From assembly GCF_019264445.1 (NCBI RefSeq), contig NZ_JAHVAB010000043.1, forward strand, positions 1-64,000: a DNA stretch of 64,000 bases. The letters run 5' to 3'. The position numbers and the translations under genes were made by a program. The notes under the pieces were generated by a model that was not told the DNA's origin, ran no database searches, and saw only the letters and a program-made list of their open reading frames with translations. The DNA comes from Hydrogenophaga sp. (GTDB lineage Bacteria; Pseudomonadota; Gammaproteobacteria; Burkholderiales; Burkholderiaceae_C). Below are positions 1 through 64,000 of the stretch, piece after piece. Positions within the stretch are counted from its first letter, which is position 1. The number at the start of each line of letters is the position of its first letter.

Positions 1-68
1 TTCGGGCTGAGCCTGTCGAAGCCCTTGCCCACACGGCCTGGATGCCCTTCGACAAGCTCAGGGCGAAC
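1..68. repeat. REP-like inverted repeat pair
   Basis: Bases 1-23 and 46-68 are imperfect reverse complements, built on the core TTCGRCAAGCTCAGG/CCTGAGCYTGTCGAA. Together they could form a long hairpin. This core is a dispersed intergenic repeat I recognise from Comamonadaceae and related genomes; that is family knowledge, not shown by this window. The element may start upstream of the window edge. Confidence 0.7.
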
Positions 69-179
69 GGGAATGAACTCAGGGCGAACGGGAAAGGGTT
101 CAGGGCGAGCGGGAAAAGGCTCAGCCCGAACGGGAATGGGCTCAGCCCGAACAGGAACGAGCTCAGGGCGAACGACTTC
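54..179. repeat. Six-copy 21-bp tandem repeat
   Basis: Six consecutive 21-bp units start at 54, 75, 96, 117, 138 and 159. Each carries a CTCAGSSCGAAC core followed by a GGGAA-type linker. Units 4 and 5 have AGCCC where the others have AGGGC. The first unit is continuous with the right arm of the REP-like pair, so the array looks like amplification of one arm. Because 21 is a multiple of three, it also reads as a 7-residue repeat (ELRANGK-type) in an open frame from 42, which I do not regard as a gene. It lies about 70 bp upstream of the urea carboxylase start. Confidence 0.85.
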
Positions 180-250
180 TGGATTCACAAGCAGGACGAC
201 CTGCCTGTGCGCCTTCTCAACGCAGGACGACCTGCACCGGAGATCCTTTC

Positions 251-3200
251 ATGTTCAGCAAGGTCCTGATTGCCAACCGCGGCGCCATCGCCTGCCGCAT
301 CATCCGCACCCTCAAAACGCTGGGCGTGCAGAGCGTCGCGGTGTACTCCGAGGCCGATGCGCAGGCGCGCCATGTGCGCGAAGCCGACGAGGCCTACCTG
401 CTCGGCCCTGCACCCGCGGCCGAGAGCTACCTGCGCGGCGAGCGCATCCTGCAGATCGCGCGCGACTGCGGCGCGCAGGCCATTCACCCGGGCTACGGCT
501 TTCTGTCGGAGAACCCGGCGTTCGCCGAGTCCTGCGAGGCCGCGGGCATCGCCTTCATCGGCCCCGCGCCCGACCAGATGCGCGCCTTTGGCCTGAAGCA
601 CCGCGCACGCGACCTGGCCGAGGTGTGCGGCGTGCCGCTGCTGCCCGGCTCGGGCCTGCTCGGCACCGTGGACGACGCACGCGCCGAAGCCGCCCTGGTG
701 GGCTACCCGGTGATGCTCAAGAGCACCGCAGGTGGCGGCGGCATCGGCATGCGCCTGGTGTGGAACGACGCCGAACTGGCCGACGCGTTCGAGTCGGTGG
801 GCCGCCTGGCGCAAGCCAACTTCAAGGACGCGGGCCTGTTCATCGAGAAGTACGTCGAGCAGGCGCGGCACATCGAGGTGCAGGTGTTTGGCGACGGCGC
901 GGGGGGCGTGATCGCGCTGGGCGAGCGCGACTGCTCGGTGCAGCGGCGCAACCAGAAGGTGATTGAAGAAACGCCCGCGCCCGGCCTCACCGATGCGCAG
1001 CGCGCCGAGCTGCACGCCACCGCCGTGCGGCTGGCGCAAGCGGTGAACTACCGCTCGGCCGGCACGGTGGAATTTGTGTACGACGCGGCCAGCGGTGCCT
1101 TCTATTTTCTGGAGGTGAACACGCGCCTGCAGGTGGAGCACGGCGTGACCGAACAGGTGTGCGGCGTGGACCTGGTGGCTTGGATGCTGCAGCTGGCCGC
1201 GGGCGACCTGCCCCCGCTGCACACGCTGCAGCCCACGCCGCGCGGTGCGTCCATCCAGGTGCGGCTGTACGCCGAAGACCCGGCAAAGAACTTCCAGCCC
1301 AGCGCGGGCCTGCTCACCGAAGTGGTGTTTCCCACGGGCGCGCCGCACCAGGCGCGCGTGGACGGCTGGGTGGAGCGCGGCACCGAGGTGCCCGCCTGGT
1401 ACGACCCGATGCTGGCCAAGCTCATCGTCACGGCCGAGACGCGCGAGCAGGCGCTGGCGCAGATGGAAGACGCGCTGGACGCCACGCGCCTGGCCGGCAT
1501 CGAGACCAACCTGGGCTACCTGCGCCAGGTGGTGCGCCACCCGGTGTTTCGCGAGGGCCGGCAGGTCACGCGCTTTCTCTCCACCTTCGCCTTCAAGCCG
1601 CGCACCATCGACGTGCTGGAGCCCGGCGTGCAGACCTCGGTGCAGGACTGGCCGGGCCGCCAGGGTTACTGGGCCGTGGGCGTGCCGCCCAGCGGCCCCA
1701 TGGACCCGCACGCCCACCGCATGGCCAACCAGCTGGTGGGCAACGCGGTGGACACCGCCGCGCTGGAGATCACGCTGGCCGGCCCCACGCTGCGCTTCAA
1801 CGCCGACACGCTGGTGGCCGTCACGGGCGCACCCGCTGCGCTCACGCTCGACGGGCAGGCCGTGCCCATGTGGCAAGCCTTGCCCGTGAAAGCCGGCAGC
1901 ACGCTCGCGGTGGGGCGCTGCGAGCACGGCGTGCGGCTGGCGCTGGCGGTGGCCGGCGGGCTGGACGTGCCGCTGTACCTGGGCAGCCGCAGCACCTTCA
2001 CGCTCGGCCAGTTTGGTGGCCACGCGGGCCGCCACCTGCGCACGGGCGACGTGCTGCACATGGCCGACCAGCCGGCGTCGGTGGCCGCGCAGGCGCTGGG
2101 CGACAACGTGTTCGTGCCCGAGTACACGCACCACTGGGACATTGCGGTGCTCTATGGCCCGCACGGCGCGCCCGACTTCTTCACGCCCGACGACATCGCC
2201 ATGTTCTTCGGCACCGACTGGAAGGTGCACCACAACAGCAGTCGCACCGGCGTGCGCCTGATCGGCCCCAAGCCGCAGTGGGCGCGCACCGACGGGGGCG
2301 AGGCCGGCCTGCACCCGTCCAACATCCACGACAACGCGTACGCCATCGGCGCCATCGACTTCACCGGCGACATGCCCGTGATCCTCGGGCCCGACGGCCC
2401 CAGCCTGGGCGGCTTCGTGTGCCCGGCCGTGGTGCTGCACAAGGAGCTCTGGAAGCTGGGCCAGCTGCGCCCCGGCGACACGGTGCGTTTTCACCGCGCG
2501 GAAGGCTCGCCGCCCAGCCCCATCCTCGACGACCGCGCCGCCGAAGGCGAGCGGCCGCGCCGCGTGGTGCGCCAGGCCGGCGACCGCTATGTGCTCGTCG
2601 AATTCGGGCCGCTCAAGCTCGACCTGGAGCTGCGCATGCGCGTGCAGGCGCTGCTCGAAGGCCTGAAGCAGCGGCAGCTGCCGGGGGTGATCGACCTCAC
2701 CCCGGGCATCCGCTCGCTGCAGGTGCACTTCTACCCCGCGCGGCTGCCGCGCGACGAGCTGCTGCGCGTGATCGCCGAGGTGGACGACGCGCTGCCACCG
2801 GTGGACGAAATGGTGGTGCCTTCGCGCACCGTGGTGCTGCCCCTGTCGTGGGACGATCCGCAGACGAAGCTGGCCATCGAGAAGTACATGCAGTCGGTGC
2901 GCCCGGACGCGCCCTGGTGCCCGAGCAACATCGAGTTCATCCGCCGCATCAATGGCCTGGACTCGGTCGACGACGTGTTCAAGGTGGTCTTCGATGCGCG
3001 CTACCTGGTGCTCGGCCTGGGCGACGTGTACCTGGGTGCGCCGGTGGCCACGCCGCTGGACCCGCGCCACCGGCTGGTGACCACCAAGTACAACCCCGCG
3101 CGCACCTGGACGCCGGAAAACGCGGTGGGCATTGGCGGCGCCTACCTGTGCGTCTACGGCATGGAAGGCCCGGGCGGCTACCAGTTCGTGGGCCGCACGC

Positions 3201-3787
3201 TGCAGATGTGGAACCGCTGGCGCCATGGCACGCCGGGCACGCCCTTCGAACAGCCCTGGCTGCTGCGCTTCTTCGACCAGATCCGCTTCGAGCTCGTGAG
3301 CGAAGAAGCGTTGAAGGACATCCGCGCGCGCTTTCCGCACGGTGGCCATGCGCTGCGCACGGAAGACGGCAGCTTCAGCCTGAAGGAGTACCGCCGCTTC
3401 CTGGCCGACAACGACGCCAGCATCGCCGCCTTCAAGGCCACGCAGCAGGCGGCCTTTGAAGCCGAGCGCGAGCGCTGGGCGGCCGCGGGCCAGATGGACT
3501 ACGCGAGCGATGCCGATGTGTCGACCGCGGGTGTGGAGGCCGAGATCGACCTGCCCGAAGGCGGCCGCGCGCTGGCCACCAGCGTGCCCGGCAACGTGTG
3601 GAAAGTCGCCGTGAACGAAGGCCAGCAGGTGCAGGCCGGCGACGTGCTGCTGGTGATCGAGTCCATGAAGATGGAGTTCAACCTGCTGGCACCCGCCAAC
3701 GCTACCGTGCACCGCCTGCTGTGCGCCCAGGGGGGCGCCGTCTCGGCCGGCCAGAACGTGCTGGTGCTGATCGACGAAGCCGCCTGA
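251..3787 (+). CDS. uca: Urea carboxylase
   Basis: Biotin-dependent enzyme that carboxylates urea to allophanate using ATP and bicarbonate, the first step of the urease-independent urea pathway. The 1178 residues match the full family architecture: biotin carboxylase with ATP-grasp (about 1-450, glycine-rich [11 protein letters not shown] loop), a KipA/AHS2-type domain (from about 457, [15 protein letters not shown]), a KipI/AHS1-type domain, and a C-terminal biotinyl domain with ESMKMEF, Lys1140 being the predicted biotinylated residue. The ATG at 251 follows a GGAGA Shine-Dalgarno about 8 bases upstream. Allophanate hydrolase follows after 32 bp, confirming the pathway and separating this protein from acetyl- or propionyl-CoA carboxylases. 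No urea transporter or accessory protein is visible on the right; the upstream side is cut by the window. Confidence 0.93.
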
Positions 3788-3819
3788 CCTTTCATCACAA
3801 CTACAACGGAGCCTTTGCC

Positions 3820-5658
3820 ATGTCCCTCTCCACCCTGTCTTTCGATCTCGCCAGCCTGCAGGCCGCCTACCGCCGCGGCACCACCGTGCGCGAGGTGGTC
3901 GCCGAAGCGCAACGCCGCAGCCGGGCCGACACGCACCACGCCTACATCCACGTGCTCAGCGCCGAAGAACTCGAACCTTTCGTGGCGCGGCTCGACGGCG
4001 TCGACCCCGCCAGCCTGCCGCTGTTCGGCGTGCCGTTTGCCATCAAGGACAACATCGATCTGGCCGGCGTGCCCACCACCGCCGGTTGCCCCGAGTTCGC
4101 GTTCACGCCGGGCGAGAGCGCATTCGTCGTGCGCCAGCTGCTCGCTGCGGGCGCGGTGCCGGTGGGCAAGACCAACCTCGACCAGTTCGCCACCGGCCTC
4201 AACGGCACACGCTCACCCTACGGCGCGTGCCAGAACGCACACAACCCCGCCTTCATCTCCGGTGGCTCCAGCTCGGGTTCGGGTGTGGCCGTGGCACGGG
4301 GCTGCGTGAGCTTCGCGCTGGGCACCGACACCGCAGGCTCGGGCCGCGTGCCCGCGTCGTTCAACGGCCTGGTGGGCCTCAAGCCCACGCTGGGCCTGCT
4401 CTCGGGCACGGGCGTGCTGCCGGCCTGCCGCTCGGTGGAAACGCCCTCCATCCTCGCGCTCACCGCCGCCGACGCGCAGGCCGTACTGGGTGCGGTGGCG
4501 GCGTTCGATGCCACCGATGCCTACAGCCGCCCCGCGCAGCCCCTGGGCGTGGACTTCTCGGCAGGCCCTTTCCGCTTTGGTGTGCCGCGCGCGCAAGACC
4601 TGGATTTCTTTGGCAACGACGCCGCTGCCGCGCTGTTTGCCAGCGCCGTGCAGCGCCTGGCATCGCTGGGCGGCACGGCGGTGGAAATCGACCTCACGCC
4701 GTTCCTGGAGGCCGCGAAACTGCTCTATGAAGGCCCGTGGGTCACCGAGCGCTACGTGGCCATTCAGGCTTTCATCGACGCGCAACCCGAGGCGGTGTTC
4801 CCGCCGGTGCGCACCATCATCGAAGGCGGCCGGCACAAGACGGCGGCCGAGGCGTTTGCCGGCGCGTACCGGCTCAAGGCGCTGCGCCGCGTGTGCGATG
4901 CGGTGTGGAACGACGTGGACTGCATGCTCACGCCCACTGCTGGCACCATTTACCGCATCGCCGAGATGCAGGCCGACCCGATCCGGCTGAACTCGCACCT
5001 GGGCCGCTACACCAACTTCGTGAACCTGCTGGACCACAGCGCCGTGGCGGTGCCCGCCGGCGTGCTCGCCAGCGGCGACGCTCAGGGCCTGCCATGGGGC
5101 GTGACACTGGGCGCACCAGCCCACAAAGACCTGGCGCTGCTGCGCCTGGCGGACCGCTTTCACCGCGCGCTGGGCGGCACGCTGGGCGCCACCGGGGTGG
5201 ACGTGGCGTCGACCCCCGCCTGCAGCGGCCTGCCCACCGGCGAAGTGGGCACCGCAGGCACGGGCACTGTGCGCGTGGCGGTGTGCGGTGCGCACCTCAG
5301 CGGCCTGCCCCTGAACCACCAGCTCACCTCGCGCGGGGCACGCCTGCTGGCCAGCCCGCAGTCCGCGCCCGAATACCGCCTCTACGCCCTGGCTGGCGGG
5401 CCGGTGCAGCGCCCGGGCATGGTGCGCGTGGCCGAGGGCGGCGCGGCCATTGCTCTGGAAGTGTGGGAAGTGCCATCGGCCCTGTTCGGCAGCTTCGTGG
5501 CGGGCATTCCCGCGCCGCTGGGCATCGGCAAGGTCAAGCTGGCCGATGGCAGCGAGGTGCCAGGCTTCATCTGCGAAGGCATGGGCATCACCGGCGCGAC
5601 CGACATCACACACTTCGGCGGCTGGCGCGCCTGGCTGGCCGCCGGGGCGCCGCGCTAG
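3820..5658 (+). CDS. atzF: Allophanate hydrolase
   Basis: Hydrolyses allophanate made by urea carboxylase to ammonia and CO2, completing ATP-dependent urea degradation in the cytoplasm. The protein is 612 residues, the family length. The N-terminal amidase-signature domain has the Lys of the Ser-cisSer-Lys triad in FAIKDNIDLAGV and the GGSSSGSGVA serine motif. The C-terminal ~170 residues (from about residue 450) match the separate allophanate hydrolase C domain, with GMGITGATDITHFGGWRAWL near the end. The reading frame is open further upstream, but the ATG at 3820 follows an ACGGAG ribosome-binding site and the urea carboxylase stop, so it is the likely start. A strong terminator follows. 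Confidence 0.94.
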   Translation: MSLSTLSFDLASLQAAYRRGTTVREVVAEAQRRSRADTHHAYIHVLSAEELEPFVARLDGVDPASLPLFGVPFAIKDNIDLAGVPTTAGCPEFAFTPGESAFVVRQLLAAGAVPVGKTNLDQFATGLNGTRSPYGACQNAHNPAFISGGSSSGSGVAVARGCVSFALGTDTAGSGRVPASFNGLVGLKPTLGLLSGTGVLPACRSVETPSILALTAADAQAVLGAVAAFDATDAYSRPAQPLGVDFSAGPFRFGVPRAQDLDFFGNDAAAALFASAVQRLASLGGTAVEIDLTPFLEAAKLLYEGPWVTERYVAIQAFIDAQPEAVFPPVRTIIEGGRHKTAAEAFAGAYRLKALRRVCDAVWNDVDCMLTPTAGTIYRIAEMQADPIRLNSHLGRYTNFVNLLDHSAVAVPAGVLASGDAQGLPWGVTLGAPAHKDLALLRLADRFHRALGGTLGATGVDVASTPACSGLPTGEVGTAGTGTVRVAVCGAHLSGLPLNHQLTSRGARLLASPQSAPEYRLYALAGGPVQRPGMVRVAEGGAAIALEVWEVPSALFGSFVAGIPAPLGIGKVKLADGSEVPGFICEGMGITGATDITHFGGWRAWLAAGAPR

Positions 5659-5672
5659 ACGCCGTACAGGCG

Positions 5673-5705
5673 AAAAAAAACCAGACCTTACGGTCTGGTT
5701 TTTTC
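5673..5705. terminator. Bidirectional Rho-independent terminator
   Basis: Perfect stem AACCAGACC / GGTCTGGTT with a TTAC loop, flanked by an A-run on the left and a T-run on the right. It therefore has a U-tail on either strand. It sits between the convergent allophanate hydrolase and DEAD-box helicase genes and probably serves both. Confidence 0.9.
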
Positions 5706-5722
5706 ATGGGGCGGGTGCCGGC

Positions 5723-7651
<1,929 letters not shown>

Positions 7652-7987
7652 GTTCGTCCATGCACCATCCGGTGCAATTGATCGAATGCAAACGCTAAAG
7701 GGACAGCCGACCTGAAAAGGTGGCAGCTCCGGGGCGTCGAATCCGTTCGTGGTTACAAAACATCAACCATCAAACGATCGACGCGCCATGGGTCACAGGG
7801 GAGAACGTGACGCCGGGAGCGAAGGCCCCATCCGCTGCGGCGGTTGAAACGTCTGGGGAGACATTGCAACCACCGGGTGTTCCGGGAGGCCTGGTGTGTG
7901 AGGCAGATGCACAAATCATCGCAGTTGCCTGCGAAGCCCGCTATTATGGCACAGATTCAGGGAAAACCCTGAATCTTGTTTCAACGC
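7652..7987 (-). other. Non-coding leader between helicase and pit
   Basis: 336 bp without a convincing gene. A plus-strand open frame of 91 codons (7720-7995) shows no recognisable domain and overlaps the end of pit, so I discount it. On the minus strand a perfect hairpin (GCACC-ATCC-GGTGC, 7662-7675) sits just upstream of the helicase ATG, within reach of its ribosome-binding region. A CATAAT hexamer at about 7943-7948 (minus) could be a -10 element, but no matching -35 is clear. A long leader is known for some cold-inducible helicases; that regulation here is inference. Confidence 0.45.
7954..7975. terminator. Hairpin, probable pit terminator
   Basis: Perfect 9-bp stem GATTCAGGG / CCCTGAATC with a 4-base A/T loop, just beyond the pit stop codon at 7988. 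The better U-tail (TTGTTT) is on the plus strand, while pit is on the minus strand where the tail is weak (TGTGCC). The role as a pit terminator is therefore likely by position but not by tail. Confidence 0.55.
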
Positions 7988-9574
7988 TCAGTTGAGCACC
8001 GCGCGCACCACGTAGAAAAGCACCGCGGCCAGCACAGCGGTGGCGGGCACCGTGACGATCCAGGCGGCCACGATGCGCATGACCACGGACCGCTTCACGA
8101 TTTCCTTTTTGTACGCCTTCTTGAACGCCTTCTGTTCCTTCTTGGCGAACACCGCGCCCTCGGCCGCCTCGCGCTGCTTGGCGCGGCGCTTCATGTCGGC
8201 CAGCATGCGCTTCTTCTCACTCACCTCGGCTGCCTCGAAACGGTTGAGGTATGCCTCAACCTCGTCGCGATCGGCTCCCTGGTGGCCCGTGCGCACAACC
8301 GACTCCATCTTGGCGTAGTTCACCTTGAGCAGCTCGCGCAGGAAGCCCACACCAAACACGGCGCCAATGGAAATGTGCGTGGTGGACACCGGCATGCCCA
8401 GCTGCGATGCGACGATCACGGTGAGCGTGGCCGACATGGCAATGGCATACGCCCGCATGTTGTCCAGCTCGGTGATTTCCTTGCCCACGGTCTTGATCAG
8501 CCGCGCGCCATACAGCGCCAGCCCCACCGCCAGGCCAAGCGCCCCCAGCACCATGATCCACATCGGCGTGCCGGCCTTGGTGGCGATGGCCCCTTCCTTG
8601 ACCGCTTCGTAAATCGCGGCCAGTGGCCCGATGGCGTTGGCCACGTCGTTCGCCCCGTGGGCAAAGCTCAGCAGCGCGGCCGAGCAGATCAGCGGCCAGG
8701 TGAACAGGCGGTTCACACCGCTCTTGCTGTTGTCCTGGCGACGCGCCATGGCGGCAATCGGCTTGCGGATCAGCGCCCACACCACCACGGCCAGCAGGGC
8801 GCCCGCCACCAGCGCAACGACAAATCCCACCTTGACCAACTGGCCCAGCCCCTTGAGCAGCATGTACGTGGTGTAGGCCCAGACCATCACGGCAATCAGG
8901 ATGGGCACCACGCGGCTGGCGGCATCGATCATGTCGCTGCGGTAAGTCACGCTGCGTTTGATGATGTAGAGGAAGGCCGCGGCCATCGCGCCGCCCGCCA
9001 GCGGCGAAATCACCCAGCTGATCACGATCTGGCCAATGGTCCCCCAGTTGACGAGGCCCCAGCCCCCGGCCGCAATGCCAGCGCCCATGACGGCACCGAT
9101 GATGGAGTGCGTGGTGGACACCGGCGCCCCGAGCGCGGTGGCCAGGTTCAGCCAGAGCGCACCGGCCAGCAACGCAGAAAACATGACCCAGGCAAACAGC
9201 GCGGGGTCGGTGATCGCGTCGGCGTCGATGATGCCGCCTTTGATGGTGCCCACCACATCGCCACCCGCAACGATGGCGCCCAGCGCCTCGAACAAGGCCG
9301 CGATCGCGATGGCCCAACCCATCGTCATGGCCCCCGAGCCGACCGCCGGGCCCATGTTGTTGGCCACGTCGTTGGCGCCGATGTTCATGGCCATGTAGGC
9401 CCCCACCGCTGCCGCCACGATCAGCAGCCACACCGCCGACGAGCTCAGCCCCGCTGCGGAAGCCCCCGTGAGCGAGGCATAGACGCCGACCAGCAGGAGG
9501 AACAACACGGCGGCGCCCAGCTGGAACACCTCCTGGTGCTTCGAAACGAAGCGCGAGCGGGATTTTTTTGTCAT
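7988..9574 (-). CDS. pit: Inorganic phosphate transporter, PiT family
   Basis: Inner-membrane low-affinity phosphate (metal-phosphate) symporter of 528 residues. The duplicated PiT signature is clear: GANDVANNMGPAVGSGAM in the N-terminal half (residue ~66) and GANDVANAIGPLAA in the second half, with the paired APVSTTHSIIGAVMGAG and MPVSTTHISIGAVFGVG segments. Numerous hydrophobic helices are present. A highly charged, Lys/Glu/Ala-rich cytoplasmic loop of about 90 residues lies before the last membrane segment. No DUF47/PhoU-like partner gene is adjacent, although many pit genes have one. A possible PhoB half-site pair lies upstream. Confidence 0.93.
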   Translation of the reverse strand: MTKKSRSRFVSKHQEVFQLGAAVLFLLLVGVYASLTGASAAGLSSSAVWLLIVAAAVGAYMAMNIGANDVANNMGPAVGSGAMTMGWAIAIAALFEALGAIVAGGDVVGTIKGGIIDADAITDPALFAWVMFSALLAGALWLNLATALGAPVSTTHSIIGAVMGAGIAAGGWGLVNWGTIGQIVISWVISPLAGGAMAAAFLYIIKRSVTYRSDMIDAASRVVPILIAVMVWAYTTYMLLKGLGQLVKVGFVVALVAGALLAVVVWALIRKPIAAMARRQDNSKSGVNRLFTWPLICSAALLSFAHGANDVANAIGPLAAIYEAVKEGAIATKAGTPMWIMVLGALGLAVGLALYGARLIKTVGKEITELDNMRAYAIAMSATLTVIVASQLGMPVSTTHISIGAVFGVGFLRELLKVNYAKMESVVRTGHQGADRDEVEAYLNRFEAAEVSEKKRMLADMKRRAKQREAAEGAVFAKKEQKAFKKAYKKEIVKRSVVMRIVAAWIVTVPATAVLAAVLFYVVRAVLN

Positions 9575-9589
9575 GCGAATCTCATGTGA

Positions 9590-9607
9590 ACGTCACAATT
9601 TTGACAT
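9590..9607 (-). promoter_or_regulatory. Possible PhoB box upstream of pit
   Basis: Read on the minus strand, ATGTCAA-AATT-GTGACGT resembles two 7-bp PHO half-sites with a 4-bp AT spacer (consensus half CTGTCAT). The first half matches at five positions and the second at four. It lies 16 bp upstream of the pit start codon. The match is weak and could be chance. Confidence 0.25.
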
Positions 9608-9669
9608 GCGGCCAGGCGCCCTTCATCCGGCGCAACGCCCTCCAGGCAAGCCGCAGGTGGCCTGTCTAC

Positions 9670-10272
9670 TCAGCGCAGGAAGTGCGTGCGGTAGTGCTCG
9701 AGCTCGTCGATGGACTCGTGCACATCGGCCAGCGCCGTGTGCTTCTGGTGCTTCTTGAAAGACTCATACACCTCGGGGCGCCAGCGCTTGGCAAGCTCCT
9801 TGAGCGTGCTCACGTCCAGGCAGCGGTAGTGAAAGTAAGCCTCCAGCTTGGGCATGTACTTCACCAGAAAACGGCGGTCCTGGCTGATGGTGTTGCCGCA
9901 CATGGGCGAGCCGTTCTTGGGCACGTACTTCCCGATGAACGCCAGGAGCGTGGCCTCGGCCTCCGCTTCGCTAACCGAGCTGGCCTTGACCTTGTCGATC
10001 AGCCCGCTGCGACCATGCGTGCCCTTGTTCCAGGCGTCCATGGCGCCCAGCACGGCGTCGCTCTGGTGCACCACGATCACGGGGCCTTCGACGCGCGGCG
10101 TGAGCTGAGGGCCGGTGATCACCACGGCAATCTCCAGCAACCGCTCTTTCTCAGGGTCGAGCCCGCTCATCTCGCAGTCGATCCAGACCAGGTTCTGGTC
10201 GCTCTTGGTCAGGGTGGGGGTTTCGGCGAGGGTCGCCGGGGCCGTCGCGGCCGCTGGGGTAGCTGAAGTCAT
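9670..10272 (-). CDS. orn: Oligoribonuclease
   Basis: 3'-5' exoribonuclease that degrades di- to oligo-ribonucleotides, including linear pGpG from cyclic di-GMP. The 200-residue protein has the DEDDh exonuclease pattern: [20 protein letters not shown] near the start (Asp and Glu of Exo I), [11 protein letters not shown] (Exo II Asp), and [14 protein letters not shown] near the end (His and Asp of Exo III). I chose the ATG at 10272; the frame is open 20 codons further upstream, but that extension is unlike the family. It is divergent from the M48 protease gene, with 83 bp between them. Confidence 0.93.
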
Positions 10273-10355
10273 GCCCGGGATTCTCGCCGATCCGCCCGCC
10301 ATGGGCCCGGCCCTACAGCCCGCGCAGAACACCGTCTTCGATAGACTCCACCCCC

Positions 10356-11618
10356 ATGGACACCGCCTCGTTTGCCTTCACCGCCCTCTTCTGCGCCCTG
10401 CTGGTCGTGGGCCTGCTGGTTCGCACCGTGCTCGCGAGCCGGCAGATCCGGCATGTGGCGCGACACCGCCACGCGGTGCCCGCCGCGTTCAGCGACACCA
10501 TTTCAGTGGCCGCCCACCAGAAAGCCGCCGACTACACCATCACCAAGGCACGCTTCGGCATGCTCGAGATCGCACTGGATGCAGCGCTGCTGCTCGGCTG
10601 GACACTGCTGGGCGGGCTGGACTGGCTCAACCAGTGGCTGCTGGATGCGCTGGGCGGCGGCATGCTGCAGCAGCTCAGCGTCATGGCGGCCTTCGTGGTC
10701 ATCGGTGGCGTGCTCACGCTGCCCCTGAGCTGGTATGCCACGTTCCGCATCGAAGAACGCTTTGGCTTCAACAAGATGACGCTCTCGCTGTGGCTGGGCG
10801 ATCTGCTGAAAGGCTCGCTGGTCGGCGCACTGATCGGACTGCCCATTGCCGCGCTGGTGCTCTGGCTCATGGGCGCAGCCGGCGCCACCTGGTGGCTGTG
10901 GGCCTGGGGCGTGTGGATGGCCTTCAACCTGCTCGCGCTGGTGCTCTACCCCACACTCATCGCGCCACTGTTCAACAAGTTCGAACCGCTCTCGGACGAA
11001 ACCCTCAAGGCGCGTGTGAATGCGCTGATGCAGCGCTGCGGTTTTGCCGCCAAGGGCCTGTTTGTCATGGATGGCAGCAAGCGCAGCGCACACGCCAACG
11101 CGTACTTCACCGGCTTTGGCGCCGCCAAGCGCGTGGTGTTTTTCGACACCCTGCTCAAGCAACTGAGCCCGCAGGAAATCGATGCCGTGCTCGCGCATGA
11201 GCTGGGTCACTACAAGCGCCGTCACATCCTCAAGCGCATCGTGATGATGTTTGCGCTGAGCCTGGCGGGCTTCGCGCTGCTGGGCTGGGTGTCGAGCCAG
11301 GCCTGGTTCTTCAGCGGGCTGGGCGTCAGCCCAGCGATGGACGCACCCAACGATGCGCTGGCCTTGCTGCTCTTCATGATGGTGGTGCCGCTGTTCACGT
11401 TTTTCCTCTCCCCCTTGATGGCGCAGCTCTCGCGCCGGCACGAGTTCGAAGCCGATGCCTACGCCGTCGAGCACACCAATGGCCAAGACCTCGCCAGCGC
11501 CTTACTCAAGCTGTACAAGGACAACGCCAGCACCCTCACGCCCGACCCGCTGTACGCGCGCTTCTACTATTCCCACCCCCCGGCGAGCGAGCGCCTCTCG
11601 CGCCTGCAAGCCGCCTGA
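10356..11618 (+). CDS. M48 family (Ste24/HtpX-like) membrane metallopeptidase
   Basis: Zinc-dependent integral membrane endopeptidase of 420 residues, of the CAAX-protease Ste24 type. The zinc motif [10 protein letters not shown] is at residues 281-290, with the distal zinc ligand in [11 protein letters not shown]. Several hydrophobic segments precede it (around residues 5-25, 65-95, 105-130, 155-205), matching the Ste24 N-terminal membrane domain. Bacteria usually lack prenylated substrates, so the physiological role is probably membrane-protein quality control; this is inference. The pterin dehydratase and rsgA genes follow at very short spacing, suggesting one transcript. Confidence 0.88.
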
Positions 11619-11632
11619 CCGGCCCAGATGCC

Positions 11633-11953
11633 ATGAACCCGATCCACCTCAACCGACGCGCGCTCTCAGCCACTGAAATCGTCACCCAACTCACCCAGCT
11701 CAACGGCGATGCCGCGCAGGGCTGGAAGCTGATCGACGGTGCGCTGGAGAAAACCTACCAGTTCGCCAACTTCCACGAGACGATGGCGTTCGTGAATGCG
11801 CTGGCCTGGGTGGCGCACCGCGAAGACCACCACCCCGACCTCGCGCTGGGCTACAGCCGTTGCACTGTGCGCTTCAACACGCACGACGTGAATGGCATTT
11901 CGGTGAGTGACTTCCATTGCGCCGGCGCGGTGGACGCGCTGCAGAAGGCCTGA
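11633..11953 (+). CDS. phhB: 4a-hydroxytetrahydrobiopterin dehydratase
   Basis: Small (106 residues) pterin-4-alpha-carbinolamine dehydratase that regenerates dihydrobiopterin after pterin-dependent hydroxylation. Family signatures visible: FANFHETMAFVNALAWVA, EDHHPDLALGY with the catalytic His pair, and FNTHDVNGISVSDF. No phenylalanine hydroxylase gene is nearby. Some bacterial PCD proteins stand alone, so another role is possible. Its stop overlaps the rsgA start (TGATG), so the two are probably translationally coupled. Confidence 0.9.
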   Translation: MNPIHLNRRALSATEIVTQLTQLNGDAAQGWKLIDGALEKTYQFANFHETMAFVNALAWVAHREDHHPDLALGYSRCTVRFNTHDVNGISVSDFHCAGAVDALQKA

Positions 11954-12891
11954 TGGCCGATTTGCAACCCGGTCTTGTGGTGGCCGCCCACGGGCGCCAC
12001 TGCCTGGTCGAAAGCACCGACGGCGAGCGGCGCATCTGCCACCCGCGGGGCAAGAAGAACGCCGTGGTGGTCGGTGACCGCGTGCAGTGGCAGGTCACTG
12101 GCGACGAAGGCAGCATCGAACGCGTGGATCCGCGCCACAACCTCTTTTACCGCCAGGACGAGATGCGCACGAAGTCGTTCGCGGCCAACCTCGATCAGGT
12201 CCTGGTGCTGGTGGCCGCCGACCCGGAATTCTCGGAAAGCCAATTGGCCAGGGCACTGATTGCGGCACAGGCCGAGCGCATCGACGTGCTCATCGTGCTC
12301 AACAAAAGCGACCTCCAACCCGCCTTTGACCGCGCCTGGGCTCGCCTCGGGCCCTATCGCCGCATGGGCTCCACCGTCTTGCCGCTGCGGTTGAATTCGG
12401 CGGATGGCACCGAGGCCGGCCTGGACGAACTGCAGCACCGCCTCGCCCACAAAAACACGCTGGTGCTTGGCCCCTCAGGCGTGGGCAAGAGCACGCTGGT
12501 CAACCGACTGGTGCCCGAAGCGCGCGCGCAAACCGGTGAGATCTCCCGGGCGCTCAACTCCGGCAAGCACACCACCACCAGCACCACGTGGTACTGGACC
12601 GATACCACGCGCCAGACCGCGCTGATCGACTCACCCGGGTTTCAGGAATTCGGACTGAACCACATCGAGCCCATGCAGCTCGCCCACCTGATGCCCGACC
12701 TGAACGCCACGCTCGGGAACTGCCGCTTTTACAACTGCACCCACCTGCACGAACCGGGTTGCGCGGTGGTGGCGCATGTGCAGCAGGGCGAGCCTGATCA
12801 GGCGTCGACAGATGCGCTGGCCATCAGCGAGAACCGCTACCGCCTCTATCGCGAGTTGTTCGCCGAACTCTCCGACAAACGCCGCTACTGA
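11953..12891 (+). CDS. rsgA: Ribosome small-subunit-dependent GTPase A
   Basis: Circularly permuted GTPase that acts late in 30S maturation. In the 312-residue protein the G motifs are permuted: NKSDLQ (G4) precedes GPSGVGKST (G1/P-loop, around residue 173) and DSPGFQEFGL (G3). An N-terminal OB-fold (about 1-75) and a C-terminal zinc knuckle (CRFYNCTHLHEPGC) complete the family layout. The ATG at 11953 overlaps the preceding stop and gives the expected N-terminus; the frame is open for 12 more codons upstream. Confidence 0.95.
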   Translation: MADLQPGLVVAAHGRHCLVESTDGERRICHPRGKKNAVVVGDRVQWQVTGDEGSIERVDPRHNLFYRQDEMRTKSFAANLDQVLVLVAADPEFSESQLARALIAAQAERIDVLIVLNKSDLQPAFDRAWARLGPYRRMGSTVLPLRLNSADGTEAGLDELQHRLAHKNTLVLGPSGVGKSTLVNRLVPEARAQTGEISRALNSGKHTTTSTTWYWTDTTRQTALIDSPGFQEFGLNHIEPMQLAHLMPDLNATLGNCRFYNCTHLHEPGCAVVAHVQQGEPDQASTDALAISENRYRLYRELFAELSDKRRY

Positions 12892-12915
12892 GCGGCCGTT
12901 GCTGAGGCGTCCGCT

Positions 12916-13848
12916 TTAGAGGCCTGCCAGCGTCAGCAGCGCGAGCAGCAGCATCCACAGCACCACGGCGCGCCACACCAGGCCGACCACACTGCTCAGG
13001 TGCGCCAGCTGCGGATCGGGGCGAGCGCCGGGATCGCCTTCTTCAATGGATGCCAGCGCATCGGTCGACTGCGGCGTCAGGCGCACGTTGATCGCGCCCG
13101 AGGTCGCCGCCAGCACCACACCGTCGCTTCCAGGGGCGAAGCGCTCGGCGTCACCTCGCCAGCTCGCCACGGCTTCCTCGAAGTTGCCCACCACGGCAAA
13201 GCCCAGCGCGGTCAGCCGTGCGGGCACGTGGTCCACCCAGCGCCACCCTGCTTCAGCGGCATGCTGCAAGGCCAGACTGGGCGTGCCATCGGGTCGCGCG
13301 CGCCAGTTGCGCGAGAGGTACTCCGCCAGGCGATAGAACACCGCGCCTGAGGGGCCCAGGCCAATGGCCCAGAACACCACAAAGCACACCAGCACCCCAA
13401 ATACGTGGCGATGTGCAGCCAGCACCGAATGCTCGATGACCTGCCGCAACAACTCGGTGCGCGGCAGGCTGGAGGCATCCACGCGCAACCAGCGCGCGAG
13501 CTTCTCGCGCGCAAGTGCGTCGTCGCCCACGTCCAGCGCCTGGCGGATTTCGCTGAAGTGGTGACTGAACTGGCGAAAGCCCAGCGTGACGTAAAGAATC
13601 GCCACCGTCCATGCAAATGCGAGCACCGAGCTGAATTGCCACAGACCCCAGTACACCAGGCCAGAAACAGCCGCAGGAACACCGACCGCCAGCACCCAGG
13701 CCACCCAACCGTGGGACGACTGGCCAGCATCCAGGTTGCGGCGCACCGTGCGTGCCCAGCTGCGCAGGCCGGCGTGCACAGGGTTGTCAAAGGCCAGTGG
13801 GCGCGCCTGCTCGATCAACAAGGCAATCAGGATGGCGAAGAAACTCAT
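12916..13848 (-). CDS. CobD/CbiB family membrane protein
   Basis: Integral membrane protein of 310 residues related to CobD/CbiB (adenosylcobinamide-phosphate synthase superfamily) and AmpE-like proteins. The N-terminus MSFFAILIALLIEQARPL is a membrane segment, followed by further segments (VAWVLAVGVPAAVSGLVYW, VFGVLVCFVVFWAIGLGPSG) and a C-terminal one. No other cobalamin genes are present here, so a B12 role cannot be assumed; Burkholderiales genomes often carry this stand-alone paralogue. The ATG at 13848 is chosen because the 61 codons upstream are low-complexity and lack a family match. Confidence 0.8.
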   Translation of the reverse strand: MSFFAILIALLIEQARPLAFDNPVHAGLRSWARTVRRNLDAGQSSHGWVAWVLAVGVPAAVSGLVYWGLWQFSSVLAFAWTVAILYVTLGFRQFSHHFSEIRQALDVGDDALAREKLARWLRVDASSLPRTELLRQVIEHSVLAAHRHVFGVLVCFVVFWAIGLGPSGAVFYRLAEYLSRNWRARPDGTPSLALQHAAEAGWRWVDHVPARLTALGFAVVGNFEEAVASWRGDAERFAPGSDGVVLAATSGAINVRLTPQSTDALASIEEGDPGARPDPQLAHLSSVVGLVWRAVVLWMLLLALLTLAGL

Positions 13849-13906
13849 GCCGCCATCATAGTGGCGCGCTTTGCAGCGCCTGCGAGGAGCGTGAGACCGC
13901 CTGCAC

Positions 13907-14590
13907 TCAGGCGCTGAGCATGCGGTAGAAGTTGCGCAGCATGCCGGCTGTGGCGCCCCAGATGAACCGCTCGCGATCCCCATCAAGGTAAGGCATGGAG
14001 TACCACTCGCGAACGACGCCCTCGAAGGCATGCGAATGGCGGCGGTGGTGCAGCGGGTTCATCAGGTAAGCCAGCGGTACCTCGAACACGTCATCCACCT
14101 CGTGCGGGTTGGGCACGAGCTCAAAGCCCGGCTGCACCAGGCCAACGACGGGCGTGACGATGAACGAAGTGCCGGTGACATAGATCGGCAAAGTGCCCAG
14201 CACCTCGACACGCTCGGGCGGCAGGCCGATTTCTTCGTGCGCCTCCCGCAGCGCGGCGGCTGTGGCGTCGGCGTCATCAGGATCGAGCTTGCCCCCAGGC
14301 AAGGCGATCTGGCCCGAGTGGGTGGAGAGATGCGCGGTGCGCTGGGTCAGTATGAGCGTGAGCTCCTCTCGCATCACCAGCGGGATCAACACGGCGGCCT
14401 GCGCAGGCGCCCTGTCGGCAAATTTCTTTTCGCGGTGCAGCTCGGGCGTCCAGGCGGGGGGGTTGGCAAACAAGGCGCGCAAGCCGTCCGCAGTAAGGCG
14501 TTGCGCCTGCGCGGGCAGCAACAGCGCGTCTGCTTCATCCGCCACGATCGGCGCCAGTCTCGGATCAAAAGCGGGGAGAACTTGGGTCAT
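13907..14590 (-). CDS. Nudix hydrolase, CoA pyrophosphatase-like
   Basis: Predicted hydrolase of CoA or related nucleoside diphosphate derivatives. The Nudix box is visible as GGKLDPDDADATAAALREAHEEIGL, followed by the HHRRHSH segment and a C-terminal IWGATAGMLRNFYRML typical of CoA-type Nudix enzymes. The N-terminal UPF0035-like element before the box (ALPGGK) also fits the CoA subfamily. The ATG at 14590 is preferred over a GTG two codons upstream. The gene lies just beyond the rplS terminator, so it needs its own promoter. Confidence 0.88.
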   Translation of the reverse strand: MTQVLPAFDPRLAPIVADEADALLLPAQAQRLTADGLRALFANPPAWTPELHREKKFADRAPAQAAVLIPLVMREELTLILTQRTAHLSTHSGQIALPGGKLDPDDADATAAALREAHEEIGLPPERVEVLGTLPIYVTGTSFIVTPVVGLVQPGFELVPNPHEVDDVFEVPLAYLMNPLHHRRHSHAFEGVVREWYSMPYLDGDRERFIWGATAGMLRNFYRMLSA

Positions 14591-14613
14591 GGGCACGCCA
14601 GAATAGGACAGAC

Positions 14614-14645
14614 GAAAAAAAGCCGCTCCGTGGAGCGGCTTTTCT
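14614..14645 (-). terminator. Terminator of the rplS operon
   Basis: Perfect stem AAAGCCGCTCC / GGAGCGGCTTT with the apex around ACGG. On the minus strand it is followed by a T-run. It ends the rpsP-rimM-trmD-rplS transcript 26 bp after the rplS stop. Confidence 0.92.
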
Positions 14646-14670
14646 GGAAGCGGGTGTCAGGCGGAAAGCC

Positions 14671-15027
14671 TCACGCGCCCAGCTTTTCCTTGATGCGCGC
14701 CGACTTGCCGCTGCGCTCACGCAGGTAGTACAGCTTGGCGCGGCGCACAGCACCACGGCGCTTGACTTCGATCTTCGCGATCAGCGGGCTGTACAGCGGG
14801 AACGTGCGCTCGACGCCTTCACCGTTGGAGATCTTGCGCACGATGAAGCTGGAGTTCAGGCCACGGTTGCGACGGGCCACCACCACGCCTTCGTAGGCCT
14901 GCACGCGCTTGCGGGTGCCTTCGATCACGTTGACGCTGACGATCACGGTGTCGCCGGGGGCGAACGGGGGAATGACTTTGCCAAGGCGAGCAATTTCTTC
15001 TTGCTCAAGGGTCTGGATGAGGTTCAT
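14671..15027 (-). CDS. rplS: 50S ribosomal protein L19
   Basis: Ribosomal protein at the 30S-50S interface, 118 residues. Conserved blocks: [49 protein letters not shown] and [27 protein letters not shown]. The start is the ATG at 15027, which follows AGGAAA at the right spacing and gives the L19-type N-terminus [19 protein letters not shown] seven codons upstream (15048) lacks such a site. It is the last gene of its operon and may also have its own promoter inside the end of trmD. Confidence 0.97.
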
Positions 15028-15158
15028 GGTTTCCTGTTTGTCGGTCATGACCGCGCTGCACTAAAGGCCGCGAATCCGGCGGGGGCCCTGTCCAGACCTT
15101 TGCAGGTTTGCGGGCTGGCCCGGTCGCGGCGGCCGGTCAGAGGATCGAAAAGCCTCGG

Positions 15159-15164
15159 ATTATA
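15159..15164 (-). promoter_or_regulatory. Candidate -10 element for rplS
   Basis: A perfect TATAAT on the minus strand overlaps the TAA stop codon of trmD. The hexamer 17 bp upstream is TTTCCT, a poor -35. The trmD-rplS gap (132 bp) is longer than the other gaps in the operon, consistent with an extra promoter and leader for rplS. Confidence 0.4.
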
Positions 15165-15936
15165 GCAAGCCTTGCGAGCGCAGGAAAGAAAGGTCTGCCG
15201 CAGCGAGCAGCCCCTGCTCACGGGCTCGGGCGAGCAGATCGGGTCGGTGGGCGGCGGTGATGCGCAAACTCTGCTCGCGCCGGTACCTGGCAATGCGCTC
15301 ATGGTGCCCGCCCGTGAGGACATCGGGCACGGGCAACGGACCGTTCGGCCCTTGCCACACCTCGGGGCGCGTGTGATGCGGGCTGTCCAGCAGGCCGTCA
15401 AGCGCCGGATTGAAGCTGTCCTGCTGGTGGCTGCCTTCGTCGGTGAGCACACCGGGTTGCAGGCGCGCCACCGCGTCAAGCAAGGCCATGGCGGCGATTT
15501 CTCCGCCCGAGAGCACAAAGTCGCCCAGGCTGATCTGCAGATCCACGCAGGTGTCAATGAACCGCTGGTCAATGCCCTCGTAGCGGCCACACACCAGTAC
15601 CGCACCCGCACTGCCAGACCACCGCTCCACACTGGTGTGGTTCAGCGGCTGTCCGATGGGGGAAAACAGGACGACGGGCGCACGGGCATCCGGCTCGTCG
15701 TTGCGGGCGGCGCGCACCGCCTGCAGGCATTGCCACAGCGGCTCGACCATCATGACCATGCCGGGGCCGCCACCAAAAGGACGATCGTCCACACGGCGGT
15801 AGTTGCCCTCTGCAAAATCGCGCGGATTCCACAGATGCACCGCCACCTGGCCCGACTCGAAAGCGCGGCGATTGATACCGTGCTGAAGGAACGGTGCAAA
15901 GAGCTCGGGAAACAGGGTGATGACGTCGAAGCGCAT
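15160..15936 (-). CDS. trmD: tRNA (guanine-37-N1)-methyltransferase
   Basis: SPOUT-family methyltransferase that makes m1G37 in tRNAs and so prevents +1 frameshifting. Visible family blocks: MRFDVITLFPELF at the N-terminus, RPFGGGPGMVMM, VLFSPIGQPL, LVCGRYEGIDQRF and ISLGDFVLSGGE, which form the trefoil-knot SAM site, then the C-terminal helical domain. I chose the ATG at 15936, which gives the usual family N-terminus; an in-frame ATG eight codons upstream (15960) cannot be excluded. 50 bp separate it from rimM. Confidence 0.95.
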   Translation of the reverse strand: MRFDVITLFPELFAPFLQHGINRRAFESGQVAVHLWNPRDFAEGNYRRVDDRPFGGGPGMVMMVEPLWQCLQAVRAARNDEPDARAPVVLFSPIGQPLNHTSVERWSGSAGAVLVCGRYEGIDQRFIDTCVDLQISLGDFVLSGGEIAAMALLDAVARLQPGVLTDEGSHQQDSFNPALDGLLDSPHHTRPEVWQGPNGPLPVPDVLTGGHHERIARYRREQSLRITAAHRPDLLARAREQGLLAAADLSFLRSQGLL

Positions 15937-15986
15937 GGCGGTATTGTGAGCTTCTGCCATCCGCGCGAAGGCGCCCCACCAGGAGG

Positions 15987-16586
15987 TCAGTAGTCGGGCT
16001 GCCAGTCGGCGGTGATGATGCGGCGGGCCTTGTCCACGTCATCGATATACGCGGCCACGAACGGAATCATGCGCTCAGCGGTTTGCTCGACACCCTCAAC
16101 CGTCTCTGTGTACTCCAGCACCAGGACGGAGGTCGGCCCGGTGGGCATGAGGTCGCGCACCACGCCCAGGTCAATGCCTTCGCGGTTGACCACCGAAAGG
16201 CCGATCAGGTCAATCCAGTAGAACTCGCCCTCCGGCGTGGCCGGAAAGGCACTGCGCGGCAGCAGGATGCGAACGCCCTTGAGCGCTTCAGCTGCGTTGC
16301 GATCGTCCAGGCCTTGAAGCTGGGCCACCAAACCATCGGCGTGGGCCTTGACCTCGAGCACCGTCACGCGGACAACACCTGAAAACGCCGAAAAGCCGCG
16401 CGCGAAGCGGGCTTCGGGCGGCTGCAGGAACCAGGAGGAGGACGCGACCAGCGCCGAGGTGTCGGCGCTGTGGGGCAGGATGCGCACCCAGCCCTTGATG
16501 CCCCACGCGTCCTGAATGCGGCCCAGCTCGACAGCGTCGTCGGGCAGGGGTGACGCCGTGAAGGCGCCGGACGCGGGGCTGCTCAC
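15987..16586 (-). CDS. rimM: Ribosome maturation factor RimM
   Basis: 16S rRNA-processing protein that binds S19 in the 30S head, 199 residues. The N-terminal RimM domain begins at VELGRIQDAWGIKGWVRILPHS (family motif G-x-hxxxxGhxGxV). The C-terminal PRC-barrel part contains FYWIDLIGLSVVNREGIDLGVV and the end MIPFVAAYIDDVD. The start codon is GTG at 16586, 16 bases after the rpsP stop and without a clear Shine-Dalgarno, suggesting coupling to rpsP. Confidence 0.94.
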   Translation of the reverse strand: MSSPASGAFTASPLPDDAVELGRIQDAWGIKGWVRILPHSADTSALVASSSWFLQPPEARFARGFSAFSGVVRVTVLEVKAHADGLVAQLQGLDDRNAAEALKGVRILLPRSAFPATPEGEFYWIDLIGLSVVNREGIDLGVVRDLMPTGPTSVLVLEYTETVEGVEQTAERMIPFVAAYIDDVDKARRIITADWQPDY

Positions 16587-16602
16587 CGGGAAGACGGTGA
16601 GA

Positions 16603-16857
16603 TCAGGCCGCTGCCTTGGCGGCGTTTTGCTTCACCAGACGCGCCACCGTGTCCGAAGGCGTGGCGCCGACGCTGGTCCAGTAGGTCAGGCGGTCCAGGG
16701 CGATGCGAAGGGGCTCTTCACCACCGCGGGCCAGCGGGTTGTAGAAACCGATGCGCTCGATGAAACGGCCATCGCGGCGGTTGCGCTTGTCGGCAACCAC
16801 GATGTTGTAGAAAGGACGGGCTTTTGCGCCGCCGCGGGAGAGTCGAATGACGACCAT
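16603..16857 (-). CDS. rpsP: 30S ribosomal protein S16
   Basis: 84-residue ribosomal protein, first gene of the operon. The N-terminus [23 protein letters not shown] and the [20 protein letters not shown] block are characteristic. The ATG at 16857 is preceded by an AAGGAT site. The leader from the predicted promoter is about 115 bp. Confidence 0.97.
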
Positions 16858-16979
16858 GATTTATCCTTCGGGTGGAGAGGTACCAACATCGGTACTTCAC
16901 TGGATCTTGCGACCCGCTATTTGCAGCGCTTGAGACACACGACTGACCACCCGGCCAGCGAAACGCCACGAAACCCGCG

Positions 16980-16985
16980 ATTATA
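16980..16985 (-). promoter_or_regulatory. -10 element of the rpsP operon
   Basis: A perfect TATAAT on the minus strand, followed by a GC-rich discriminator (CGCGGG) as expected for a ribosomal-protein or stringently controlled promoter. No good -35 hexamer is seen at 16-18 bp. It lies about 120 bp upstream of rpsP and 45 bp from the divergent acetyltransferase gene. Confidence 0.55.
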
Positions 16986-17030
16986 GCCCGTGCGCCGGTT
17001 TTGCCATTTCCCTCCTGCCCCGAGCCTCCC

Positions 17031-17561
17031 ATGCCCCTGATCCGCCCCAGCCGCGACGAAGACCTCGACGCCATCACCCGCATTTACGGCCACCACGTGC
17101 TGCACGGCACCGGCACCTTTGAAACCACCCCACCCAGCCTGGCCGACATGACCAGCCGCCGAGCCGATGTGCTGGCCAAAGGCCTGCCCTGGCTGGTGGC
17201 CGAAGACAACGGACAGGTGCTGGGCTTCGCGTACGGCAACTGGTTCAAGCCGCGCCCGGCGTACCGCTTTTCTGTTGAAGACTCGATCTACATGGACCCC
17301 TCCGCACACCGCAAGGGCCTGGGCCGCGCCCTGCTGGCGGAGCTGCTCGCGGTGCTGGAGCGCACGGGCACACGCAAAGTCATGGCCGTGATTGGCGACT
17401 CGGCCAACGCCGGCTCGATTGGCGTGCACAAGGCGCTGGGCTTTGAGCCGGTGGGTGTGGTGCAGTCGTGCGGCTGGAAATTTGACCGCTGGCTGGACAT
17501 CGTGCTGATGCAAAAGACCCTGGGTGCGGGCGACAGCACGCCGCCGCAAGGGAGCGTCTGA
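17031..17561 (+). CDS. GNAT N-acetyltransferase, phosphinothricin acetyltransferase-like
   Basis: 176-residue acetyltransferase of the COG1247 type. Features: IRPSRDEDLDAITRIYGHHVLHGTGTFE at the N-terminus, the acetyl-CoA-binding segment DPSAHRKGLGRALL (R-x-x-G-x-G/A), and NAGSIGVHKALGFEPVGVVQSCGWKFDRWLD, all typical of phosphinothricin/methionine sulfoximine acetyltransferase-like proteins. Real substrates are usually unknown amines or amino-acid analogues. The ATG at 17031 is the family start. The TM2 gene begins one base after the stop. Confidence 0.85.
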   Translation: MPLIRPSRDEDLDAITRIYGHHVLHGTGTFETTPPSLADMTSRRADVLAKGLPWLVAEDNGQVLGFAYGNWFKPRPAYRFSVEDSIYMDPSAHRKGLGRALLAELLAVLERTGTRKVMAVIGDSANAGSIGVHKALGFEPVGVVQSCGWKFDRWLDIVLMQKTLGAGDSTPPQGSV

Positions 17562-17562
17562 C

Positions 17563-18015
17563 ATGGCGCGCAAGAACAAGACGCTGGCGGTCTGTCTGGC
17601 GCTGCTGGGGGGTGCGCTCGGCCTGCACCGCTTTTACCTGCGCGGCCTGGGCGACTGGGTGGGCTGGCTGCACCCCATTCCGGCGGCGTTGGGTTTGTGG
17701 GGTGTGGACCGCGTGCTGCTCTACGGACAGGACGACAAACTCTCCTGGGTGCTGATCCCGCTGCTGGGTGCCACCATCGCCGCCAGTTGCCTCATGGCGA
17801 TCGTCTACGCACTCACCGACCGCGAAAAATGGAACCGCCAGTTCAACCCGGACCTGGCAGCCGAAGCCGCCTCGGGGGGCACCAACTGGCTGACGATCGG
17901 TGCGCTCGTGGCCGCCTTGCTGGTCGGCACGATTGCGCTCATGGGCAGCCTGGCCTTCGGTTTCCAGCGCTACTTCGAGTACCAGGTCGAGGAAGCACGC
18001 AAGATCAGCCAGTGA
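17563..18015 (+). CDS. TM2 domain-containing membrane protein
   Basis: 150-residue small membrane protein. The TM2 domain is recognisable: KNKTLAVCLALLGGALGLHRFYLRGLGDWVGWL, with the G-x-HRFYLG-like turn between two helices. Two more hydrophobic segments follow (SWVLIPLLGATIAASCLMAIVYA and WLTIGALVAALLVGTIALMGSLAF). Function of the family is unknown. It is probably cotranscribed with the acetyltransferase gene (1-bp gap). Confidence 0.8.
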   Translation: MARKNKTLAVCLALLGGALGLHRFYLRGLGDWVGWLHPIPAALGLWGVDRVLLYGQDDKLSWVLIPLLGATIAASCLMAIVYALTDREKWNRQFNPDLAAEAASGGTNWLTIGALVAALLVGTIALMGSLAFGFQRYFEYQVEEARKISQ

Positions 18016-18025
18016 GCCCCAGGGC

Positions 18026-18982
18026 TCAGTGAATCCATGACATGAGGGTCATGGTCGCGCTCAGCGTGACCAGGGCCAGCAAGGTCGACAGGCCCATGCT
18101 CGCGGTGGTCACTTCCTGTGCGACCTCATAGCGCTGGGCAAACAGGAACACGTTGGCGCCAATGGGCAGGGCCGCCGCGACCACCATCACGGTCAGCGGC
18201 AGGCCGGTGATGCCCATCGCCCATGCGCTCAGGCCCACCAGCACCGGCAGCACCAGGTTCTTGGAGACGCTGATCCACAGCGCCTGCCGCAGATGGCCGG
18301 CCATCGGCGTGCGCGCCAGCGTCACACCCACGAGCACCAGCGCGATCGGGCCGAATGCACTGCCCAGCAACTGCAGCGGCTTGTCCACCACGGTGGGCAG
18401 CGTCCACCCGGTTTGTGCGAACAGCAGACCACTCAGGATGGGCAGCGGAATCGGGTGGATGAGCGCACCTTTGAAGGCCGACCACGCCGTGGACAGCACA
18501 TGCGGCACCCGCTGGCCGCCCGCACGCGCCTCACGGGCCACGGCGAGTTCAAGGACGATGGAGCCCAGCGTCAGGAGGATCAGCGCATGCACCGACACCA
18601 GTGTGAGCAAGGTCACCTGCCCTTCCTTGCCGTAGGCGAGCTCCACCAGCGTGATGCCGATCATCACCATGTTGGAGAAGGTCCCGGCCAGCGCCATCAC
18701 CACGCTGCCGCAGTTGAACCCGCGCCAGGCGATCGACGCCGCCAGCAAGGACAACGCGGCCAGAAAGTAGGCGCCGAGCGGGCGCAGGTCCAGCGTCTCG
18801 AAATGCACCGAACTCATGGTGCGAAACAGCAGCGCCGGGATCAGCAGCAGGAAGACGAGGTTGGAAAGGTCCTTGATCGCGGCATCGCGGATCCACTCCA
18901 GCCGACCGGCCAGGTAGCCCAGACCGATCAGGATGAAGACAGGGGTGAGGGAGGCGACGACGGGGTTGGCTGCAATGTTCAC
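18026..18982 (-). CDS. AEC family transporter
   Basis: 318-residue integral membrane carrier of the auxin efflux carrier (AEC) family. There are about ten hydrophobic segments; the N-terminal half begins VASLTPVFILIGLGYLAGR and includes NLVFLLLIPALLF. The second half contains GSAFGPIALVLVGVTL and the conserved-type ALPIGANVFLFAQRY. Substrates in bacteria are typically small organic anions; none can be assigned here. The start is GTG at 18982. It follows the DUF3299 gene by 28 bp on the same strand, so it may be at the end of the zinc-locus transcript, though its link to zinc is unproven. Confidence 0.83.
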   Translation of the reverse strand: MNIAANPVVASLTPVFILIGLGYLAGRLEWIRDAAIKDLSNLVFLLLIPALLFRTMSSVHFETLDLRPLGAYFLAALSLLAASIAWRGFNCGSVVMALAGTFSNMVMIGITLVELAYGKEGQVTLLTLVSVHALILLTLGSIVLELAVAREARAGGQRVPHVLSTAWSAFKGALIHPIPLPILSGLLFAQTGWTLPTVVDKPLQLLGSAFGPIALVLVGVTLARTPMAGHLRQALWISVSKNLVLPVLVGLSAWAMGITGLPLTVMVVAAALPIGANVFLFAQRYEVAQEVTTASMGLSTLLALVTLSATMTLMSWIH

Positions 18983-19010
18983 CCGGCGATGGTAGCCGCC
19001 GCGGGAAGAC

Positions 19011-19598
19011 CTACTCGACGCCTACCGCGCTCGTGATCCGGTAATACAGGCCGTACGGATCGTTCTGCAACACATGGAACGTGCCCTCGACCACGACCGC
19101 TTCCAGCTTGTACTTCACCGGTTTGGCGGTGCGCACCTCCACCATGCTTTCGGGCCCGCCCGGGGTACAGAAGCTGCACGTCATCGGCACCGACGCCAGC
19201 AGGAAATGGCGCTGGCTCTCCCCCGGCTCCAGCGGCATCATGAAACCCTGCAGGCGCACTTTTTTCTGGTTCAGCCCGGCCACCGGCGCCGGGTACACCG
19301 GCACGATGCGCTTGTTGTCCACCTTGGTGGTGATGTCGGTGAGCAATGACCAGGCCACCACGTCCTCGCGCTTGGGCAGCGGAGCAAAGGGACTCAGGGG
19401 GCTGTGCACACCCGCACCCTGACCGCTTGGCACACCGGGGTGTGGCGGCGCCGAAGCGCCCGCAGGCACGGGCGAACTCAGGGTGGGCTGCGACCACGCC
19501 GGGCACGCCACCGATACGGCCACCAGAGCGCCCAGAGCCACCCGGACGGTGCATGCGCCGCGACGGGCCACGAATGTGAAGAGCTGGGGTGGGGTCAT
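19011..19598 (-). CDS. DUF3299 domain periplasmic protein
   Basis: 195-residue exported protein of unknown function. An N-terminal hydrophobic signal ends near ACPAWSQ. A Pro/Ala/Gly-rich linker leads to the DUF3299 domain: VVAWSLLTDI, KVRLQGFMMPLE, HFLLASVPMTCSFCTPGGPESMVEV and LQNDPYGLYYRITSA. The CSFC pair is conserved in the family and could bind metal or form a disulfide. From memory, a DUF3299 gene belongs to a Zur-controlled ABC operon in Pseudomonas aeruginosa (PA4063-PA4066), which fits its place here. The ATG at 19598 is used; a TTG at 19613 overlapping the previous stop is an alternative. Confidence 0.8.
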   Translation of the reverse strand: MTPPQLFTFVARRGACTVRVALGALVAVSVACPAWSQPTLSSPVPAGASAPPHPGVPSGQGAGVHSPLSPFAPLPKREDVVAWSLLTDITTKVDNKRIVPVYPAPVAGLNQKKVRLQGFMMPLEPGESQRHFLLASVPMTCSFCTPGGPESMVEVRTAKPVKYKLEAVVVEGTFHVLQNDPYGLYYRITSAVGVE

Positions 19599-19609
19599 GG
19601 TGTGTGGAG

Positions 19610-19852
19610 TCAATGGGCGTGGCGCATGCCGCAGTATTTGCCCAAGGCCAGACCCTTGCAGGCCACCGAGAGTTCCTGCATGCAGACTTTCTCGCCCTTG
19701 CCGGCTTCAAGACATTTGGCCGCGCCTTCGTGTGCGGCGGCCATGGCGCGGTGGCGCGCGGCGTCTTCCTTGATTTCCTTGTCGGAATGCTGGGCGAGCG
19801 CGGCGGTGGACAGCAGCGCGGCGGTCAGGAGAAGGACGAGTGGTTTTTTCAT
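19610..19852 (-). CDS. Small Cys-rich periplasmic protein, unknown function
   Basis: 80-residue protein with a clear Sec signal peptide (MKKPLVLLLTAALLSTAALA, cleavage before QHSD). The mature part of about 60 residues has four cysteines (KCLEAG, KVCMQE, VACKGL, KYCGM) and several histidines, including a C-terminal MRHAH. That pattern suits either two disulfides or metal binding. I do not recognise a named family. It sits 5 bases after the ABC permease stop, inside the Zur-like operon, at the place where the P. aeruginosa operon has a different small His-rich protein, so a role in periplasmic zinc handling is a reasonable guess only. The ATG at 19852 gives the signal peptide; the open frame extends upstream without one. 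Confidence 0.75.
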   Translation of the reverse strand: MKKPLVLLLTAALLSTAALAQHSDKEIKEDAARHRAMAAAHEGAAKCLEAGKGEKVCMQELSVACKGLALGKYCGMRHAH

Positions 19853-19857
19853 GGCAT

Positions 19858-21081
19858 TTACCTTGAGTTGAGAAGTTGAGTGACGTCGATGCGGTAAGCG
19901 TTGATGGCCGGCAGGAGCGCCGCCACCACCGCCACCCCGAAGGCCAGCACGGGCACCCAGGCTTCCCCGGGCACCCACTGCCAGCCGGCAATGGCCAGCG
20001 AATGGCGGGCGATCAAAAAGTCACCGGCCACTGCCGTGAGGGCGTGCGCCGCCAGCAGGCCCAGCACGCAGGCCAGCGCGGCCAGCCAGAGTGCCTCGCA
20101 CAGCAGCAGCGCGGCCACGCGCGCGGGCGGCGCGCCCAGCATGCGCAACATGGCAAGGTCTGCGCGCCGTTCGCGCACCGCACTCCACAGCGCGATGAAC
20201 ACCGACAGCCCGGCCACCACCACGAGCACAGCGGCGAGCGCGCGCAGCACCTGCGTGCCGACACCCACCATGTTCAGCAGCCGGGTGATTTCCACCGCAG
20301 GCGCGGCCGCCTGCATCGAGGTGCCCTGGTTGACAAAGCGCGGGAAACTCACGGCCGCCAGCGGCGAGCGGTAGCGGATGAGGGCCAGCGTGATTTCGCG
20401 GTCTTCGGCCAGCGCTTCTTCGAGCTCGGCGCGTTCGTCCTCGCTCATGCTGGCGCCCGCGTGCATGTCGTCGTGCACGCGCCAGACGGATTCGGTGGCG
20501 GTCAACACCAAGCGGTCGAGCACGCAGCCGCAAGGTGCCAGCACACCAGTGACGCTGTAGGGCGTGTCGCCGTGCACCGCCCCACCCGCGCCCAGACCAT
20601 GCGCGCCCTCAAACCGTTGGCCCACTTGCAGCCCCGTGCGCTGCGCCACCTGCGCCCCGAGCACCGCCTCCAGCGGCGCCTGCCACAGCACACCCTGCGC
20701 GAGCGTCGCGCCGTAGTGCGCCGGGTACGCGTGCGTGGTGCCAACGATGCGAAAGCCGCCCAGGTTGTCGCCCAGGCTCAGGGGAATCAGTTGCGCGACC
20801 TGCGGGGTTTTTTCAAGCTCGCGCACCTCGGACAGCGGAATGTTCCCGGGCGGCACATCGAGGTGGAACACACCGGCCAGGATCAGCTGCATCGGGCTGC
20901 CCTTGGCCCCCACCACCGCGTCGATGCCGGCCAGGTCTCGCTCGAAGGCGCGGTCGACCTGGTCGCGCGCGATCAGCAAAAACGCCATCGACGCCAGGCC
21001 CAACGCGAGCAACAGCAGGTTGAGCGCGGTGGTCAAGGGGCGCGACCACAGGTAGCGCCAGGACAGCGAGAACACGTTCAT
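19858..21081 (-). CDS. ABC transporter permease, FtsX/MacB/LolC type
   Basis: 407-residue inner-membrane permease. It has one N-terminal membrane segment (TTALNLLLLALGLASMAFLL), a periplasmic domain of about 220 residues, and three C-terminal segments (LAAVLVVVAGLSVFIALW, CEALWLAALACVLGLLAAHAL, VLAFGVAVVAALLPAINAYR). This is the FtsX topology of mechanotransmission-type ABC systems, not an importer fold. A CGC pair in the periplasmic domain (APCGCVLDR) is notable. The start overlaps the ATPase stop by four bases (ATGA). It probably works with the adjacent ATPase in envelope extraction or export connected to zinc starvation; the substrate is unknown. Confidence 0.87.
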   Translation of the reverse strand: MNVFSLSWRYLWSRPLTTALNLLLLALGLASMAFLLIARDQVDRAFERDLAGIDAVVGAKGSPMQLILAGVFHLDVPPGNIPLSEVRELEKTPQVAQLIPLSLGDNLGGFRIVGTTHAYPAHYGATLAQGVLWQAPLEAVLGAQVAQRTGLQVGQRFEGAHGLGAGGAVHGDTPYSVTGVLAPCGCVLDRLVLTATESVWRVHDDMHAGASMSEDERAELEEALAEDREITLALIRYRSPLAAVSFPRFVNQGTSMQAAAPAVEITRLLNMVGVGTQVLRALAAVLVVVAGLSVFIALWSAVRERRADLAMLRMLGAPPARVAALLLCEALWLAALACVLGLLAAHALTAVAGDFLIARHSLAIAGWQWVPGEAWVPVLAFGVAVVAALLPAINAYRIDVTQLLNSR

Positions 21082-21737
21082 GCCGCCGACCTCGCCGACA
21101 AGGCTTCAAACACCAGCGCCTGCGCGTGCGGCAGCGCCTGGCACACGCGCGCATCGTGTGTGGCCATCACCAGCGTGGCTTCGAGCGTGTCGGCGGTCTG
21201 GCGCAACAGCGCCAGCGCATTCGCGCAGGTGTCGTCATCAAGGCTGGCCGTGGGCTCGTCCGCCAGGATCACTTTCGGGCGCAGCAGCACGGCACGCGCC
21301 AGCGCCGCGCGCTGGGCCTGCCCGCCCGACAGCTGCGATGGGCGGCGCCGGGCCAGCTCCTTGAGACCCAGGGTATCGAGCGTGCGCGCCAGCGCGGCCT
21401 GGTCCACCGGAAGGCCGGCTGCGTAGAAAGCCAGCGCGAGGTTGTCGGCCACCGTCAGCGCTTCGCTCAAGTGCAGCCGCTGTGGCAAAAAACCGATGTG
21501 CCGCGCCCGCCAGGCGTCGCGCGCGGCGCCGCCCAGGGCGCCCACCGACTGCCCCGCCACCACGATCTCACCCGCCGAAGGCGTGAGCAGCCCGGCGGCC
21601 AGCGCCAGCCAGGTCGACTTGCCGCTGCCCGAGGGGCCGCGCAGCAGCAGCGTGCCGCCCTGGGCCACGTCCACGTCGGGAAGCGAGAACGGATCGCTGC
21701 CCGGGTAGGCACAGCGCAGGCCACGCGACTCGATCAC
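21078..21737 (-). CDS. ABC transporter ATP-binding protein, LolD/MacB type
   Basis: 219-residue ATPase with Walker A GPSGSGKST, Q-loop (FLPQRLHL), signature LSGGQAQR, Walker B VILADEPTASLD and switch His (ATHDARV). ADEPTASLD is the form common to LolD/MacB/FtsE-like proteins. The start is GTG at 21737, whose GTGA overlaps the stop of the zur-like gene by four bases, which fixes it well; the upstream open frame (to 21899) is antisense-like and spurious. It partners the FtsX-type permease immediately downstream. Confidence 0.9.
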   Translation of the reverse strand: MIESRGLRCAYPGSDPFSLPDVDVAQGGTLLLRGPSGSGKSTWLALAAGLLTPSAGEIVVAGQSVGALGGAARDAWRARHIGFLPQRLHLSEALTVADNLALAFYAAGLPVDQAALARTLDTLGLKELARRRPSQLSGGQAQRAALARAVLLRPKVILADEPTASLDDDTCANALALLRQTADTLEATLVMATHDARVCQALPHAQALVFEALSARSAA

Positions 21738-22234
21738 GAAGCCGCCTCGACACAGCCCGCGCAGGTGCCATGCACCGATACGTCCACCCGCGCACCCTGG
21801 TGGCCCAGGCGGGCCAGCGAGCTGAACAGGTCTTGCGCCATCGCCCGCGTGGGCTCGCTCGCGTCGGTCAGGCGGAACTGCCGGTGACAGGCATCGCACT
21901 CGAAGCGCGGCAGCGCGCCCTCGTCTTCACCGCTCGCTTCCCGGGGTGCCAGGTTGAAGCGCCAGGTGCGCGCCTGGTCGTCGGTATGGCGTTGCAGCAC
22001 GCCGCAAGCGGCCAGGCGATCGAGCAGCCGGTAGAGGGTGACGCGGTTGATGTCCAGCCCGCGCGCCGTCAGCGCCTGGAGCGCCTGGGCATGCGTGAGC
22101 CCGCCCGGAGGCTGCGCCAGGAAGAGGCCCAACACGGCGCGCGTGGCCAGGGTGCGGCGCAAGCCGGCGGCTTCCAGGCGCGTCTGGATGTGGGGCGGCA
22201 CAGTGGCGGTTTCTCGGGGAGCTCGGGTGACCAT
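21734..22234 (-). CDS. zur: Fur-family transcriptional regulator, Zur-like
   Basis: 166-residue Fur-superfamily repressor. An N-terminal winged helix (RRTLATRAVLGLFL, INRVTLYRLLDRLAACGVLQRH) is followed by a metal-binding dimerisation domain with two CxxC pairs, CDACHRQF and CAGC, for the structural zinc. Assignment as Zur rests on context: it is divergent from znuCBA and heads an operon resembling a known Zur-controlled one. The ATG at 22234 is preferred over one two codons upstream because AGAGG lies seven bases before it. Autoregulation is likely, since its promoter overlaps the operator pair. Confidence 0.87.
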   Translation of the reverse strand: MVTRAPRETATVPPHIQTRLEAAGLRRTLATRAVLGLFLAQPPGGLTHAQALQALTARGLDINRVTLYRLLDRLAACGVLQRHTDDQARTWRFNLAPREASGEDEGALPRFECDACHRQFRLTDASEPTRAMAQDLFSSLARLGHQGARVDVSVHGTCAGCVEAAS

Positions 22235-22250
22235 GGGCATGCCTCTGCAT

Positions 22251-22303
22251 TATTGCAACTTGGTTGCGTTAATATGCGGCTATCGCAATTGAGTTGCAAT
22301 ATC
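22251..22303. promoter_or_regulatory. Paired Zur-type operators between zur and znuC
   Basis: Two dyads: GCAAC-TTG-GTTGC at 22255-22267 (perfect) and GCAAT-TGA-GTTGC at 22285-22297 (imperfect). Extended, the first reads TATTGCAACTTGGTTGCG and the reverse complement of the second reads TATTGCAACTCAATTGCG, so the sites are near-identical and inverted. Their centres are 30 bp apart, about three helical turns, placing both on the same face of DNA. The position in a divergent zur/znu region makes Zur binding the natural inference. Confidence 0.75.
22271..22299 (-). promoter_or_regulatory. Predicted promoter of the zur operon
   Basis: On the minus strand, TTGCAA (22299-22294) and CATATT (22276-22271) are separated by exactly 17 bp. 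The -35 hexamer lies within the right operator, and the left operator covers the expected transcription start, so a bound repressor would block this promoter. No comparable plus-strand promoter for znuC could be identified by eye. Confidence 0.5.
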
Positions 22304-22314
22304 TTAGTCCCAAC

Positions 22315-23099
22315 GTGTTTTCACCCGATAGCCGCCCGCCCTCTGCACGCCCCATCGTCCTTCGAGACTTGACCCTAGGGTACGAACGGCACCCCGCCGT
22401 GCACCACCTGTCGCTGGTCGTGGCGGCGGGCTCGCTCGTGGCGGTGGTCGGCCCCAACGGCGCCGGCAAGTCCACCTTGATCAAAGCCCTGGCGGGCCGG
22501 CTCGACCCCATTGGCGGCTGGATCGAGGGGCTCGATCCGCACCGCGTGGCCTGGCTCGCGCAGCACGCGGGCATTGACCGCAGCTTCCCGATCTCGGTGC
22601 GCGACTTCGTGATGCTCGGCCTGTGGCACCAGGTGCGCGCGCTCGGGCGCCACACCGCCGCACACCGGCAGGCCTGCCACAGCGCACTGGCCGAGGTGGG
22701 GCTGCTGGGTTTTGAGCGGCGCGGCATCGACTCGCTGTCAGGAGGCCAGTGGCAGCGCGCCCTGTTCGCCCGGCTGATCCTGCAAGACGCCCCCGTGGTG
22801 CTGCTCGACGAACCTTTCGCCGCCGTCGACCAGCGCACCACCAACGATTTGCTGGCCTTGCTGCACCGCTGGGTGGCCGGGGGCAAAACGGTGGTGGCCG
22901 TGTTGCACGATCTGGCCCAGGTGCGCGCGCACTTTCCGCAGACGCTGCTGCTGGCCCGCGAGCCCATCGCCTGGGGCGCCACCGCCGACGTGCTCACGCC
23001 GGCCAACTGGCAGCGCGCCCTGCACATGCAGGAGCCCTTTGACGACGGTGCAGAGGTGTGTCACGCAGCCCCCAGGCTGCACGCGCACGGAGCCACCGC

Positions 23100-23103
<4 letters not shown>
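22315..23103 (+). CDS. znuC: Zinc ABC transporter ATP-binding protein
   Basis: 262-residue ATPase of the high-affinity zinc importer ZnuABC. Motifs: VLRDLTLGYERHPAVHHLSL (A-loop region), Walker A GPNGAGKST, signature LSGGQWQR, Walker B VVLLDEPFAAVD and switch His (VLHDLAQV). The start is uncertain: GTG at 22315 gives the usual length, while a TTG at 22294 would place the start codon inside the right operator. No clear Shine-Dalgarno precedes either. It overlaps znuB by four bases. Confidence 0.9.
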
Positions 23104-24960
<1,857 letters not shown>

Positions 24961-24995
24961 CGGCGGCAAGGCCTGTGTGCCACGGGGGCCGTGGC

Positions 24996-25001
24996 TATAC
25001 T
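24996..25001 (+). promoter_or_regulatory. Candidate -10 element for the DMT transporter
   Basis: TATACT, followed by a GC-rich discriminator, 29 bp upstream of the GTG start at 25030. There is no good -35 at the expected distance. It would give the transporter gene a promoter separate from znuCBA. Confidence 0.35.
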
Positions 25002-25029
25002 GCGGGCCCCTCGCCACCCGGAACACGCC

Positions 25030-25914
25030 GTGCCCCTGACCCACCTGTTGCTGGCCCTGTCGGTCGTGTTCGTCTGGGGCACCAATTTCGTGGTGATCCG
25101 CTGGGGGCTGGATGGCCTGCCACCGTTTCTTTTTGCCGCGCTGCGCTTCGCGTTCTCAGCGCTGCCCTGGCTGCTGTTGGTGCCCCGCCCCACCGCGCCC
25201 TGGCGCAAGATCGCCGCCTTCGGTGTGCTGCTGGGCGTGGGGCAATTCGGCCTGCTGTTTCTGGCCATGCGCAGCAGCATTTCGCCGGGCCTGGCCTCGC
25301 TGGTGGTGCAGCTGCAGGTGTTCTTCACCATCGGGTTGTCGTTGTGGCTCATGGGCGAGCGCGTGCGTGGCTTCCAGGTGGTGGGCCTGCTGCTGGCGCT
25401 GGCGGGCCTGGGCGTGATCGCCACGCACCTGGACGCCACCGTCACGCTGCTGGGCATGGCAATGGTGTTGAGCGCCGCCTTTTTCTGGTCGCTGGCCAAC
25501 CTGGTGGTCAAGTCGCTCGGGCCGGTGAACATGCTGCACTTCATGGTGTGGAGCAGCGTGTTCGCGGTGCCGCCGCTGCTGGCGCTGTCCTGGCTGATCG
25601 AGGGCCCGCACGCCATGGCCAGCGGCTTGCAAAACGCCAGTGGCCTGGTGTGGGCGAGCGTGCTCTGGCAGGCCGTGGGCAACACGCTGTTTGGCTATGG
25701 CGTCTGGAACTGGCTGCTGGCGCGCCACCCGGCCGCCACCGTCACGCCACTGGCGCTGCTGATCCCGGTGTTTGGCATGGGCGCCTCGGCGCTCTCGCTG
25801 GGCGAATCGCTGCCGCAGTGGAAGCTGGGGGCAGCCTCGCTGGTGCTGCTGGGGCTGGCGGTCATCGTCTGCTGGCCGCTGTGGCAATCCCGGCGGCGCC
25901 AGCCGATGCCCTGA
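25030..25914 (+). CDS. EamA/DMT family transporter
   Basis: 294-residue inner-membrane protein with ten predicted helices in two EamA repeats. The first begins LLLALSVVFVWGTNFVVIRWGL (typical W-G-x-N/S-F motif) and the second around AMVLSAAFFWSLANLVVKSLG, ending PLALLIPVFGMGASALSLGE. Related proteins (YdcZ/EamA/RhtA-like) export amino acids or metabolites. The GTG at 25030 is chosen because the upstream codons overlap the predicted -10. Substrate cannot be inferred from the neighbours. Confidence 0.85.
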   Translation: MPLTHLLLALSVVFVWGTNFVVIRWGLDGLPPFLFAALRFAFSALPWLLLVPRPTAPWRKIAAFGVLLGVGQFGLLFLAMRSSISPGLASLVVQLQVFFTIGLSLWLMGERVRGFQVVGLLLALAGLGVIATHLDATVTLLGMAMVLSAAFFWSLANLVVKSLGPVNMLHFMVWSSVFAVPPLLALSWLIEGPHAMASGLQNASGLVWASVLWQAVGNTLFGYGVWNWLLARHPAATVTPLALLIPVFGMGASALSLGESLPQWKLGAASLVLLGLAVIVCWPLWQSRRRQPMP

Positions 25915-26013
25915 CAGTTTCGCGGGGTATTTCCGCTGAGGTGAATCCAGTGCGGGGTCGCGCCGCGTATCTCCTTGCAGCCACGTTCCGGCTTCAACCC
26001 TCAAGGAGACTTC

Positions 26014-26565
26014 ATGTTCAAGCAGACCCTCAGCAAGACCGTTCTGGCCCTGGCCATCGGCACCGCCTCCCTTGGCGCTTTCGCGCAAGTCATGGTGGGC
26101 GGCGCGCCGATGCTCGCCAGCAAGGACATCATCGACAACGCCGTCAACTCCAAGGACCACACCACGCTGGTCGCCGCCGTCAAGGCCGCGGGCCTGGTCG
26201 ACACGCTCAAGGGCCCGGGCCCGTTCACGGTGTTCGCACCGACCAACGCCGCGTTTGCTGCGCTGCCTGCCGGCACGGTGGACACCCTGCTCAAGCCTGA
26301 GAACAAGGGCATGCTCACCGGCATCCTGACCTACCACGTGGTTCCCGGCAAGCTGGATGCCGCCGCCATCACCAAGCTGATTGCCGACGGCAAGGGCATG
26401 GCCTCGATGAAGACCGCCGCCGGCGGCACGCTGGTGGCCAAGGCGGCTGGCGGCAAGGTCACCGTGACGGATGAAAAAGGCGGCGTGGCCACGGTCTCCA
26501 TCGCCGACGTGTACCAGTCCAACGGCGTGATCCACGTCATCGACAAGGTGATGTTGCCGAAGTAA
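26014..26565 (+). CDS. Fasciclin (FAS1) domain exported protein
   Basis: 183-residue secreted or periplasmic protein. The signal peptide [20 protein letters not shown] ends near AFAQ. One FAS1 domain follows: [21 protein letters not shown] (H1 box), [12 protein letters not shown], and [20 protein letters not shown] (H2 box) at the C-terminus. Such proteins are implicated in adhesion or surface association; no partner is visible. The ATG at 26014 follows AAGGAG at good spacing. A terminator lies immediately downstream, so it is a single-gene unit. Confidence 0.93.
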
Positions 26566-26581
26566 CCGGCGCTTCAAAGCC

Positions 26582-26621
26582 AACGGGCGGACACCCTCTT
26601 CGGGTGCCCGCCCGTTTTTTT
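26582..26621 (+). terminator. Rho-independent terminator after the fasciclin gene
   Basis: Long GC-rich stem (AACGGGCGG-ACACCC paired with GGGTGC-CCGCCCGTT) with a TCTTC-type tetraloop region and a run of seven Ts on the plus strand. It ends 8 bp before the msrA stop on the opposite strand; the tail on the minus side is poor. Confidence 0.93.
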
Positions 26622-26628
26622 ATGCGCG

Positions 26629-27165
26629 TTACTTGGCCAGCCGCGCGAAGGTCTTGCGGAACTTCGCCACCTTGGGCGCAGCCACCGCCATGCAGTAGCC
26701 CTGGTGCGGGTTGCGCTCGAAGAAGTCCTGGTGGTAGGCCTCGGCGGGCCAGTAGTTGTCCAGCGCCTTCAGCTCGGTGACCACCGGTTTGCCAAAGGCG
26801 TTGTCTTTCGTGAGCTCATCGATCAACGCCTGCGCCACCTGCTGCTGCTCGGGCGTGGTGAAGTAGATGCCGCTGCGGTACTGCGTGCCCACGTCGTTGC
26901 CCTGGCGGTTCAGCGTGGTTGCATCGTGCACCACGAAGAAGATTTCCAGGATCTCGCGCGTGCTGATCAATGCCGGGTCGTATTCCAGCCGCACCACCTC
27001 GTTGTGCCCGGTGGTGCCGGTGCACACCTGCTCATAGGTGGGCTGTTTCACCTGGCCGTTGCTGTAGCCCGACTCCACGTCGGTCACGCCCTGCACTTCC
27101 TTGTAAACCGACTCGGTGCACCAGAAGCAGCCACCGCCCAGCACCAGCACTTGTTTGTCGCTCAT
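26629..27165 (-). CDS. msrA: Peptide-methionine (S)-S-oxide reductase
   Basis: 178-residue repair enzyme that reduces methionine-S-sulfoxide. The catalytic motif GGGCFWCTE is near the N-terminus. Further family motifs are [33 protein letters not shown] and [16 protein letters not shown], the last Cys being a likely resolving residue. The ATG at 27165 follows AAGGAG; a longer frame to 27204 lacks support. It stands alone, divergent from nothing obvious, with msrB not in the window. Confidence 0.95.
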
Positions 27166-27228
27166 CGTTTTCTCCTTGATTGTTGCCTGCGTTGGTCGCT
27201 CCACGCGCAGAAATCTTTCAACAGCGCA

Positions 27229-28119
27229 TCACTCTACCGGCTGCGCGAACCCGCGCACCGCGTCGAGAAAAGCCCCCAGCGCGGCCTGGTCTCTGTCGGT
27301 CTTCCAGAGGCAGTGGGTGTCGTAAGGCGGGGTCTGCACCGCCAGCGGCACAAACACGGCACCGGGCAAGCCGGCCTGCTGCAGCGCCGCCGGCACGAGC
27401 GCCACGCCGAGGCCTTGCGCCACCATCGACACCACGCTGAGCCAGTGGCGCAGCTCGTAGCGAATCTCCGGCGAAAACCCGGCGTCGGCACACAGCCCGA
27501 GGATGCGCTCGTGGTAGTCGGGCGAGACCGCGCGCGAGACCATGGCAAACGGCTCCCCCTGCAGCTTGGCCACCGGCAGCCGCTGGCGCCGCGCCAGCGT
27601 GTGGCCAGCGGGCAGGCAGGCCACGAAGGGCTGGCTGGACACCAGAATCTGCGAAAACCCGGCCGGCACACGCGTGGTGTGCACAAAGCCCAGGTCCAGC
27701 CGCTCGTGCATGAGGTCAATGAGCTGGTCGCTCGAACTCATCTCGCGCAGCACCAGCCGCAAACGCGGATGCTGCGCTGCAAATCCCTTCAGAACCTGCG
27801 GCAAGCCCCGGTACAGCACGGTGCCCGCAAAGCCGATCTGCAAACTGCCCACCAGGCCCTGCGCCACCTCGCGTGCCTCGCGCGCGGCGTGGCCCGCCTG
27901 ATCGAGCAGCGCGCGCGCCGCCGGCACGAACGCCTGCCCCGCCGCCGTGAGCTGCACGCCCCGGCTGTTGCGCGTGAACAGCTGCGCGCCCACCGACGCT
28001 TCGAGCTGCTGGATGTTGAGCGAGAGCGGCGGCTGCGTGATGGCCAGGCGCTGGGCCGCCCGGCCAAAATGCAGCTCCTCGGCCAGCACGAGGAAATAGC
28101 GCAGGTGGCGGAATTCCAT
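27229..28119 (-). CDS. LysR-type regulator divergent from gcdH
   Basis: 296-residue LTTR. The N-terminal winged helix is clear ([33 protein letters not shown], then [13 protein letters not shown]). The rest is the substrate-binding effector domain. It is transcribed away from glutaryl-CoA dehydrogenase across a 102-bp region with an inverted repeat, the standard arrangement for a dedicated LysR activator such as GcdR of Pseudomonas. Glutarate or glutaryl-CoA as the inducer is therefore a reasonable inference. The open frame continues far past this start (to 33699) only because the opposite strand is GC-rich coding DNA. Confidence 0.88.
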
Positions 28120-28139
28120 GAATCTGAAATTTATATGGG

Positions 28140-28171
28140 TGAATACACCAACGATATTAGACAGGTATTCA
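28140..28171. promoter_or_regulatory. Inverted repeat in the LysR/gcdH promoter region
   Basis: TGAATAC (28140-28146) and GTATTCA (28165-28171) are perfect inverted arms 18 bp apart in an AT-rich patch (ATATTAG between them). A separate short dyad GGTG-AATA-CACC overlaps the left arm. The location between the divergent genes suits a LysR binding region, although it is not a textbook T-N11-A box. Confidence 0.45.
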
Positions 28172-28221
28172 TGCGCCACGGACAATCGCGCATCGCCACC
28201 CCGAACCCCGGAGACAACACC

Positions 28222-29406
28222 ATGAGCACCGCCAAAGCCCGCTTCAGCTGGGAAGACCCCTTCCACCTCGACGCCCAACTCACCGACGACGAGCGCCAGG
28301 TGCGCGACGCCGCCCACAGCTACTGCCAGGAAAAACTGCTCCCGCGCGTGACCGAGGCCTTCCGCCACGAGAAGACCGACGTGGGCATCTTCCGCGAGAT
28401 GGGCGAACTCGGCCTGCTCGGCCCGACCATCCCCGAAGCCTACGGCGGCAGCGGCCTGAACTACGTGTGCTACGGCCTCGTGGCGCGCGAAGTGGAGCGC
28501 GTGGACTCCGGCTACCGCTCGATGATGAGCGTGCAGAGCTCGCTGGTGATGGTGCCCATCAACGAATTCGGCAGCGAAGCGCAAAAGCAGAAGTACCTGC
28601 CCAAGCTCGCCACCGGCGAGTGGATCGGCTGCTTTGGCCTGACCGAACCCAACCACGGCTCCGACCCCGGCAGCATGGTCACGCGCGCCAAGAAGGTGGC
28701 TGGCGGCTACAGCTTGTCTGGCGCCAAGATGTGGATCACCAATAGCCCGATCGCCGACGTGTTCGTGGTCTGGGCGAAGGACGACGAAGGCGCGATCCGT
28801 GGCTTCATCCTGGAAAAAGGCATGAAAGGCCTGAGTGCCCCGGCCATTCACAGCAAGGTGGGGCTGCGCGCATCCATCACGGGCGAGATCGTCATGGACG
28901 GCGTGTTCTGCCCCGAAGAAAACGCCTTCCCCGAGGTGCGCGGCCTCAAGGGCCCGTTCACCTGCCTCAACAGCGCGCGCTACGGCATTGCCTGGGGCGC
29001 GCTGGGCGCGGCCGAAGACTGCTACTTCCGCGCCCGCCAGTACGTCATGGACCGCCAGCAGTTTGGCCGCCCGCTCGCGGCCAACCAACTGATCCAGAAA
29101 AAGCTGGCCGACATGCTCACCGAGATCAGCCTGGGCCTGCAAGGCTGCCTGCGCCTGGGCCGCATGAAGGACGAAGGCACCGCCGCGGTGGAAATCACCT
29201 CCATCCTCAAGCGCAACAGCTGCGGCAAGGCGCTGGACGTGGCCCGCCTGGCGCGCGACATGATGGGCGGCAACGGCATCAGCGACGAGTTCGGCGTGGC
29301 GCGCCACCTGGTGAACCTGGAGGTGGTGAACACCTACGAGGGCACGCACGACGTGCACGCGCTGATCCTGGGCCGGGCGATCACGGGGATTGCCGCGTTC
29401 AACTGA
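28222..29406 (+). CDS. gcdH: Glutaryl-CoA dehydrogenase
   Basis: 394-residue FAD acyl-CoA dehydrogenase that oxidises and decarboxylates glutaryl-CoA to crotonyl-CoA, in lysine, tryptophan and aromatic (benzoyl-CoA) catabolism. Family features: [17 protein letters not shown] (FAD site), [38 protein letters not shown] and [11 protein letters not shown]. The [18 protein letters not shown] motif near the C-terminus carries the catalytic Glu. These, and the absence of a short-chain-type Glu elsewhere, fit GCDH rather than a generic acyl-CoA dehydrogenase. The LysR neighbour supports inducible control. Confidence 0.93.
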
Positions 29407-29454
29407 GCGAAAGGGTCGGGCACACGGGCTGGGGACGTGTGCCGGGCAGCGGGG

Positions 29455-29476
29455 GTGGGTTACATTACTAACCCAC
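29455..29476. promoter_or_regulatory. Perfect dyad operator upstream of tetR
   Basis: GTGGGTTA-CATTAC-TAACCCAC is a perfect 8-bp inverted repeat with a 6-bp spacer, 20 bp upstream of the TetR-family start codon. TetR proteins bind such dyads, so this is the likely autoregulatory operator for the regulator and the RND genes downstream. Confidence 0.7.
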
Positions 29477-29496
29477 CGGTCATTAACCGTTTCCCC

Positions 29497-30177
29497 ATGC
29501 CTGCCTCCCGCCCTCTGGCCCCTCCAGATTCCGACGCCGAGCCGCGCCAGCGCCGCGCGCGGCGCAAGGAAGCGCGCCCCGGCGAGCTGCTGGACGCCGC
29601 CCTGCAGCTCTTCGTCGAGAAGGGCTTTGCCGCCACGCGGGTGGAAGAAGTCGCCGCCCGCGCAGGCGTCTCCAAAGGCACGCTCTTCCTGTACTTCCCG
29701 AGCAAGGAAGAACTCTTCAAGGCCGTCGTGCGCGAAAACATCGCCGGCCGCTTTCCGGAGTGGAACGAGGAGCTGGCGCAGTTCAGCGGCGACAGCGCCG
29801 AGCTGGTGCGCTACTGCCTGCACACCTGGTGGGAGCGCGTGGGCATGACGCCGGCCTCCGGCATCACCAAGCTGGTGATGAGCGAGGCCGGCATGTTCCC
29901 CGAGATCGCGGCCTTCTACCAGCAGGAAGTGATCGAACCCGGCCACGACCTGATCCGCCGCATCCTGCAGCGCGGCATGGACCGGGGTGAGTTCCGCCCC
30001 CTGTCGCTCGAATACGCGGTCTACAGCCTGATCGCACCCATGATCTTTCTGCTGATGTGGAAACACTCGATGGCGCCCTGCTGCCCCGCCACCGAAGTGA
30101 TCGATCCCATCGGCTTCATCGACAACCAGGTCGACCTGCTGCTGCGCGGCATGCTCGTGCCCGGCCCCACCGCCTGA
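29497..30177 (+). CDS. TetR/AcrR family regulator of the RND genes
   Basis: 226-residue repressor. The N-terminal TetR helix-turn-helix is clear: [48 protein letters not shown]. The C-terminal domain (about residues 80-226) is the ligand-binding part, of a type with an [17 protein letters not shown] segment seen in AcrR-like regulators of efflux operons. The ATG at 29497 follows the perfect dyad. The RND adaptor begins 6 bases after its stop, so regulator and pump are one transcript and probably self-repressing. Confidence 0.9.
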
Positions 30178-30183
30178 ACCGCC

Positions 30184-31329
30184 ATGAACGCCACACGCTC
30201 GCGCTCCACCTGGATCAAATGGCTGCTGCTGGTTCTGCTGGTGATCGCGCTCGGCCTGGGCCTGCTGCGCGCATTGGACAAGCGCAAGACCCGCGCCGAG
30301 ACGGCGCGCACCGCAGCGGAGGCGCTCAAGACCACGCCGGTGTACGCGCTGTCGCCCCGCGACGTGGTCACCGCACAAGCCATCGACCTCACGCAGACCG
30401 TGGGCATTTCGGGTTCGGTCGAGGCACTGCAGACGGCGGCCATCAAGGCGCGCACGGCGGGTGAAATTCAGGGACTGTCCAAGCGCGAAGGCGACACGGT
30501 AAAGGCCGGTGAAGTGGTCGCCCGCATCGACAGCACCGAGGCCGACGCCCGCGTGCGCCAGGCCGCGCGCCAGGCGGAATCCGCGGCTTCGCAGGTGGCG
30601 ATTGCGCGGCGCACGCTGGACAACAACCAGGCGCTGGTGCGCCAGGGCTTCATATCGGCCACCGCGCTCGAAACGTCCACCGCCAATCTCGCCGGCGCCG
30701 AAGCCACCCACCAGGCGGCACTGGCCGCGCTGGACATCGCCCGCAAGGCGCTGGCCGACACCACCCTGCGCTCGCCCCTGAGCGGCCAGATCGCCGCACG
30801 GCTGGTGCAGAACGGTGAGCGCGTGGGCGTGGACACGCGCGTGTTCGACGTGGTCGACCTCTCCAGCTTCGAGATGGAAGCGGCGGTCGCGCCGGGCGAT
30901 GCGGTGCCGGTGAAAGTGGGCCAGTCGGCGCGCCTGCGCGTGGAAGGCCTCAGCGAGCCGGTGCAGGCCACGGTCTCGCGCATCAACCCCAGCGTGCAGC
31001 CGGGCAGCCGCAGCGTGCTGGTGTACCTGCGCGTGCCAGCCACGGCGGGTATGCGCCAGGGCCTGTTTGCGCAGGGGCAGATCGTCACGGGGCAGGTCAA
31101 CGCGGTGGCGGTGCCCGCGTCGTCGGTGCGCAACGACAAGCCGCAGCCCTACGTGCAGGTGCTGCGCGACGGCAAGGTGGCACACGTCACGCTCGAAGGC
31201 GGCGCCACCGGTCTGCAAGGCAACGAGCCGATGCGCGAAGTCAAGGGACTGCCCGCGGGCACGCTGGTGCTGAGCGCGCAGGTCGGCGCGATCCGCGACG
31301 GCACCGCCGTGCGCCAGGCATCGAACTGA
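30184..31329 (+). CDS. RND efflux periplasmic adaptor subunit
   Basis: 381-residue membrane-fusion protein. An N-terminal hydrophobic anchor (WIKWLLLVLLVIALGLGLLRAL) is followed by a lipoyl/barrel-sandwich half (QTAAIKARTAGEIQGLSKREGDTVKAGEVVARI), a coiled-coil hairpin of about 90 residues (RQAARQAESAAS...AAL), the second lipoyl half (TTLRSPLSGQIAARLVQNGERV) and a beta-barrel domain. It links the inner-membrane pump to an outer-membrane channel. No lipobox Cys is present, so it appears to be membrane-anchored rather than a lipoprotein. Confidence 0.92.
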   Translation: MNATRSRSTWIKWLLLVLLVIALGLGLLRALDKRKTRAETARTAAEALKTTPVYALSPRDVVTAQAIDLTQTVGISGSVEALQTAAIKARTAGEIQGLSKREGDTVKAGEVVARIDSTEADARVRQAARQAESAASQVAIARRTLDNNQALVRQGFISATALETSTANLAGAEATHQAALAALDIARKALADTTLRSPLSGQIAARLVQNGERVGVDTRVFDVVDLSSFEMEAAVAPGDAVPVKVGQSARLRVEGLSEPVQATVSRINPSVQPGSRSVLVYLRVPATAGMRQGLFAQGQIVTGQVNAVAVPASSVRNDKPQPYVQVLRDGKVAHVTLEGGATGLQGNEPMREVKGLPAGTLVLSAQVGAIRDGTAVRQASN

Positions 31330-31350
31330 CGGCTCAGCGGCAACAACACC

Positions 31351-34300
31351 ATGTGGTTCACCCAGGTCTCGCTGCGCAACCCGGTCTTCGCCACCATGGT
31401 GATGGTCGCCTTCGTGGTGCTGGGGCTGTTTTCCTTCCAGCGCCTGCAGGTCGACCAGTTCCCCAACATCGACTTCCCCGTGGTGGTGGTCCAGGTGGCG
31501 TATCCGGGCGCTTCGCCCGAAATCGTCGAGTCCGAGGTCACGAAGAAGGTGGAGGAAGCGGTCAATGCGATCGCGGGTGTGAACACGCTCACCTCGCGCA
31601 GCTTCGAAGGCCAGGCCATCGTCATCATTGAATTCCAGCTCACGGTGGACGGGCGCAAGGCGGCCGAAGACGTGCGCGAGAAGATCGCCATCCTGCGCCC
31701 CGTGTTCCGCGACGAAGTGGAAGAGCCGCGCGTCCTGCGCTTTGACCCGGCCAGCCGCTCGATCTGGTCGGTGGCGGTGATTCCGCAAGCGGTGGATGGC
31801 AAGACACCGAGCGCGGTGGAGCTCACGACCTGGGCCGAGCAGGTGTTCAAGAAACGGCTGGAGAACGTGCGCGGCGTGGGCTCGGTGACGCTGGTGGGCG
31901 CCACGCGCCGCGCCGTGAACATCGACCTCGATCCCTCGGCGATGGAAGCGCTGGGCGTGACCACCGAGCAGATCAACGCCGCCGTGCGCAACGAAAACCA
32001 GGACCTGCCGGTGGGCACGCTCAAGACGGGCGAAGCCGAGCGCGTGGTGCAGGTGCTTTCGCGGCTGCAGAACCCGAAAGATTTCGAAAACATCATCGTG
32101 GCGCGGCGCGGTGGCCAGGCGGTGCGGCTGGGCCAGGTGGCGCGCGTGAGCGACGGCACGCAGGAAGTGGAGAGCCTGGCGCTCTACAACGGGCAGCGCA
32201 CGCTGCTGCTGCAGGTGCAGAAGGCGCAGGACGAAAACACCATCGCGGTGACCGATGGCCTGAAGGCCGCCGTGGCCGCATTGGGCGCCGAGCTGCCGCC
32301 GGGCATGCGGCTGGAGCAGATTGCCGACGGGTCGCGCCCGATCCGCGTCTCGGTCGAGAACGTGCGCCGCACGCTCATAGAAGGTGCGGTGCTCACCGTG
32401 CTCATCGTCTTCCTGTTCCTGAATTCGTGGCGCTCCACCGTGATCACGGGCCTCACGCTGCCCATTGCACTCATCGGCACCTTCTTCTTCATGAACCTCT
32501 TCGGGTTCACCATCAACATGATCACGTTGATGGCGCTCACGCTGTCGGTGGGCCTGCTGATCGACGATGCCATCGTGGTGCGGGAGAACATCGTTCGGCA
32601 CGTGCAGATGGGCAAGACGCCGTTCAACGCCGCCATGGACGGCACACAGGAGATCGGCCTGGCGGTGCTGGCCACCACCTTGTCCATCGTGGCGGTGTTC
32701 CTGCCCATCGGCTTCATGGGCGGCATCATCGGCAAGTTCTTTCACGAGTTCGGCATCACCATGGTGGCGGCGGTGCTCATCTCGATGTTCGTGAGCTTCA
32801 CGCTCGACCCGATGCTGTCGTCGGTATGGCACGACCCCGAAATCGAGAAGCACGGCAGGTCCACTGGACCCCGAACGCTCTACGACCGCACCATTGGCCG
32901 CGTCACTGGCTGGTTTGACCGCGTGCAGGACGACCTGAGCGACACCTACCAGGGCACGCTGCGCTGGTCGCTCAAGCACAAGCTCGCCACGCTCGGCCTG
33001 GCGCTGGCCACTTTCGTGGGCAGCCTGTTCGTGGTGCCGCTGCTGGGCACGGAATTCGTGCCGGTGGCCGACTTCTCGGAAACCTCGCTGAGCTTTCACA
33101 CGCCGGTGGGTTCGTCGCTCAATGCGACCGAGGCAAAAACGCGCGAGGTCGAAGGCATCTTGCGCAGCTTCCCCGAGGTGAAGTACACGCTGTCCACCAT
33201 CAACACCGGCAACGCCCAGGGCACGATGTACGCCAGCATTTATGTGCGCCTGGTGGACCGCAAGGAGCGCACGCTGAGCGCCTCGGACATGTCGGCGCGG
33301 CTGCGCGAGCGGCTGCGCAGCGTGCCCGGCATCACCGTGACGCACGTGGGCCTGCTCGATGCCGTGGGCGGCAACAAGCAGGTGGAGTTCTCGCTGCAGG
33401 GCGATGACCTCGCCGAGCTCGAACGCCTGTCGCAAATCGTGACGGAGCGCATCCGCCCCATCGTCGGGCTGGTGGACCTGGATGCGAGCGTCAAGCCCAA
33501 CAAGCCCACGGTGGACGTGAAGATGAAACGCGACCTGGCCTCCGACGCCGGCGTGAGCGTGGCCGCGGTGGGCGCCAGCCTGCGCACGCTGGTGGCCGGC
33601 ACCACGGTGGGCAACTGGCGCGCGGCCGACGGCCAGAGCTACGACGTCAACGTGCGCCTGGCACCCAGCGGCCGCGAGCGCGCCAGCGACCTGGAGCAAC
33701 TGCCTTTTGTGGTGGGCACCCAGGCCGACGGCACGGCGCGCGTGGTGCGCCTGGGCCAGGTGGCCGACGTGGTGGACGCCACCGGCCCCAACCAGATCAA
33801 CCGCCGCAACCTCAACCGCGAGGTGTCGATCAACGCCAACGTGTACGGCCGCTCGCCGGGCGAGGTGTCGGGCGAGATCCGGCAGGTGCTCGACACCATC
33901 GCCTTCCCGCCGGGTTACCGCTACGAGTTCGGCGGCTCCACCAAAAACATGCAGGAGTCGTTTGGCTACGCGCTGTCGGCGCTGGCGCTGGCGATCATCT
34001 TCATTTACATGATCCTGGCCAGCCAGTTCCAGAGCTTCCTGCAGCCGCTGGCGCTCATGACCTCGCTGCCGCTCACCCTCATTGGCGTGGTGCTCACGCT
34101 GCTCATGTTCGGCTCGAGCATGAGCATGTTCTCGGTCATCGGCATCGTGCTGCTGATGGGCCTGGTGACCAAAAACGCGATTCTGCTGGTGGACTTCGCC
34201 ATCCGCGCCCGCGAAGGCCGCGCCGGCGGCCCGCCGCTGGACCGCGAGAGCGCCCTGCTGCTGGCGGCCAAGGTGCGGCTGCGACCCATCCTCATGACCA

Positions 34301-34530
34301 CGCTGGCCATGGTCTTCGGCATGGTGCCGCTGGCGTTTGCCCTCACCGAAGGCTCCGAGCAGCGCGCGCCGATGGGCCAGGCCGTCATCGGCGGCGTCAT
34401 CACCTCTTCGCTGCTCACGCTGGTGGTGGTGCCGGTGGTGTATTGCTACCTGGACGACCTCGCCGGCTGGTTCCGCCGCCGGCTGGGTCTGGCACCCTCA
34501 CCCGCCGCCCCGGCAGGCCCCACTCCGTAA
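31351..34530 (+). CDS. RND efflux pump inner-membrane permease
   Basis: 1059-residue proton-driven RND transporter of the HAE-1-like group. It starts with the typical WFTQVSLRNPVFATMVMVAFVVLGLFSFQRLQVDQFPNIDFP-type N-terminus: first helix then the periplasmic porter domain. The proton-relay pair is in TM4 as VGLLIDDAIVVRENI (Asp-Asp). Further helices and the second periplasmic loop follow, ending GLVTKNAILLVDFAIRAREG and MVPLAFALTEGSEQRAPMGQAVIGG. It forms a tripartite pump with the adaptor. The tolC gene 1.3 kb downstream is a plausible channel but is separated by two unrelated genes. Substrates are not predictable. Confidence 0.94.
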   Translation: MWFTQVSLRNPVFATMVMVAFVVLGLFSFQRLQVDQFPNIDFPVVVVQVAYPGASPEIVESEVTKKVEEAVNAIAGVNTLTSRSFEGQAIVIIEFQLTVDGRKAAEDVREKIAILRPVFRDEVEEPRVLRFDPASRSIWSVAVIPQAVDGKTPSAVELTTWAEQVFKKRLENVRGVGSVTLVGATRRAVNIDLDPSAMEALGVTTEQINAAVRNENQDLPVGTLKTGEAERVVQVLSRLQNPKDFENIIVARRGGQAVRLGQVARVSDGTQEVESLALYNGQRTLLLQVQKAQDENTIAVTDGLKAAVAALGAELPPGMRLEQIADGSRPIRVSVENVRRTLIEGAVLTVLIVFLFLNSWRSTVITGLTLPIALIGTFFFMNLFGFTINMITLMALTLSVGLLIDDAIVVRENIVRHVQMGKTPFNAAMDGTQEIGLAVLATTLSIVAVFLPIGFMGGIIGKFFHEFGITMVAAVLISMFVSFTLDPMLSSVWHDPEIEKHGRSTGPRTLYDRTIGRVTGWFDRVQDDLSDTYQGTLRWSLKHKLATLGLALATFVGSLFVVPLLGTEFVPVADFSETSLSFHTPVGSSLNATEAKTREVEGILRSFPEVKYTLSTINTGNAQGTMYASIYVRLVDRKERTLSASDMSARLRERLRSVPGITVTHVGLLDAVGGNKQVEFSLQGDDLAELERLSQIVTERIRPIVGLVDLDASVKPNKPTVDVKMKRDLASDAGVSVAAVGASLRTLVAGTTVGNWRAADGQSYDVNVRLAPSGRERASDLEQLPFVVGTQADGTARVVRLGQVADVVDATGPNQINRRNLNREVSINANVYGRSPGEVSGEIRQVLDTIAFPPGYRYEFGGSTKNMQESFGYALSALALAIIFIYMILASQFQSFLQPLALMTSLPLTLIGVVLTLLMFGSSMSMFSVIGIVLLMGLVTKNAILLVDFAIRAREGRAGGPPLDRESALLLAAKVRLRPILMTTLAMVFGMVPLAFALTEGSEQRAPMGQAVIGGVITSSLLTLVVVPVVYCYLDDLAGWFRRRLGLAPSPAAPAGPTP

Positions 34531-34580
34531 AATCTCGCGGTTCTCCGCCCCTTGCATCACCGTTCCACCGAGCCGACGCC

Positions 34581-35294
34581 ATGACCACTGCCACCGCCCC
34601 CCAGACAACCGCCCTCACCGGCCTGAGCCAGGCCCGCTTCAACATGATCGAGCAGCAGATCCGCCCGTGGGAAGTGCTCGACGCCCGCGTGCTGGCCCTG
34701 CTGGAGCGCGTGCACCGCGAAGACTTCGTGCCCGCCGCGCACAAGGCGCTGGCCTTTGCCGACATGGAGCTGCCCCTGAGCCTGCCGATGGTCGAAGGCC
34801 AGGCCATGCTGGCGCCCAAGGTCGAGGCGCGGCTGGTGCAGGACCTGCAGCTCCAGGCCACCGACAAGGTGCTGGAAGTGGGCACCGGCAGCGGCCACAT
34901 GGCCGCCCTGCTCGCCAGCCTGGCGCAGCGCGTGGTCACGATCGAAGTCGACGAAGCGCTGGCCCGCGTGGCGCGCAACAACCTGCAGAAAGCCGGCATC
35001 ACCAACGCCGATGTGCGCCACGCCGATGCCGCCGCCAACGGCTTCGCCGCCTGCGCCACCGAAGGCCCGTTCGATGCCATCGTGCTCAGCGGCTCGGTGG
35101 CCGAGGTGCCGTCCGCGCTGCTGAGCCTGCTCGCACCCGGTGGGCGGCTGGCGGCCATCGTCGGCTTCGAGCCCATGATGCGCGCCACCATCGTCACCCG
35201 CACGGGCGACGCGGCCTTCCAGACCGCACAGCCCTGGGACACCGTGGCGCCGCGTCTGCTGAACTTCCCCGCGCCCTCCAGCTTCCGGTTCTGA
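34581..35294 (+). CDS. Protein-L-isoaspartate O-methyltransferase family protein
   Basis: 237-residue SAM-dependent methyltransferase of the PCMT family. Recognisable parts are MIEQQIRPWEVLDARVLALLERVHREDFVP, LPLSLPMVEGQAMLAPKVEARLVQDL and the SAM motif VLEVGTGSGHMAALLASLA. The family's usual catalytic GYG/SQP-like loop (ISQPYMVA) is replaced by LPLSLPMVEGQAMLAP, so true isoaspartate repair activity is uncertain. The order pcm-like, rhodanese, tolC, waaA is familiar from Burkholderiales. A TAAAAT -10-like hexamer lies at 34528-34533 over the RND stop codon. Confidence 0.85.
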   Translation: MTTATAPQTTALTGLSQARFNMIEQQIRPWEVLDARVLALLERVHREDFVPAAHKALAFADMELPLSLPMVEGQAMLAPKVEARLVQDLQLQATDKVLEVGTGSGHMAALLASLAQRVVTIEVDEALARVARNNLQKAGITNADVRHADAAANGFAACATEGPFDAIVLSGSVAEVPSALLSLLAPGGRLAAIVGFEPMMRATIVTRTGDAAFQTAQPWDTVAPRLLNFPAPSSFRF

Positions 35295-35308
35295 GCAGGC
35301 AACACCCC

Positions 35309-35659
35309 ATGAACTCCATCACCCCCGCCCAACTCCAGGACTGGCTGCAACAGGCCACCGACCCCGCCGCACCGCAGGCCCTGCCGGTGGTGCTGGACGT
35401 GCGCGAGCCGTGGGAGCTGCAGACGGCGTCGGTCAAACCCGACGGCTTCGAGCTGCGCGCCATGCCCATGCGCACCGTGCCCGCGCGCCTGCTCGAACTC
35501 GACCGCCACCAGCCCATTGCCTGCCTCTGCCACCACGGCGCGCGCAGCGCCCAGGTGGTGCAGTTTCTGGAGAGCCAGGGCTTCACCCACGTCGTGAACA
35601 TCCACGGCGGCATCCACGCCTGGTCGCAGGAACGCGACCCCGGCGTGCCGATGTATTGA
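35309..35659 (+). CDS. Single-domain rhodanese sulfurtransferase
   Basis: 116-residue single rhodanese domain. It contains VVLDVREPWEL (CH2A-like), the active-site loop CLCHHGARSAQVVQFL with the catalytic Cys, and HVVNIHGGIHAWSQERDPGVPMY at the end. The loop is a six-residue type. It likely handles sulfane sulfur, but the specific role is unknown. It begins 14 bases after the PCMT-like gene, so these two are cotranscribed. A multi-hairpin repeat separates it from tolC. Confidence 0.92.
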   Translation: MNSITPAQLQDWLQQATDPAAPQALPVVLDVREPWELQTASVKPDGFELRAMPMRTVPARLLELDRHQPIACLCHHGARSAQVVQFLESQGFTHVVNIHGGIHAWSQERDPGVPMY

Positions 35660-35665
35660 GATGAA

Positions 35666-35755
35666 CACCCCCCTGCGCCGCTTTGCGGCTTCCCCCCTCT
35701 GTGGCGCGCCTTCGGCGCTTCGAGGGGGGACGGCATCTCGGGCCGGCGTAGCCGG
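35666..35755. repeat. Comamonadaceae-type multi-hairpin intergenic repeat
   Basis: Nested perfect palindromes: GCCGC-TTT-GCGGC (35677-35689), TCCCCCCTC (35691-35699) paired with GAGGGGGGA (35722-35730), the enclosed GCGCC-TTC-GGCGC (35706-35718), and CCGGC-GTA-GCCGG (35743-35755). The CCCCTGCGCCGCTTTGCGGCTTCCCCCC pattern is one I recognise as a dispersed element in Comamonadaceae intergenic regions (family knowledge). It has no T-run, so it is not a simple terminator, though it could attenuate transcription between the rhodanese and tolC. Confidence 0.75.
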
Positions 35756-35836
35756 ACCCTGGATGCCCCTGGCGCGCTTGCCCTCTCGCATCTGCCCCTC
35801 CACCTCCTCGCACCGTCCCGCTCCAAGGAACACCGC

Positions 35837-37192
35837 ATGAATGCCGCTTCGTCTGCTCGCAAATCGTCTGCCAACCGTCCCCGGTGTCTGCTGGCGGTGG
35901 TGCTGGCGCTGGGTTCGCTGGCCACCAGCGCGCAGGCGCAAAGCCTGGTGGAGCTGTACGAGGCGGCGCGTGGCTTTGACGCGACCTACCTCGCCGCGCG
36001 CTCGCAGTACGACGCCAGCCTGGCCCAGGCCGCGCAGGCGCGCGCGGGCCTGCTGCCCCAGGCGGGCCTGGCCGCAGCCGCCAGCTGGGCGCGGCGCGAG
36101 GTCAACAACGGCGGCTTCGGCGGCACCAACGACAGCCAGAGCACCACGCTCTCGGCCAGCCAGCCGCTGTACCGCCCGGTCAACAAGCTGACCAACGACC
36201 AGGCCACGCTCACCATGGACATTGCAAAGGCCCGCCTGACGCTGGCCGAGCAAGACCTCATCGTGCGCACCTCGCAGGCCTACTTTGACGTGCTGGCTGC
36301 GCAGGACACGCTCGCGTTCGTGCGCGCGCAAAAGACCGCCGTGGCCGAGCAGCTCGCTGCCGCCAAGCGCAACTTCGAGGTCGGCACCACCACCATCACC
36401 GACTCGCGCGAAGCGCAGGCGCAGTTCGACCTGGTGCTGGCGCGCGAGATCGCCGCCGAAAACGACCTGCGCGTCAAACAGCTGGCGCTGGACCAGCTGG
36501 TGGGTCGCTCCGCCGTGGCGCCCCGCCCCCTGGCCGCCCCCGTGGCCCTGCCCGAGCTGCTGCCCGCCGACCCACAGGCCTGGGTGGACCGCAACGTGGG
36601 CACGCACCCCACCATCCTGCAGGCCACGCGCAACCTGGAAATCGCGCAGCTCGAAACCAGCAAGGCCGAAGCCGGGCACAAGCCCACGCTCGACCTGGTC
36701 GGCCAGTACCAGGTGGCGCGCGGCCCGTCGACCACACTGCCCACCGCCGGCAACGTGCGCACCAACAGCGCCAGCGTGGGCGTGCAGTTCAACCTGCCGC
36801 TGTTCGCCGGCTTTGCCGTGCAGAACCGCATCAAGGAAACGCTGGCGCTGCAGGACAAAGCCCGCTCCGACCTCGAAGCCGCACGCCGCGGCGTCGACCT
36901 CTCCACCCGCAGCGCCTACCTGGGCGTGGTCTCTGGCCAGGGCCAGGTGCGTGCGCTGCAGGCGGCCGAGGCCTCCAGCCAGAGCGCGCTGGACGCCAAC
37001 CGGCTGGGCTACCAGGTGGGTGTGCGCATCAACATCGACGTGCTCAACGCGCAAAGCCAGCTCTTCCAGACCAAGCGCGACCTCGCCCAGGCGCGCTACA
37101 ACGTGCTGCTCAGCAGCCTGCGCCTGCGCCAGGCCAGCGGCGCCTTGCTGCCCGAAGATTTGCAGCCCATCGATGCCCTGCTGGTGAAGTGA
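35837..37192 (+). CDS. tolC: TolC family outer-membrane channel protein
   Basis: 451-residue outer-membrane factor. The signal peptide includes CLLAVVLALGSLATSAQAQ. Two internal repeats, each with long coiled-coil helices and a beta-strand hairpin, are visible: LVELYEAARGFDATYLAARSQYDASLAQAAQARAGLLPQAGLAAA-type in the first half, and VQFNLPLFAGFAVQNRIKETLALQDKARSDLE-type in the second. Such proteins provide the exit duct for RND pumps and type I secretion. AAGGAA precedes the ATG. It is directly followed by surface-glycan genes; a promoter-like TACACT lies at 37199-37204 for these. Confidence 0.93.
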   Translation: MNAASSARKSSANRPRCLLAVVLALGSLATSAQAQSLVELYEAARGFDATYLAARSQYDASLAQAAQARAGLLPQAGLAAAASWARREVNNGGFGGTNDSQSTTLSASQPLYRPVNKLTNDQATLTMDIAKARLTLAEQDLIVRTSQAYFDVLAAQDTLAFVRAQKTAVAEQLAAAKRNFEVGTTTITDSREAQAQFDLVLAREIAAENDLRVKQLALDQLVGRSAVAPRPLAAPVALPELLPADPQAWVDRNVGTHPTILQATRNLEIAQLETSKAEAGHKPTLDLVGQYQVARGPSTTLPTAGNVRTNSASVGVQFNLPLFAGFAVQNRIKETLALQDKARSDLEAARRGVDLSTRSAYLGVVSGQGQVRALQAAEASSQSALDANRLGYQVGVRINIDVLNAQSQLFQTKRDLAQARYNVLLSSLRLRQASGALLPEDLQPIDALLVK

Positions 37193-37269
37193 GCTCCGCT
37201 ACACTCGACCGGCAAGTCGGCACCAGGGCGGACGCATTCTTCCAACCAGCACTCCCAGGAGGGGCAGAC

Positions 37270-38010
37270 GTGCAAACCGTCAACGTGTTGTGCATCAAGT
37301 GGGGCAAGAAATACGGCCCCGACTACGTCAACAAACTTCACAGCATGGTGTCGCGGCACCTGCATCGTCCGTTCCGTTTTGTCTGTCTGACCGACGACGG
37401 CGCAGGCATCCACCCCGGCATCGAAGTCAAGCCCATTCCCGCCGTCGGGTTCGACGAATTCGACCAGCGCAAGCCCTGGAGCTTTGGCCATGGCTGGCTC
37501 AAGCTCACCAGCTTCACCGCCCCGCTCTACGACCTCACCGGCCAGACGCTGTTCCTCGACCTGGACATCGTCATCGTCGACAGCCTGGACGAGTTCTTCG
37601 ACCAGCCCGGCGAGTTCATCGTCATCAAGGAATGGGACAAGAAGGACGGCACGGGCAACACCTCGTGCTACCTCTACACCATCGGCGCCCACACCGATGC
37701 GCTGGAGCACCTCAAGAACGGCTATCCCGAGTCGATCGCCGACGTGCGCAACGAGCAGGAATACATCACCGGCTTCCTCAACCGGCAGGGCAAGGTCAGT
37801 TACTGGCCTGACGCCTGGTGCCGCAGCTTCAAGCGCCACTGCATGCGACGCGGCCTCATGGGCTGGTTCTCGCCGCCCACCATTCCGCCCGGTGCCAAGA
37901 TCATCGTGTTCCACGGCAAGCCCAACCCGCCCGACGTGATCGCCGGCGTGAGCGGCAAGTGGTACCGGCGCGTGCTGCCAGCGCAATGGGTCGCCGACCA
38001 TTGGCGCTGA
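37270..38010 (+). CDS. Putative glycosyltransferase (GT-A type), LPS locus
   Basis: 246-residue cytoplasmic protein. The motif TLFLDLDIVIVDSLDEFF, a hydrophobic strand ending in DLD, looks like the DxD metal/nucleotide-sugar site of GT-A glycosyltransferases. The protein also has FRFVCLTDD near the start and AKIIVFHGKPNPP near the end, as in GT8-like or related putative transferases. The GTG at 37270 is chosen because AGGAGG lies eight bases upstream; the frame is open back to 37189. It overlaps the start of the Kdo transferase gene by 25 bases. The acceptor is probably lipopolysaccharide core, by context only. Confidence 0.75.
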   Translation: MQTVNVLCIKWGKKYGPDYVNKLHSMVSRHLHRPFRFVCLTDDGAGIHPGIEVKPIPAVGFDEFDQRKPWSFGHGWLKLTSFTAPLYDLTGQTLFLDLDIVIVDSLDEFFDQPGEFIVIKEWDKKDGTGNTSCYLYTIGAHTDALEHLKNGYPESIADVRNEQEYITGFLNRQGKVSYWPDAWCRSFKRHCMRRGLMGWFSPPTIPPGAKIIVFHGKPNPPDVIAGVSGKWYRRVLPAQWVADHWR

Positions 38011-40013
38011 GCGCGGTTTCACTGCCCCACCGGGCGTACCGCCTGCTCAGCCGGGCACTGGCCGCGCCCCTGCTGGGCTGGTTGTGGTGGCGCGGCCGGC
38101 GTGAGCCCGGCTACCGGCAGAACCTGCAGCACCGCCTGGGCTTCATCCCTGTCGACCCCGACCAGCTGGGCTGCATCTGGCTCCACGCCGCGTCGGTCGG
38201 CGAGGTGCAGGCCATGCAGCCTCTGCTGCACGCGCTGTTGGACCAGTGGCCGGCGCACGCGGTGGTCGTCAGCACCCAGACCCCCACCGGCGCGCAGGCG
38301 CTGCGCACCCACTGGGGCGACCAGATCCGCCATGTGTACGCACCGCTGGACACACCCGGCGCCGTCACCCGCTTCCTGAACCGGCTGCAGCCCCGGTTGC
38401 TCATTCTGGTGGAGCGCGAGCTGTGGCCCGAGTGGCTGCACCAGTGCCGCGCCAGGGCCGTGCCCGTGGCGCTCGTCAATGCGCGGCTGTCGGAGCGCTC
38501 GGCGCGCACCTACCAGCGTTTGTCGGGCCTGATGCGGCCGGTGTGGGCCCAGCTCACGGTGGCTGCGGCCGACACGCCCAGCGCCACCCACTTCCGACAG
38601 CTGGGTGTGCCCGCCTCGCAGATGCACGACACGGGCAACCTGAAGTTCGATGTCGCCGTGCCGGCCGGTCACATGGCGCTGGCGCCCGAGTTGCTGGCGC
38701 GCACCCTGGTGGTGGTGGGCAGCTCGCATGAAGGCGACGAAACCGCCTGGCTCGCGGTGTGGGCCGAGCTGGCCCCGGTGAACCCGAGCTGGCTGCTGGT
38801 GCTGGTGCCGCGCCATCCCCAGCGCTTTGACGAGGTCGCCGCGCAACTGCAGCACAGCCGCCTCGTGCACGTGCGCCGCAGCCGCGGGCATGCGGTGGAA
38901 CCGCGCACGCAAGTGCTGCTGGTCGACGCCATGGGCGAGCTCATGCACTGGTACCGGCACGCGTCCGTGTGCTTTGTGGGCGGCACTCTCGCACCGGTGG
39001 GTGGCCACAACCCGCTCGAACCCATGTCGGTCGGCCAGCCGGTGCTGTTCGGCCCTCACACGCACAACGCTGCCTCGCTGTTTGAAGAAATTGTCCAGAC
39101 CGGCGCGGGCGAGTGCGTCCACAGCCCCCGCGAACTCGCAGCGGCCGTGCAGCGCTGGTTGATGCAACCAGAGGTATGGCAGCGCCGCGCAGACGCCGCG
39201 CGCGCGCTCATCGCCCGACACCAGGGCGCTGCGGCGCGCACGCTGGCCGTGGTGCAGCCCCTGTGGGCACCCGCCCGGCCACAGGACATCTCGCGCGTGC
39301 ACGCATCGACCGTGGCCCACCGCACCTGCTGGCACGACCCGGCACAGCTTGCCCAAGTGACCCGCCACACCTTTGACCCCTTCGCCCACACCGAAGGCAC
39401 CGCGCTGGCCACCGGCAGCGGGCGCGGTCAGGCGCTGCTCGTGCAAAACGAAGGGCGCGGCCACGTGCTGCGCCACTACCGGCGCGGCGGTCTCATGGCG
39501 CGTTTGAGTGAAGACCGCTTCTGGCGCGCCGCACCGCACGACAGCCGCGCCATGCGCGAGTTCGCCCTGCTGCGGCTGATGCGCTCCTGGCAACTGCCGG
39601 TGCCAGAGCCTGTGGCCGCCAGCCACTGGCCTCGCGGGCTGTTCTACGAAGCCGACATCCTGGTCGGCCTGATCCCGGGCAGCGAAAACGTGGTGCAGCG
39701 CCTTCAGCGCCAGGCCCTCACACCCACCGAGTGGCACGCCCTGGGCCAGGCCATTCGCCAGCTGCACGAGCGGCAGGTTTTTCATTCGGACCTCAACGCC
39801 CACAACCTGCTGCTCGACGACACCGGCCGCGCCTGGGTGGTGGACTTCGACAAATGCGGCGTGCGCCCCGGCGACGACTGGAAACCCCTCAACCTGGAGC
39901 GGCTGCTGCGCTCGCTGCGCAAGGAAGCCACCCGCGTCAGCCCCTACCACTGGACCGATGCCGACTGGCCGCATCTGGTGGCGGGCTATCGACACCACCC
40001 TGCAAGCCCATGA
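37986..40013 (+). CDS. waaA: Fused Kdo transferase (WaaA) and Kdo kinase (KdkA)
   Basis: 675-residue bifunctional protein. Residues 1 to ~425 are 3-deoxy-D-manno-octulosonate transferase: a membrane-anchoring start (LLSRALAAPLLGWLWWRGRREPGYRQ), WLHAASVGEV with the catalytic Glu (residue 73), LLILVERELWPEWL, VVVGSSHEGDE and FVGGTLAPVGGHNPLEP. Residues ~430-675 match 3-deoxy-D-manno-octulosonate kinase: HVLRHYRRGGLMARL, FYEADILVGLIPG, the catalytic HSDLNAHNLLLD (600-611) and WVVDFDKC (DFD at 620-622). The frame is continuous. Separate kdkA with a monofunctional WaaA is known in Haemophilus and Bordetella, where one Kdo is added and phosphorylated. The ATG at 37986 is the likely start. Confidence 0.9.
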   Translation: MGRRPLALSAVSLPHRAYRLLSRALAAPLLGWLWWRGRREPGYRQNLQHRLGFIPVDPDQLGCIWLHAASVGEVQAMQPLLHALLDQWPAHAVVVSTQTPTGAQALRTHWGDQIRHVYAPLDTPGAVTRFLNRLQPRLLILVERELWPEWLHQCRARAVPVALVNARLSERSARTYQRLSGLMRPVWAQLTVAAADTPSATHFRQLGVPASQMHDTGNLKFDVAVPAGHMALAPELLARTLVVVGSSHEGDETAWLAVWAELAPVNPSWLLVLVPRHPQRFDEVAAQLQHSRLVHVRRSRGHAVEPRTQVLLVDAMGELMHWYRHASVCFVGGTLAPVGGHNPLEPMSVGQPVLFGPHTHNAASLFEEIVQTGAGECVHSPRELAAAVQRWLMQPEVWQRRADAARALIARHQGAAARTLAVVQPLWAPARPQDISRVHASTVAHRTCWHDPAQLAQVTRHTFDPFAHTEGTALATGSGRGQALLVQNEGRGHVLRHYRRGGLMARLSEDRFWRAAPHDSRAMREFALLRLMRSWQLPVPEPVAASHWPRGLFYEADILVGLIPGSENVVQRLQRQALTPTEWHALGQAIRQLHERQVFHSDLNAHNLLLDDTGRAWVVDFDKCGVRPGDDWKPLNLERLLRSLRKEATRVSPYHWTDADWPHLVAGYRHHPASP

Positions 40014-41260
40014 ACCCGTCCACCGTTGTTCAACTCGGCGCCAAGGCCTCCATCGTCCTGGTGTTCTTCGCCTTTCCTGTGTCGGTGGCCCTGGCCAACG
40101 TGGGCCTGCTGCTCACGCTGGTGTTCTGGCTGCTGGGCTGCATCTGGGGCACCTCGTTGCGCGACGTCCGCCAGGCGCTGGCCAACCCGCTGGTGCCGCC
40201 CGCGCTGGCGCTGTTCGCCTGGATCGTGCTGGCCACCCTGTGGTCGCCCGCCGACGGCACGCAGATCGGCGCTGCGCTGCAGAAGTACAGCAAATTCCTG
40301 ATGGTGCCCATCTTCATCGGCCTGCTGCACGACGCCACCACACGCCTGCGCTGCTGGCAGGCGTTTGCGCTGGCCATGCTGTTCACGGTCACCGTCACCT
40401 GGCTGAACGTGTGGTTCGACTTCCCCTGGACGCGCACCCACAACCAGGGCTTCGGCCAGGACCACACCGTGTTCAAGGACTACATCTCGCAGGGGATCAT
40501 GGTGTCGTTCTTCACGCTGATGGCCTTGCACCATGCACTGGGCGCGCCCCGGCGCTCCCTGGCCCTGGTGGCGGTGTGCGTGGCAGGCCTGGCCGCGTGC
40601 AGCGTGTTGTTCCTCTCCGCAGGGCGCACCGGCTACCTGGCCCTGATGCTCTCGCTGGCCGTGTTTGTGCTCGTCGCCACCGCGCAGCGCCCTGTGCGCC
40701 TGGCCATGGCCGTGGTCGCGGTGGTTGCCGTCATTGCCGCCGTGTTCACCGCGTCCACCCAGCTGCGCGTGCGCACGCTGCAAGCCTGGCAGGAAGCGCA
40801 AACCAGCAGCCTGGCAGCGCCCGTGACCTCTGCCGGTGCACGGGTGGAAATGACCCGCTTCGCGCTCACCCAGGCGCTGGAAAAGCCGCTGCTGGGCCAC
40901 GGCACCGCCGCCTACCCCGTGCTCTCTCCCCGGCATTTCACCGACCCGGCCTGGTGCTCGGTGGTGTGCGTGCATCCTCACAACCAGTTCGTGTTTTTCC
41001 TGTTCGAGCAGGGTCTGGTCGGTCTGCTGCTGTTTCTGTGGTTGCTGGCGGCGATCGCCCGCCAGGCTTGGCGCGAGCCCGCGCCCCGGCGGGCACTCAT
41101 GCTGGGCTTTCTGGCGGTGCTGGTGGCCTCGAACATGACGCACAGCTCGTTCTGGCTCTCGACCGAAAACCACTTCTTCATCTTGTTGTCGGTGCTGCTC
41201 ATGGCGGCGGTTCCCGCGCGATCGCGCGACGCTTTGCAACCGAGCCACCAACCGGTGTGA
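40010..41260 (+). CDS. O-antigen ligase family protein (WaaL/Wzy_C)
   Basis: 416-residue polytopic membrane protein with about ten to twelve hydrophobic segments. The Wzy_C-type region (LFLSAGRTGYLALMLSLAVFVLVA, then the large periplasmic loop with GHGTAAYPVLSPRHF and VHPHNQFVFFLFEQGLVGLLLFLWLL) carries the Arg and His-rich HPHNQF motif expected of O-antigen ligases/polymerases. It likely joins O-antigen or another glycan to lipid A-core at the periplasmic face. The ATG overlaps the waaA-kdkA stop (ATGA). Whether it is ligase or polymerase cannot be told from sequence alone. Confidence 0.85.
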   Translation: MNPSTVVQLGAKASIVLVFFAFPVSVALANVGLLLTLVFWLLGCIWGTSLRDVRQALANPLVPPALALFAWIVLATLWSPADGTQIGAALQKYSKFLMVPIFIGLLHDATTRLRCWQAFALAMLFTVTVTWLNVWFDFPWTRTHNQGFGQDHTVFKDYISQGIMVSFFTLMALHHALGAPRRSLALVAVCVAGLAACSVLFLSAGRTGYLALMLSLAVFVLVATAQRPVRLAMAVVAVVAVIAAVFTASTQLRVRTLQAWQEAQTSSLAAPVTSAGARVEMTRFALTQALEKPLLGHGTAAYPVLSPRHFTDPAWCSVVCVHPHNQFVFFLFEQGLVGLLLFLWLLAAIARQAWREPAPRRALMLGFLAVLVASNMTHSSFWLSTENHFFILLSVLLMAAVPARSRDALQPSHQPV

Positions 41261-41264
41261 TCGC

Positions 41265-42347
41265 ATGAAGAAGACCATCGCGTTCCACTCCAACCAGCTG
41301 TCGATCCGCGGCACCGAAGTCGCGCTGTACGACTACGCGCTGCACAGCGAAGACGTGCTGCAACACCGCAGCGTCATCTTCTACAACGCCAACAGCGCGC
41401 ACAACGATGCGGCGGCGCTCGCCAAATTCGGTGCGCGTTTTCCAGTGGTGGCCTACCGCACCGCCGAAGAGCGCGACGCGCTGCTCGCACAGCACAAGGC
41501 CGACCTGATGTACGCGATCAAGGCCGGCAAGAACGACGGCGTGTGGTCGCGCACGGTGCCCACCATGGTGCATGCGGTGTTCCCCACCCACCCCGCGCAG
41601 GCACACGGCGCGTCCTACGCCTTCATCTCCGAGTGGCTCAGCCGCCACTGCGCCAACGACAGGATTCCGAGCGTGCCCCACATCGTCGCGCTGCCCGAGG
41701 TCGACGGTGACCTGCGCGCCGAGCTGCAGATTCCGCCGCAGGCCAAAGTGCTGGGCTGCCACGGCGGGGCGCAAAGTTTCGATGTGCCCGCCGCCAGGCT
41801 GGCGGTGCGCGAGGTGCTGACGCGCACCACCGACACATGGTTTGCGTTCCTCAATATCGAAAGCTTTGTGGACCACCCGCGCGCGCTGTTCCTGCCCGGC
41901 AGCACCGACATGGTCTACAAGACGCGCTTCATCAACACCTGCGACGCCATGCTGCACGCGCGCCTGCAAGGCGAGTCATTCGGCCTGGCCTGCGGCGAGT
42001 TTTCCATTCGCAACAAGCCCGTGATCACCTACGCGGGCAGCAAGCACCGCCACCATATCGACGTGCTGGGCGACAGCGGCTTCTACTACACCGATGCACC
42101 ATCGCTGGTCGAGATCATCGAGCGGCTCGACCCCGATGCGCTCAAGCAGCAGTCCTGGGACCGCTACTCGTCGCGCTACAACCCCCACAAGGTCATGGGC
42201 CTGTTTGACCAGCACCTGATCCAGCCCGCCCTGCGCAACCGCCACCTGGCCCGCCCCGAACTGAACCTGCGCTGGCGCGACCGCCTGCCCTACTACCGGC
42301 TCAAGCTGAGCATGCGGCTGGGCCAGCGACACCCATCCAAGCCATGA
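41265..42347 (+). CDS. GT-B type glycosyltransferase-like protein
   Basis: 360-residue protein without an assigned family. The N-terminus MKKTIAFHSNQLSIRGTEVALYDYA resembles the acceptor loop of GT4 enzymes (G-x-E-VAL-x-DYA). Late in the protein GESFGLACGEF has the E-x7-E spacing of GT4-type nucleotide-sugar binding, followed by NKPVITYAGSKHRHHIDVLGDSGFYY. It has no membrane segment. It is 4 bases after the ligase gene and overlaps the next gene. A core or capsule-type sugar transfer role is likely by context. Confidence 0.65.
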   Translation: MKKTIAFHSNQLSIRGTEVALYDYALHSEDVLQHRSVIFYNANSAHNDAAALAKFGARFPVVAYRTAEERDALLAQHKADLMYAIKAGKNDGVWSRTVPTMVHAVFPTHPAQAHGASYAFISEWLSRHCANDRIPSVPHIVALPEVDGDLRAELQIPPQAKVLGCHGGAQSFDVPAARLAVREVLTRTTDTWFAFLNIESFVDHPRALFLPGSTDMVYKTRFINTCDAMLHARLQGESFGLACGEFSIRNKPVITYAGSKHRHHIDVLGDSGFYYTDAPSLVEIIERLDPDALKQQSWDRYSSRYNPHKVMGLFDQHLIQPALRNRHLARPELNLRWRDRLPYYRLKLSMRLGQRHPSKP

Positions 42348-43258
42348 ACGCCATGAGCAAACCTCGCGTCTACGACTGCTTCACCTACGACGGAGAGGAC
42401 TGTCTGGAACTGCGGCTGCGCACGCACTGGAATGCGGTGGACTGGTTCGTCATCGTGGAGGCCAACGTCACTTTTTCGGGTGCGAGCAAACCGTTCGCTT
42501 TCGACGCCGAGCGCTTCGCCTGGGCCATGCCAAAGATCCGGTACGTGCAACTTCAGTCTGAAGAATTTTCCGCGTGTGAGTCCCCGTGGGACCGCGAACG
42601 GTTCCAGCGCAACGCCCTGCGGCGTGGCTTCGCCGATGCATCCCCCGACGATGTCGTGATCATTGCCGACGTCGACGAGATTCTTCGACCCCACAAGATC
42701 ACACGCGTTGAGGAAGGCAGCGTGCAGGTGTTCGAGCAGCTGATGCTGTACTTCTACCGCGACTACCTCATGGTGTCAGACCCATTCTGGCGAAAGGCGG
42801 TGGCTGTCACGGGCAGTTATGCGCTGGCGCACCCGGCGGAAGACATTCGCAACAGCAAAGCGCTCCGCCAGGGCATTCGTGTCGTAACGGTGGCAGACGC
42901 GGGATGGCACTTCAGCTATCTGGGTGGCATGGCTTTGATCGAGCAAAAGCTCGAACGCTTTTCGCACCAGAACCTGAACAAGCCCCGCTACAAGAACAAG
43001 GCGCGCAATCTGGCGCGTTTGTATGCGGGCAAGGACATTTACCGCAGGGCCAAGAAGTGGGGCCGGGTACACATGGACGATCACGACTGGGCTGAACCCG
43101 AGCTCATCGCCTGGTTTGCGCAACGGCCTGGGCTTGCAGCTCCCACCGACATCCGTTCAGCGGGGCCGTTGCACGACGTGCTTGAAGCGCATCGCATGAA
43201 GGGCGCGGTGGCCCGACGTCTTGAAAAAATCTGGCTCAGACTCTGGAACGCCGTTTGA
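42344..43258 (+). CDS. Glycosyltransferase family 17-like protein
   Basis: 304-residue protein matching the GT17 pattern: RVYDCFTYDGEDCLELRLRTHWNAVDWFVIVEANVTFSG at the N-terminus, SPWDRERFQRNALRRGF, and VVIIADVDEILRP, whose DVDE is the putative DxD site. GT17 is the family of mammalian beta-1,4-mannosyl-glycoprotein GlcNAc transferases, with bacterial members of unknown acceptor. The ATG overlaps the previous stop (ATGA); a second ATG is 9 bases on. By eye the DNA is less GC-biased than its neighbours, which may suggest acquisition; not measured. Confidence 0.75.
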   Translation: MNAMSKPRVYDCFTYDGEDCLELRLRTHWNAVDWFVIVEANVTFSGASKPFAFDAERFAWAMPKIRYVQLQSEEFSACESPWDRERFQRNALRRGFADASPDDVVIIADVDEILRPHKITRVEEGSVQVFEQLMLYFYRDYLMVSDPFWRKAVAVTGSYALAHPAEDIRNSKALRQGIRVVTVADAGWHFSYLGGMALIEQKLERFSHQNLNKPRYKNKARNLARLYAGKDIYRRAKKWGRVHMDDHDWAEPELIAWFAQRPGLAAPTDIRSAGPLHDVLEAHRMKGAVARRLEKIWLRLWNAV

Positions 43259-43268
43259 GTCTCAGGCC

Positions 43269-44135
43269 TCAGTCACGCAACCTCCAGCGCACCAAGCCCA
43301 TCCACCGCCCCGCCATGCGGGCCACCAGCTTGGGCGAGAACGCGATCACGCGCAGGGGCAAGACCAGTGTCGTGCCGAGCAGCACGCTCCAGCGCAGGCC
43401 CTGCGCAGCGGCCACCGAACGGTGCTTGGCGGCGTAGATCAGCTTGGATTGCGCGTGGTGGTAGCCGCGCAGGTACTCGCTCTTCCACGGCCGCTTGCCC
43501 TTGACCGACCCGCGCGAGCGGTGCACGGCGGCCACCGATGGCCAGACCACGATGGGCCGCTGCGCATGAAACAGTCGCAGGCACAAATCGTCGTCTTCGT
43601 AATAGAGGAAGAAGCGCTCGTCGAAAAAGCCCACGCCCTCAAAGCGCGCGAGCCGGAACAGCATGGCCGCGCCCACCACGAACCCCACGCACGCCGGGCC
43701 GTCGGCACCCGCGCCGCGCGAGCGCCACACGACCTTGGGCCAGCGGTAATTCACGTCGGCCTGCCCGGGCGCGCTCTGCAGCTGGGGCGCCACCAGCGCG
43801 GCTTCGGGCATGTCGTTCGCGGCCCGCACCAGCTCGCGCAGACCATCGGGCGTGACTTCGCAATCGGGGTTGAGCAGGAAGGCGAATGGCGTTCGCGTGT
43901 CGGCCAGCGCGCGGTTGTTGGCCGCTCCAAAACCGAGGTTGCGCCCATGCTCGAGCACGCGCGCGTGCGGCCAGCGCGCCCCCGCCTGATCGGGTGTGCC
44001 GTCGGTGCTGCCGTTGTCCGAGATCACCACATGCGGGCAATGCGCCAGCAGCGCATCGAGCGCGGGCAAGCAGTGCGCGCTGTGGTACGTGACCACCACG
44101 ACCGTGACCTGATCGAGCAGGTCCTGAGCGCTCAT
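43269..44135 (-). CDS. Glycosyltransferase family 2 protein
   Basis: 288-residue GT2 enzyme of the rhamnosyltransferase-like type. Visible features: VTVVVVTYHSAHCLPALDALL, VISDNGSTDGT, GAANNRALADT, FLLNPDCEVTPD (metal-binding D-x-D-like) and GFFDERFFLYYEDDDLCLRL (catalytic ED-rich motif). The C-terminus has a weak amphipathic or hydrophobic segment (WSVLLGTTLVLPLRVIAF). It is transcribed after the phosphomannomutase gene with a 2-base gap, opposite to the other LPS genes. It likely adds rhamnose or another sugar to a surface glycan. Confidence 0.88.
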   Translation of the reverse strand: MSAQDLLDQVTVVVVTYHSAHCLPALDALLAHCPHVVISDNGSTDGTPDQAGARWPHARVLEHGRNLGFGAANNRALADTRTPFAFLLNPDCEVTPDGLRELVRAANDMPEAALVAPQLQSAPGQADVNYRWPKVVWRSRGAGADGPACVGFVVGAAMLFRLARFEGVGFFDERFFLYYEDDDLCLRLFHAQRPIVVWPSVAAVHRSRGSVKGKRPWKSEYLRGYHHAQSKLIYAAKHRSVAAAQGLRWSVLLGTTLVLPLRVIAFSPKLVARMAGRWMGLVRWRLRD

Positions 44136-44137
44136 GG

Positions 44138-45520
44138 TCAGTGCGCGCTGGCGCCCACCACCGCGTCGGGCTTGGCTTGTTTGAGCAAGGCCAGCATGGT
44201 GGCCTCGATGCGGTGCAAGGCTTCGGTGGTCTGGCCTTCGAAACGCAGCACGAGCACCGGTGTGGTGTTGGACGCGCGGATCAGGCCGAAGCCGTCGGGC
44301 CAGTCCACGCGCACACCGTCGATGGTGGAGAGCTTGGCCGGCGCATCGAACTTCGCCATGGCCACCAGCTTGTCGACCACCGCATGCGGTTCGCCTTCGG
44401 CGCAGGCCACGTTGAGTTCGGGGGTGCTAAAGCTGGTGGGCAGCGCATTGAGCACGGCGCTGGCGTCCGGGCTGCGGCTGAGGATCTCCAGCAGGCGCGC
44501 GCCGGCGTAGGTGCCGTCGTCGAAGCCGTACCAGCGCTCCTTGAAGAAGATGTGTCCGCTCATCTCGCCGCCCAGCGGGCTGTTGAGCTCCTTCATGCGC
44601 GCCTTGATGAGCGAATGCCCCGTCTTGTAGATGTGGGCGACGCCGCCGGCGGCTTCAATGGCCGGGGCCAGGCGCTGCGAGCACTTCACGTCGAACACGA
44701 TGTCGCCGCCCGGCACGCGCGAGAGCACGTCCTGCGAGAACAGAATCATCTGGCGGTCGGGGTAGATGGTCTGGCCATCCTTGGTGACGATGCCCAGGCG
44801 GTCGCCGTCGCCATCAAAGGCCAGACCCAGTTCGGCATCGGTCTCTTGCAGCGTGCGGATCACGTCCTGCAGGTTCTCAGGCTTGCTCGGGTCCGGGTGG
44901 TGGTTCGGGAAGTTGCCGTCCACCTCGCTGAAGAGTTCGATCACCTCGCAGCCGAGGGCACGGAAGATGGCCGGCGCAGATGCGCCCGCCACGCCGTTGC
45001 CGCAGTCCACCACCACCTTCATGGGGCGCGCGAGCCTGGCGTCAGAGACGATGCGGTCCTTGTAGGCAGCCGACACATTGATCAGGCGCACGCGGCCACC
45101 ATCGGCGCGCTGGTGCGTTTCGGCTTCCATGGTCTTGCGCAAGGCCTGGATGTCTTCGCCATAAATGGCCCGGCCCGCGAGCACCATCTTGAAACCGTTG
45201 TAGTCCTTCGGGTTGTGGCTGCCCGTGACCTGGATGCCACTGGTGCACAAGGTGCTCGCCGCGAAATACAGCATGGGCGTGGTCGCCAGGCCGATGTCGA
45301 TCACGTCGACGCCGGCCGCCACAAGACCGCGGATCAGCGCGGCCGACAAACCGGGGCCGCTCAAGCGCCCGTCGCGGCCCACTGCCACGGTTTTTTCGCC
45401 CAGCTTCATGGCCTGCGTGCCGAAGGCCAGGCCCAGCGCTTCGGCCACGCCCTCGTTCAACGCGGTGGGGGTCACGCCCCGGATGTCATAGGCCTTGAAG
45501 ATGGACGCAGCAACTTGCAT
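44138..45520 (-). CDS. manB: Phosphomannomutase/phosphoglucomutase
   Basis: 460-residue alpha-D-phosphohexomutase of the AlgC/ManB type. The catalytic phosphoserine is in VTGSHNPKDYNGF (Ser101). The metal loop LAFDGDGDRLG, the sugar-binding GEMSGHIFFKERWYGFDDGTYAGARLLEIL and the C-terminal phosphate-binding RASNTTPVLVLRFEG are all in place. It converts mannose-6-P/glucose-6-P to the 1-phosphates for nucleotide-sugar synthesis, fitting the glycan locus. It heads a two-gene unit with the GT2 gene. Confidence 0.92.
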   Translation of the reverse strand: MQVAASIFKAYDIRGVTPTALNEGVAEALGLAFGTQAMKLGEKTVAVGRDGRLSGPGLSAALIRGLVAAGVDVIDIGLATTPMLYFAASTLCTSGIQVTGSHNPKDYNGFKMVLAGRAIYGEDIQALRKTMEAETHQRADGGRVRLINVSAAYKDRIVSDARLARPMKVVVDCGNGVAGASAPAIFRALGCEVIELFSEVDGNFPNHHPDPSKPENLQDVIRTLQETDAELGLAFDGDGDRLGIVTKDGQTIYPDRQMILFSQDVLSRVPGGDIVFDVKCSQRLAPAIEAAGGVAHIYKTGHSLIKARMKELNSPLGGEMSGHIFFKERWYGFDDGTYAGARLLEILSRSPDASAVLNALPTSFSTPELNVACAEGEPHAVVDKLVAMAKFDAPAKLSTIDGVRVDWPDGFGLIRASNTTPVLVLRFEGQTTEALHRIEATMLALLKQAKPDAVVGASAH

Positions 45521-45632
45521 GGGTGTTCCTTGAGACGAAAGGTTGCATTGTAGGAGCGGGCATTTCGCGCAACTTGAGGAAGATGTCCGGAAACGACCAG
45601 TCTTGAGCGGGATCTGCGCCTACCATGGGTCC

Positions 45633-47150
45633 ATGACCGCACCCGAGCCCCTGGACGACGACGCCTGCTACCGCGCCCTGTGCTCGCACGACGCGCGCTT
45701 CGATGGGCGCTTTTTCACGGCCGTCACATCCACCGGCATCTACTGCCGCCCCGTGTGTCGCGTGCGCACGCCCCGGCGCGAAAACTGCCGTTTCTTCGCT
45801 CACGCCACGCAGGCCGAACACGCGGGTTTCCGCCCCTGCCTGCGCTGCCGACCCGAACTCGCACCGCTGGAGCGGCACTGGTCGAGCACCGACGCCACCG
45901 CCATCCTGCTGCAGCAAGCCACCTTGTGGATGGACGACCCTCAACACTGGCTGGACGAGACCTCATCGCTGGGCGAACGGCTGGCGCAGCGCCTGGGCGT
46001 GAGCGACCGGCACCTGCGGCGCGTGTTTGAAGAGGGCCTGGGTGTCTCGCCCCTGCAATACCTGCTCACGCGAAAGCTCCTGACCGCCAAACAGTTGCTG
46101 GCCGACACCGACCTGCCCATCGGCCAGATTGCGCTGGCCAGCGGCTTTGCGAGCGTGCGCCGCTTCAACGCCGCCTTTGTCGAGCACTACCGGCTGAACC
46201 CGACCCAACTGCGGCGCCAGAGCGCCACAGGCACGCCCGACCCTGGCCAGGGCACCGCCGTTCGGCTGGGCTACCGCCCGCCCTACGACCTGACGGCCAC
46301 CCTGGTTTTCTTTGAACAGCGGCAACTGCAAGGCCTTTCGTTTGTGGACGCGCCCCATGCGCGGCTGGGCCAGACCTTGCGCATGCCTGTGGGCGGGCAT
46401 GTTTTGCAGGGCTGGTGGCTTGCCGAGTTCGACGAGTCCCGCTGCCAGGTGGTGCTGCGCGTGAGCGACGCGCTGCGCACCGCGCTGCCCCAGGTGATCC
46501 ACCGCCTGCGCGCAGCGCTCGACCTGGACGCCGACCCGGCGGCCATCAATGCCGTGCTGCATGGCGCGTTCCCGCAGGGCGACGGTTTGCGGGTGCCCGG
46601 AGCGCTCGATGGCTTTGAACTTGCGGTGCGGGCGGTGCTCGGGCAGCAGATCACGGTGGCCGCCGCCCGCACGCTGGCACAGCGCGTGGTCGACCGCTTC
46701 GGTGAACCCATCGAGACGCCTTTCGACCGCCTCACGCGGCTGTTCCCCACCCCGCAAGCCCTGGCGCAGGCCGAAGGCGATGCGCTCGGGCAACTCGGGA
46801 TCGTGCGGCAGCGCCAGGCCGCCATCGTGGCGCTGGCGCGCGCGGTCGCCGAACAAGGCCTCGTGCTCAACGGCAGCGCCGATGTGCCGTCGACCATCGC
46901 CGCCCTCAAGGCGCTGCCCGGCATTGGCGACTGGACCGCGCAGTACATCGCCATGCGCGCCCTGCGTTGGCCCGACGCCTTCCCGGCGGGAGACGTCGCG
47001 CTGCACAAGGCCATGGCCATACAGGCCGTCAAACACCCCGTCCGGGAAGCCGAGGCCCTGTCGCAGGCGTGGAAGCCCTGGCGCAGCTACGCCGTGGTGC
47101 GTGCCTGGGCGGCAGGCCGCGTCAACCCACCTTCTGAAAGCCCCTCATGA
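45633..47150 (+). CDS. Ada-type regulator fused to AlkA DNA glycosylase
   Basis: 505-residue fusion protein for alkylation damage. Residues ~8-75 are the Ada metal-binding/phosphotriester-repair domain (GIYCRPVCRVRTPRRENCRFF...RPCLRCRPE, four Cys). An AraC-type helix-turn-helix (~95-190, ERLAQRLGVSDRHLRRVF, QIALASGFASVRRFNAAF) follows. The C-terminal ~290 residues are AlkA N-domain plus HhH-GPD glycosylase (LKALPGIGDWTAQYIAMR, then DAFPAGDVALHKA with the catalytic Asp). It can sense methylphosphotriesters, regulate transcription and excise methylated bases. It lacks the Ada O6-methylguanine methyltransferase domain; ogt, overlapping downstream, supplies it. Confidence 0.92.
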   Translation: MTAPEPLDDDACYRALCSHDARFDGRFFTAVTSTGIYCRPVCRVRTPRRENCRFFAHATQAEHAGFRPCLRCRPELAPLERHWSSTDATAILLQQATLWMDDPQHWLDETSSLGERLAQRLGVSDRHLRRVFEEGLGVSPLQYLLTRKLLTAKQLLADTDLPIGQIALASGFASVRRFNAAFVEHYRLNPTQLRRQSATGTPDPGQGTAVRLGYRPPYDLTATLVFFEQRQLQGLSFVDAPHARLGQTLRMPVGGHVLQGWWLAEFDESRCQVVLRVSDALRTALPQVIHRLRAALDLDADPAAINAVLHGAFPQGDGLRVPGALDGFELAVRAVLGQQITVAAARTLAQRVVDRFGEPIETPFDRLTRLFPTPQALAQAEGDALGQLGIVRQRQAAIVALARAVAEQGLVLNGSADVPSTIAALKALPGIGDWTAQYIAMRALRWPDAFPAGDVALHKAMAIQAVKHPVREAEALSQAWKPWRSYAVVRAWAAGRVNPPSESPS

Positions 47151-47719
47151 AACACGATCCCCTCACGGTTTTCACCACCTGGCCCGGGCCCCTGGGCCCC
47201 ATGACGCTGGCGGCCACCCCGCGCGGCTTGAGCGGCGTCTGGTTTGACGGCCAGCGCCATGGGCCTGACACGTCAGGCTGGCGGCACGACCCGGCGCCAC
47301 CGGTGTTCCAGCACACCATCGACCAGCTCGCCAACTACTTTGCCGGTCGTCGATCGCGTTTTGAACTGCCGCTGGATCTCACCGCCGGCACGCCATTCCA
47401 GCAACAGGTGTGGCGGGCGCTGCTGGGCATCGCGCACGGCACCACCACGAGCTATGGCCTGTTGAGCGCCGCCATCGGCAAGCCGGCCGCGGTGCGCGCA
47501 CTGGGCGCGGCGGTGGGGCGCAATCCCATCAGCGTCATCGTGCCCTGCCACCGCGTGCTCGGGGCCGATGGCTCGCTCACCGGGTACGCTGGTGGGCTCG
47601 AGCGCAAGACCGCCCTGCTCGCACTGGAAGGTGTCCCGCTGCCATCGAACCGTGCGCCCGAGCCATTGTGGACAGGCGCTCATCAATCCCACGCGCAACC
47701 GGCATCAATGGCGCGCTGA
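47147..47719 (+). CDS. ogt: Methylated-DNA-protein-cysteine methyltransferase
   Basis: 190-residue suicide repair enzyme that removes methyl from O6-methylguanine. The active site IVPCHRVLGADGSLTGYAGGLERK includes the acceptor Cys, preceded by AVGRNPISV and FQQQVWRALLGIAHGTTTSYG helix-turn-helix. The ATG overlaps the stop of the Ada-AlkA gene (ATGA), so it is cotranscribed and coupled. The last ~20 residues (RAPEPLWTGAHQSHAQPASMAR) are an unremarkable extension. Confidence 0.94.
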   Translation: MKHDPLTVFTTWPGPLGPMTLAATPRGLSGVWFDGQRHGPDTSGWRHDPAPPVFQHTIDQLANYFAGRRSRFELPLDLTAGTPFQQQVWRALLGIAHGTTTSYGLLSAAIGKPAAVRALGAAVGRNPISVIVPCHRVLGADGSLTGYAGGLERKTALLALEGVPLPSNRAPEPLWTGAHQSHAQPASMAR

Positions 47720-47752
47720 AACACGCGAGACCCCCATGCATACTTTGACGCC

Positions 47753-48664
47753 ATGAATCCCGTTCTCGCCCTGGAATTTCTGCTGCTGGCCTCTCTGTGG
47801 GGTGCCTCTTTCTTGTTCACCCGCCTGGGCGCGGCCGAGTTCGGCGCGTTGCCCACGGCCGGCATGCGCGTGGCGCTGGCGTCGCTGTTCCTGCTGCCGG
47901 TGTTTCTGGTCAACGGGGTGTGGGCCGATTTCCGTGCGCGTGCGAGACCGATCCTGTTTGTGGGCCTGCTCAACTCGGGCATTCCCTTCGCGTTGTTCGC
48001 GTATGCCGTGTTGCACATAACCACGGGACTCAGCTCCATCCTGAATGCAACCGTGCCACTGTCCGGCGCCCTGGTGGCCTGGCTTTGGCTCAAAGACCGT
48101 CCCGGTGGATCGCGCATGCTGGGTCTGGCCATCGGGTTCGCCGGTGTCACCCTGCTGGTGATCGGCAAATCGGGCTTCAGCGCCATGGGCGTGGCCAGCG
48201 GCAGCTCCACCGCGAGCACCCTGCTGGCCATGGGTGCCTGCCTGCTCGCCACCCTGTGCTACGGGATTGCCGCCAGCTTCACCAAGCGCTATCTCACAGG
48301 CGCACACCCATTGGCCACCGCCACCGGCAGCCAGATCGGCGCCGCGCTGGGTCTGGCGATCCCGACCATCGTTCTCTGGCCGAGCCAGCCCGTGAGCGCC
48401 ACGGCGTGGGGCGCCGTGGCAGCTGTTGCGCTGCTGTGCACCGCCATCGCGTACATCCTCTTTTTCCACATCATCGAAAAAGCCGGCCCCAGCCGCGCCC
48501 TCACCGTGACCTTCCTCGTACCGGTGTTTGCGCTCGTGTATGGCTCGGTGTTTCTTGGCGAAGTCATCACGCCATGGATGATTGGCTGCGGCGTGGTGAT
48601 CGTCTGCGGCACAGCGCTCTCCACCGGCCTGTTGCGCCTGCGCTGGCTGGAGCGCGCGACCTGA
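47753..48664 (+). CDS. EamA/DMT family transporter
   Basis: 303-residue inner-membrane transporter with two EamA repeats and ten hydrophobic segments. The first starts FLLLASLWGASFLFTRLGAAEFG and contains LNSGIPFALFAYAVLHITTGLSSILNATVPL. The second includes CYGIAASFTKRYLTG and ALTVTFLVPVFALVYGSVFLGE. Such proteins are typically metabolite or amino-acid exporters; the substrate is unknown. It begins 33 bases after ogt and may share that transcript. A downstream GC-rich gap of 74 bp leads to the truncated paaX. Confidence 0.86.
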   Translation: MNPVLALEFLLLASLWGASFLFTRLGAAEFGALPTAGMRVALASLFLLPVFLVNGVWADFRARARPILFVGLLNSGIPFALFAYAVLHITTGLSSILNATVPLSGALVAWLWLKDRPGGSRMLGLAIGFAGVTLLVIGKSGFSAMGVASGSSTASTLLAMGACLLATLCYGIAASFTKRYLTGAHPLATATGSQIGAALGLAIPTIVLWPSQPVSATAWGAVAAVALLCTAIAYILFFHIIEKAGPSRALTVTFLVPVFALVYGSVFLGEVITPWMIGCGVVIVCGTALSTGLLRLRWLERAT

Positions 48665-48738
48665 GCGCAGATTCGACGTGCGCAGGCCTTGCGCATACCA
48701 GCGGGTGAAGCCCCCTCCACACCCGGCGCGATGCCAGC

Positions 48739-49524
48739 TCACCTTGTCGACAAGCGCCGCGTGATGGCGCGCGGCGTCTTCACCAGGGCGCCGTCAGCCG
48801 TTTCCACGTGCGACTGGAGAAACAGTTCACTCGGGGCAAGCAGCACCCCGTAGAGCTCGCCGCACAGGTGCCGAGCGTGCAAGCCGGGCCAGTTCACCGG
48901 CAGCAGGGCCTCGGGCAGATTGGGATCTCTCAGGAGCACTCGGCGGTATTCGTGGATCAGCAGCGTGCGCACAAAAAACGACTCAACGGGCGCGAGGCTG
49001 CGATAGATCGACAAGACCGGCGAGAACCTGGCGATGAACTGTTTCCAGGACCGCTCCACGTGTTCCAGTTTGAAGGTCTCTTTCATGATGACCTGCAAGG
49101 GCCTGCGCGCGTAGGCGTCAAGGCTCTCGGCACTGAGGACCGCCACCGTTTCCTCGGCGTTGGCCGCCTTCAGGATTTCACGAAGGGAGGTGTGATCGGC
49201 GTGGGGATGCGCGAACACATTGGGCGCAAGCTGCCCGAAGCTCTCCCACAGCAGCTCGCGCTTGAGATCCAGGCGCTTGCTCGCGCGCATGGAGCCCACC
49301 AGGACAGCCAGGGTCCATCGGCCATCCCACTGCGGATGGTTGAACTCGTAGATCCGTCGGTCTGCGTGCTGAACGCGCAGCAGACCGACGTCAGAAAGGC
49401 CGTAGTAGCTGCGGCGGCCCACCCGCTCCACATCGAGCCAGTCATCGGCGGCAAGCCGAAAGGCGCTGGTGCGCACCCCTCTTGACGAAAGCCCGAACAG
49501 CTCAGCCAACGCGATGAGGCTTCC
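48739..49524 (-). pseudogene. paaX: 5'-truncated PaaX-type repressor
   Basis: Homology to PaaX (repressor of phenylacetate catabolism, released by phenylacetyl-CoA) runs from [12 protein letters not shown] through [27 protein letters not shown] to the normal C-terminal part RHLCGELYGVLLAP. The family protein has about 35-50 more N-terminal residues carrying the first helices of the winged helix. Here homology stops at about 49524, where antisense DNA of a paaK fragment begins. The frame still opens at 49554 with ten foreign residues ([10 protein letters not shown]). DNA binding is therefore probably lost. I call it a remnant of a divergent paaX-paaK arrangement. Confidence 0.8.
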
Positions 49525-50011
49525 CTTCACGACCAAGAAGGACTTGCGCGACAACTACCCCTTCGGGATGTTCGCCGTGCCCAAGGATCGGGTGTCGCGC
49601 GTCCACGCTTCTTCGGGCACGACAGGAAAACCCACTGTGGTGGGCTACACCCAAAGGGACATCGACCAATGGGCCCATCTTGTCGCGAGGTCGATCCGTG
49701 CCGCGGGCGGCCGCGCCGGCGACACGATGCATGTCGCCTACGGCTATGGGTTGTTCACCGGCGGGCTGGGTGCGCACTACGGCGCCGAGCGGCTGGGTTG
49801 CACGGTCATTCCGATGTCCGGTGGGCAAACGGAAAAACAGGTGCAACTGATCCAGGACTTCAAGCCGCGCCTGATCATGGTGACGCCTTCCTACATGCAG
49901 GTGATCATCGAGGAGTTTGTCCGACAGGGCATCGACCCACGCGAGACGTCCCTGGAGGTGGGCATCTTCGGTGCAGAGCCGTGGACCGAGGCGATGCGCC
50001 GCGAAATCGAA
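49517..50011 (+). pseudogene. paaK: Internal fragment of phenylacetate-CoA ligase
   Basis: About 165 codons matching Paa[21 protein letters not shown], the AMP-binding [46 protein letters not shown] and [18 protein letters not shown] full PaaK is about 430 residues; roughly 60 at the N-terminus and 200 at the C-terminus are missing. The left end abuts paaX head-to-head at about 49520 and the right end meets livM at about 50012. A start at 49469 precedes it only within paaX antisense DNA. It cannot encode a working ligase. Confidence 0.88.
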
Positions 50012-50012
50012 A

Positions 50013-50111
50013 CCCTTGGCCTTTGGCGCCGTGCTCATGCTGTGCATGATTTTTTTGCCCAAAGGGGTGGTGCCGACGTTGCGCGCCAGGTTGCGCCGGA
50101 GCGCGTCGTGA
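50013..50111 (+). pseudogene. Last codons of a LivM-type permease
   Basis: In a different frame from the paaK fragment, 32 codons read [28 protein letters not shown] and stop with TGA at 50109-50111. This is the C-terminal helix pattern of branched-chain amino acid ABC permeases (LivM). The stop overlaps the livG start (GTGA), as intact livM-livG pairs do. The rest of livM and all of livH are absent, so this is a deletion remnant. Confidence 0.78.
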
Positions 50112-50911
50112 ATTCGCTCGAAGTCCAGTCGCTGACAAAGACCTTCGGCGGGTTGCGCGCGGTGCAGGACGTGAGCTTTGCCGTCCTGGAGGGAACCGTG
50201 CACGCCATCATCGGTCCGAACGGCGCGGGCAAGACCACGCTGATCAATCTGATCACCGGGATGTACACACCGACATTCGGCAGGGTGCTTCTCAACACAC
50301 GGGACATCACCGCCAAAGCGCCGATGGAACTCCCTGCACTGGGCATGGCGCGAACGTTTCAGAACCTGCAGATCTGCATGAACATGAGCGCGCTGGACAA
50401 CGTCATGGTGGGAGCGCACTTGCGCCAGAACAGCGGGTTGATCGCAGGGCTTCTGTCACTGCCCAGGCTCCGGCGAGAGGACCGCGTTTGCCGGGCCGAC
50501 GCCCTGAAGGCCATGGAACGGGTGGGCTTGTCGTCCTGCGCGAAGGCCGAGGCCGGAGAGATGCCCTACGGTGCCTTGAAACGGCTGGAAATCGCCCGCG
50601 CATTGATGACGCGCCCGAGCTTGCTGCTGATGGACGAGCCGGCCGCCGGTCTCAACCCCACCGAGACGGCCAGCATCGGCAAGCTGATCCGCCAGCTCGC
50701 CGCCGAAGGCCTGACGGTGGTTCTGGTGGAGCACGACATGCCGCTGGTGATGGGCGTCTCCGACACGATCACCGTGCTGGACCACGGCAGGAAGATAGCG
50801 CAAGGCACGCCGACGGCCATTCGCGCCAACGAACAGGTCATCGCCGCCTACCTTGGCGCTGACGGAGTGTCCGAGGCAGGTACCGCGCTTGGCCACCAGG
50901 AGGCCGCATGA
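50108..50911 (+). CDS. livG: Branched-chain amino acid-type ABC ATPase LivG
   Basis: 267-residue ATPase. Walker [10 protein letters not shown], the LivG-type [16 protein letters not shown] (in place of the LSGGQ signature), Walker [16 protein letters not shown] and switch His VLVEHDM are intact, with a family-type N-terminus [23 protein letters not shown]. The start is GTG at 50108 overlapping the livM stop. A gene finder would extend the frame to 49469 through the paaK fragment, making a 480-residue chimera. Its natural permeases (LivH, LivM) are missing here. Confidence 0.88.
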
Positions 50912-51651
50912 CTGCACCCGCCGCCGTCCCAGGCACCACGCCAGAGGCATTGCTCTCCACCCATGGCCTGACCAGTCACTACGGTCGGATTCAAGCATTG
51001 CATGGCGTGGACATCCGCGTCGAGCGCGGCCAGCTGGTCGCGCTGGTCGGTGCCAACGGCGCGGGGAAAACCACGCTGCTTCGCGCCATCTCGGGTGTTC
51101 AACCGGTCAGCGGGGGCAGCGTGCGGTTCGGAGAGCAAGACATCAATGGTCTCGTGGCAAGCCGCAGGGTGCGCGCGGGCATCAGCCAGGTTCCCGAAGG
51201 ACGGCAGGTTTTCGGCCCCATGAGCGTGGAGGACAACCTCGTGCTGGGCGCCTTCACGCGTCCCGGAAGCGAGATCGCCCCAAGCCTTTCCGCCACGTAC
51301 GAGCGGTTCCCGATCCTGCTTGAAAAGCGGCACCTGCCTGCGAGCACCTTGTCGGGAGGTCAGCAGCAGATGCTGGCCATGGCGCGCGCCTTGATGGCCT
51401 CGCCGAAGGTGCTGCTGTTGGACGAACCCAGCATGGGTCTGGCGCCGCTGATCGTTCTGGAGATTTTTCGATTGATCGAAACGTTGCGCGACCAGGGCAT
51501 CACGATCCTGCTGGTTGAACAGAATGCGCGGGCCGCGTTGTCCATTGCCGACAAAGGCTATGTCATGGAACTGGGGCGCATCGTCATGTCGGGGGCCGGG
51601 CCGGAGCTGCTCAGGAACGAACAGATACAGCAGGCCTATCTGGGCATGTAG
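50908..51651 (+). CDS. livF: Branched-chain amino acid-type ABC ATPase LivF
   Basis: 247-residue second ATPase of the same importer type. Motifs: [61 protein letters not shown] (LivF hallmark), [23 protein letters not shown] and [11 protein letters not shown]. It overlaps livG by four bases (ATGA). The frame is intact despite loss of the permeases, so it could energise a transporter encoded elsewhere or be on the way to decay. Confidence 0.92.
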
Positions 51652-51704
51652 GAGCGCGAACCGCGTGCCCTCGTGGGAGCCACGCCACAACGAAAGGAGA
51701 CAAG

Positions 51705-52868
51705 GTGTCGGAGACATGGCGAAAACTGGCGCGGGCGTGCACCCGCCTTGGCGCAGGGCTCCTGGTTTGTCTTTCCAGCCACGGTGCCATCGCGCAAGCC
51801 GTGGCGAACAGGCAAGACGCCGAGATCCTGATCGGGCAATCCTGCCAGCTCACCGGCCCCCTGGCCGCGTTGTCGAACGAGGTGCGTCAGGGTGCGCAGC
51901 TCTACTTCGACCGCGTCAACGCGAGTGGAGGAATCCACGGTCGAAAGATCCGGGTCATTGCGCTGGACGATGCCTACGACCCACAGAGGGCCGCCGAGAA
52001 CACGCGCACGCTGATCCAGCATGAGAAGGTGCTGGCGCTGTTCCAGTACGCCGGCACCCCACCTTCCATGGCGGCCGTGCCCATTGCCGAAGCGTTTGGC
52101 GTGCCCTTCATCACGCCATTTTCCGGCGCAGACCCGTTGCGCCAGAACTTCAGCCGCTACGTCTTCAACATCAAGGCCGGCTACAGCAGCGAGCTCGACG
52201 CCATGGTTCGCCAACTGGCCGTGGTGGGTATCACGAAGGTGGCCGCGGTGTATCTCAACAATCCGTTTGGCATCGGAGGGCTGGCATCGGTCGAAAGGTC
52301 TGCGGCGGTGCACCAGATTTCTCTGGTGGCGCGGGTGCCACTGGCAGTCGACGGAGCGAAGCTCGACACAGTGGTCGCAGAGGTGGCGAAGTCATCGCCA
52401 CAAGCGATCATCGTCATCAGCGCGGGCAAGCCCAGCATCGACTTTGTCGACGCGTATCTCAAGGCGGGGCACCGGTCTACGTTCTACATGCTGTCTGTCA
52501 TCAGCAACCTGCAACTGGAGAGCGCCCTGGGCAAGCGTTCACGGGGAATCGTGATCTCGCAAGTGGTTCCGTCGCCCTGGAACAGGAGCATCGCGGTATC
52601 GCGGGAATTCCAGGCACTGGCGGCCGCCAAAGGACTCGGCGAATACTCGTTCAGTCAGATGGAAGGATTCATCTCCGCCAAATTCCTGGTGGAAGCGGTG
52701 AAACGTGCAGGCAGCAAGCCGACACGCGAGGGCTTGCTGCAGGCCCTCGAATCCATGTCCAGGGTCGACCTGGGGGGCTATGCGGTGGACATGTCGCCGT
52801 CGCAGCACAGTTCCGGGCGATACGTCGATCTGGTCATTGTGGGTCGCGACGGAAGGTTCACACGCTAG
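51705..52868 (+). CDS. ABC transporter substrate-binding protein, LivK type
   Basis: 387-residue periplasmic type-1 binding protein (Peripla_BP_6). The signal peptide includes LGAGLLVCLSSHGAIAQA. The mature part starts EILIGQSCQLTGPLAALSNEVRQGAQLYFDRVNASGGIHGRKIRVIALDD, as in branched-chain amino acid/amide/aromatic-acid binders, and ends with SSGRYVDLVIVGRDGRF. The GTG at 51705 follows AAAGGAG. Given the paa remnants, the substrate may have been phenylacetate or a related aromatic acid; this is inference. It is not followed by any permease gene. Confidence 0.87.
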   Translation: MSETWRKLARACTRLGAGLLVCLSSHGAIAQAVANRQDAEILIGQSCQLTGPLAALSNEVRQGAQLYFDRVNASGGIHGRKIRVIALDDAYDPQRAAENTRTLIQHEKVLALFQYAGTPPSMAAVPIAEAFGVPFITPFSGADPLRQNFSRYVFNIKAGYSSELDAMVRQLAVVGITKVAAVYLNNPFGIGGLASVERSAAVHQISLVARVPLAVDGAKLDTVVAEVAKSSPQAIIVISAGKPSIDFVDAYLKAGHRSTFYMLSVISNLQLESALGKRSRGIVISQVVPSPWNRSIAVSREFQALAAAKGLGEYSFSQMEGFISAKFLVEAVKRAGSKPTREGLLQALESMSRVDLGGYAVDMSPSQHSSGRYVDLVIVGRDGRFTR

Positions 52869-53015
52869 CGCCCCATATCAGCGAAGGAGCACAAAGAGAT
52901 CGCCCTCGCACACCGGATACCTGGACGCGGCATCCGCAAAGGCTTCATCGACATGACCGCGCTGGCCCCGCCTGGTGAGAACAAGGCGCCTGTTCCGAAG
53001 CTCCAGATTCGCATT

Positions 53016-53058
53016 CCAAAAACCAAAATGGGCTGCGATCCGAAGATTGCAACCCATT
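53016..53058 (-). terminator. Terminator of the tRNA operon
   Basis: On the minus strand AATGGGTTGCAAT pairs with ATCGCAGCCCATT around CTTCGG, followed by TTGGTTTTT. It lies 18-60 bp after tRNA-Asp, the last tRNA. The 150 bp between it and the livK stop (52869-53015) hold nothing I recognise. Confidence 0.75.
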
Positions 53059-53075
53059 GATTTCTGTCGAAATTT

Positions 53076-53152
53076 TGGCGGAGTGGACGGGGCTCGAACC
53101 CGCGACCCCCGGCGTGACAGGCCGGTATTCTAACCAACTGAACTACCACTCC
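53076..53152 (-). tRNA. tRNA-Asp (GTC)
   Basis: 77-nt cloverleaf, with CCA encoded. Acceptor stem GGAGTGG/CCACTCC, anticodon loop CTGTCAC (anticodon GTC at 53116-53118), T-arm GGTTCGAGCC. Third in the minus-strand Ala-Glu-Asp order. Confidence 0.96.
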
Positions 53153-53222
53153 TGGTAGATGGCGTTCGTTCTTTCGAACCAAGTGCCAACCACTTGTTTG
53201 CCTACTTGCCTTGCAGCTTGTT

Positions 53223-53298
53223 TGGCGACCCTACGGGGATTCGAACCCCGGTACTCACCGTGAAAGGGTGATGTCCTAGGCCTCTAGACGATAGGGTC
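53223..53298 (-). tRNA. tRNA-Glu (TTC)
   Basis: 76-nt cloverleaf with encoded CCA. Acceptor stem begins GACCCTA, anticodon loop CTTTCAC gives anticodon TTC, T-arm GGTTCGAATCC. 70 bp separate it from tRNA-Asp and 94 bp from tRNA-Ala. Confidence 0.96.
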
Positions 53299-53392
53299 AT
53301 AACCTTGGACTCAAAGAGCCTCGCATTGTAGCAGCGGCAAAGCTTGTTTTTCTGCCGATGCGCGATGAAAAACTCATTGCGACTTCAATTTT

Positions 53393-53468
<76 letters not shown>

Positions 53469-53530
53469 ACAGGGTTTGTTGATCTGCGCCTTGCAACTGC
53501 CGTTGCGCGGTGCATTTCAGCAAGCCTCGA

Positions 53531-53536
53531 ATTATA
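53531..53536 (-). promoter_or_regulatory. -10 element for the tRNA cluster
   Basis: A perfect TATAAT on the minus strand, 62 bp before tRNA-Ala and immediately after the gltX stop. A TTGAAG hexamer inside the end of gltX lies 19 bp upstream, a slightly long spacer. It would give the stable RNAs a promoter separate from the gltX transcript. Confidence 0.5.
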
Positions 53537-53546
53537 GGCGATTTTT

Positions 53547-54935
53547 TCAGGCGTTCTTCAAACGGTCGATCACAACCTGTCGATCATGCAATTCCAGCAC
53601 GGCATCCAGCGACGGCGTCTGGGCGGTGCCCATCACCAGTACGCGCACCGGCATGGCGAGCTGCGGCATCTTGAGGCTGTGCGCGGCGAGCACTTCCTTG
53701 ATCGCTGCCGAGATGCCCGCCTTGTCCCAAGCGCACGCGACGAGCTTCTCCGCCAGCGTCAGCAGCGCAGGGCGCACGGCGTCTGTCACGTGCTGGGCTC
53801 GCTCGCTTTCATGGGGCGTGATGTCCGCATAAAACGCTTTCGCCCAATCCGCGAGGACCACGGTCGTGTCGCAGCGGTCCTTGAACAGGCCACAGATGCG
53901 CGGCAAGCGCGCGTCGGTCGCAACGCCTTGCTGCTGCAGGTGCAAAGCCACCAGCGGTGCCAGCGCGTCATCGGCCATGGCCTTGAGGTGCTGCGCATTG
54001 ACCCACCGCAGCTTGGCCTCGTCGAACTGCGCAGCGCTGCGGCCAAGGTGGTCGAGGTTGAACCATTCCAGGAACTGCGCGCGGCTGAAGATTTCATCGT
54101 CGCCGTGGCTCCAGCCCAGGCGCGCAAGGTAGTTCACCATGGCGTCGGGCAGATAGCCTTCGTCGCGGTATTGCGTCACAGGCTTGGCGCCGTTGCGCTT
54201 GCTCATCTTCTCGCCCTGCTCATTGAGCACGGTGGGCAGATGGGCGTACACCGGCGGCTCTTTGCCCAGCGCCTTGAAGATGTTGATCTGGCGCGGCGTG
54301 TTGTTCACATGGTCGTCACCACGGATCACGTGGGTGATGGCCATGTCGACGTCGTCCACCACCACACAGAAGTTGTAGGTGGGCGTGCCGTCGGGGCGGG
54401 CAATCACCAGATCGTCCAGTTCGTCGTTGGCGATCTCGATGCGGCCCTTGACCTTGTCGTCCCAGGCCACCACGCCGCCTTGCGGGTTCTTGAAGCGCAA
54501 CACAGGCTTGACGCCATCGGGCACGGCAGGCAGGGTCTTGCCTGGCTCAGGCCGCCAGGTGCCGTCGTACCGAGGTTTTTCCTTGTTGGCCATCTGCTTT
54601 TCGCGCAGCGCGTCAAGCTCGGCCACGCTCATGTAGCAGGGGTACACCAGTCCGGCAGCCACCATGTCGGCCAGAACAGCCTTGTAGCGGTCCATGCGCT
54701 GCATTTGGTAGAACGGACCTTCGTCGTGGTCCAGCCCCAGCCATTTCATGCCTTCGATGATCACGTCCACCGCAGCCTGCGATGAGCGCTCGAGATCGGT
54801 GTCTTCGATGCGAAGGATGAACGCGCCGCCCGTGGAGCGCGCAAACGCCCAGGGGTACAGCGCCGAGCGGATGTTGCCCAGATGAATGAAGCCGGTGGGC
54901 GACGGTGCGAAGCGGGTGCGGGTGGGTGCGGACAT
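53547..54935 (-). CDS. gltX: Glutamate-tRNA ligase
   Basis: 462-residue class I aminoacyl-tRNA synthetase. The HIGH-type motif is [20 protein letters not shown] (residues ~7-26) and the KMSKR motif is [12 protein letters not shown]. The ARIRGDDH-like [15 protein letters not shown] and the C-terminal anticodon-binding part are present. The ATG at 54935 lies one base after the metZ stop, so it is probably the end of the folC-metZ transcript. The frame opens further upstream inside metZ, but the extension is not family-like. Confidence 0.96.
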
Positions 54936-54936
54936 G

Positions 54937-56142
54937 TCAGAAGGAAGTGAGGCCACGGTCAAGGTCGGCCTGGATATCGCCCAGGTGCTCAAGTCCCACC
55001 GCCACGCGGATGAGCCCCTGCACCACGCCAGCCGTCTGGCGTTGCGCTTCGGTCAGACGGCCATGAGAAGTGCTGGCGGGGTGTGCCACCAGGGTTTTGG
55101 TGTCGCCCAGGTTGGTCGACAGCGACATCACCTGCAGCGAGTCGAGCACGTGGAACGCACGCGAGCGCGCCTGCTCGGCGTCAGAAGCCTTCACCTCGAA
55201 AGACAACACCGCACCGCCGCTGTTCGTTTGCTGCGACATGGCCAGCGCGTGCTGCGGGTGGCTTGCCAGCCCTGGGTAATGCACGCGAGCCACGGCAGGA
55301 TGGTCTTGCAGCCACTGCGCCAGCGCCAGCGCATTGGCCGACTGGGCGCGCATGCGGATGTCCAGCGTCTCCAGGCCTTTGAGCACCACCCATGCGTTGA
55401 AGGGCGCCAGCGTCATGCCGGCGCTCTTGAGCACCGGCAGGAAGGTCTTCGTCACCAGCGCCTGGCTGGCGCACAACGCACCGGCCATGACGCGGCCTTG
55501 CCCGTCGAGGTACTTGGTGCCCGAATGCATGACGATATCGGCGCCCAGCGCCATGGGGCGCTGGAGGGCTGGCGTGGCAAAGCAGTTGTCCACACACAGC
55601 AGCGCGCCCGCGTCGTGCGCAATGTCGGCCAGCGCGCGGATGTCGCACACCTCGGTCAGCGGGTTGGTGGGCGTCTCGGCAAAGAGCAGCCTGGTCGTGG
55701 GCTTGATGGCGGCCTTCCAGGCGGCCACGTCGGTCTGCGCCACGAACGTGGACTCCACGCCGAACTTCGCCAGATCGGTCCCGATCAGCTTGATGGTGGA
55801 GCCGAACATGGAGTGCGAGCAGATCACGTGATCGCCCGCCTTGAGCAGGCCCATGCACATCATCAGGATCGCAGACATGCCCGAGGCCGTGGAGATACAG
55901 GCCTCGGCACCCTCGAGCGCGGCCAGCCGCTGCTCGAAACTGGCGACCGTGGGGTTGCCATAGCGCCCGTAGGTAAAGCCATCTTCATCGCCCGCAAAGC
56001 GGCGCGCAGAAGCCTCGGCGCTGGGCTGCACGTAACCACTGGTGAGGTACAGGGCTTCGGAGTTTTCGCCGTATGGGCTGCGTGCCACGGCTTCGCGCAC
56101 GGCCAGCGTGTCGCGGTGCAAGTCGGGTTTCTTGGTGCTCAT
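54937..56142 (-). CDS. metZ: O-succinylhomoserine sulfhydrylase
   Basis: 401-residue PLP enzyme of the Cys/Met metabolism family that makes homocysteine directly from O-succinylhomoserine and sulfide. Motifs: [12 protein letters not shown] near the N-terminus, [25 protein letters not shown] and the PLP-Lys region [15 protein letters not shown]. The YLTSGYVQ and DGQGR forms fit MetZ better than MetB or MetY, and the purF-metZ adjacency is common in proteobacteria. It starts 11 bases after the purF stop. Confidence 0.92.
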
Positions 56143-56153
56143 GAAATGGTGTG

Positions 56154-57659
<1,506 letters not shown>

Positions 57660-57679
57660 GATTTGAACCCTCAGGAAAA

Positions 57680-58165
57680 CTAACGGATATATCGGGCCAC
57701 AGCCTCGGGCAACAAGGGCTTGATCTCGTGCAACGTGGCCGACAGCACGCCAGCCAGCGCCGATTCGCGCCACCAGGCGGCGCTCTGCATCTGCGTCATG
57801 CTCACCACGAGCGCCAGCGCCAGCAGGATCACCAGGCCGCGCAGCAGGCCAAACGCCCCACCCAGCACGCGGTCCACCGGCCGCAAACCCACCGAAGCCA
57901 CCAGCTTCTGCACCAGCCAGGCAACCAACCCGGCCGCGAACGCGACCACCACAAACACCAGAACAAATCCCACCGCCAGCCGCATGGGGGGAGACAGGCC
58001 CTCCATCGGCAACCAGGCGCCCGCCGCATCAGCGTAGGCCTGCGCCAGCACGAAAGCCGCCACCCAGCCGGCCACGGACAACACCTCATAAACCAGGCCA
58101 CGCCACAGGCCCAGCAAGACCGACAGCAACAGCGCCGTGAGCAGCACCCAGTCGGTCAAAACCAT
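57680..58165 (-). CDS. cvpA: CvpA family protein
   Basis: 161-residue membrane protein (colicin V production protein family). Four hydrophobic segments are seen: VLLTALLLSVLLGLWRGLVYEVLSVAGWVAAFVLAQAYA, AVGFVLVFVVVAFAAGLVAWLV, and LLRGLVILLALALVVSM. The RPVDRVLGGAFGLLRG segment is the family core. Its molecular role is unknown, with links to envelope integrity. The gene is 20 bases upstream of purF. Confidence 0.92.
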   Translation of the reverse strand: MVLTDWVLLTALLLSVLLGLWRGLVYEVLSVAGWVAAFVLAQAYADAAGAWLPMEGLSPPMRLAVGFVLVFVVVAFAAGLVAWLVQKLVASVGLRPVDRVLGGAFGLLRGLVILLALALVVSMTQMQSAAWWRESALAGVLSATLHEIKPLLPEAVARYIR

Positions 58166-58187
58166 CGGTACACCGCCTGTCCGACCG

Positions 58188-58916
58188 TCACAGCGTCAGG
58201 ACTGCCGCAGGCAAGCCCAGGGCCTTGACCCGGGCGGCGGCCTTGTCGGCATCGGCACGGTTCTCGAAGGGTCCCACGCGCACACGAATGCGTTTGCCAT
58301 CGGCGGTCTGCGCCACATGGGTGTAGGTCTTGAGCCCGGCGCCTTCGAGCTTCTGACGCACCGCGCGCGCTCCAGCCTCTTCAGAAAACGCGCCGACCTG
58401 CACCACGAGGCGCTCCACGCTCGCGGCGGGCTTGGCCGCGGCACTGGCGGGCGCGGCCGGCTTGCCTTCCAGCAGGGCGCGTGCGCGGTTGGCGTCTGCC
58501 GGCGGCGCAGCCGCCGGTTTGGCAGGCTCCGGGGGTGTGGGCGCAGGCGCAGCGGCGACGGGCGACGGCGCCGGCGCGGGCGATGGTGCGGCGGCCGGCT
58601 TGGCAGGCGCCTCGACGAGTTCCTCACGCGCGGGCGGCGGGGCCGCGGGAGGTGCGGCAGGCTTGGGGCTGGCGGCCGCCGACGCTACGGGCTTGGCCGC
58701 CGGCATTGGCGATGTCTTGGCCGGGATCTCGATCGGGATGTCGACCGAAATCGGGCGAGGCTGCGTGTCGAACAACAAGGGGAAGCCAACCACACCCAGC
58801 AGCACGAGCACGCTGGCGCCAATCAGGCGGTGGCGGGCGCGGCGGCGCACGGCCTCGATGCTCTGCGGCGGGGGGGTCGAGGCGTTGCCCTGGGAGCCTG
58901 AACGGGATTTGAACAT
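58188..58916 (-). CDS. SPOR domain-containing protein
   Basis: 242-residue inner-membrane protein. A cytoplasmic start is followed by one membrane segment (LIGASVLVLLGVVGFPLLF, ~35-53), a long Pro/Ala-rich periplasmic linker (~70-165), and a C-terminal SPOR domain (ERLVVQVGAFSEEAGARAVRQKLEGAGL...GPFENRADADKAAARVKALGL). SPOR domains bind denuded septal peptidoglycan, so this is a DedD-type division protein by layout. It sits between folC and cvpA, the usual dedD position in proteobacteria. Its start at 58916 gives the canonical N-terminus. Confidence 0.92.
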   Translation of the reverse strand: MFKSRSGSQGNASTPPPQSIEAVRRRARHRLIGASVLVLLGVVGFPLLFDTQPRPISVDIPIEIPAKTSPMPAAKPVASAAASPKPAAPPAAPPPAREELVEAPAKPAAAPSPAPAPSPVAAAPAPTPPEPAKPAAAPPADANRARALLEGKPAAPASAAAKPAASVERLVVQVGAFSEEAGARAVRQKLEGAGLKTYTHVAQTADGKRIRVRVGPFENRADADKAAARVKALGLPAAVLTL

Positions 58917-58977
58917 TCGGGTGGGACCGTGGCGCCATGGAAGGCCTGGCGGGGGGCGCGCTCTGAAAAGTGGGAGG

Positions 58978-60330
58978 CTAGGCGGACAGGTGTTTCGCCG
59001 ACATTCGGGGCACGCCGTCCTGCAATACGCCACCCACGGTGTAGAACGATCCGAAGACCACGATTCTATCAGCGGGGTCTGCGGTGGACACCGCCGCGCG
59101 CAGGGCCTCCATGGGGCTGGCGTGCTGCCCGGCCACCTTGTCCCGGCACCCGGGATGGGCCTGCAACAGGGCGCCAAGGGCATCCGCCTTGATCGCCCTG
59201 GGCAGGGGCAAGTCCGTCAGGTGCCAGTGGTCGATCAAGGGCGCGACGCGCTCCAGCATGGCGGCCAGGTCCTTGTCGGCCATGGCGCCAAACACGGCGT
59301 GCGTACCGGGGTAGAAGCCCATCGCGTCCAGGTTCTCGGCAAGCGCCGCCACCGAATGGGGGTTGTGCGCCACGTCCAGGACCAGCGTGGGCGTGCCGGG
59401 CACGATCTGGAAACGCCCGGGCAACTCCACCAGCGCCAGCCCGTTGCGCACGGCCTGCGCCGTGACGGGCAGCCGGCCTCGCAAAGCCTCCACCGCCGCC
59501 AGCACGCCCGACGCGTTCACCAGCTGGTTGGCGCCGCGCAGTGCGGGGTAGGCCAGCCCGGCGTAGCGCCGCCCGCCGTGCGATGGGTGCATGGCCCAGC
59601 CCCATTGCTGTTGGTCGCCGGCGAAATGGAAGTCCTTGCCCAGGCGCCAGAGTGGCGCGCCGATTTCCAGGGCGCGGTCCAGCACGCTCTGCGGCGGCAC
59701 CGGGTCGCTCACCACCACCGTGCGGCCCGTGCGCATGATGCCGGCCTTTTCGAAGCCGATGGCCTCGCGGTCGTTGCCCAGCAAGGCCATGTGGTCCAGC
59801 GCGATGCTGGTGATGACGGAACAGTCCGCGTCGATGATGTTGACCGCATCCAGCCGACCGCCCAGGCCCACTTCCAGAATCGCCACGTCCAGCCCGCTGC
59901 GCGAGAGCGTGCGCAAGATGGCCAGCGTGGTGAATTCGAAGTAGCTCAGGCTGATTTCGCCGCCCTCATCGCCGTCCTGTCCTTTGCGAGCCACCTCCAC
60001 CTCCGCAAACGCCGGCAACAGGTCGCTGGTGGCCACCGGTTCTCCGGCCACCCGGCAGCGCTCCTCGAAGTGCACGAGATGCGGCGAGGTGTAGACGCCG
60101 GTGCGGTAGCCGGATTGGGTGTACACCGCTTCCAGCATCGCGCAGGTGGAACCCTTGCCGTTGGTGCCCGCCACCGTGATCACCGGGCAATTCAAGACCA
60201 GGCCCATGCGACGCGCCACGCGCTGCACGCGGTCCAGCCCCATGTCGATGGTGACCGGGTGCAGGCGTTCGGCGTGGTCCAGCCAGTCGGCCAGGGTCGT
60301 GGGGTGGGCGGGCACAGGAATATCGAGCAT
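58978..60330 (-). CDS. folC: Bifunctional folylpolyglutamate/dihydrofolate synthase
   Basis: 450-residue Mur-ligase-family enzyme that makes dihydrofolate and adds glutamates to folates. The P-loop VITVAGTNGKGSTCAMLEAV is near residue 50, with YTSPHLVHFEERCRVAGEP (folate-binding omega loop), EVGLGGRLDAVNIID, SIALDHMALLGN and LVLDVAHNPHSVAAL. The ATG at 60330 is the family start; the upstream open frame runs antisense to the next gene. It heads a minus-strand series with the SPOR gene, cvpA, purF, metZ and gltX. Confidence 0.94.
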   Translation of the reverse strand: MLDIPVPAHPTTLADWLDHAERLHPVTIDMGLDRVQRVARRMGLVLNCPVITVAGTNGKGSTCAMLEAVYTQSGYRTGVYTSPHLVHFEERCRVAGEPVATSDLLPAFAEVEVARKGQDGDEGGEISLSYFEFTTLAILRTLSRSGLDVAILEVGLGGRLDAVNIIDADCSVITSIALDHMALLGNDREAIGFEKAGIMRTGRTVVVSDPVPPQSVLDRALEIGAPLWRLGKDFHFAGDQQQWGWAMHPSHGGRRYAGLAYPALRGANQLVNASGVLAAVEALRGRLPVTAQAVRNGLALVELPGRFQIVPGTPTLVLDVAHNPHSVAALAENLDAMGFYPGTHAVFGAMADKDLAAMLERVAPLIDHWHLTDLPLPRAIKADALGALLQAHPGCRDKVAGQHASPMEALRAAVSTADPADRIVVFGSFYTVGGVLQDGVPRMSAKHLSA

Positions 60331-60363
60331 GGGCGCGATTGTCCCATCGTCGACAATCGCGCG

Positions 60364-60711
60364 ATGACCACCCTCTACGGCATCCCCAATTGCGACACGG
60401 TGAAAAAGGCCCGCGCCTGGCTCACCGAACATGGTGTCGCACACACGTTTCACGACTTCAAGAAGCAAGGCGTCCCGGCGGCCGCGCTCGACCGGTGGCT
60501 GCAGGCCGCCGGCTGGGACACCGTGATCAACCGCAAAGGCACCACCTGGCGGCAGCTCGACGAAGACACGCGCACCGGCGTGACCGATGCGGCCAGCGCC
60601 CGTGCGGTGGCCCTGGCCCACGCGAGCGTGATCAAACGTCCGGTGGTGGAGTGGGCCGATGGCCGCATCACCGTCGGGTTCAACGCCGCCGACTGGGCTG
60701 CCCGCGTCTGA
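60364..60711 (+). CDS. ArsC/Spx family protein (YffB-like)
   Basis: 115-residue thioredoxin-fold protein of the arsenate reductase-like Spx/MgsR/YffB group. It begins TTLYGIPNCDTVKKARAWL, with a single Cys in the NCDTV loop, and has KKQGVPAAALDRWLQAAGWDTVINRKGTTWRQL and IKRPVVEWADGRITVGF. The YffB branch has no shown arsenate role and may be glutathione-dependent. It is divergent from folC with 33 bp between the starts. Confidence 0.9.
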   Translation: MTTLYGIPNCDTVKKARAWLTEHGVAHTFHDFKKQGVPAAALDRWLQAAGWDTVINRKGTTWRQLDEDTRTGVTDAASARAVALAHASVIKRPVVEWADGRITVGFNAADWAARV

Positions 60712-60738
60712 GCCTCGCCTGCGCGGGAAGCCGCGGCC

Positions 60739-60744
60739 TAAAAT
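60739..60744 (+). promoter_or_regulatory. Candidate -10 element for ppnP-argG
   Basis: TAAAAT followed by CGCGG, a -10 plus GC-rich discriminator pattern that recurs upstream of the PCMT-like gene at 34528. It is 43 bp upstream of ppnP. No clear -35 could be chosen by eye. Confidence 0.4.
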
Positions 60745-60786
60745 CGCGGTTTCGCCTTCCGTTCGTCTTCGATTCACTCCAACACC

Positions 60787-62468
<1,682 letters not shown>

Positions 62469-62645
62469 CGCCCTTCGCTCCTTGACCTCGCGGGAGCGGG
62501 GCGCCCTGGCTCTCGTTTCTTTTGCCCAGCGTGGGTGTGGGCGATCCGATGATGGCGGGTGGCTGGCGCAGCGAAACAAAGGAGGAGCCGGCCACCCAGC
62601 GTCAGCGGATCACACAGCGGCGCTGGCGTGAAATCAGACGTTGAC

Positions 62646-63698
62646 TCAAACCACCACAGGCTCAGGCTCCAGCAAGATGCCAAACCGCTCATACACACTG
62701 GTCTGAATCGCCTTCGCCAAGGTCATCACCTCGCCCCCGGTGGCACCACCCCGGTTCACCAGCACCAGCGCCTGCTTCTCGTACACCCCCGCGTTGCCCA
62801 CCCCACGGCCCTTCCAGCCGCAGGCATCGATCAACCAGCCGGCCGCCAGCTTGATGCTGCCATCGGCCATCGGGTAGTGCACCACCTTCGGATCGCGCGC
62901 AATGATGTCGGCACACTGCTCCACGCTCACCGTGGGGTTCTTGAAGAAGCTGCCGGCGTTGCCGAGCACCGCCGGGTCCGGGAGCTTGGCGCGGCGGATG
63001 GCGCAGATCCAGTCAAAGATCTGCCGCGCATCCGGGTTCGGGCAGGCGGTCTCGGCCATCTTGCGCTCCAGGTCGGCATAGCCCAGCACCGGCTTCCAGG
63101 GCTTGGGCAGCCAGAAGCGCACGCGAGTGATGACGGCGCGCCCCGCCAGGCCCAGTCCCGTATCACCCGCCGGGGTGTGCTTGAAGACCGAGTCCCGGTA
63201 GCCAAAACCGCACTGGGCGGCGTTCAGGGTAAAGGTCTGGCCGGTCTGCAGATCGATGGCGTCCAGCTCATGAAAACGGTCCTGCAGCTCCACGCCGTAG
63301 GCACCGATGTTCTGCACGGGTGAAGCCCCCACGCAACCAGGAATGAGGGCCAGGTTTTCCAGACCCGGCCAGCCTTGGTCGAGCGTCCAGCGCACGGTGT
63401 CGTGCCAGTTCTCGCCCGCGCCGGCCTCCACCAGCCAGCCCTTGTCGGTTTCGCTCACCAGGCGCCGGCCGGTGATTTCCACCTTGAGCACCAGCGGCTT
63501 GACATCGCCCGTGACCACCAGATTGCTCCCGCCGCCCAGCACGAAGGGCGGCGACTCGCGTGTGAGCGTCGGCCATTCGGCGCTCGCCATGAGATCGCGC
63601 AAATCGGATTCGTCACGCACACGGGCCAGCCGCAGGGCGCGCGCCACGATGCCAAAACTGTTGTACGGCTGGAGCGCCACGTTGTTCTCGACTACCAT
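62646..63698 (-). CDS. murB: UDP-N-acetylenolpyruvoylglucosamine reductase
   Basis: 350-residue FAD enzyme for the second step of UDP-MurNAc synthesis, E. coli-type (type I). Visible features: NNVALQPYNSFGI at the start, FVLGGGSNLVVTGD (FAD), IPGCVGASPVQNIGAYGVEL, FGYRDSVFK, GNAGSFFKNPTVS with the catalytic Ser, and the C-terminal GNAGVYEKQALVLVNRGGATGGEV. The 177 bp to argG hold nothing recognised. It is divergent from yajQ with 40 bp between starts. Confidence 0.96.
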   Translation of the reverse strand: MVVENNVALQPYNSFGIVARALRLARVRDESDLRDLMASAEWPTLTRESPPFVLGGGSNLVVTGDVKPLVLKVEITGRRLVSETDKGWLVEAGAGENWHDTVRWTLDQGWPGLENLALIPGCVGASPVQNIGAYGVELQDRFHELDAIDLQTGQTFTLNAAQCGFGYRDSVFKHTPAGDTGLGLAGRAVITRVRFWLPKPWKPVLGYADLERKMAETACPNPDARQIFDWICAIRRAKLPDPAVLGNAGSFFKNPTVSVEQCADIIARDPKVVHYPMADGSIKLAAGWLIDACGWKGRGVGNAGVYEKQALVLVNRGGATGGEVMTLAKAIQTSVYERFGILLEPEPVVV

Positions 63699-63738
63699 CC
63701 CCGGATTGTCTCACCCACCCCCCGAGGATTGATCTGCC

Positions 63739-64000
63739 ATGCCATCTTTTGACACCGTACTTGAAGCCGATTTCGTGGAAGTGAAGAACGCGGTGGATCA
63801 GGTGACACGCGAGATAGGCACGCGCTTTGACTTCAAGGGCACCAGTGCCGCGATCGAGCTCAAGGAAAAAGAGAAAGAAATCATCCTGCACGGCGATGCC
63901 GACTTCCAGCTGCAGCAGATCGACGATGTGCTGCGCGGCAAACTCACCAAGCGCGGCGTGGATGCGCGATTCCTGGACGTGGGCAAGGTCGAGAAGGCCG
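63739..64000 (+). CDS. yajQ: YajQ family protein, 3' end outside window
   Basis: First 87 codons of a nucleotide/c-di-GMP-binding YajQ family protein (about 160 residues when complete). The start [35 protein letters not shown] and [35 protein letters not shown] are characteristic. The gene is cut by the window edge. Confidence 0.94.

Follow-up and report, generated by a model that had tools for sequence, protein, structure and literature searches.

A Zur-led operon with a Zrg-type ABC pair and no ZrgA in Hydrogenophaga, probably a zinc-starvation envelope system

The closest described systems are found in Vibrio and in Pseudomonas. The Vibrio zrgABCDE genes are controlled by Zur and are needed for growth in low zinc (PMC9817125, PMC9820375); ZrgA is essential in the V. 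cholerae Zrg system (PMC9820375), and the DUF2607 protein, ZrgD, has been reported to be lacking in two Vibrionaceae (PMC9817125). In P. aeruginosa, PA4063-PA4066 has been reported to be a zinc-regulated MacB-type exporter of pyochelin-cobalt, with permease mutants accumulating pyochelin and cobalt at an unchanged zinc content (PMC11481552). Published work on Zrg-type ABC systems points two ways, in Vibrio toward zinc acquisition, for which ZrgA is essential, and in Pseudomonas toward metallophore-metal export, and the description of PA4063-PA4066-like operons as "poorly characterised" in the initial annotation of the present locus is out of date (PMC9817125, PMC9820375, PMC11481552).

The window, that is, the whole stretch of DNA analysed, comprises 64,000 nucleotides of a Hydrogenophaga sp. 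contig. Within it, a compact operon of five minus-strand genes encodes a Fur-family regulator, an ATPase, a permease of the FtsX/MacB type, a Cys/His-rich protein and a divergent DUF3299 protein; it runs divergent from an Azt/Znu-type zinc importer:

19011 to 19598, minus strand: DUF3299 protein, divergent subtype (PF11736, 31.7 bits; alignment; 4hsp match)
19610 to 19852, minus strand: small secreted Cys/His-rich protein (CysR), 80 aa (conserved in 55 aligned relatives; no family above cut-off)
19858 to 21081, minus strand: FtsX/MacB-type (type VII) permease, apparently Zrg-type, 407 aa (FtsX, MacB_PCD; profile comparison; fold match to MacB/LolCDE)
21078 to 21737, minus strand: ABC ATPase, LolD/MacB type, GTG start (ABC_tran, 104 bits)
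21734 to 22240, minus strand: divergent Zur-type Fur-family regulator, 168 aa (sub-threshold FUR match; profile of 33 relatives matches Zur/Fur structures)
22251 to 22271, no strand: 21-bp palindrome, predicted operator 1, TATTGCAACTTGGTTGCGTTA (exact motif match; kept upstream of zur in relatives)
22281 to 22301, no strand: 21-bp palindrome, predicted operator 2 (exact motif match)
22294 to 23103, plus strand: AztA/ZnuC-like ATPase of the divergent importer (AztA 210 bits, cut-off 220)
23058 to 23978, plus strand: AztB/ZnuB-like permease (ABC-3 above cut-off; AztB 261 bits, cut-off 280)
23995 to 24960, plus strand: AztC/ZnuA-like zinc-binding protein (ZnuA Pfam 289 bits; AztC 309 bits, cut-off 350)

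Start codons are our reading of the sequence. The GTG start of the ATPase shares 4 bp (GTGA) with the regulator stop, the permease start shares 4 bp (ATGA) with the ATPase stop, and the small-protein gene follows the permease after 5 bp, with the DUF3299 gene next; this layout, already described in the initial annotation, is confirmed by the coordinates. The regulator start had been placed at 22234, which is Met3, and we place the ATG at 22240. For the DUF3299 gene, 19598 is the first ATG and a TTG at 19613 is a possible alternative start. A scan for sigma-70 promoters and terminators gave no signal above chance.

As a single sequence the regulator scores 16.6 bits against Pfam FUR, below the cut-off of 23.1, and the name "zur" therefore needed further support. 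Fur-family architecture is present, in that a profile of 33 relatives aligns with 7dh7 over positions 12-157 (6.3e-9) and with 2o03 over positions 18-155 (1.4e-8). In the ranking obtained with this profile, M. tuberculosis FurB/Zur (2o03) and 7vo0/3mwm, which we take to be S. coelicolor Zur, come before all proteins named Fur; two Fur proteins precede E. coli Zur (4mtd). Designer PPR and alpha-solenoid matches, three of which ranked first, were judged to be spurious repeats. Cys115, Cys118, Cys160 and Cys163, two CxxC pairs of a predicted structural Cys4 site, are invariant in the 33-row alignment. Canonical Zur has an exchangeable zinc site with a His-rich loop. In the window's regulator the 18 residues ahead of FECxxC contain no His; 21 of the 33 rows have at least one there. 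By its sequence the sensor region appears non-canonical. Compared with FurB/Zur of M. tuberculosis and other Zur proteins, then, the regulator is alike in architecture, in its two CxxC pairs and in its placement at a zinc importer, but it differs in its sub-cut-off FUR score, its sensor region and the small number of its motif sites in the genome.

Such sites are very few: the exact motif occurs at just two places in this genome, both between zur and the importer, in a search by motif match, so that weaker sites may be missed. Two weaker operator-like matches, on contigs 63 and 82, lie beside genes with no obvious link to zinc. The first 8 bp of the znuC ORF, counted from its mechanical TTG start, fall within operator 2, and the true znuC start is therefore probably downstream. 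The consensus TGTTATANTATAACA, presumably that of the Zur box, was found with up to 3 mismatches in 2 of 40 loci (L048 and L069), and in neither case immediately upstream of the operon. The operator also differs from that of the Vibrio system, which reads TGAGTGTTATATTATAACACCCG in V. parahaemolyticus (PMC9817125) and TAWYGCAAYNNNRTTGCRWTA here.

A weight matrix was built from the 19 sites of a first set of loci, with a later score threshold of 18. The palindrome was found within 450 bp upstream in 45 of 46 zur-bearing named loci and in 0 of 34 loci lacking zur, a count that is not fully independent of the matrix, as some named loci apparently recur from the first set (L124/L067, L131/L060, L134/L057 and others). 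The single zur-bearing locus without it, L179, ends at a contig end. One zur-less locus of the first set, L066, reached 18.6, just above threshold, at a site 215 bp upstream of its small-protein gene.

Because small genes escape the codon-position filter by which neighbouring ORFs were picked, tblastn was used to count gene presence. The ATPase and permease adjoin the DUF3299 match in 37 of 39 loci from other genomes with the same type of DUF3299 protein, and in 46 of the best 80 named loci the nearest mapped gene ahead of the ATPase is zur. Loci with the zur-led operon include L111 of H. pseudoflava and L108 of H. taeniospiralis. Because the ABC pair and zur are kept to this extent, we conclude that the operon association is not due to chance. 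The adjacency of zur is common to those 46 relatives and is not peculiar to this strain, and the earlier claim of an operon that begins with a Zur-type regulator and includes an FtsX-type ABC pair and a DUF3299 gene is borne out by gene order and by the relatives. In 34 of the 80 named loci the permease is found with neither zur nor the operator; it lies behind msrA in 21 of these, and some of the 34 end at a contig end near the permease (L151, L154). Zur control is therefore not universal. New here are the conserved zur-led order with its palindrome, the lack of a ZrgA match, the grouping of the permease and the ZnuD-like receptor that accompanies the block in many relatives. A literature search, with subscription papers mostly outside its reach, found no description of a Zrg-like operon headed by zur in Comamonadaceae or Hydrogenophaga.

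A divergent znuC is present in 31 of the 46 zur loci. Of 40 loci, 18 encode a TonB receptor close to the DUF3299 gene, and 24 of the 80 named loci have one downstream; one relative's receptor was scanned, and its best NCBIfam match is ZnuD, with 271 bits. No close ZnuD-like receptor is encoded in the window's own genome, the best match having 46 bits. We considered the possibility that the regulator senses another metal (copper, cobalt or nickel) and that the block serves that metal instead. The non-canonical sensor region would fit this, as would the Met/His/Cys pattern of the small protein, which could also suit copper, but the operators are shared with a ZnuA-type importer and the scanned receptor gave just 71 bits with the copper receptor model, and we regard the proposal as improbable.

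The best NCBIfam matches of the ATPase are LolD, DevA and FtsE, each below cut-off. The permease matches Pfam FtsX (49.9 bits) and MacB_PCD (38 bits), both above cut-off. With a profile of 38 relatives of the permease, 23 ORFs beside canonical DUF3299 genes (28 loci given) score 119-223 bits and the other FtsX ORFs of its own genome at most 40 bits, the ORFs beside canonical DUF3299 genes standing in for the Vibrio and Pseudomonas sequences themselves. The permease thus appears to group with permeases beside canonical DUF3299 genes, that is, with the Zrg type. All 59 permeases aligned share three invariant His and three invariant Asp, and this set is common to ZrgA-linked permeases as well. 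His is modestly enriched among the invariant columns (3 of 22; naive P 0.014), and of 10 other ORFs of the same genome, 7 likewise have Asp at the position of Asp54.

In a fold search the permease found MacB nearest, with LolCDE and FtsEX among the structural matches. It might be suspected from this type VII fold that the block serves envelope maintenance, as a Lol-, FtsEX- or Bce-like machine merely induced in zinc shortage and with no metal substrate. The permease scores only 18.4 bits against the LolC/LolE equivalog TIGR02212, however (cut-off 362), and is far below the FtsX equivalog score too; the invariant His/Asp set shared with ZrgA-linked permeases and the ZnuD-like receptor adjoining the block in relatives also tell against such a machine, which we consider quite unlikely. 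With MacAB-TolC the permease shares its fold, but there is no MacA-type adaptor gene in the operon, and the ATPase and permease are separate genes rather than fused.

A more serious alternative is export: the ABC pair would expel a metallophore or a complex of metal and ligand, as has been proposed for PA4064-PA4065 with pyochelin-cobalt, and would thereby avert the build-up of harmful metal or ligand in zinc shortage. The nearest fold is that of an exporter, MacB, and the phenotype of the P. aeruginosa permease mutants (PMC11481552) is what would be expected; against this stand the missing adaptor gene, the zinc-dependent growth defects of Vibrio mutants (PMC9817125, PMC9820375) and the ZnuD-like receptor of many relatives, which points to uptake. 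We consider export possible but doubtful.

The DUF3299 protein scores 31.7 bits against PF11736 (cut-off 22), and its subtype profile matches 4hsp, the structure of the P. aeruginosa DUF3299 protein PA4066, at E 9.8e-4. It has CxxC where the canonical type has C-I-H-x-P-P-P-P, in an alignment whose canonical rows are family relatives and not PA4066. Weak, window-type DUF3299 proteins occur in at least 40 genomes, a lower bound, as Pfam misses part of this type: the operon is present in 5 of 11 genomes having the small protein and no Pfam match.

The small protein was found in 29 of the 40 genomes with window-type DUF3299, and its four Cys are invariant in 55 aligned relatives. It occurs without an adjoining ABC pair in 6 of the 11 genomes checked, and it may therefore not be a dedicated partner. 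Nothing in Pfam or NCBIfam matched it above cut-off, and a fold search gave no match at E 0.001 or better. A Conotoxin match (E 0.0019, below cut-off) and a PHROG match were taken as chance, and the best VIA-align result, FrmR (Z 4.9 over 50 residues), was set aside.

Among the features of Zrg systems, a permease of apparent Zrg type and a DUF3299 protein are present here and ZrgA is not: its domain (DUF2796, PF10986) has no match at E 0.001 in the genome, which is 99.98% complete. Among 150 family genomes, 23 have PF10986 above cut-off, each of them with a DUF3299 protein of the canonical type, and ZrgA and the small Cys/His protein occur together in none of the 150. The locus shares with ZrgABCDE of V. 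cholerae and V. parahaemolyticus a MacB-like permease, a separate ATPase, a DUF3299 protein, an association with Zur and a Znu-type importer alongside, but it has the small protein instead of ZrgA, and zur as its first gene. The likeness to PA4063-PA4066 that had been proposed holds in kind, as both have a two-gene MacB-type ABC system and a DUF3299 protein, in an operon that is zinc-regulated in P. aeruginosa and predicted to be so here, but this is not simply the same operon, since PA4063 (ZrgA), the first gene in P. aeruginosa, was not found and the DUF3299 protein here has CxxC.

We think it probable that the block is a ZrgA-less, Zrg-type zinc-starvation envelope operon under a local Zur. 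Zinc-loaded repressor would sit on both palindromes and shut off its own operon and the importer; when zinc is short, the two divergent operons would be expressed together, as their shared and conserved operators suggest. From family and fold, the ATPase and permease would be a type VII (MacB/Lol superfamily) machine in which ATP moves a periplasmic domain, with no ion channel, and the conserved His and Asp of that domain suggest that the periplasmic handling of zinc, or of a metal-ligand complex, may fall to the machine itself. The DUF3299 and small proteins may act as its periplasmic partners, and in many relatives a ZnuD-like receptor would bring the metal through the outer membrane. Gene order and its conservation, the motif, the families of the parts and the lack of a ZrgA match are observed; zinc as the signal, the direction of transport and the role of the small protein are points that we infer. 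More tentatively, the locus might represent a Comamonadaceae branch of the Zrg systems that does without ZrgA. The zinc site would then lie in the permease itself (His161, His170 and His203 together with conserved Asp), the small protein would be the first of a new family of periplasmic metal carriers associated with ZnuD-like receptors, and the Zur in control would have an unusual sensor site and a regulon of two operators.

The conserved His and Asp of the permease name residues to test, the regulator and its operators are a compact pair suited to bench work in Hydrogenophaga, and the small Cys/His protein is an unstudied, well conserved candidate metal carrier. In a ZrgA-less branch that keeps the ABC pair, the DUF3299 protein, the Zur-type regulator and the His/Asp set, the core machine stands apart from its presumed binding protein.

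The regulator, ABC-pair, Cys-rich and DUF3299 genes do form the five-gene block that the initial annotation had read from the sequence; all five are consecutive on the minus strand, with short gaps or 4-bp overlaps between neighbors. Sequence and domain searches give the following features, the importer being assigned by its best matches (AztA, AztB and AztC).

Features of the operon and the adjoining importer
21734-22240, minus strand, Fur-family regulator
21078-21737, minus strand, ABC ATPase
19858-21081, minus strand, FtsX/MacB-type permease
19610-19852, minus strand, small Cys/His-rich protein with an apparent signal peptide
19011-19598, minus strand, DUF3299 protein
22294-24960, divergent from the operon, AztABC/ZnuABC-type zinc importer

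The importer and regulator ORFs, as listed, lie 53 bp apart, and all three importer genes score under their equivalog cut-offs (210 bits against 220 for AztA, 261 against 280 for AztB, 309 against 350 for AztC). Directly downstream of the operon is a Mem_trans gene of the auxin-efflux-carrier type (18026-18982), which is also near the operon in many relatives. Genes for a multi-pass membrane protein and a fasciclin-domain protein (fasciclin E 5.4e-34) lie downstream of the importer (24991-26565).

A DUF3299 search found the domain in 65 of 150 genomes of the same family, in two clearly distinct groups: a strong, canonical type in 28 genomes (E 2.3e-23 to 4.9e-46) and a weak, window-like type in 40 (E 1.6e-7 to 7.3e-4), with both together in 3. 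ATPase and permease adjoin the DUF3299 gene in 37 of the 39 weak-group loci fetched, with permease identities of 45-71%. Alignment of the permease against named genomes confirmed at least 582 relatives, and among the best 80 of these, the nearest being Hydrogenophaga, the locus includes the ATPase in 77 cases, the small protein in 72 and a DUF3299 gene in 74. Genomes of the Comamonadaceae type thus share the arrangement widely, and it is not confined to the window's strain. The regulator is the next mapped gene before the ATPase in 46 of the same best 80 of at least 582 loci (31 of the 46 with a divergent znuC), and thus the neighborhood survey that had been proposed finds zur adjacency beyond this strain. 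Loci without zur (L120, L131 and L145, for example) number 34, and in 21 of them the ABC block lies behind msrA. In another genome of the window's genus (L206, about 7105-9902), the small Cys/His gene stands between msrA and a Mem_trans-type gene, and the zur-ABC-DUF3299 block is absent from that place, which is therefore variable within the genus.

Taken singly, the window's regulator falls below the Pfam FUR cut-off, while 28 of 33 relatives reach E 0.1 or better against that family, the lowest E being 7.9e-7. A profile of the 33 relatives aligns with solved Fur-family proteins over most of the regulator's length. Here 7dh7 (E 6.3e-9), FurB/Zur of M. tuberculosis (E 1.4e-8) and 7vo0/3mwm, which we take to be S. 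coelicolor Zur, rank above every protein named Fur, and E. coli Zur ranks below two of the latter. Designer PPR proteins (three top-ranked, a fourth lower) and an alpha-solenoid, also among the profile matches, were taken as chance repeats. Two CxxC pairs (four Cys) are invariant in all 33 rows; the 18 residues before FECxxC contain no His in the window regulator and at least one in 21 of the 33 rows. Elsewhere, the window's own genome has one canonical Fur-family gene (E 1.9e-44) and otherwise one match at E 0.6 only.

A 21-bp palindrome, TAWYGCAAYNNNRTTGCRWTA, stands twice between the divergent operons (22251-22271 and 22281-22301), the second copy running 8 bp into the znuC ORF as listed with its TTG start. 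Among the best 80 of at least 582 loci, the palindrome occurs within 450 bp upstream in 45 of the 46 bearing the regulator, in two or more copies in 33, and in none of the 34 lacking it; at the sole regulator-bearing exception, the contig ends. Allowing up to three mismatches adds four places in the own genome, against two for a reversed control pattern. Because the exact motif occurs there only at the two intergenic positions, the regulator would most likely have few targets besides its own operon and the zinc importer. The V. parahaemolyticus site given in PMC9817125 differs from this palindrome.

The small protein (80 aa) has an RHRAM-x3-H motif, four Cys (C-x9-C-x7-C-x8-C) and a CGMxHxH end; 14 positions, all four Cys included, are invariant across 55 aligned sequences. 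Its AlphaFold2 model, a helical hairpin after a signal helix (pLDDT 87.9), has no PDB match at E 0.001 or better. In a search of 369 genomes of the class, those listed being mostly from other families, it turned up in no others than the two belonging to the window's genus, with at most 15 candidates scored per genome. Eleven family genomes have the small protein without a Pfam DUF3299 match; the whole ABC-DUF3299 operon is present in five and absent at the small-protein place in six, three of which show the order msrA, small Cys/His protein, further small protein and TonB receptor. The small protein thus keeps company not only with the ABC pair but also with an outer-membrane receptor. In L208, L215 and L216, the further small protein (about 130-140 aa) is flanked by the small Cys/His protein and a ZnuD-like receptor; neither Pfam nor NCBIfam gives a match for a gene at the equivalent position in L033 (7573-7950).

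TonB receptors of one cluster are near the DUF3299 gene in 18 of 40 loci, and among the best 80 of at least 582, 24 have a receptor downstream and one (L128) has it upstream, 11 of these 25 being zur-led. For the single representative scanned, ZnuD was the best NCBIfam match at 271 bits (next model 112, copper receptor 71), a score that falls short of the strict ZnuD cut-off, 950. No close copy was found in the own genome (best 46 bits).

The operon had been likened to Pseudomonas PA4063-PA4066, a system then called poorly characterised. Related Zrg operons are better known than that, judging from PMC9817125, PMC11481552 and PMC9820375. There and in PMC8561739 and PMC6103462, Vibrio zrgABCDE and PA4063-PA4066 are described as Zur-controlled operons that join ZrgA (DUF2796) to an ATPase, a MacB-like permease and a DUF3299 protein, and in V. 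cholerae operon function needs ZrgA, essential in a znuA background (PMC9820375). The likeness is right in kind, as regards the ABC pair and DUF3299, but a DUF2796 search found no ZrgA in the own genome. With a profile of 38 permease relatives, 23 permease ORFs beside strong-type DUF3299 genes (28 short loci given) score 119-223 bits and other own-genome FtsX ORFs at most 40; by sequence score, the window permease groups with the former. Against PA4066 (4hsp), the DUF3299 subtype reaches E 9.8e-4; it has CxFCxPxGPE in place of the canonical CIHxPPPP. ZrgA is over cut-off in 23 of the 150 family genomes (omitting two with sub-cut-off matches only), all 23 with strong DUF3299; the small Cys/His protein is in 40, and the two occur together in none of the 150 (Fisher P 6e-4, kinship ignored). 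One family genome, G013, carries ZrgA and both DUF3299 types. Since ZrgA is a defining part of ZrgABCDE and was not found here, we file the operon as a variant of that kind rather than as a member.

The permease model (pLDDT 85.8) matches MacB (5gko, E 8.6e-17) and LolCDE, which places the permease, on its predicted fold, among the type VII transporters. In these, ATP moves periplasmic parts; they are not ion channels. Across 38 own-branch and 21 other-branch permeases, 22 columns are identical, including His161, His170, His203, Asp54, Asp105 and Asp189, a set that sits between transmembrane helices 1 and 2 in the model. In a weak alignment of ten other own-genome FtsX ORFs, these residues recur in 0, 0, 1, 7, 2 and 1, respectively. 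We read the His set as a putative metal site, retained with or without ZrgA. In our model, the machine would drive a periplasmic step on zinc or a metal-ligand complex under zinc shortage, with the DUF3299 and small Cys/His proteins as partners. The main rival is that the ABC pair exports a metallophore complex, as has been proposed for pyochelin-cobalt in Pseudomonas (PMC11481552). An operon of this kind that lacks ZrgA, is headed by Zur and has an operator of its own is a new variant, and one worth testing.
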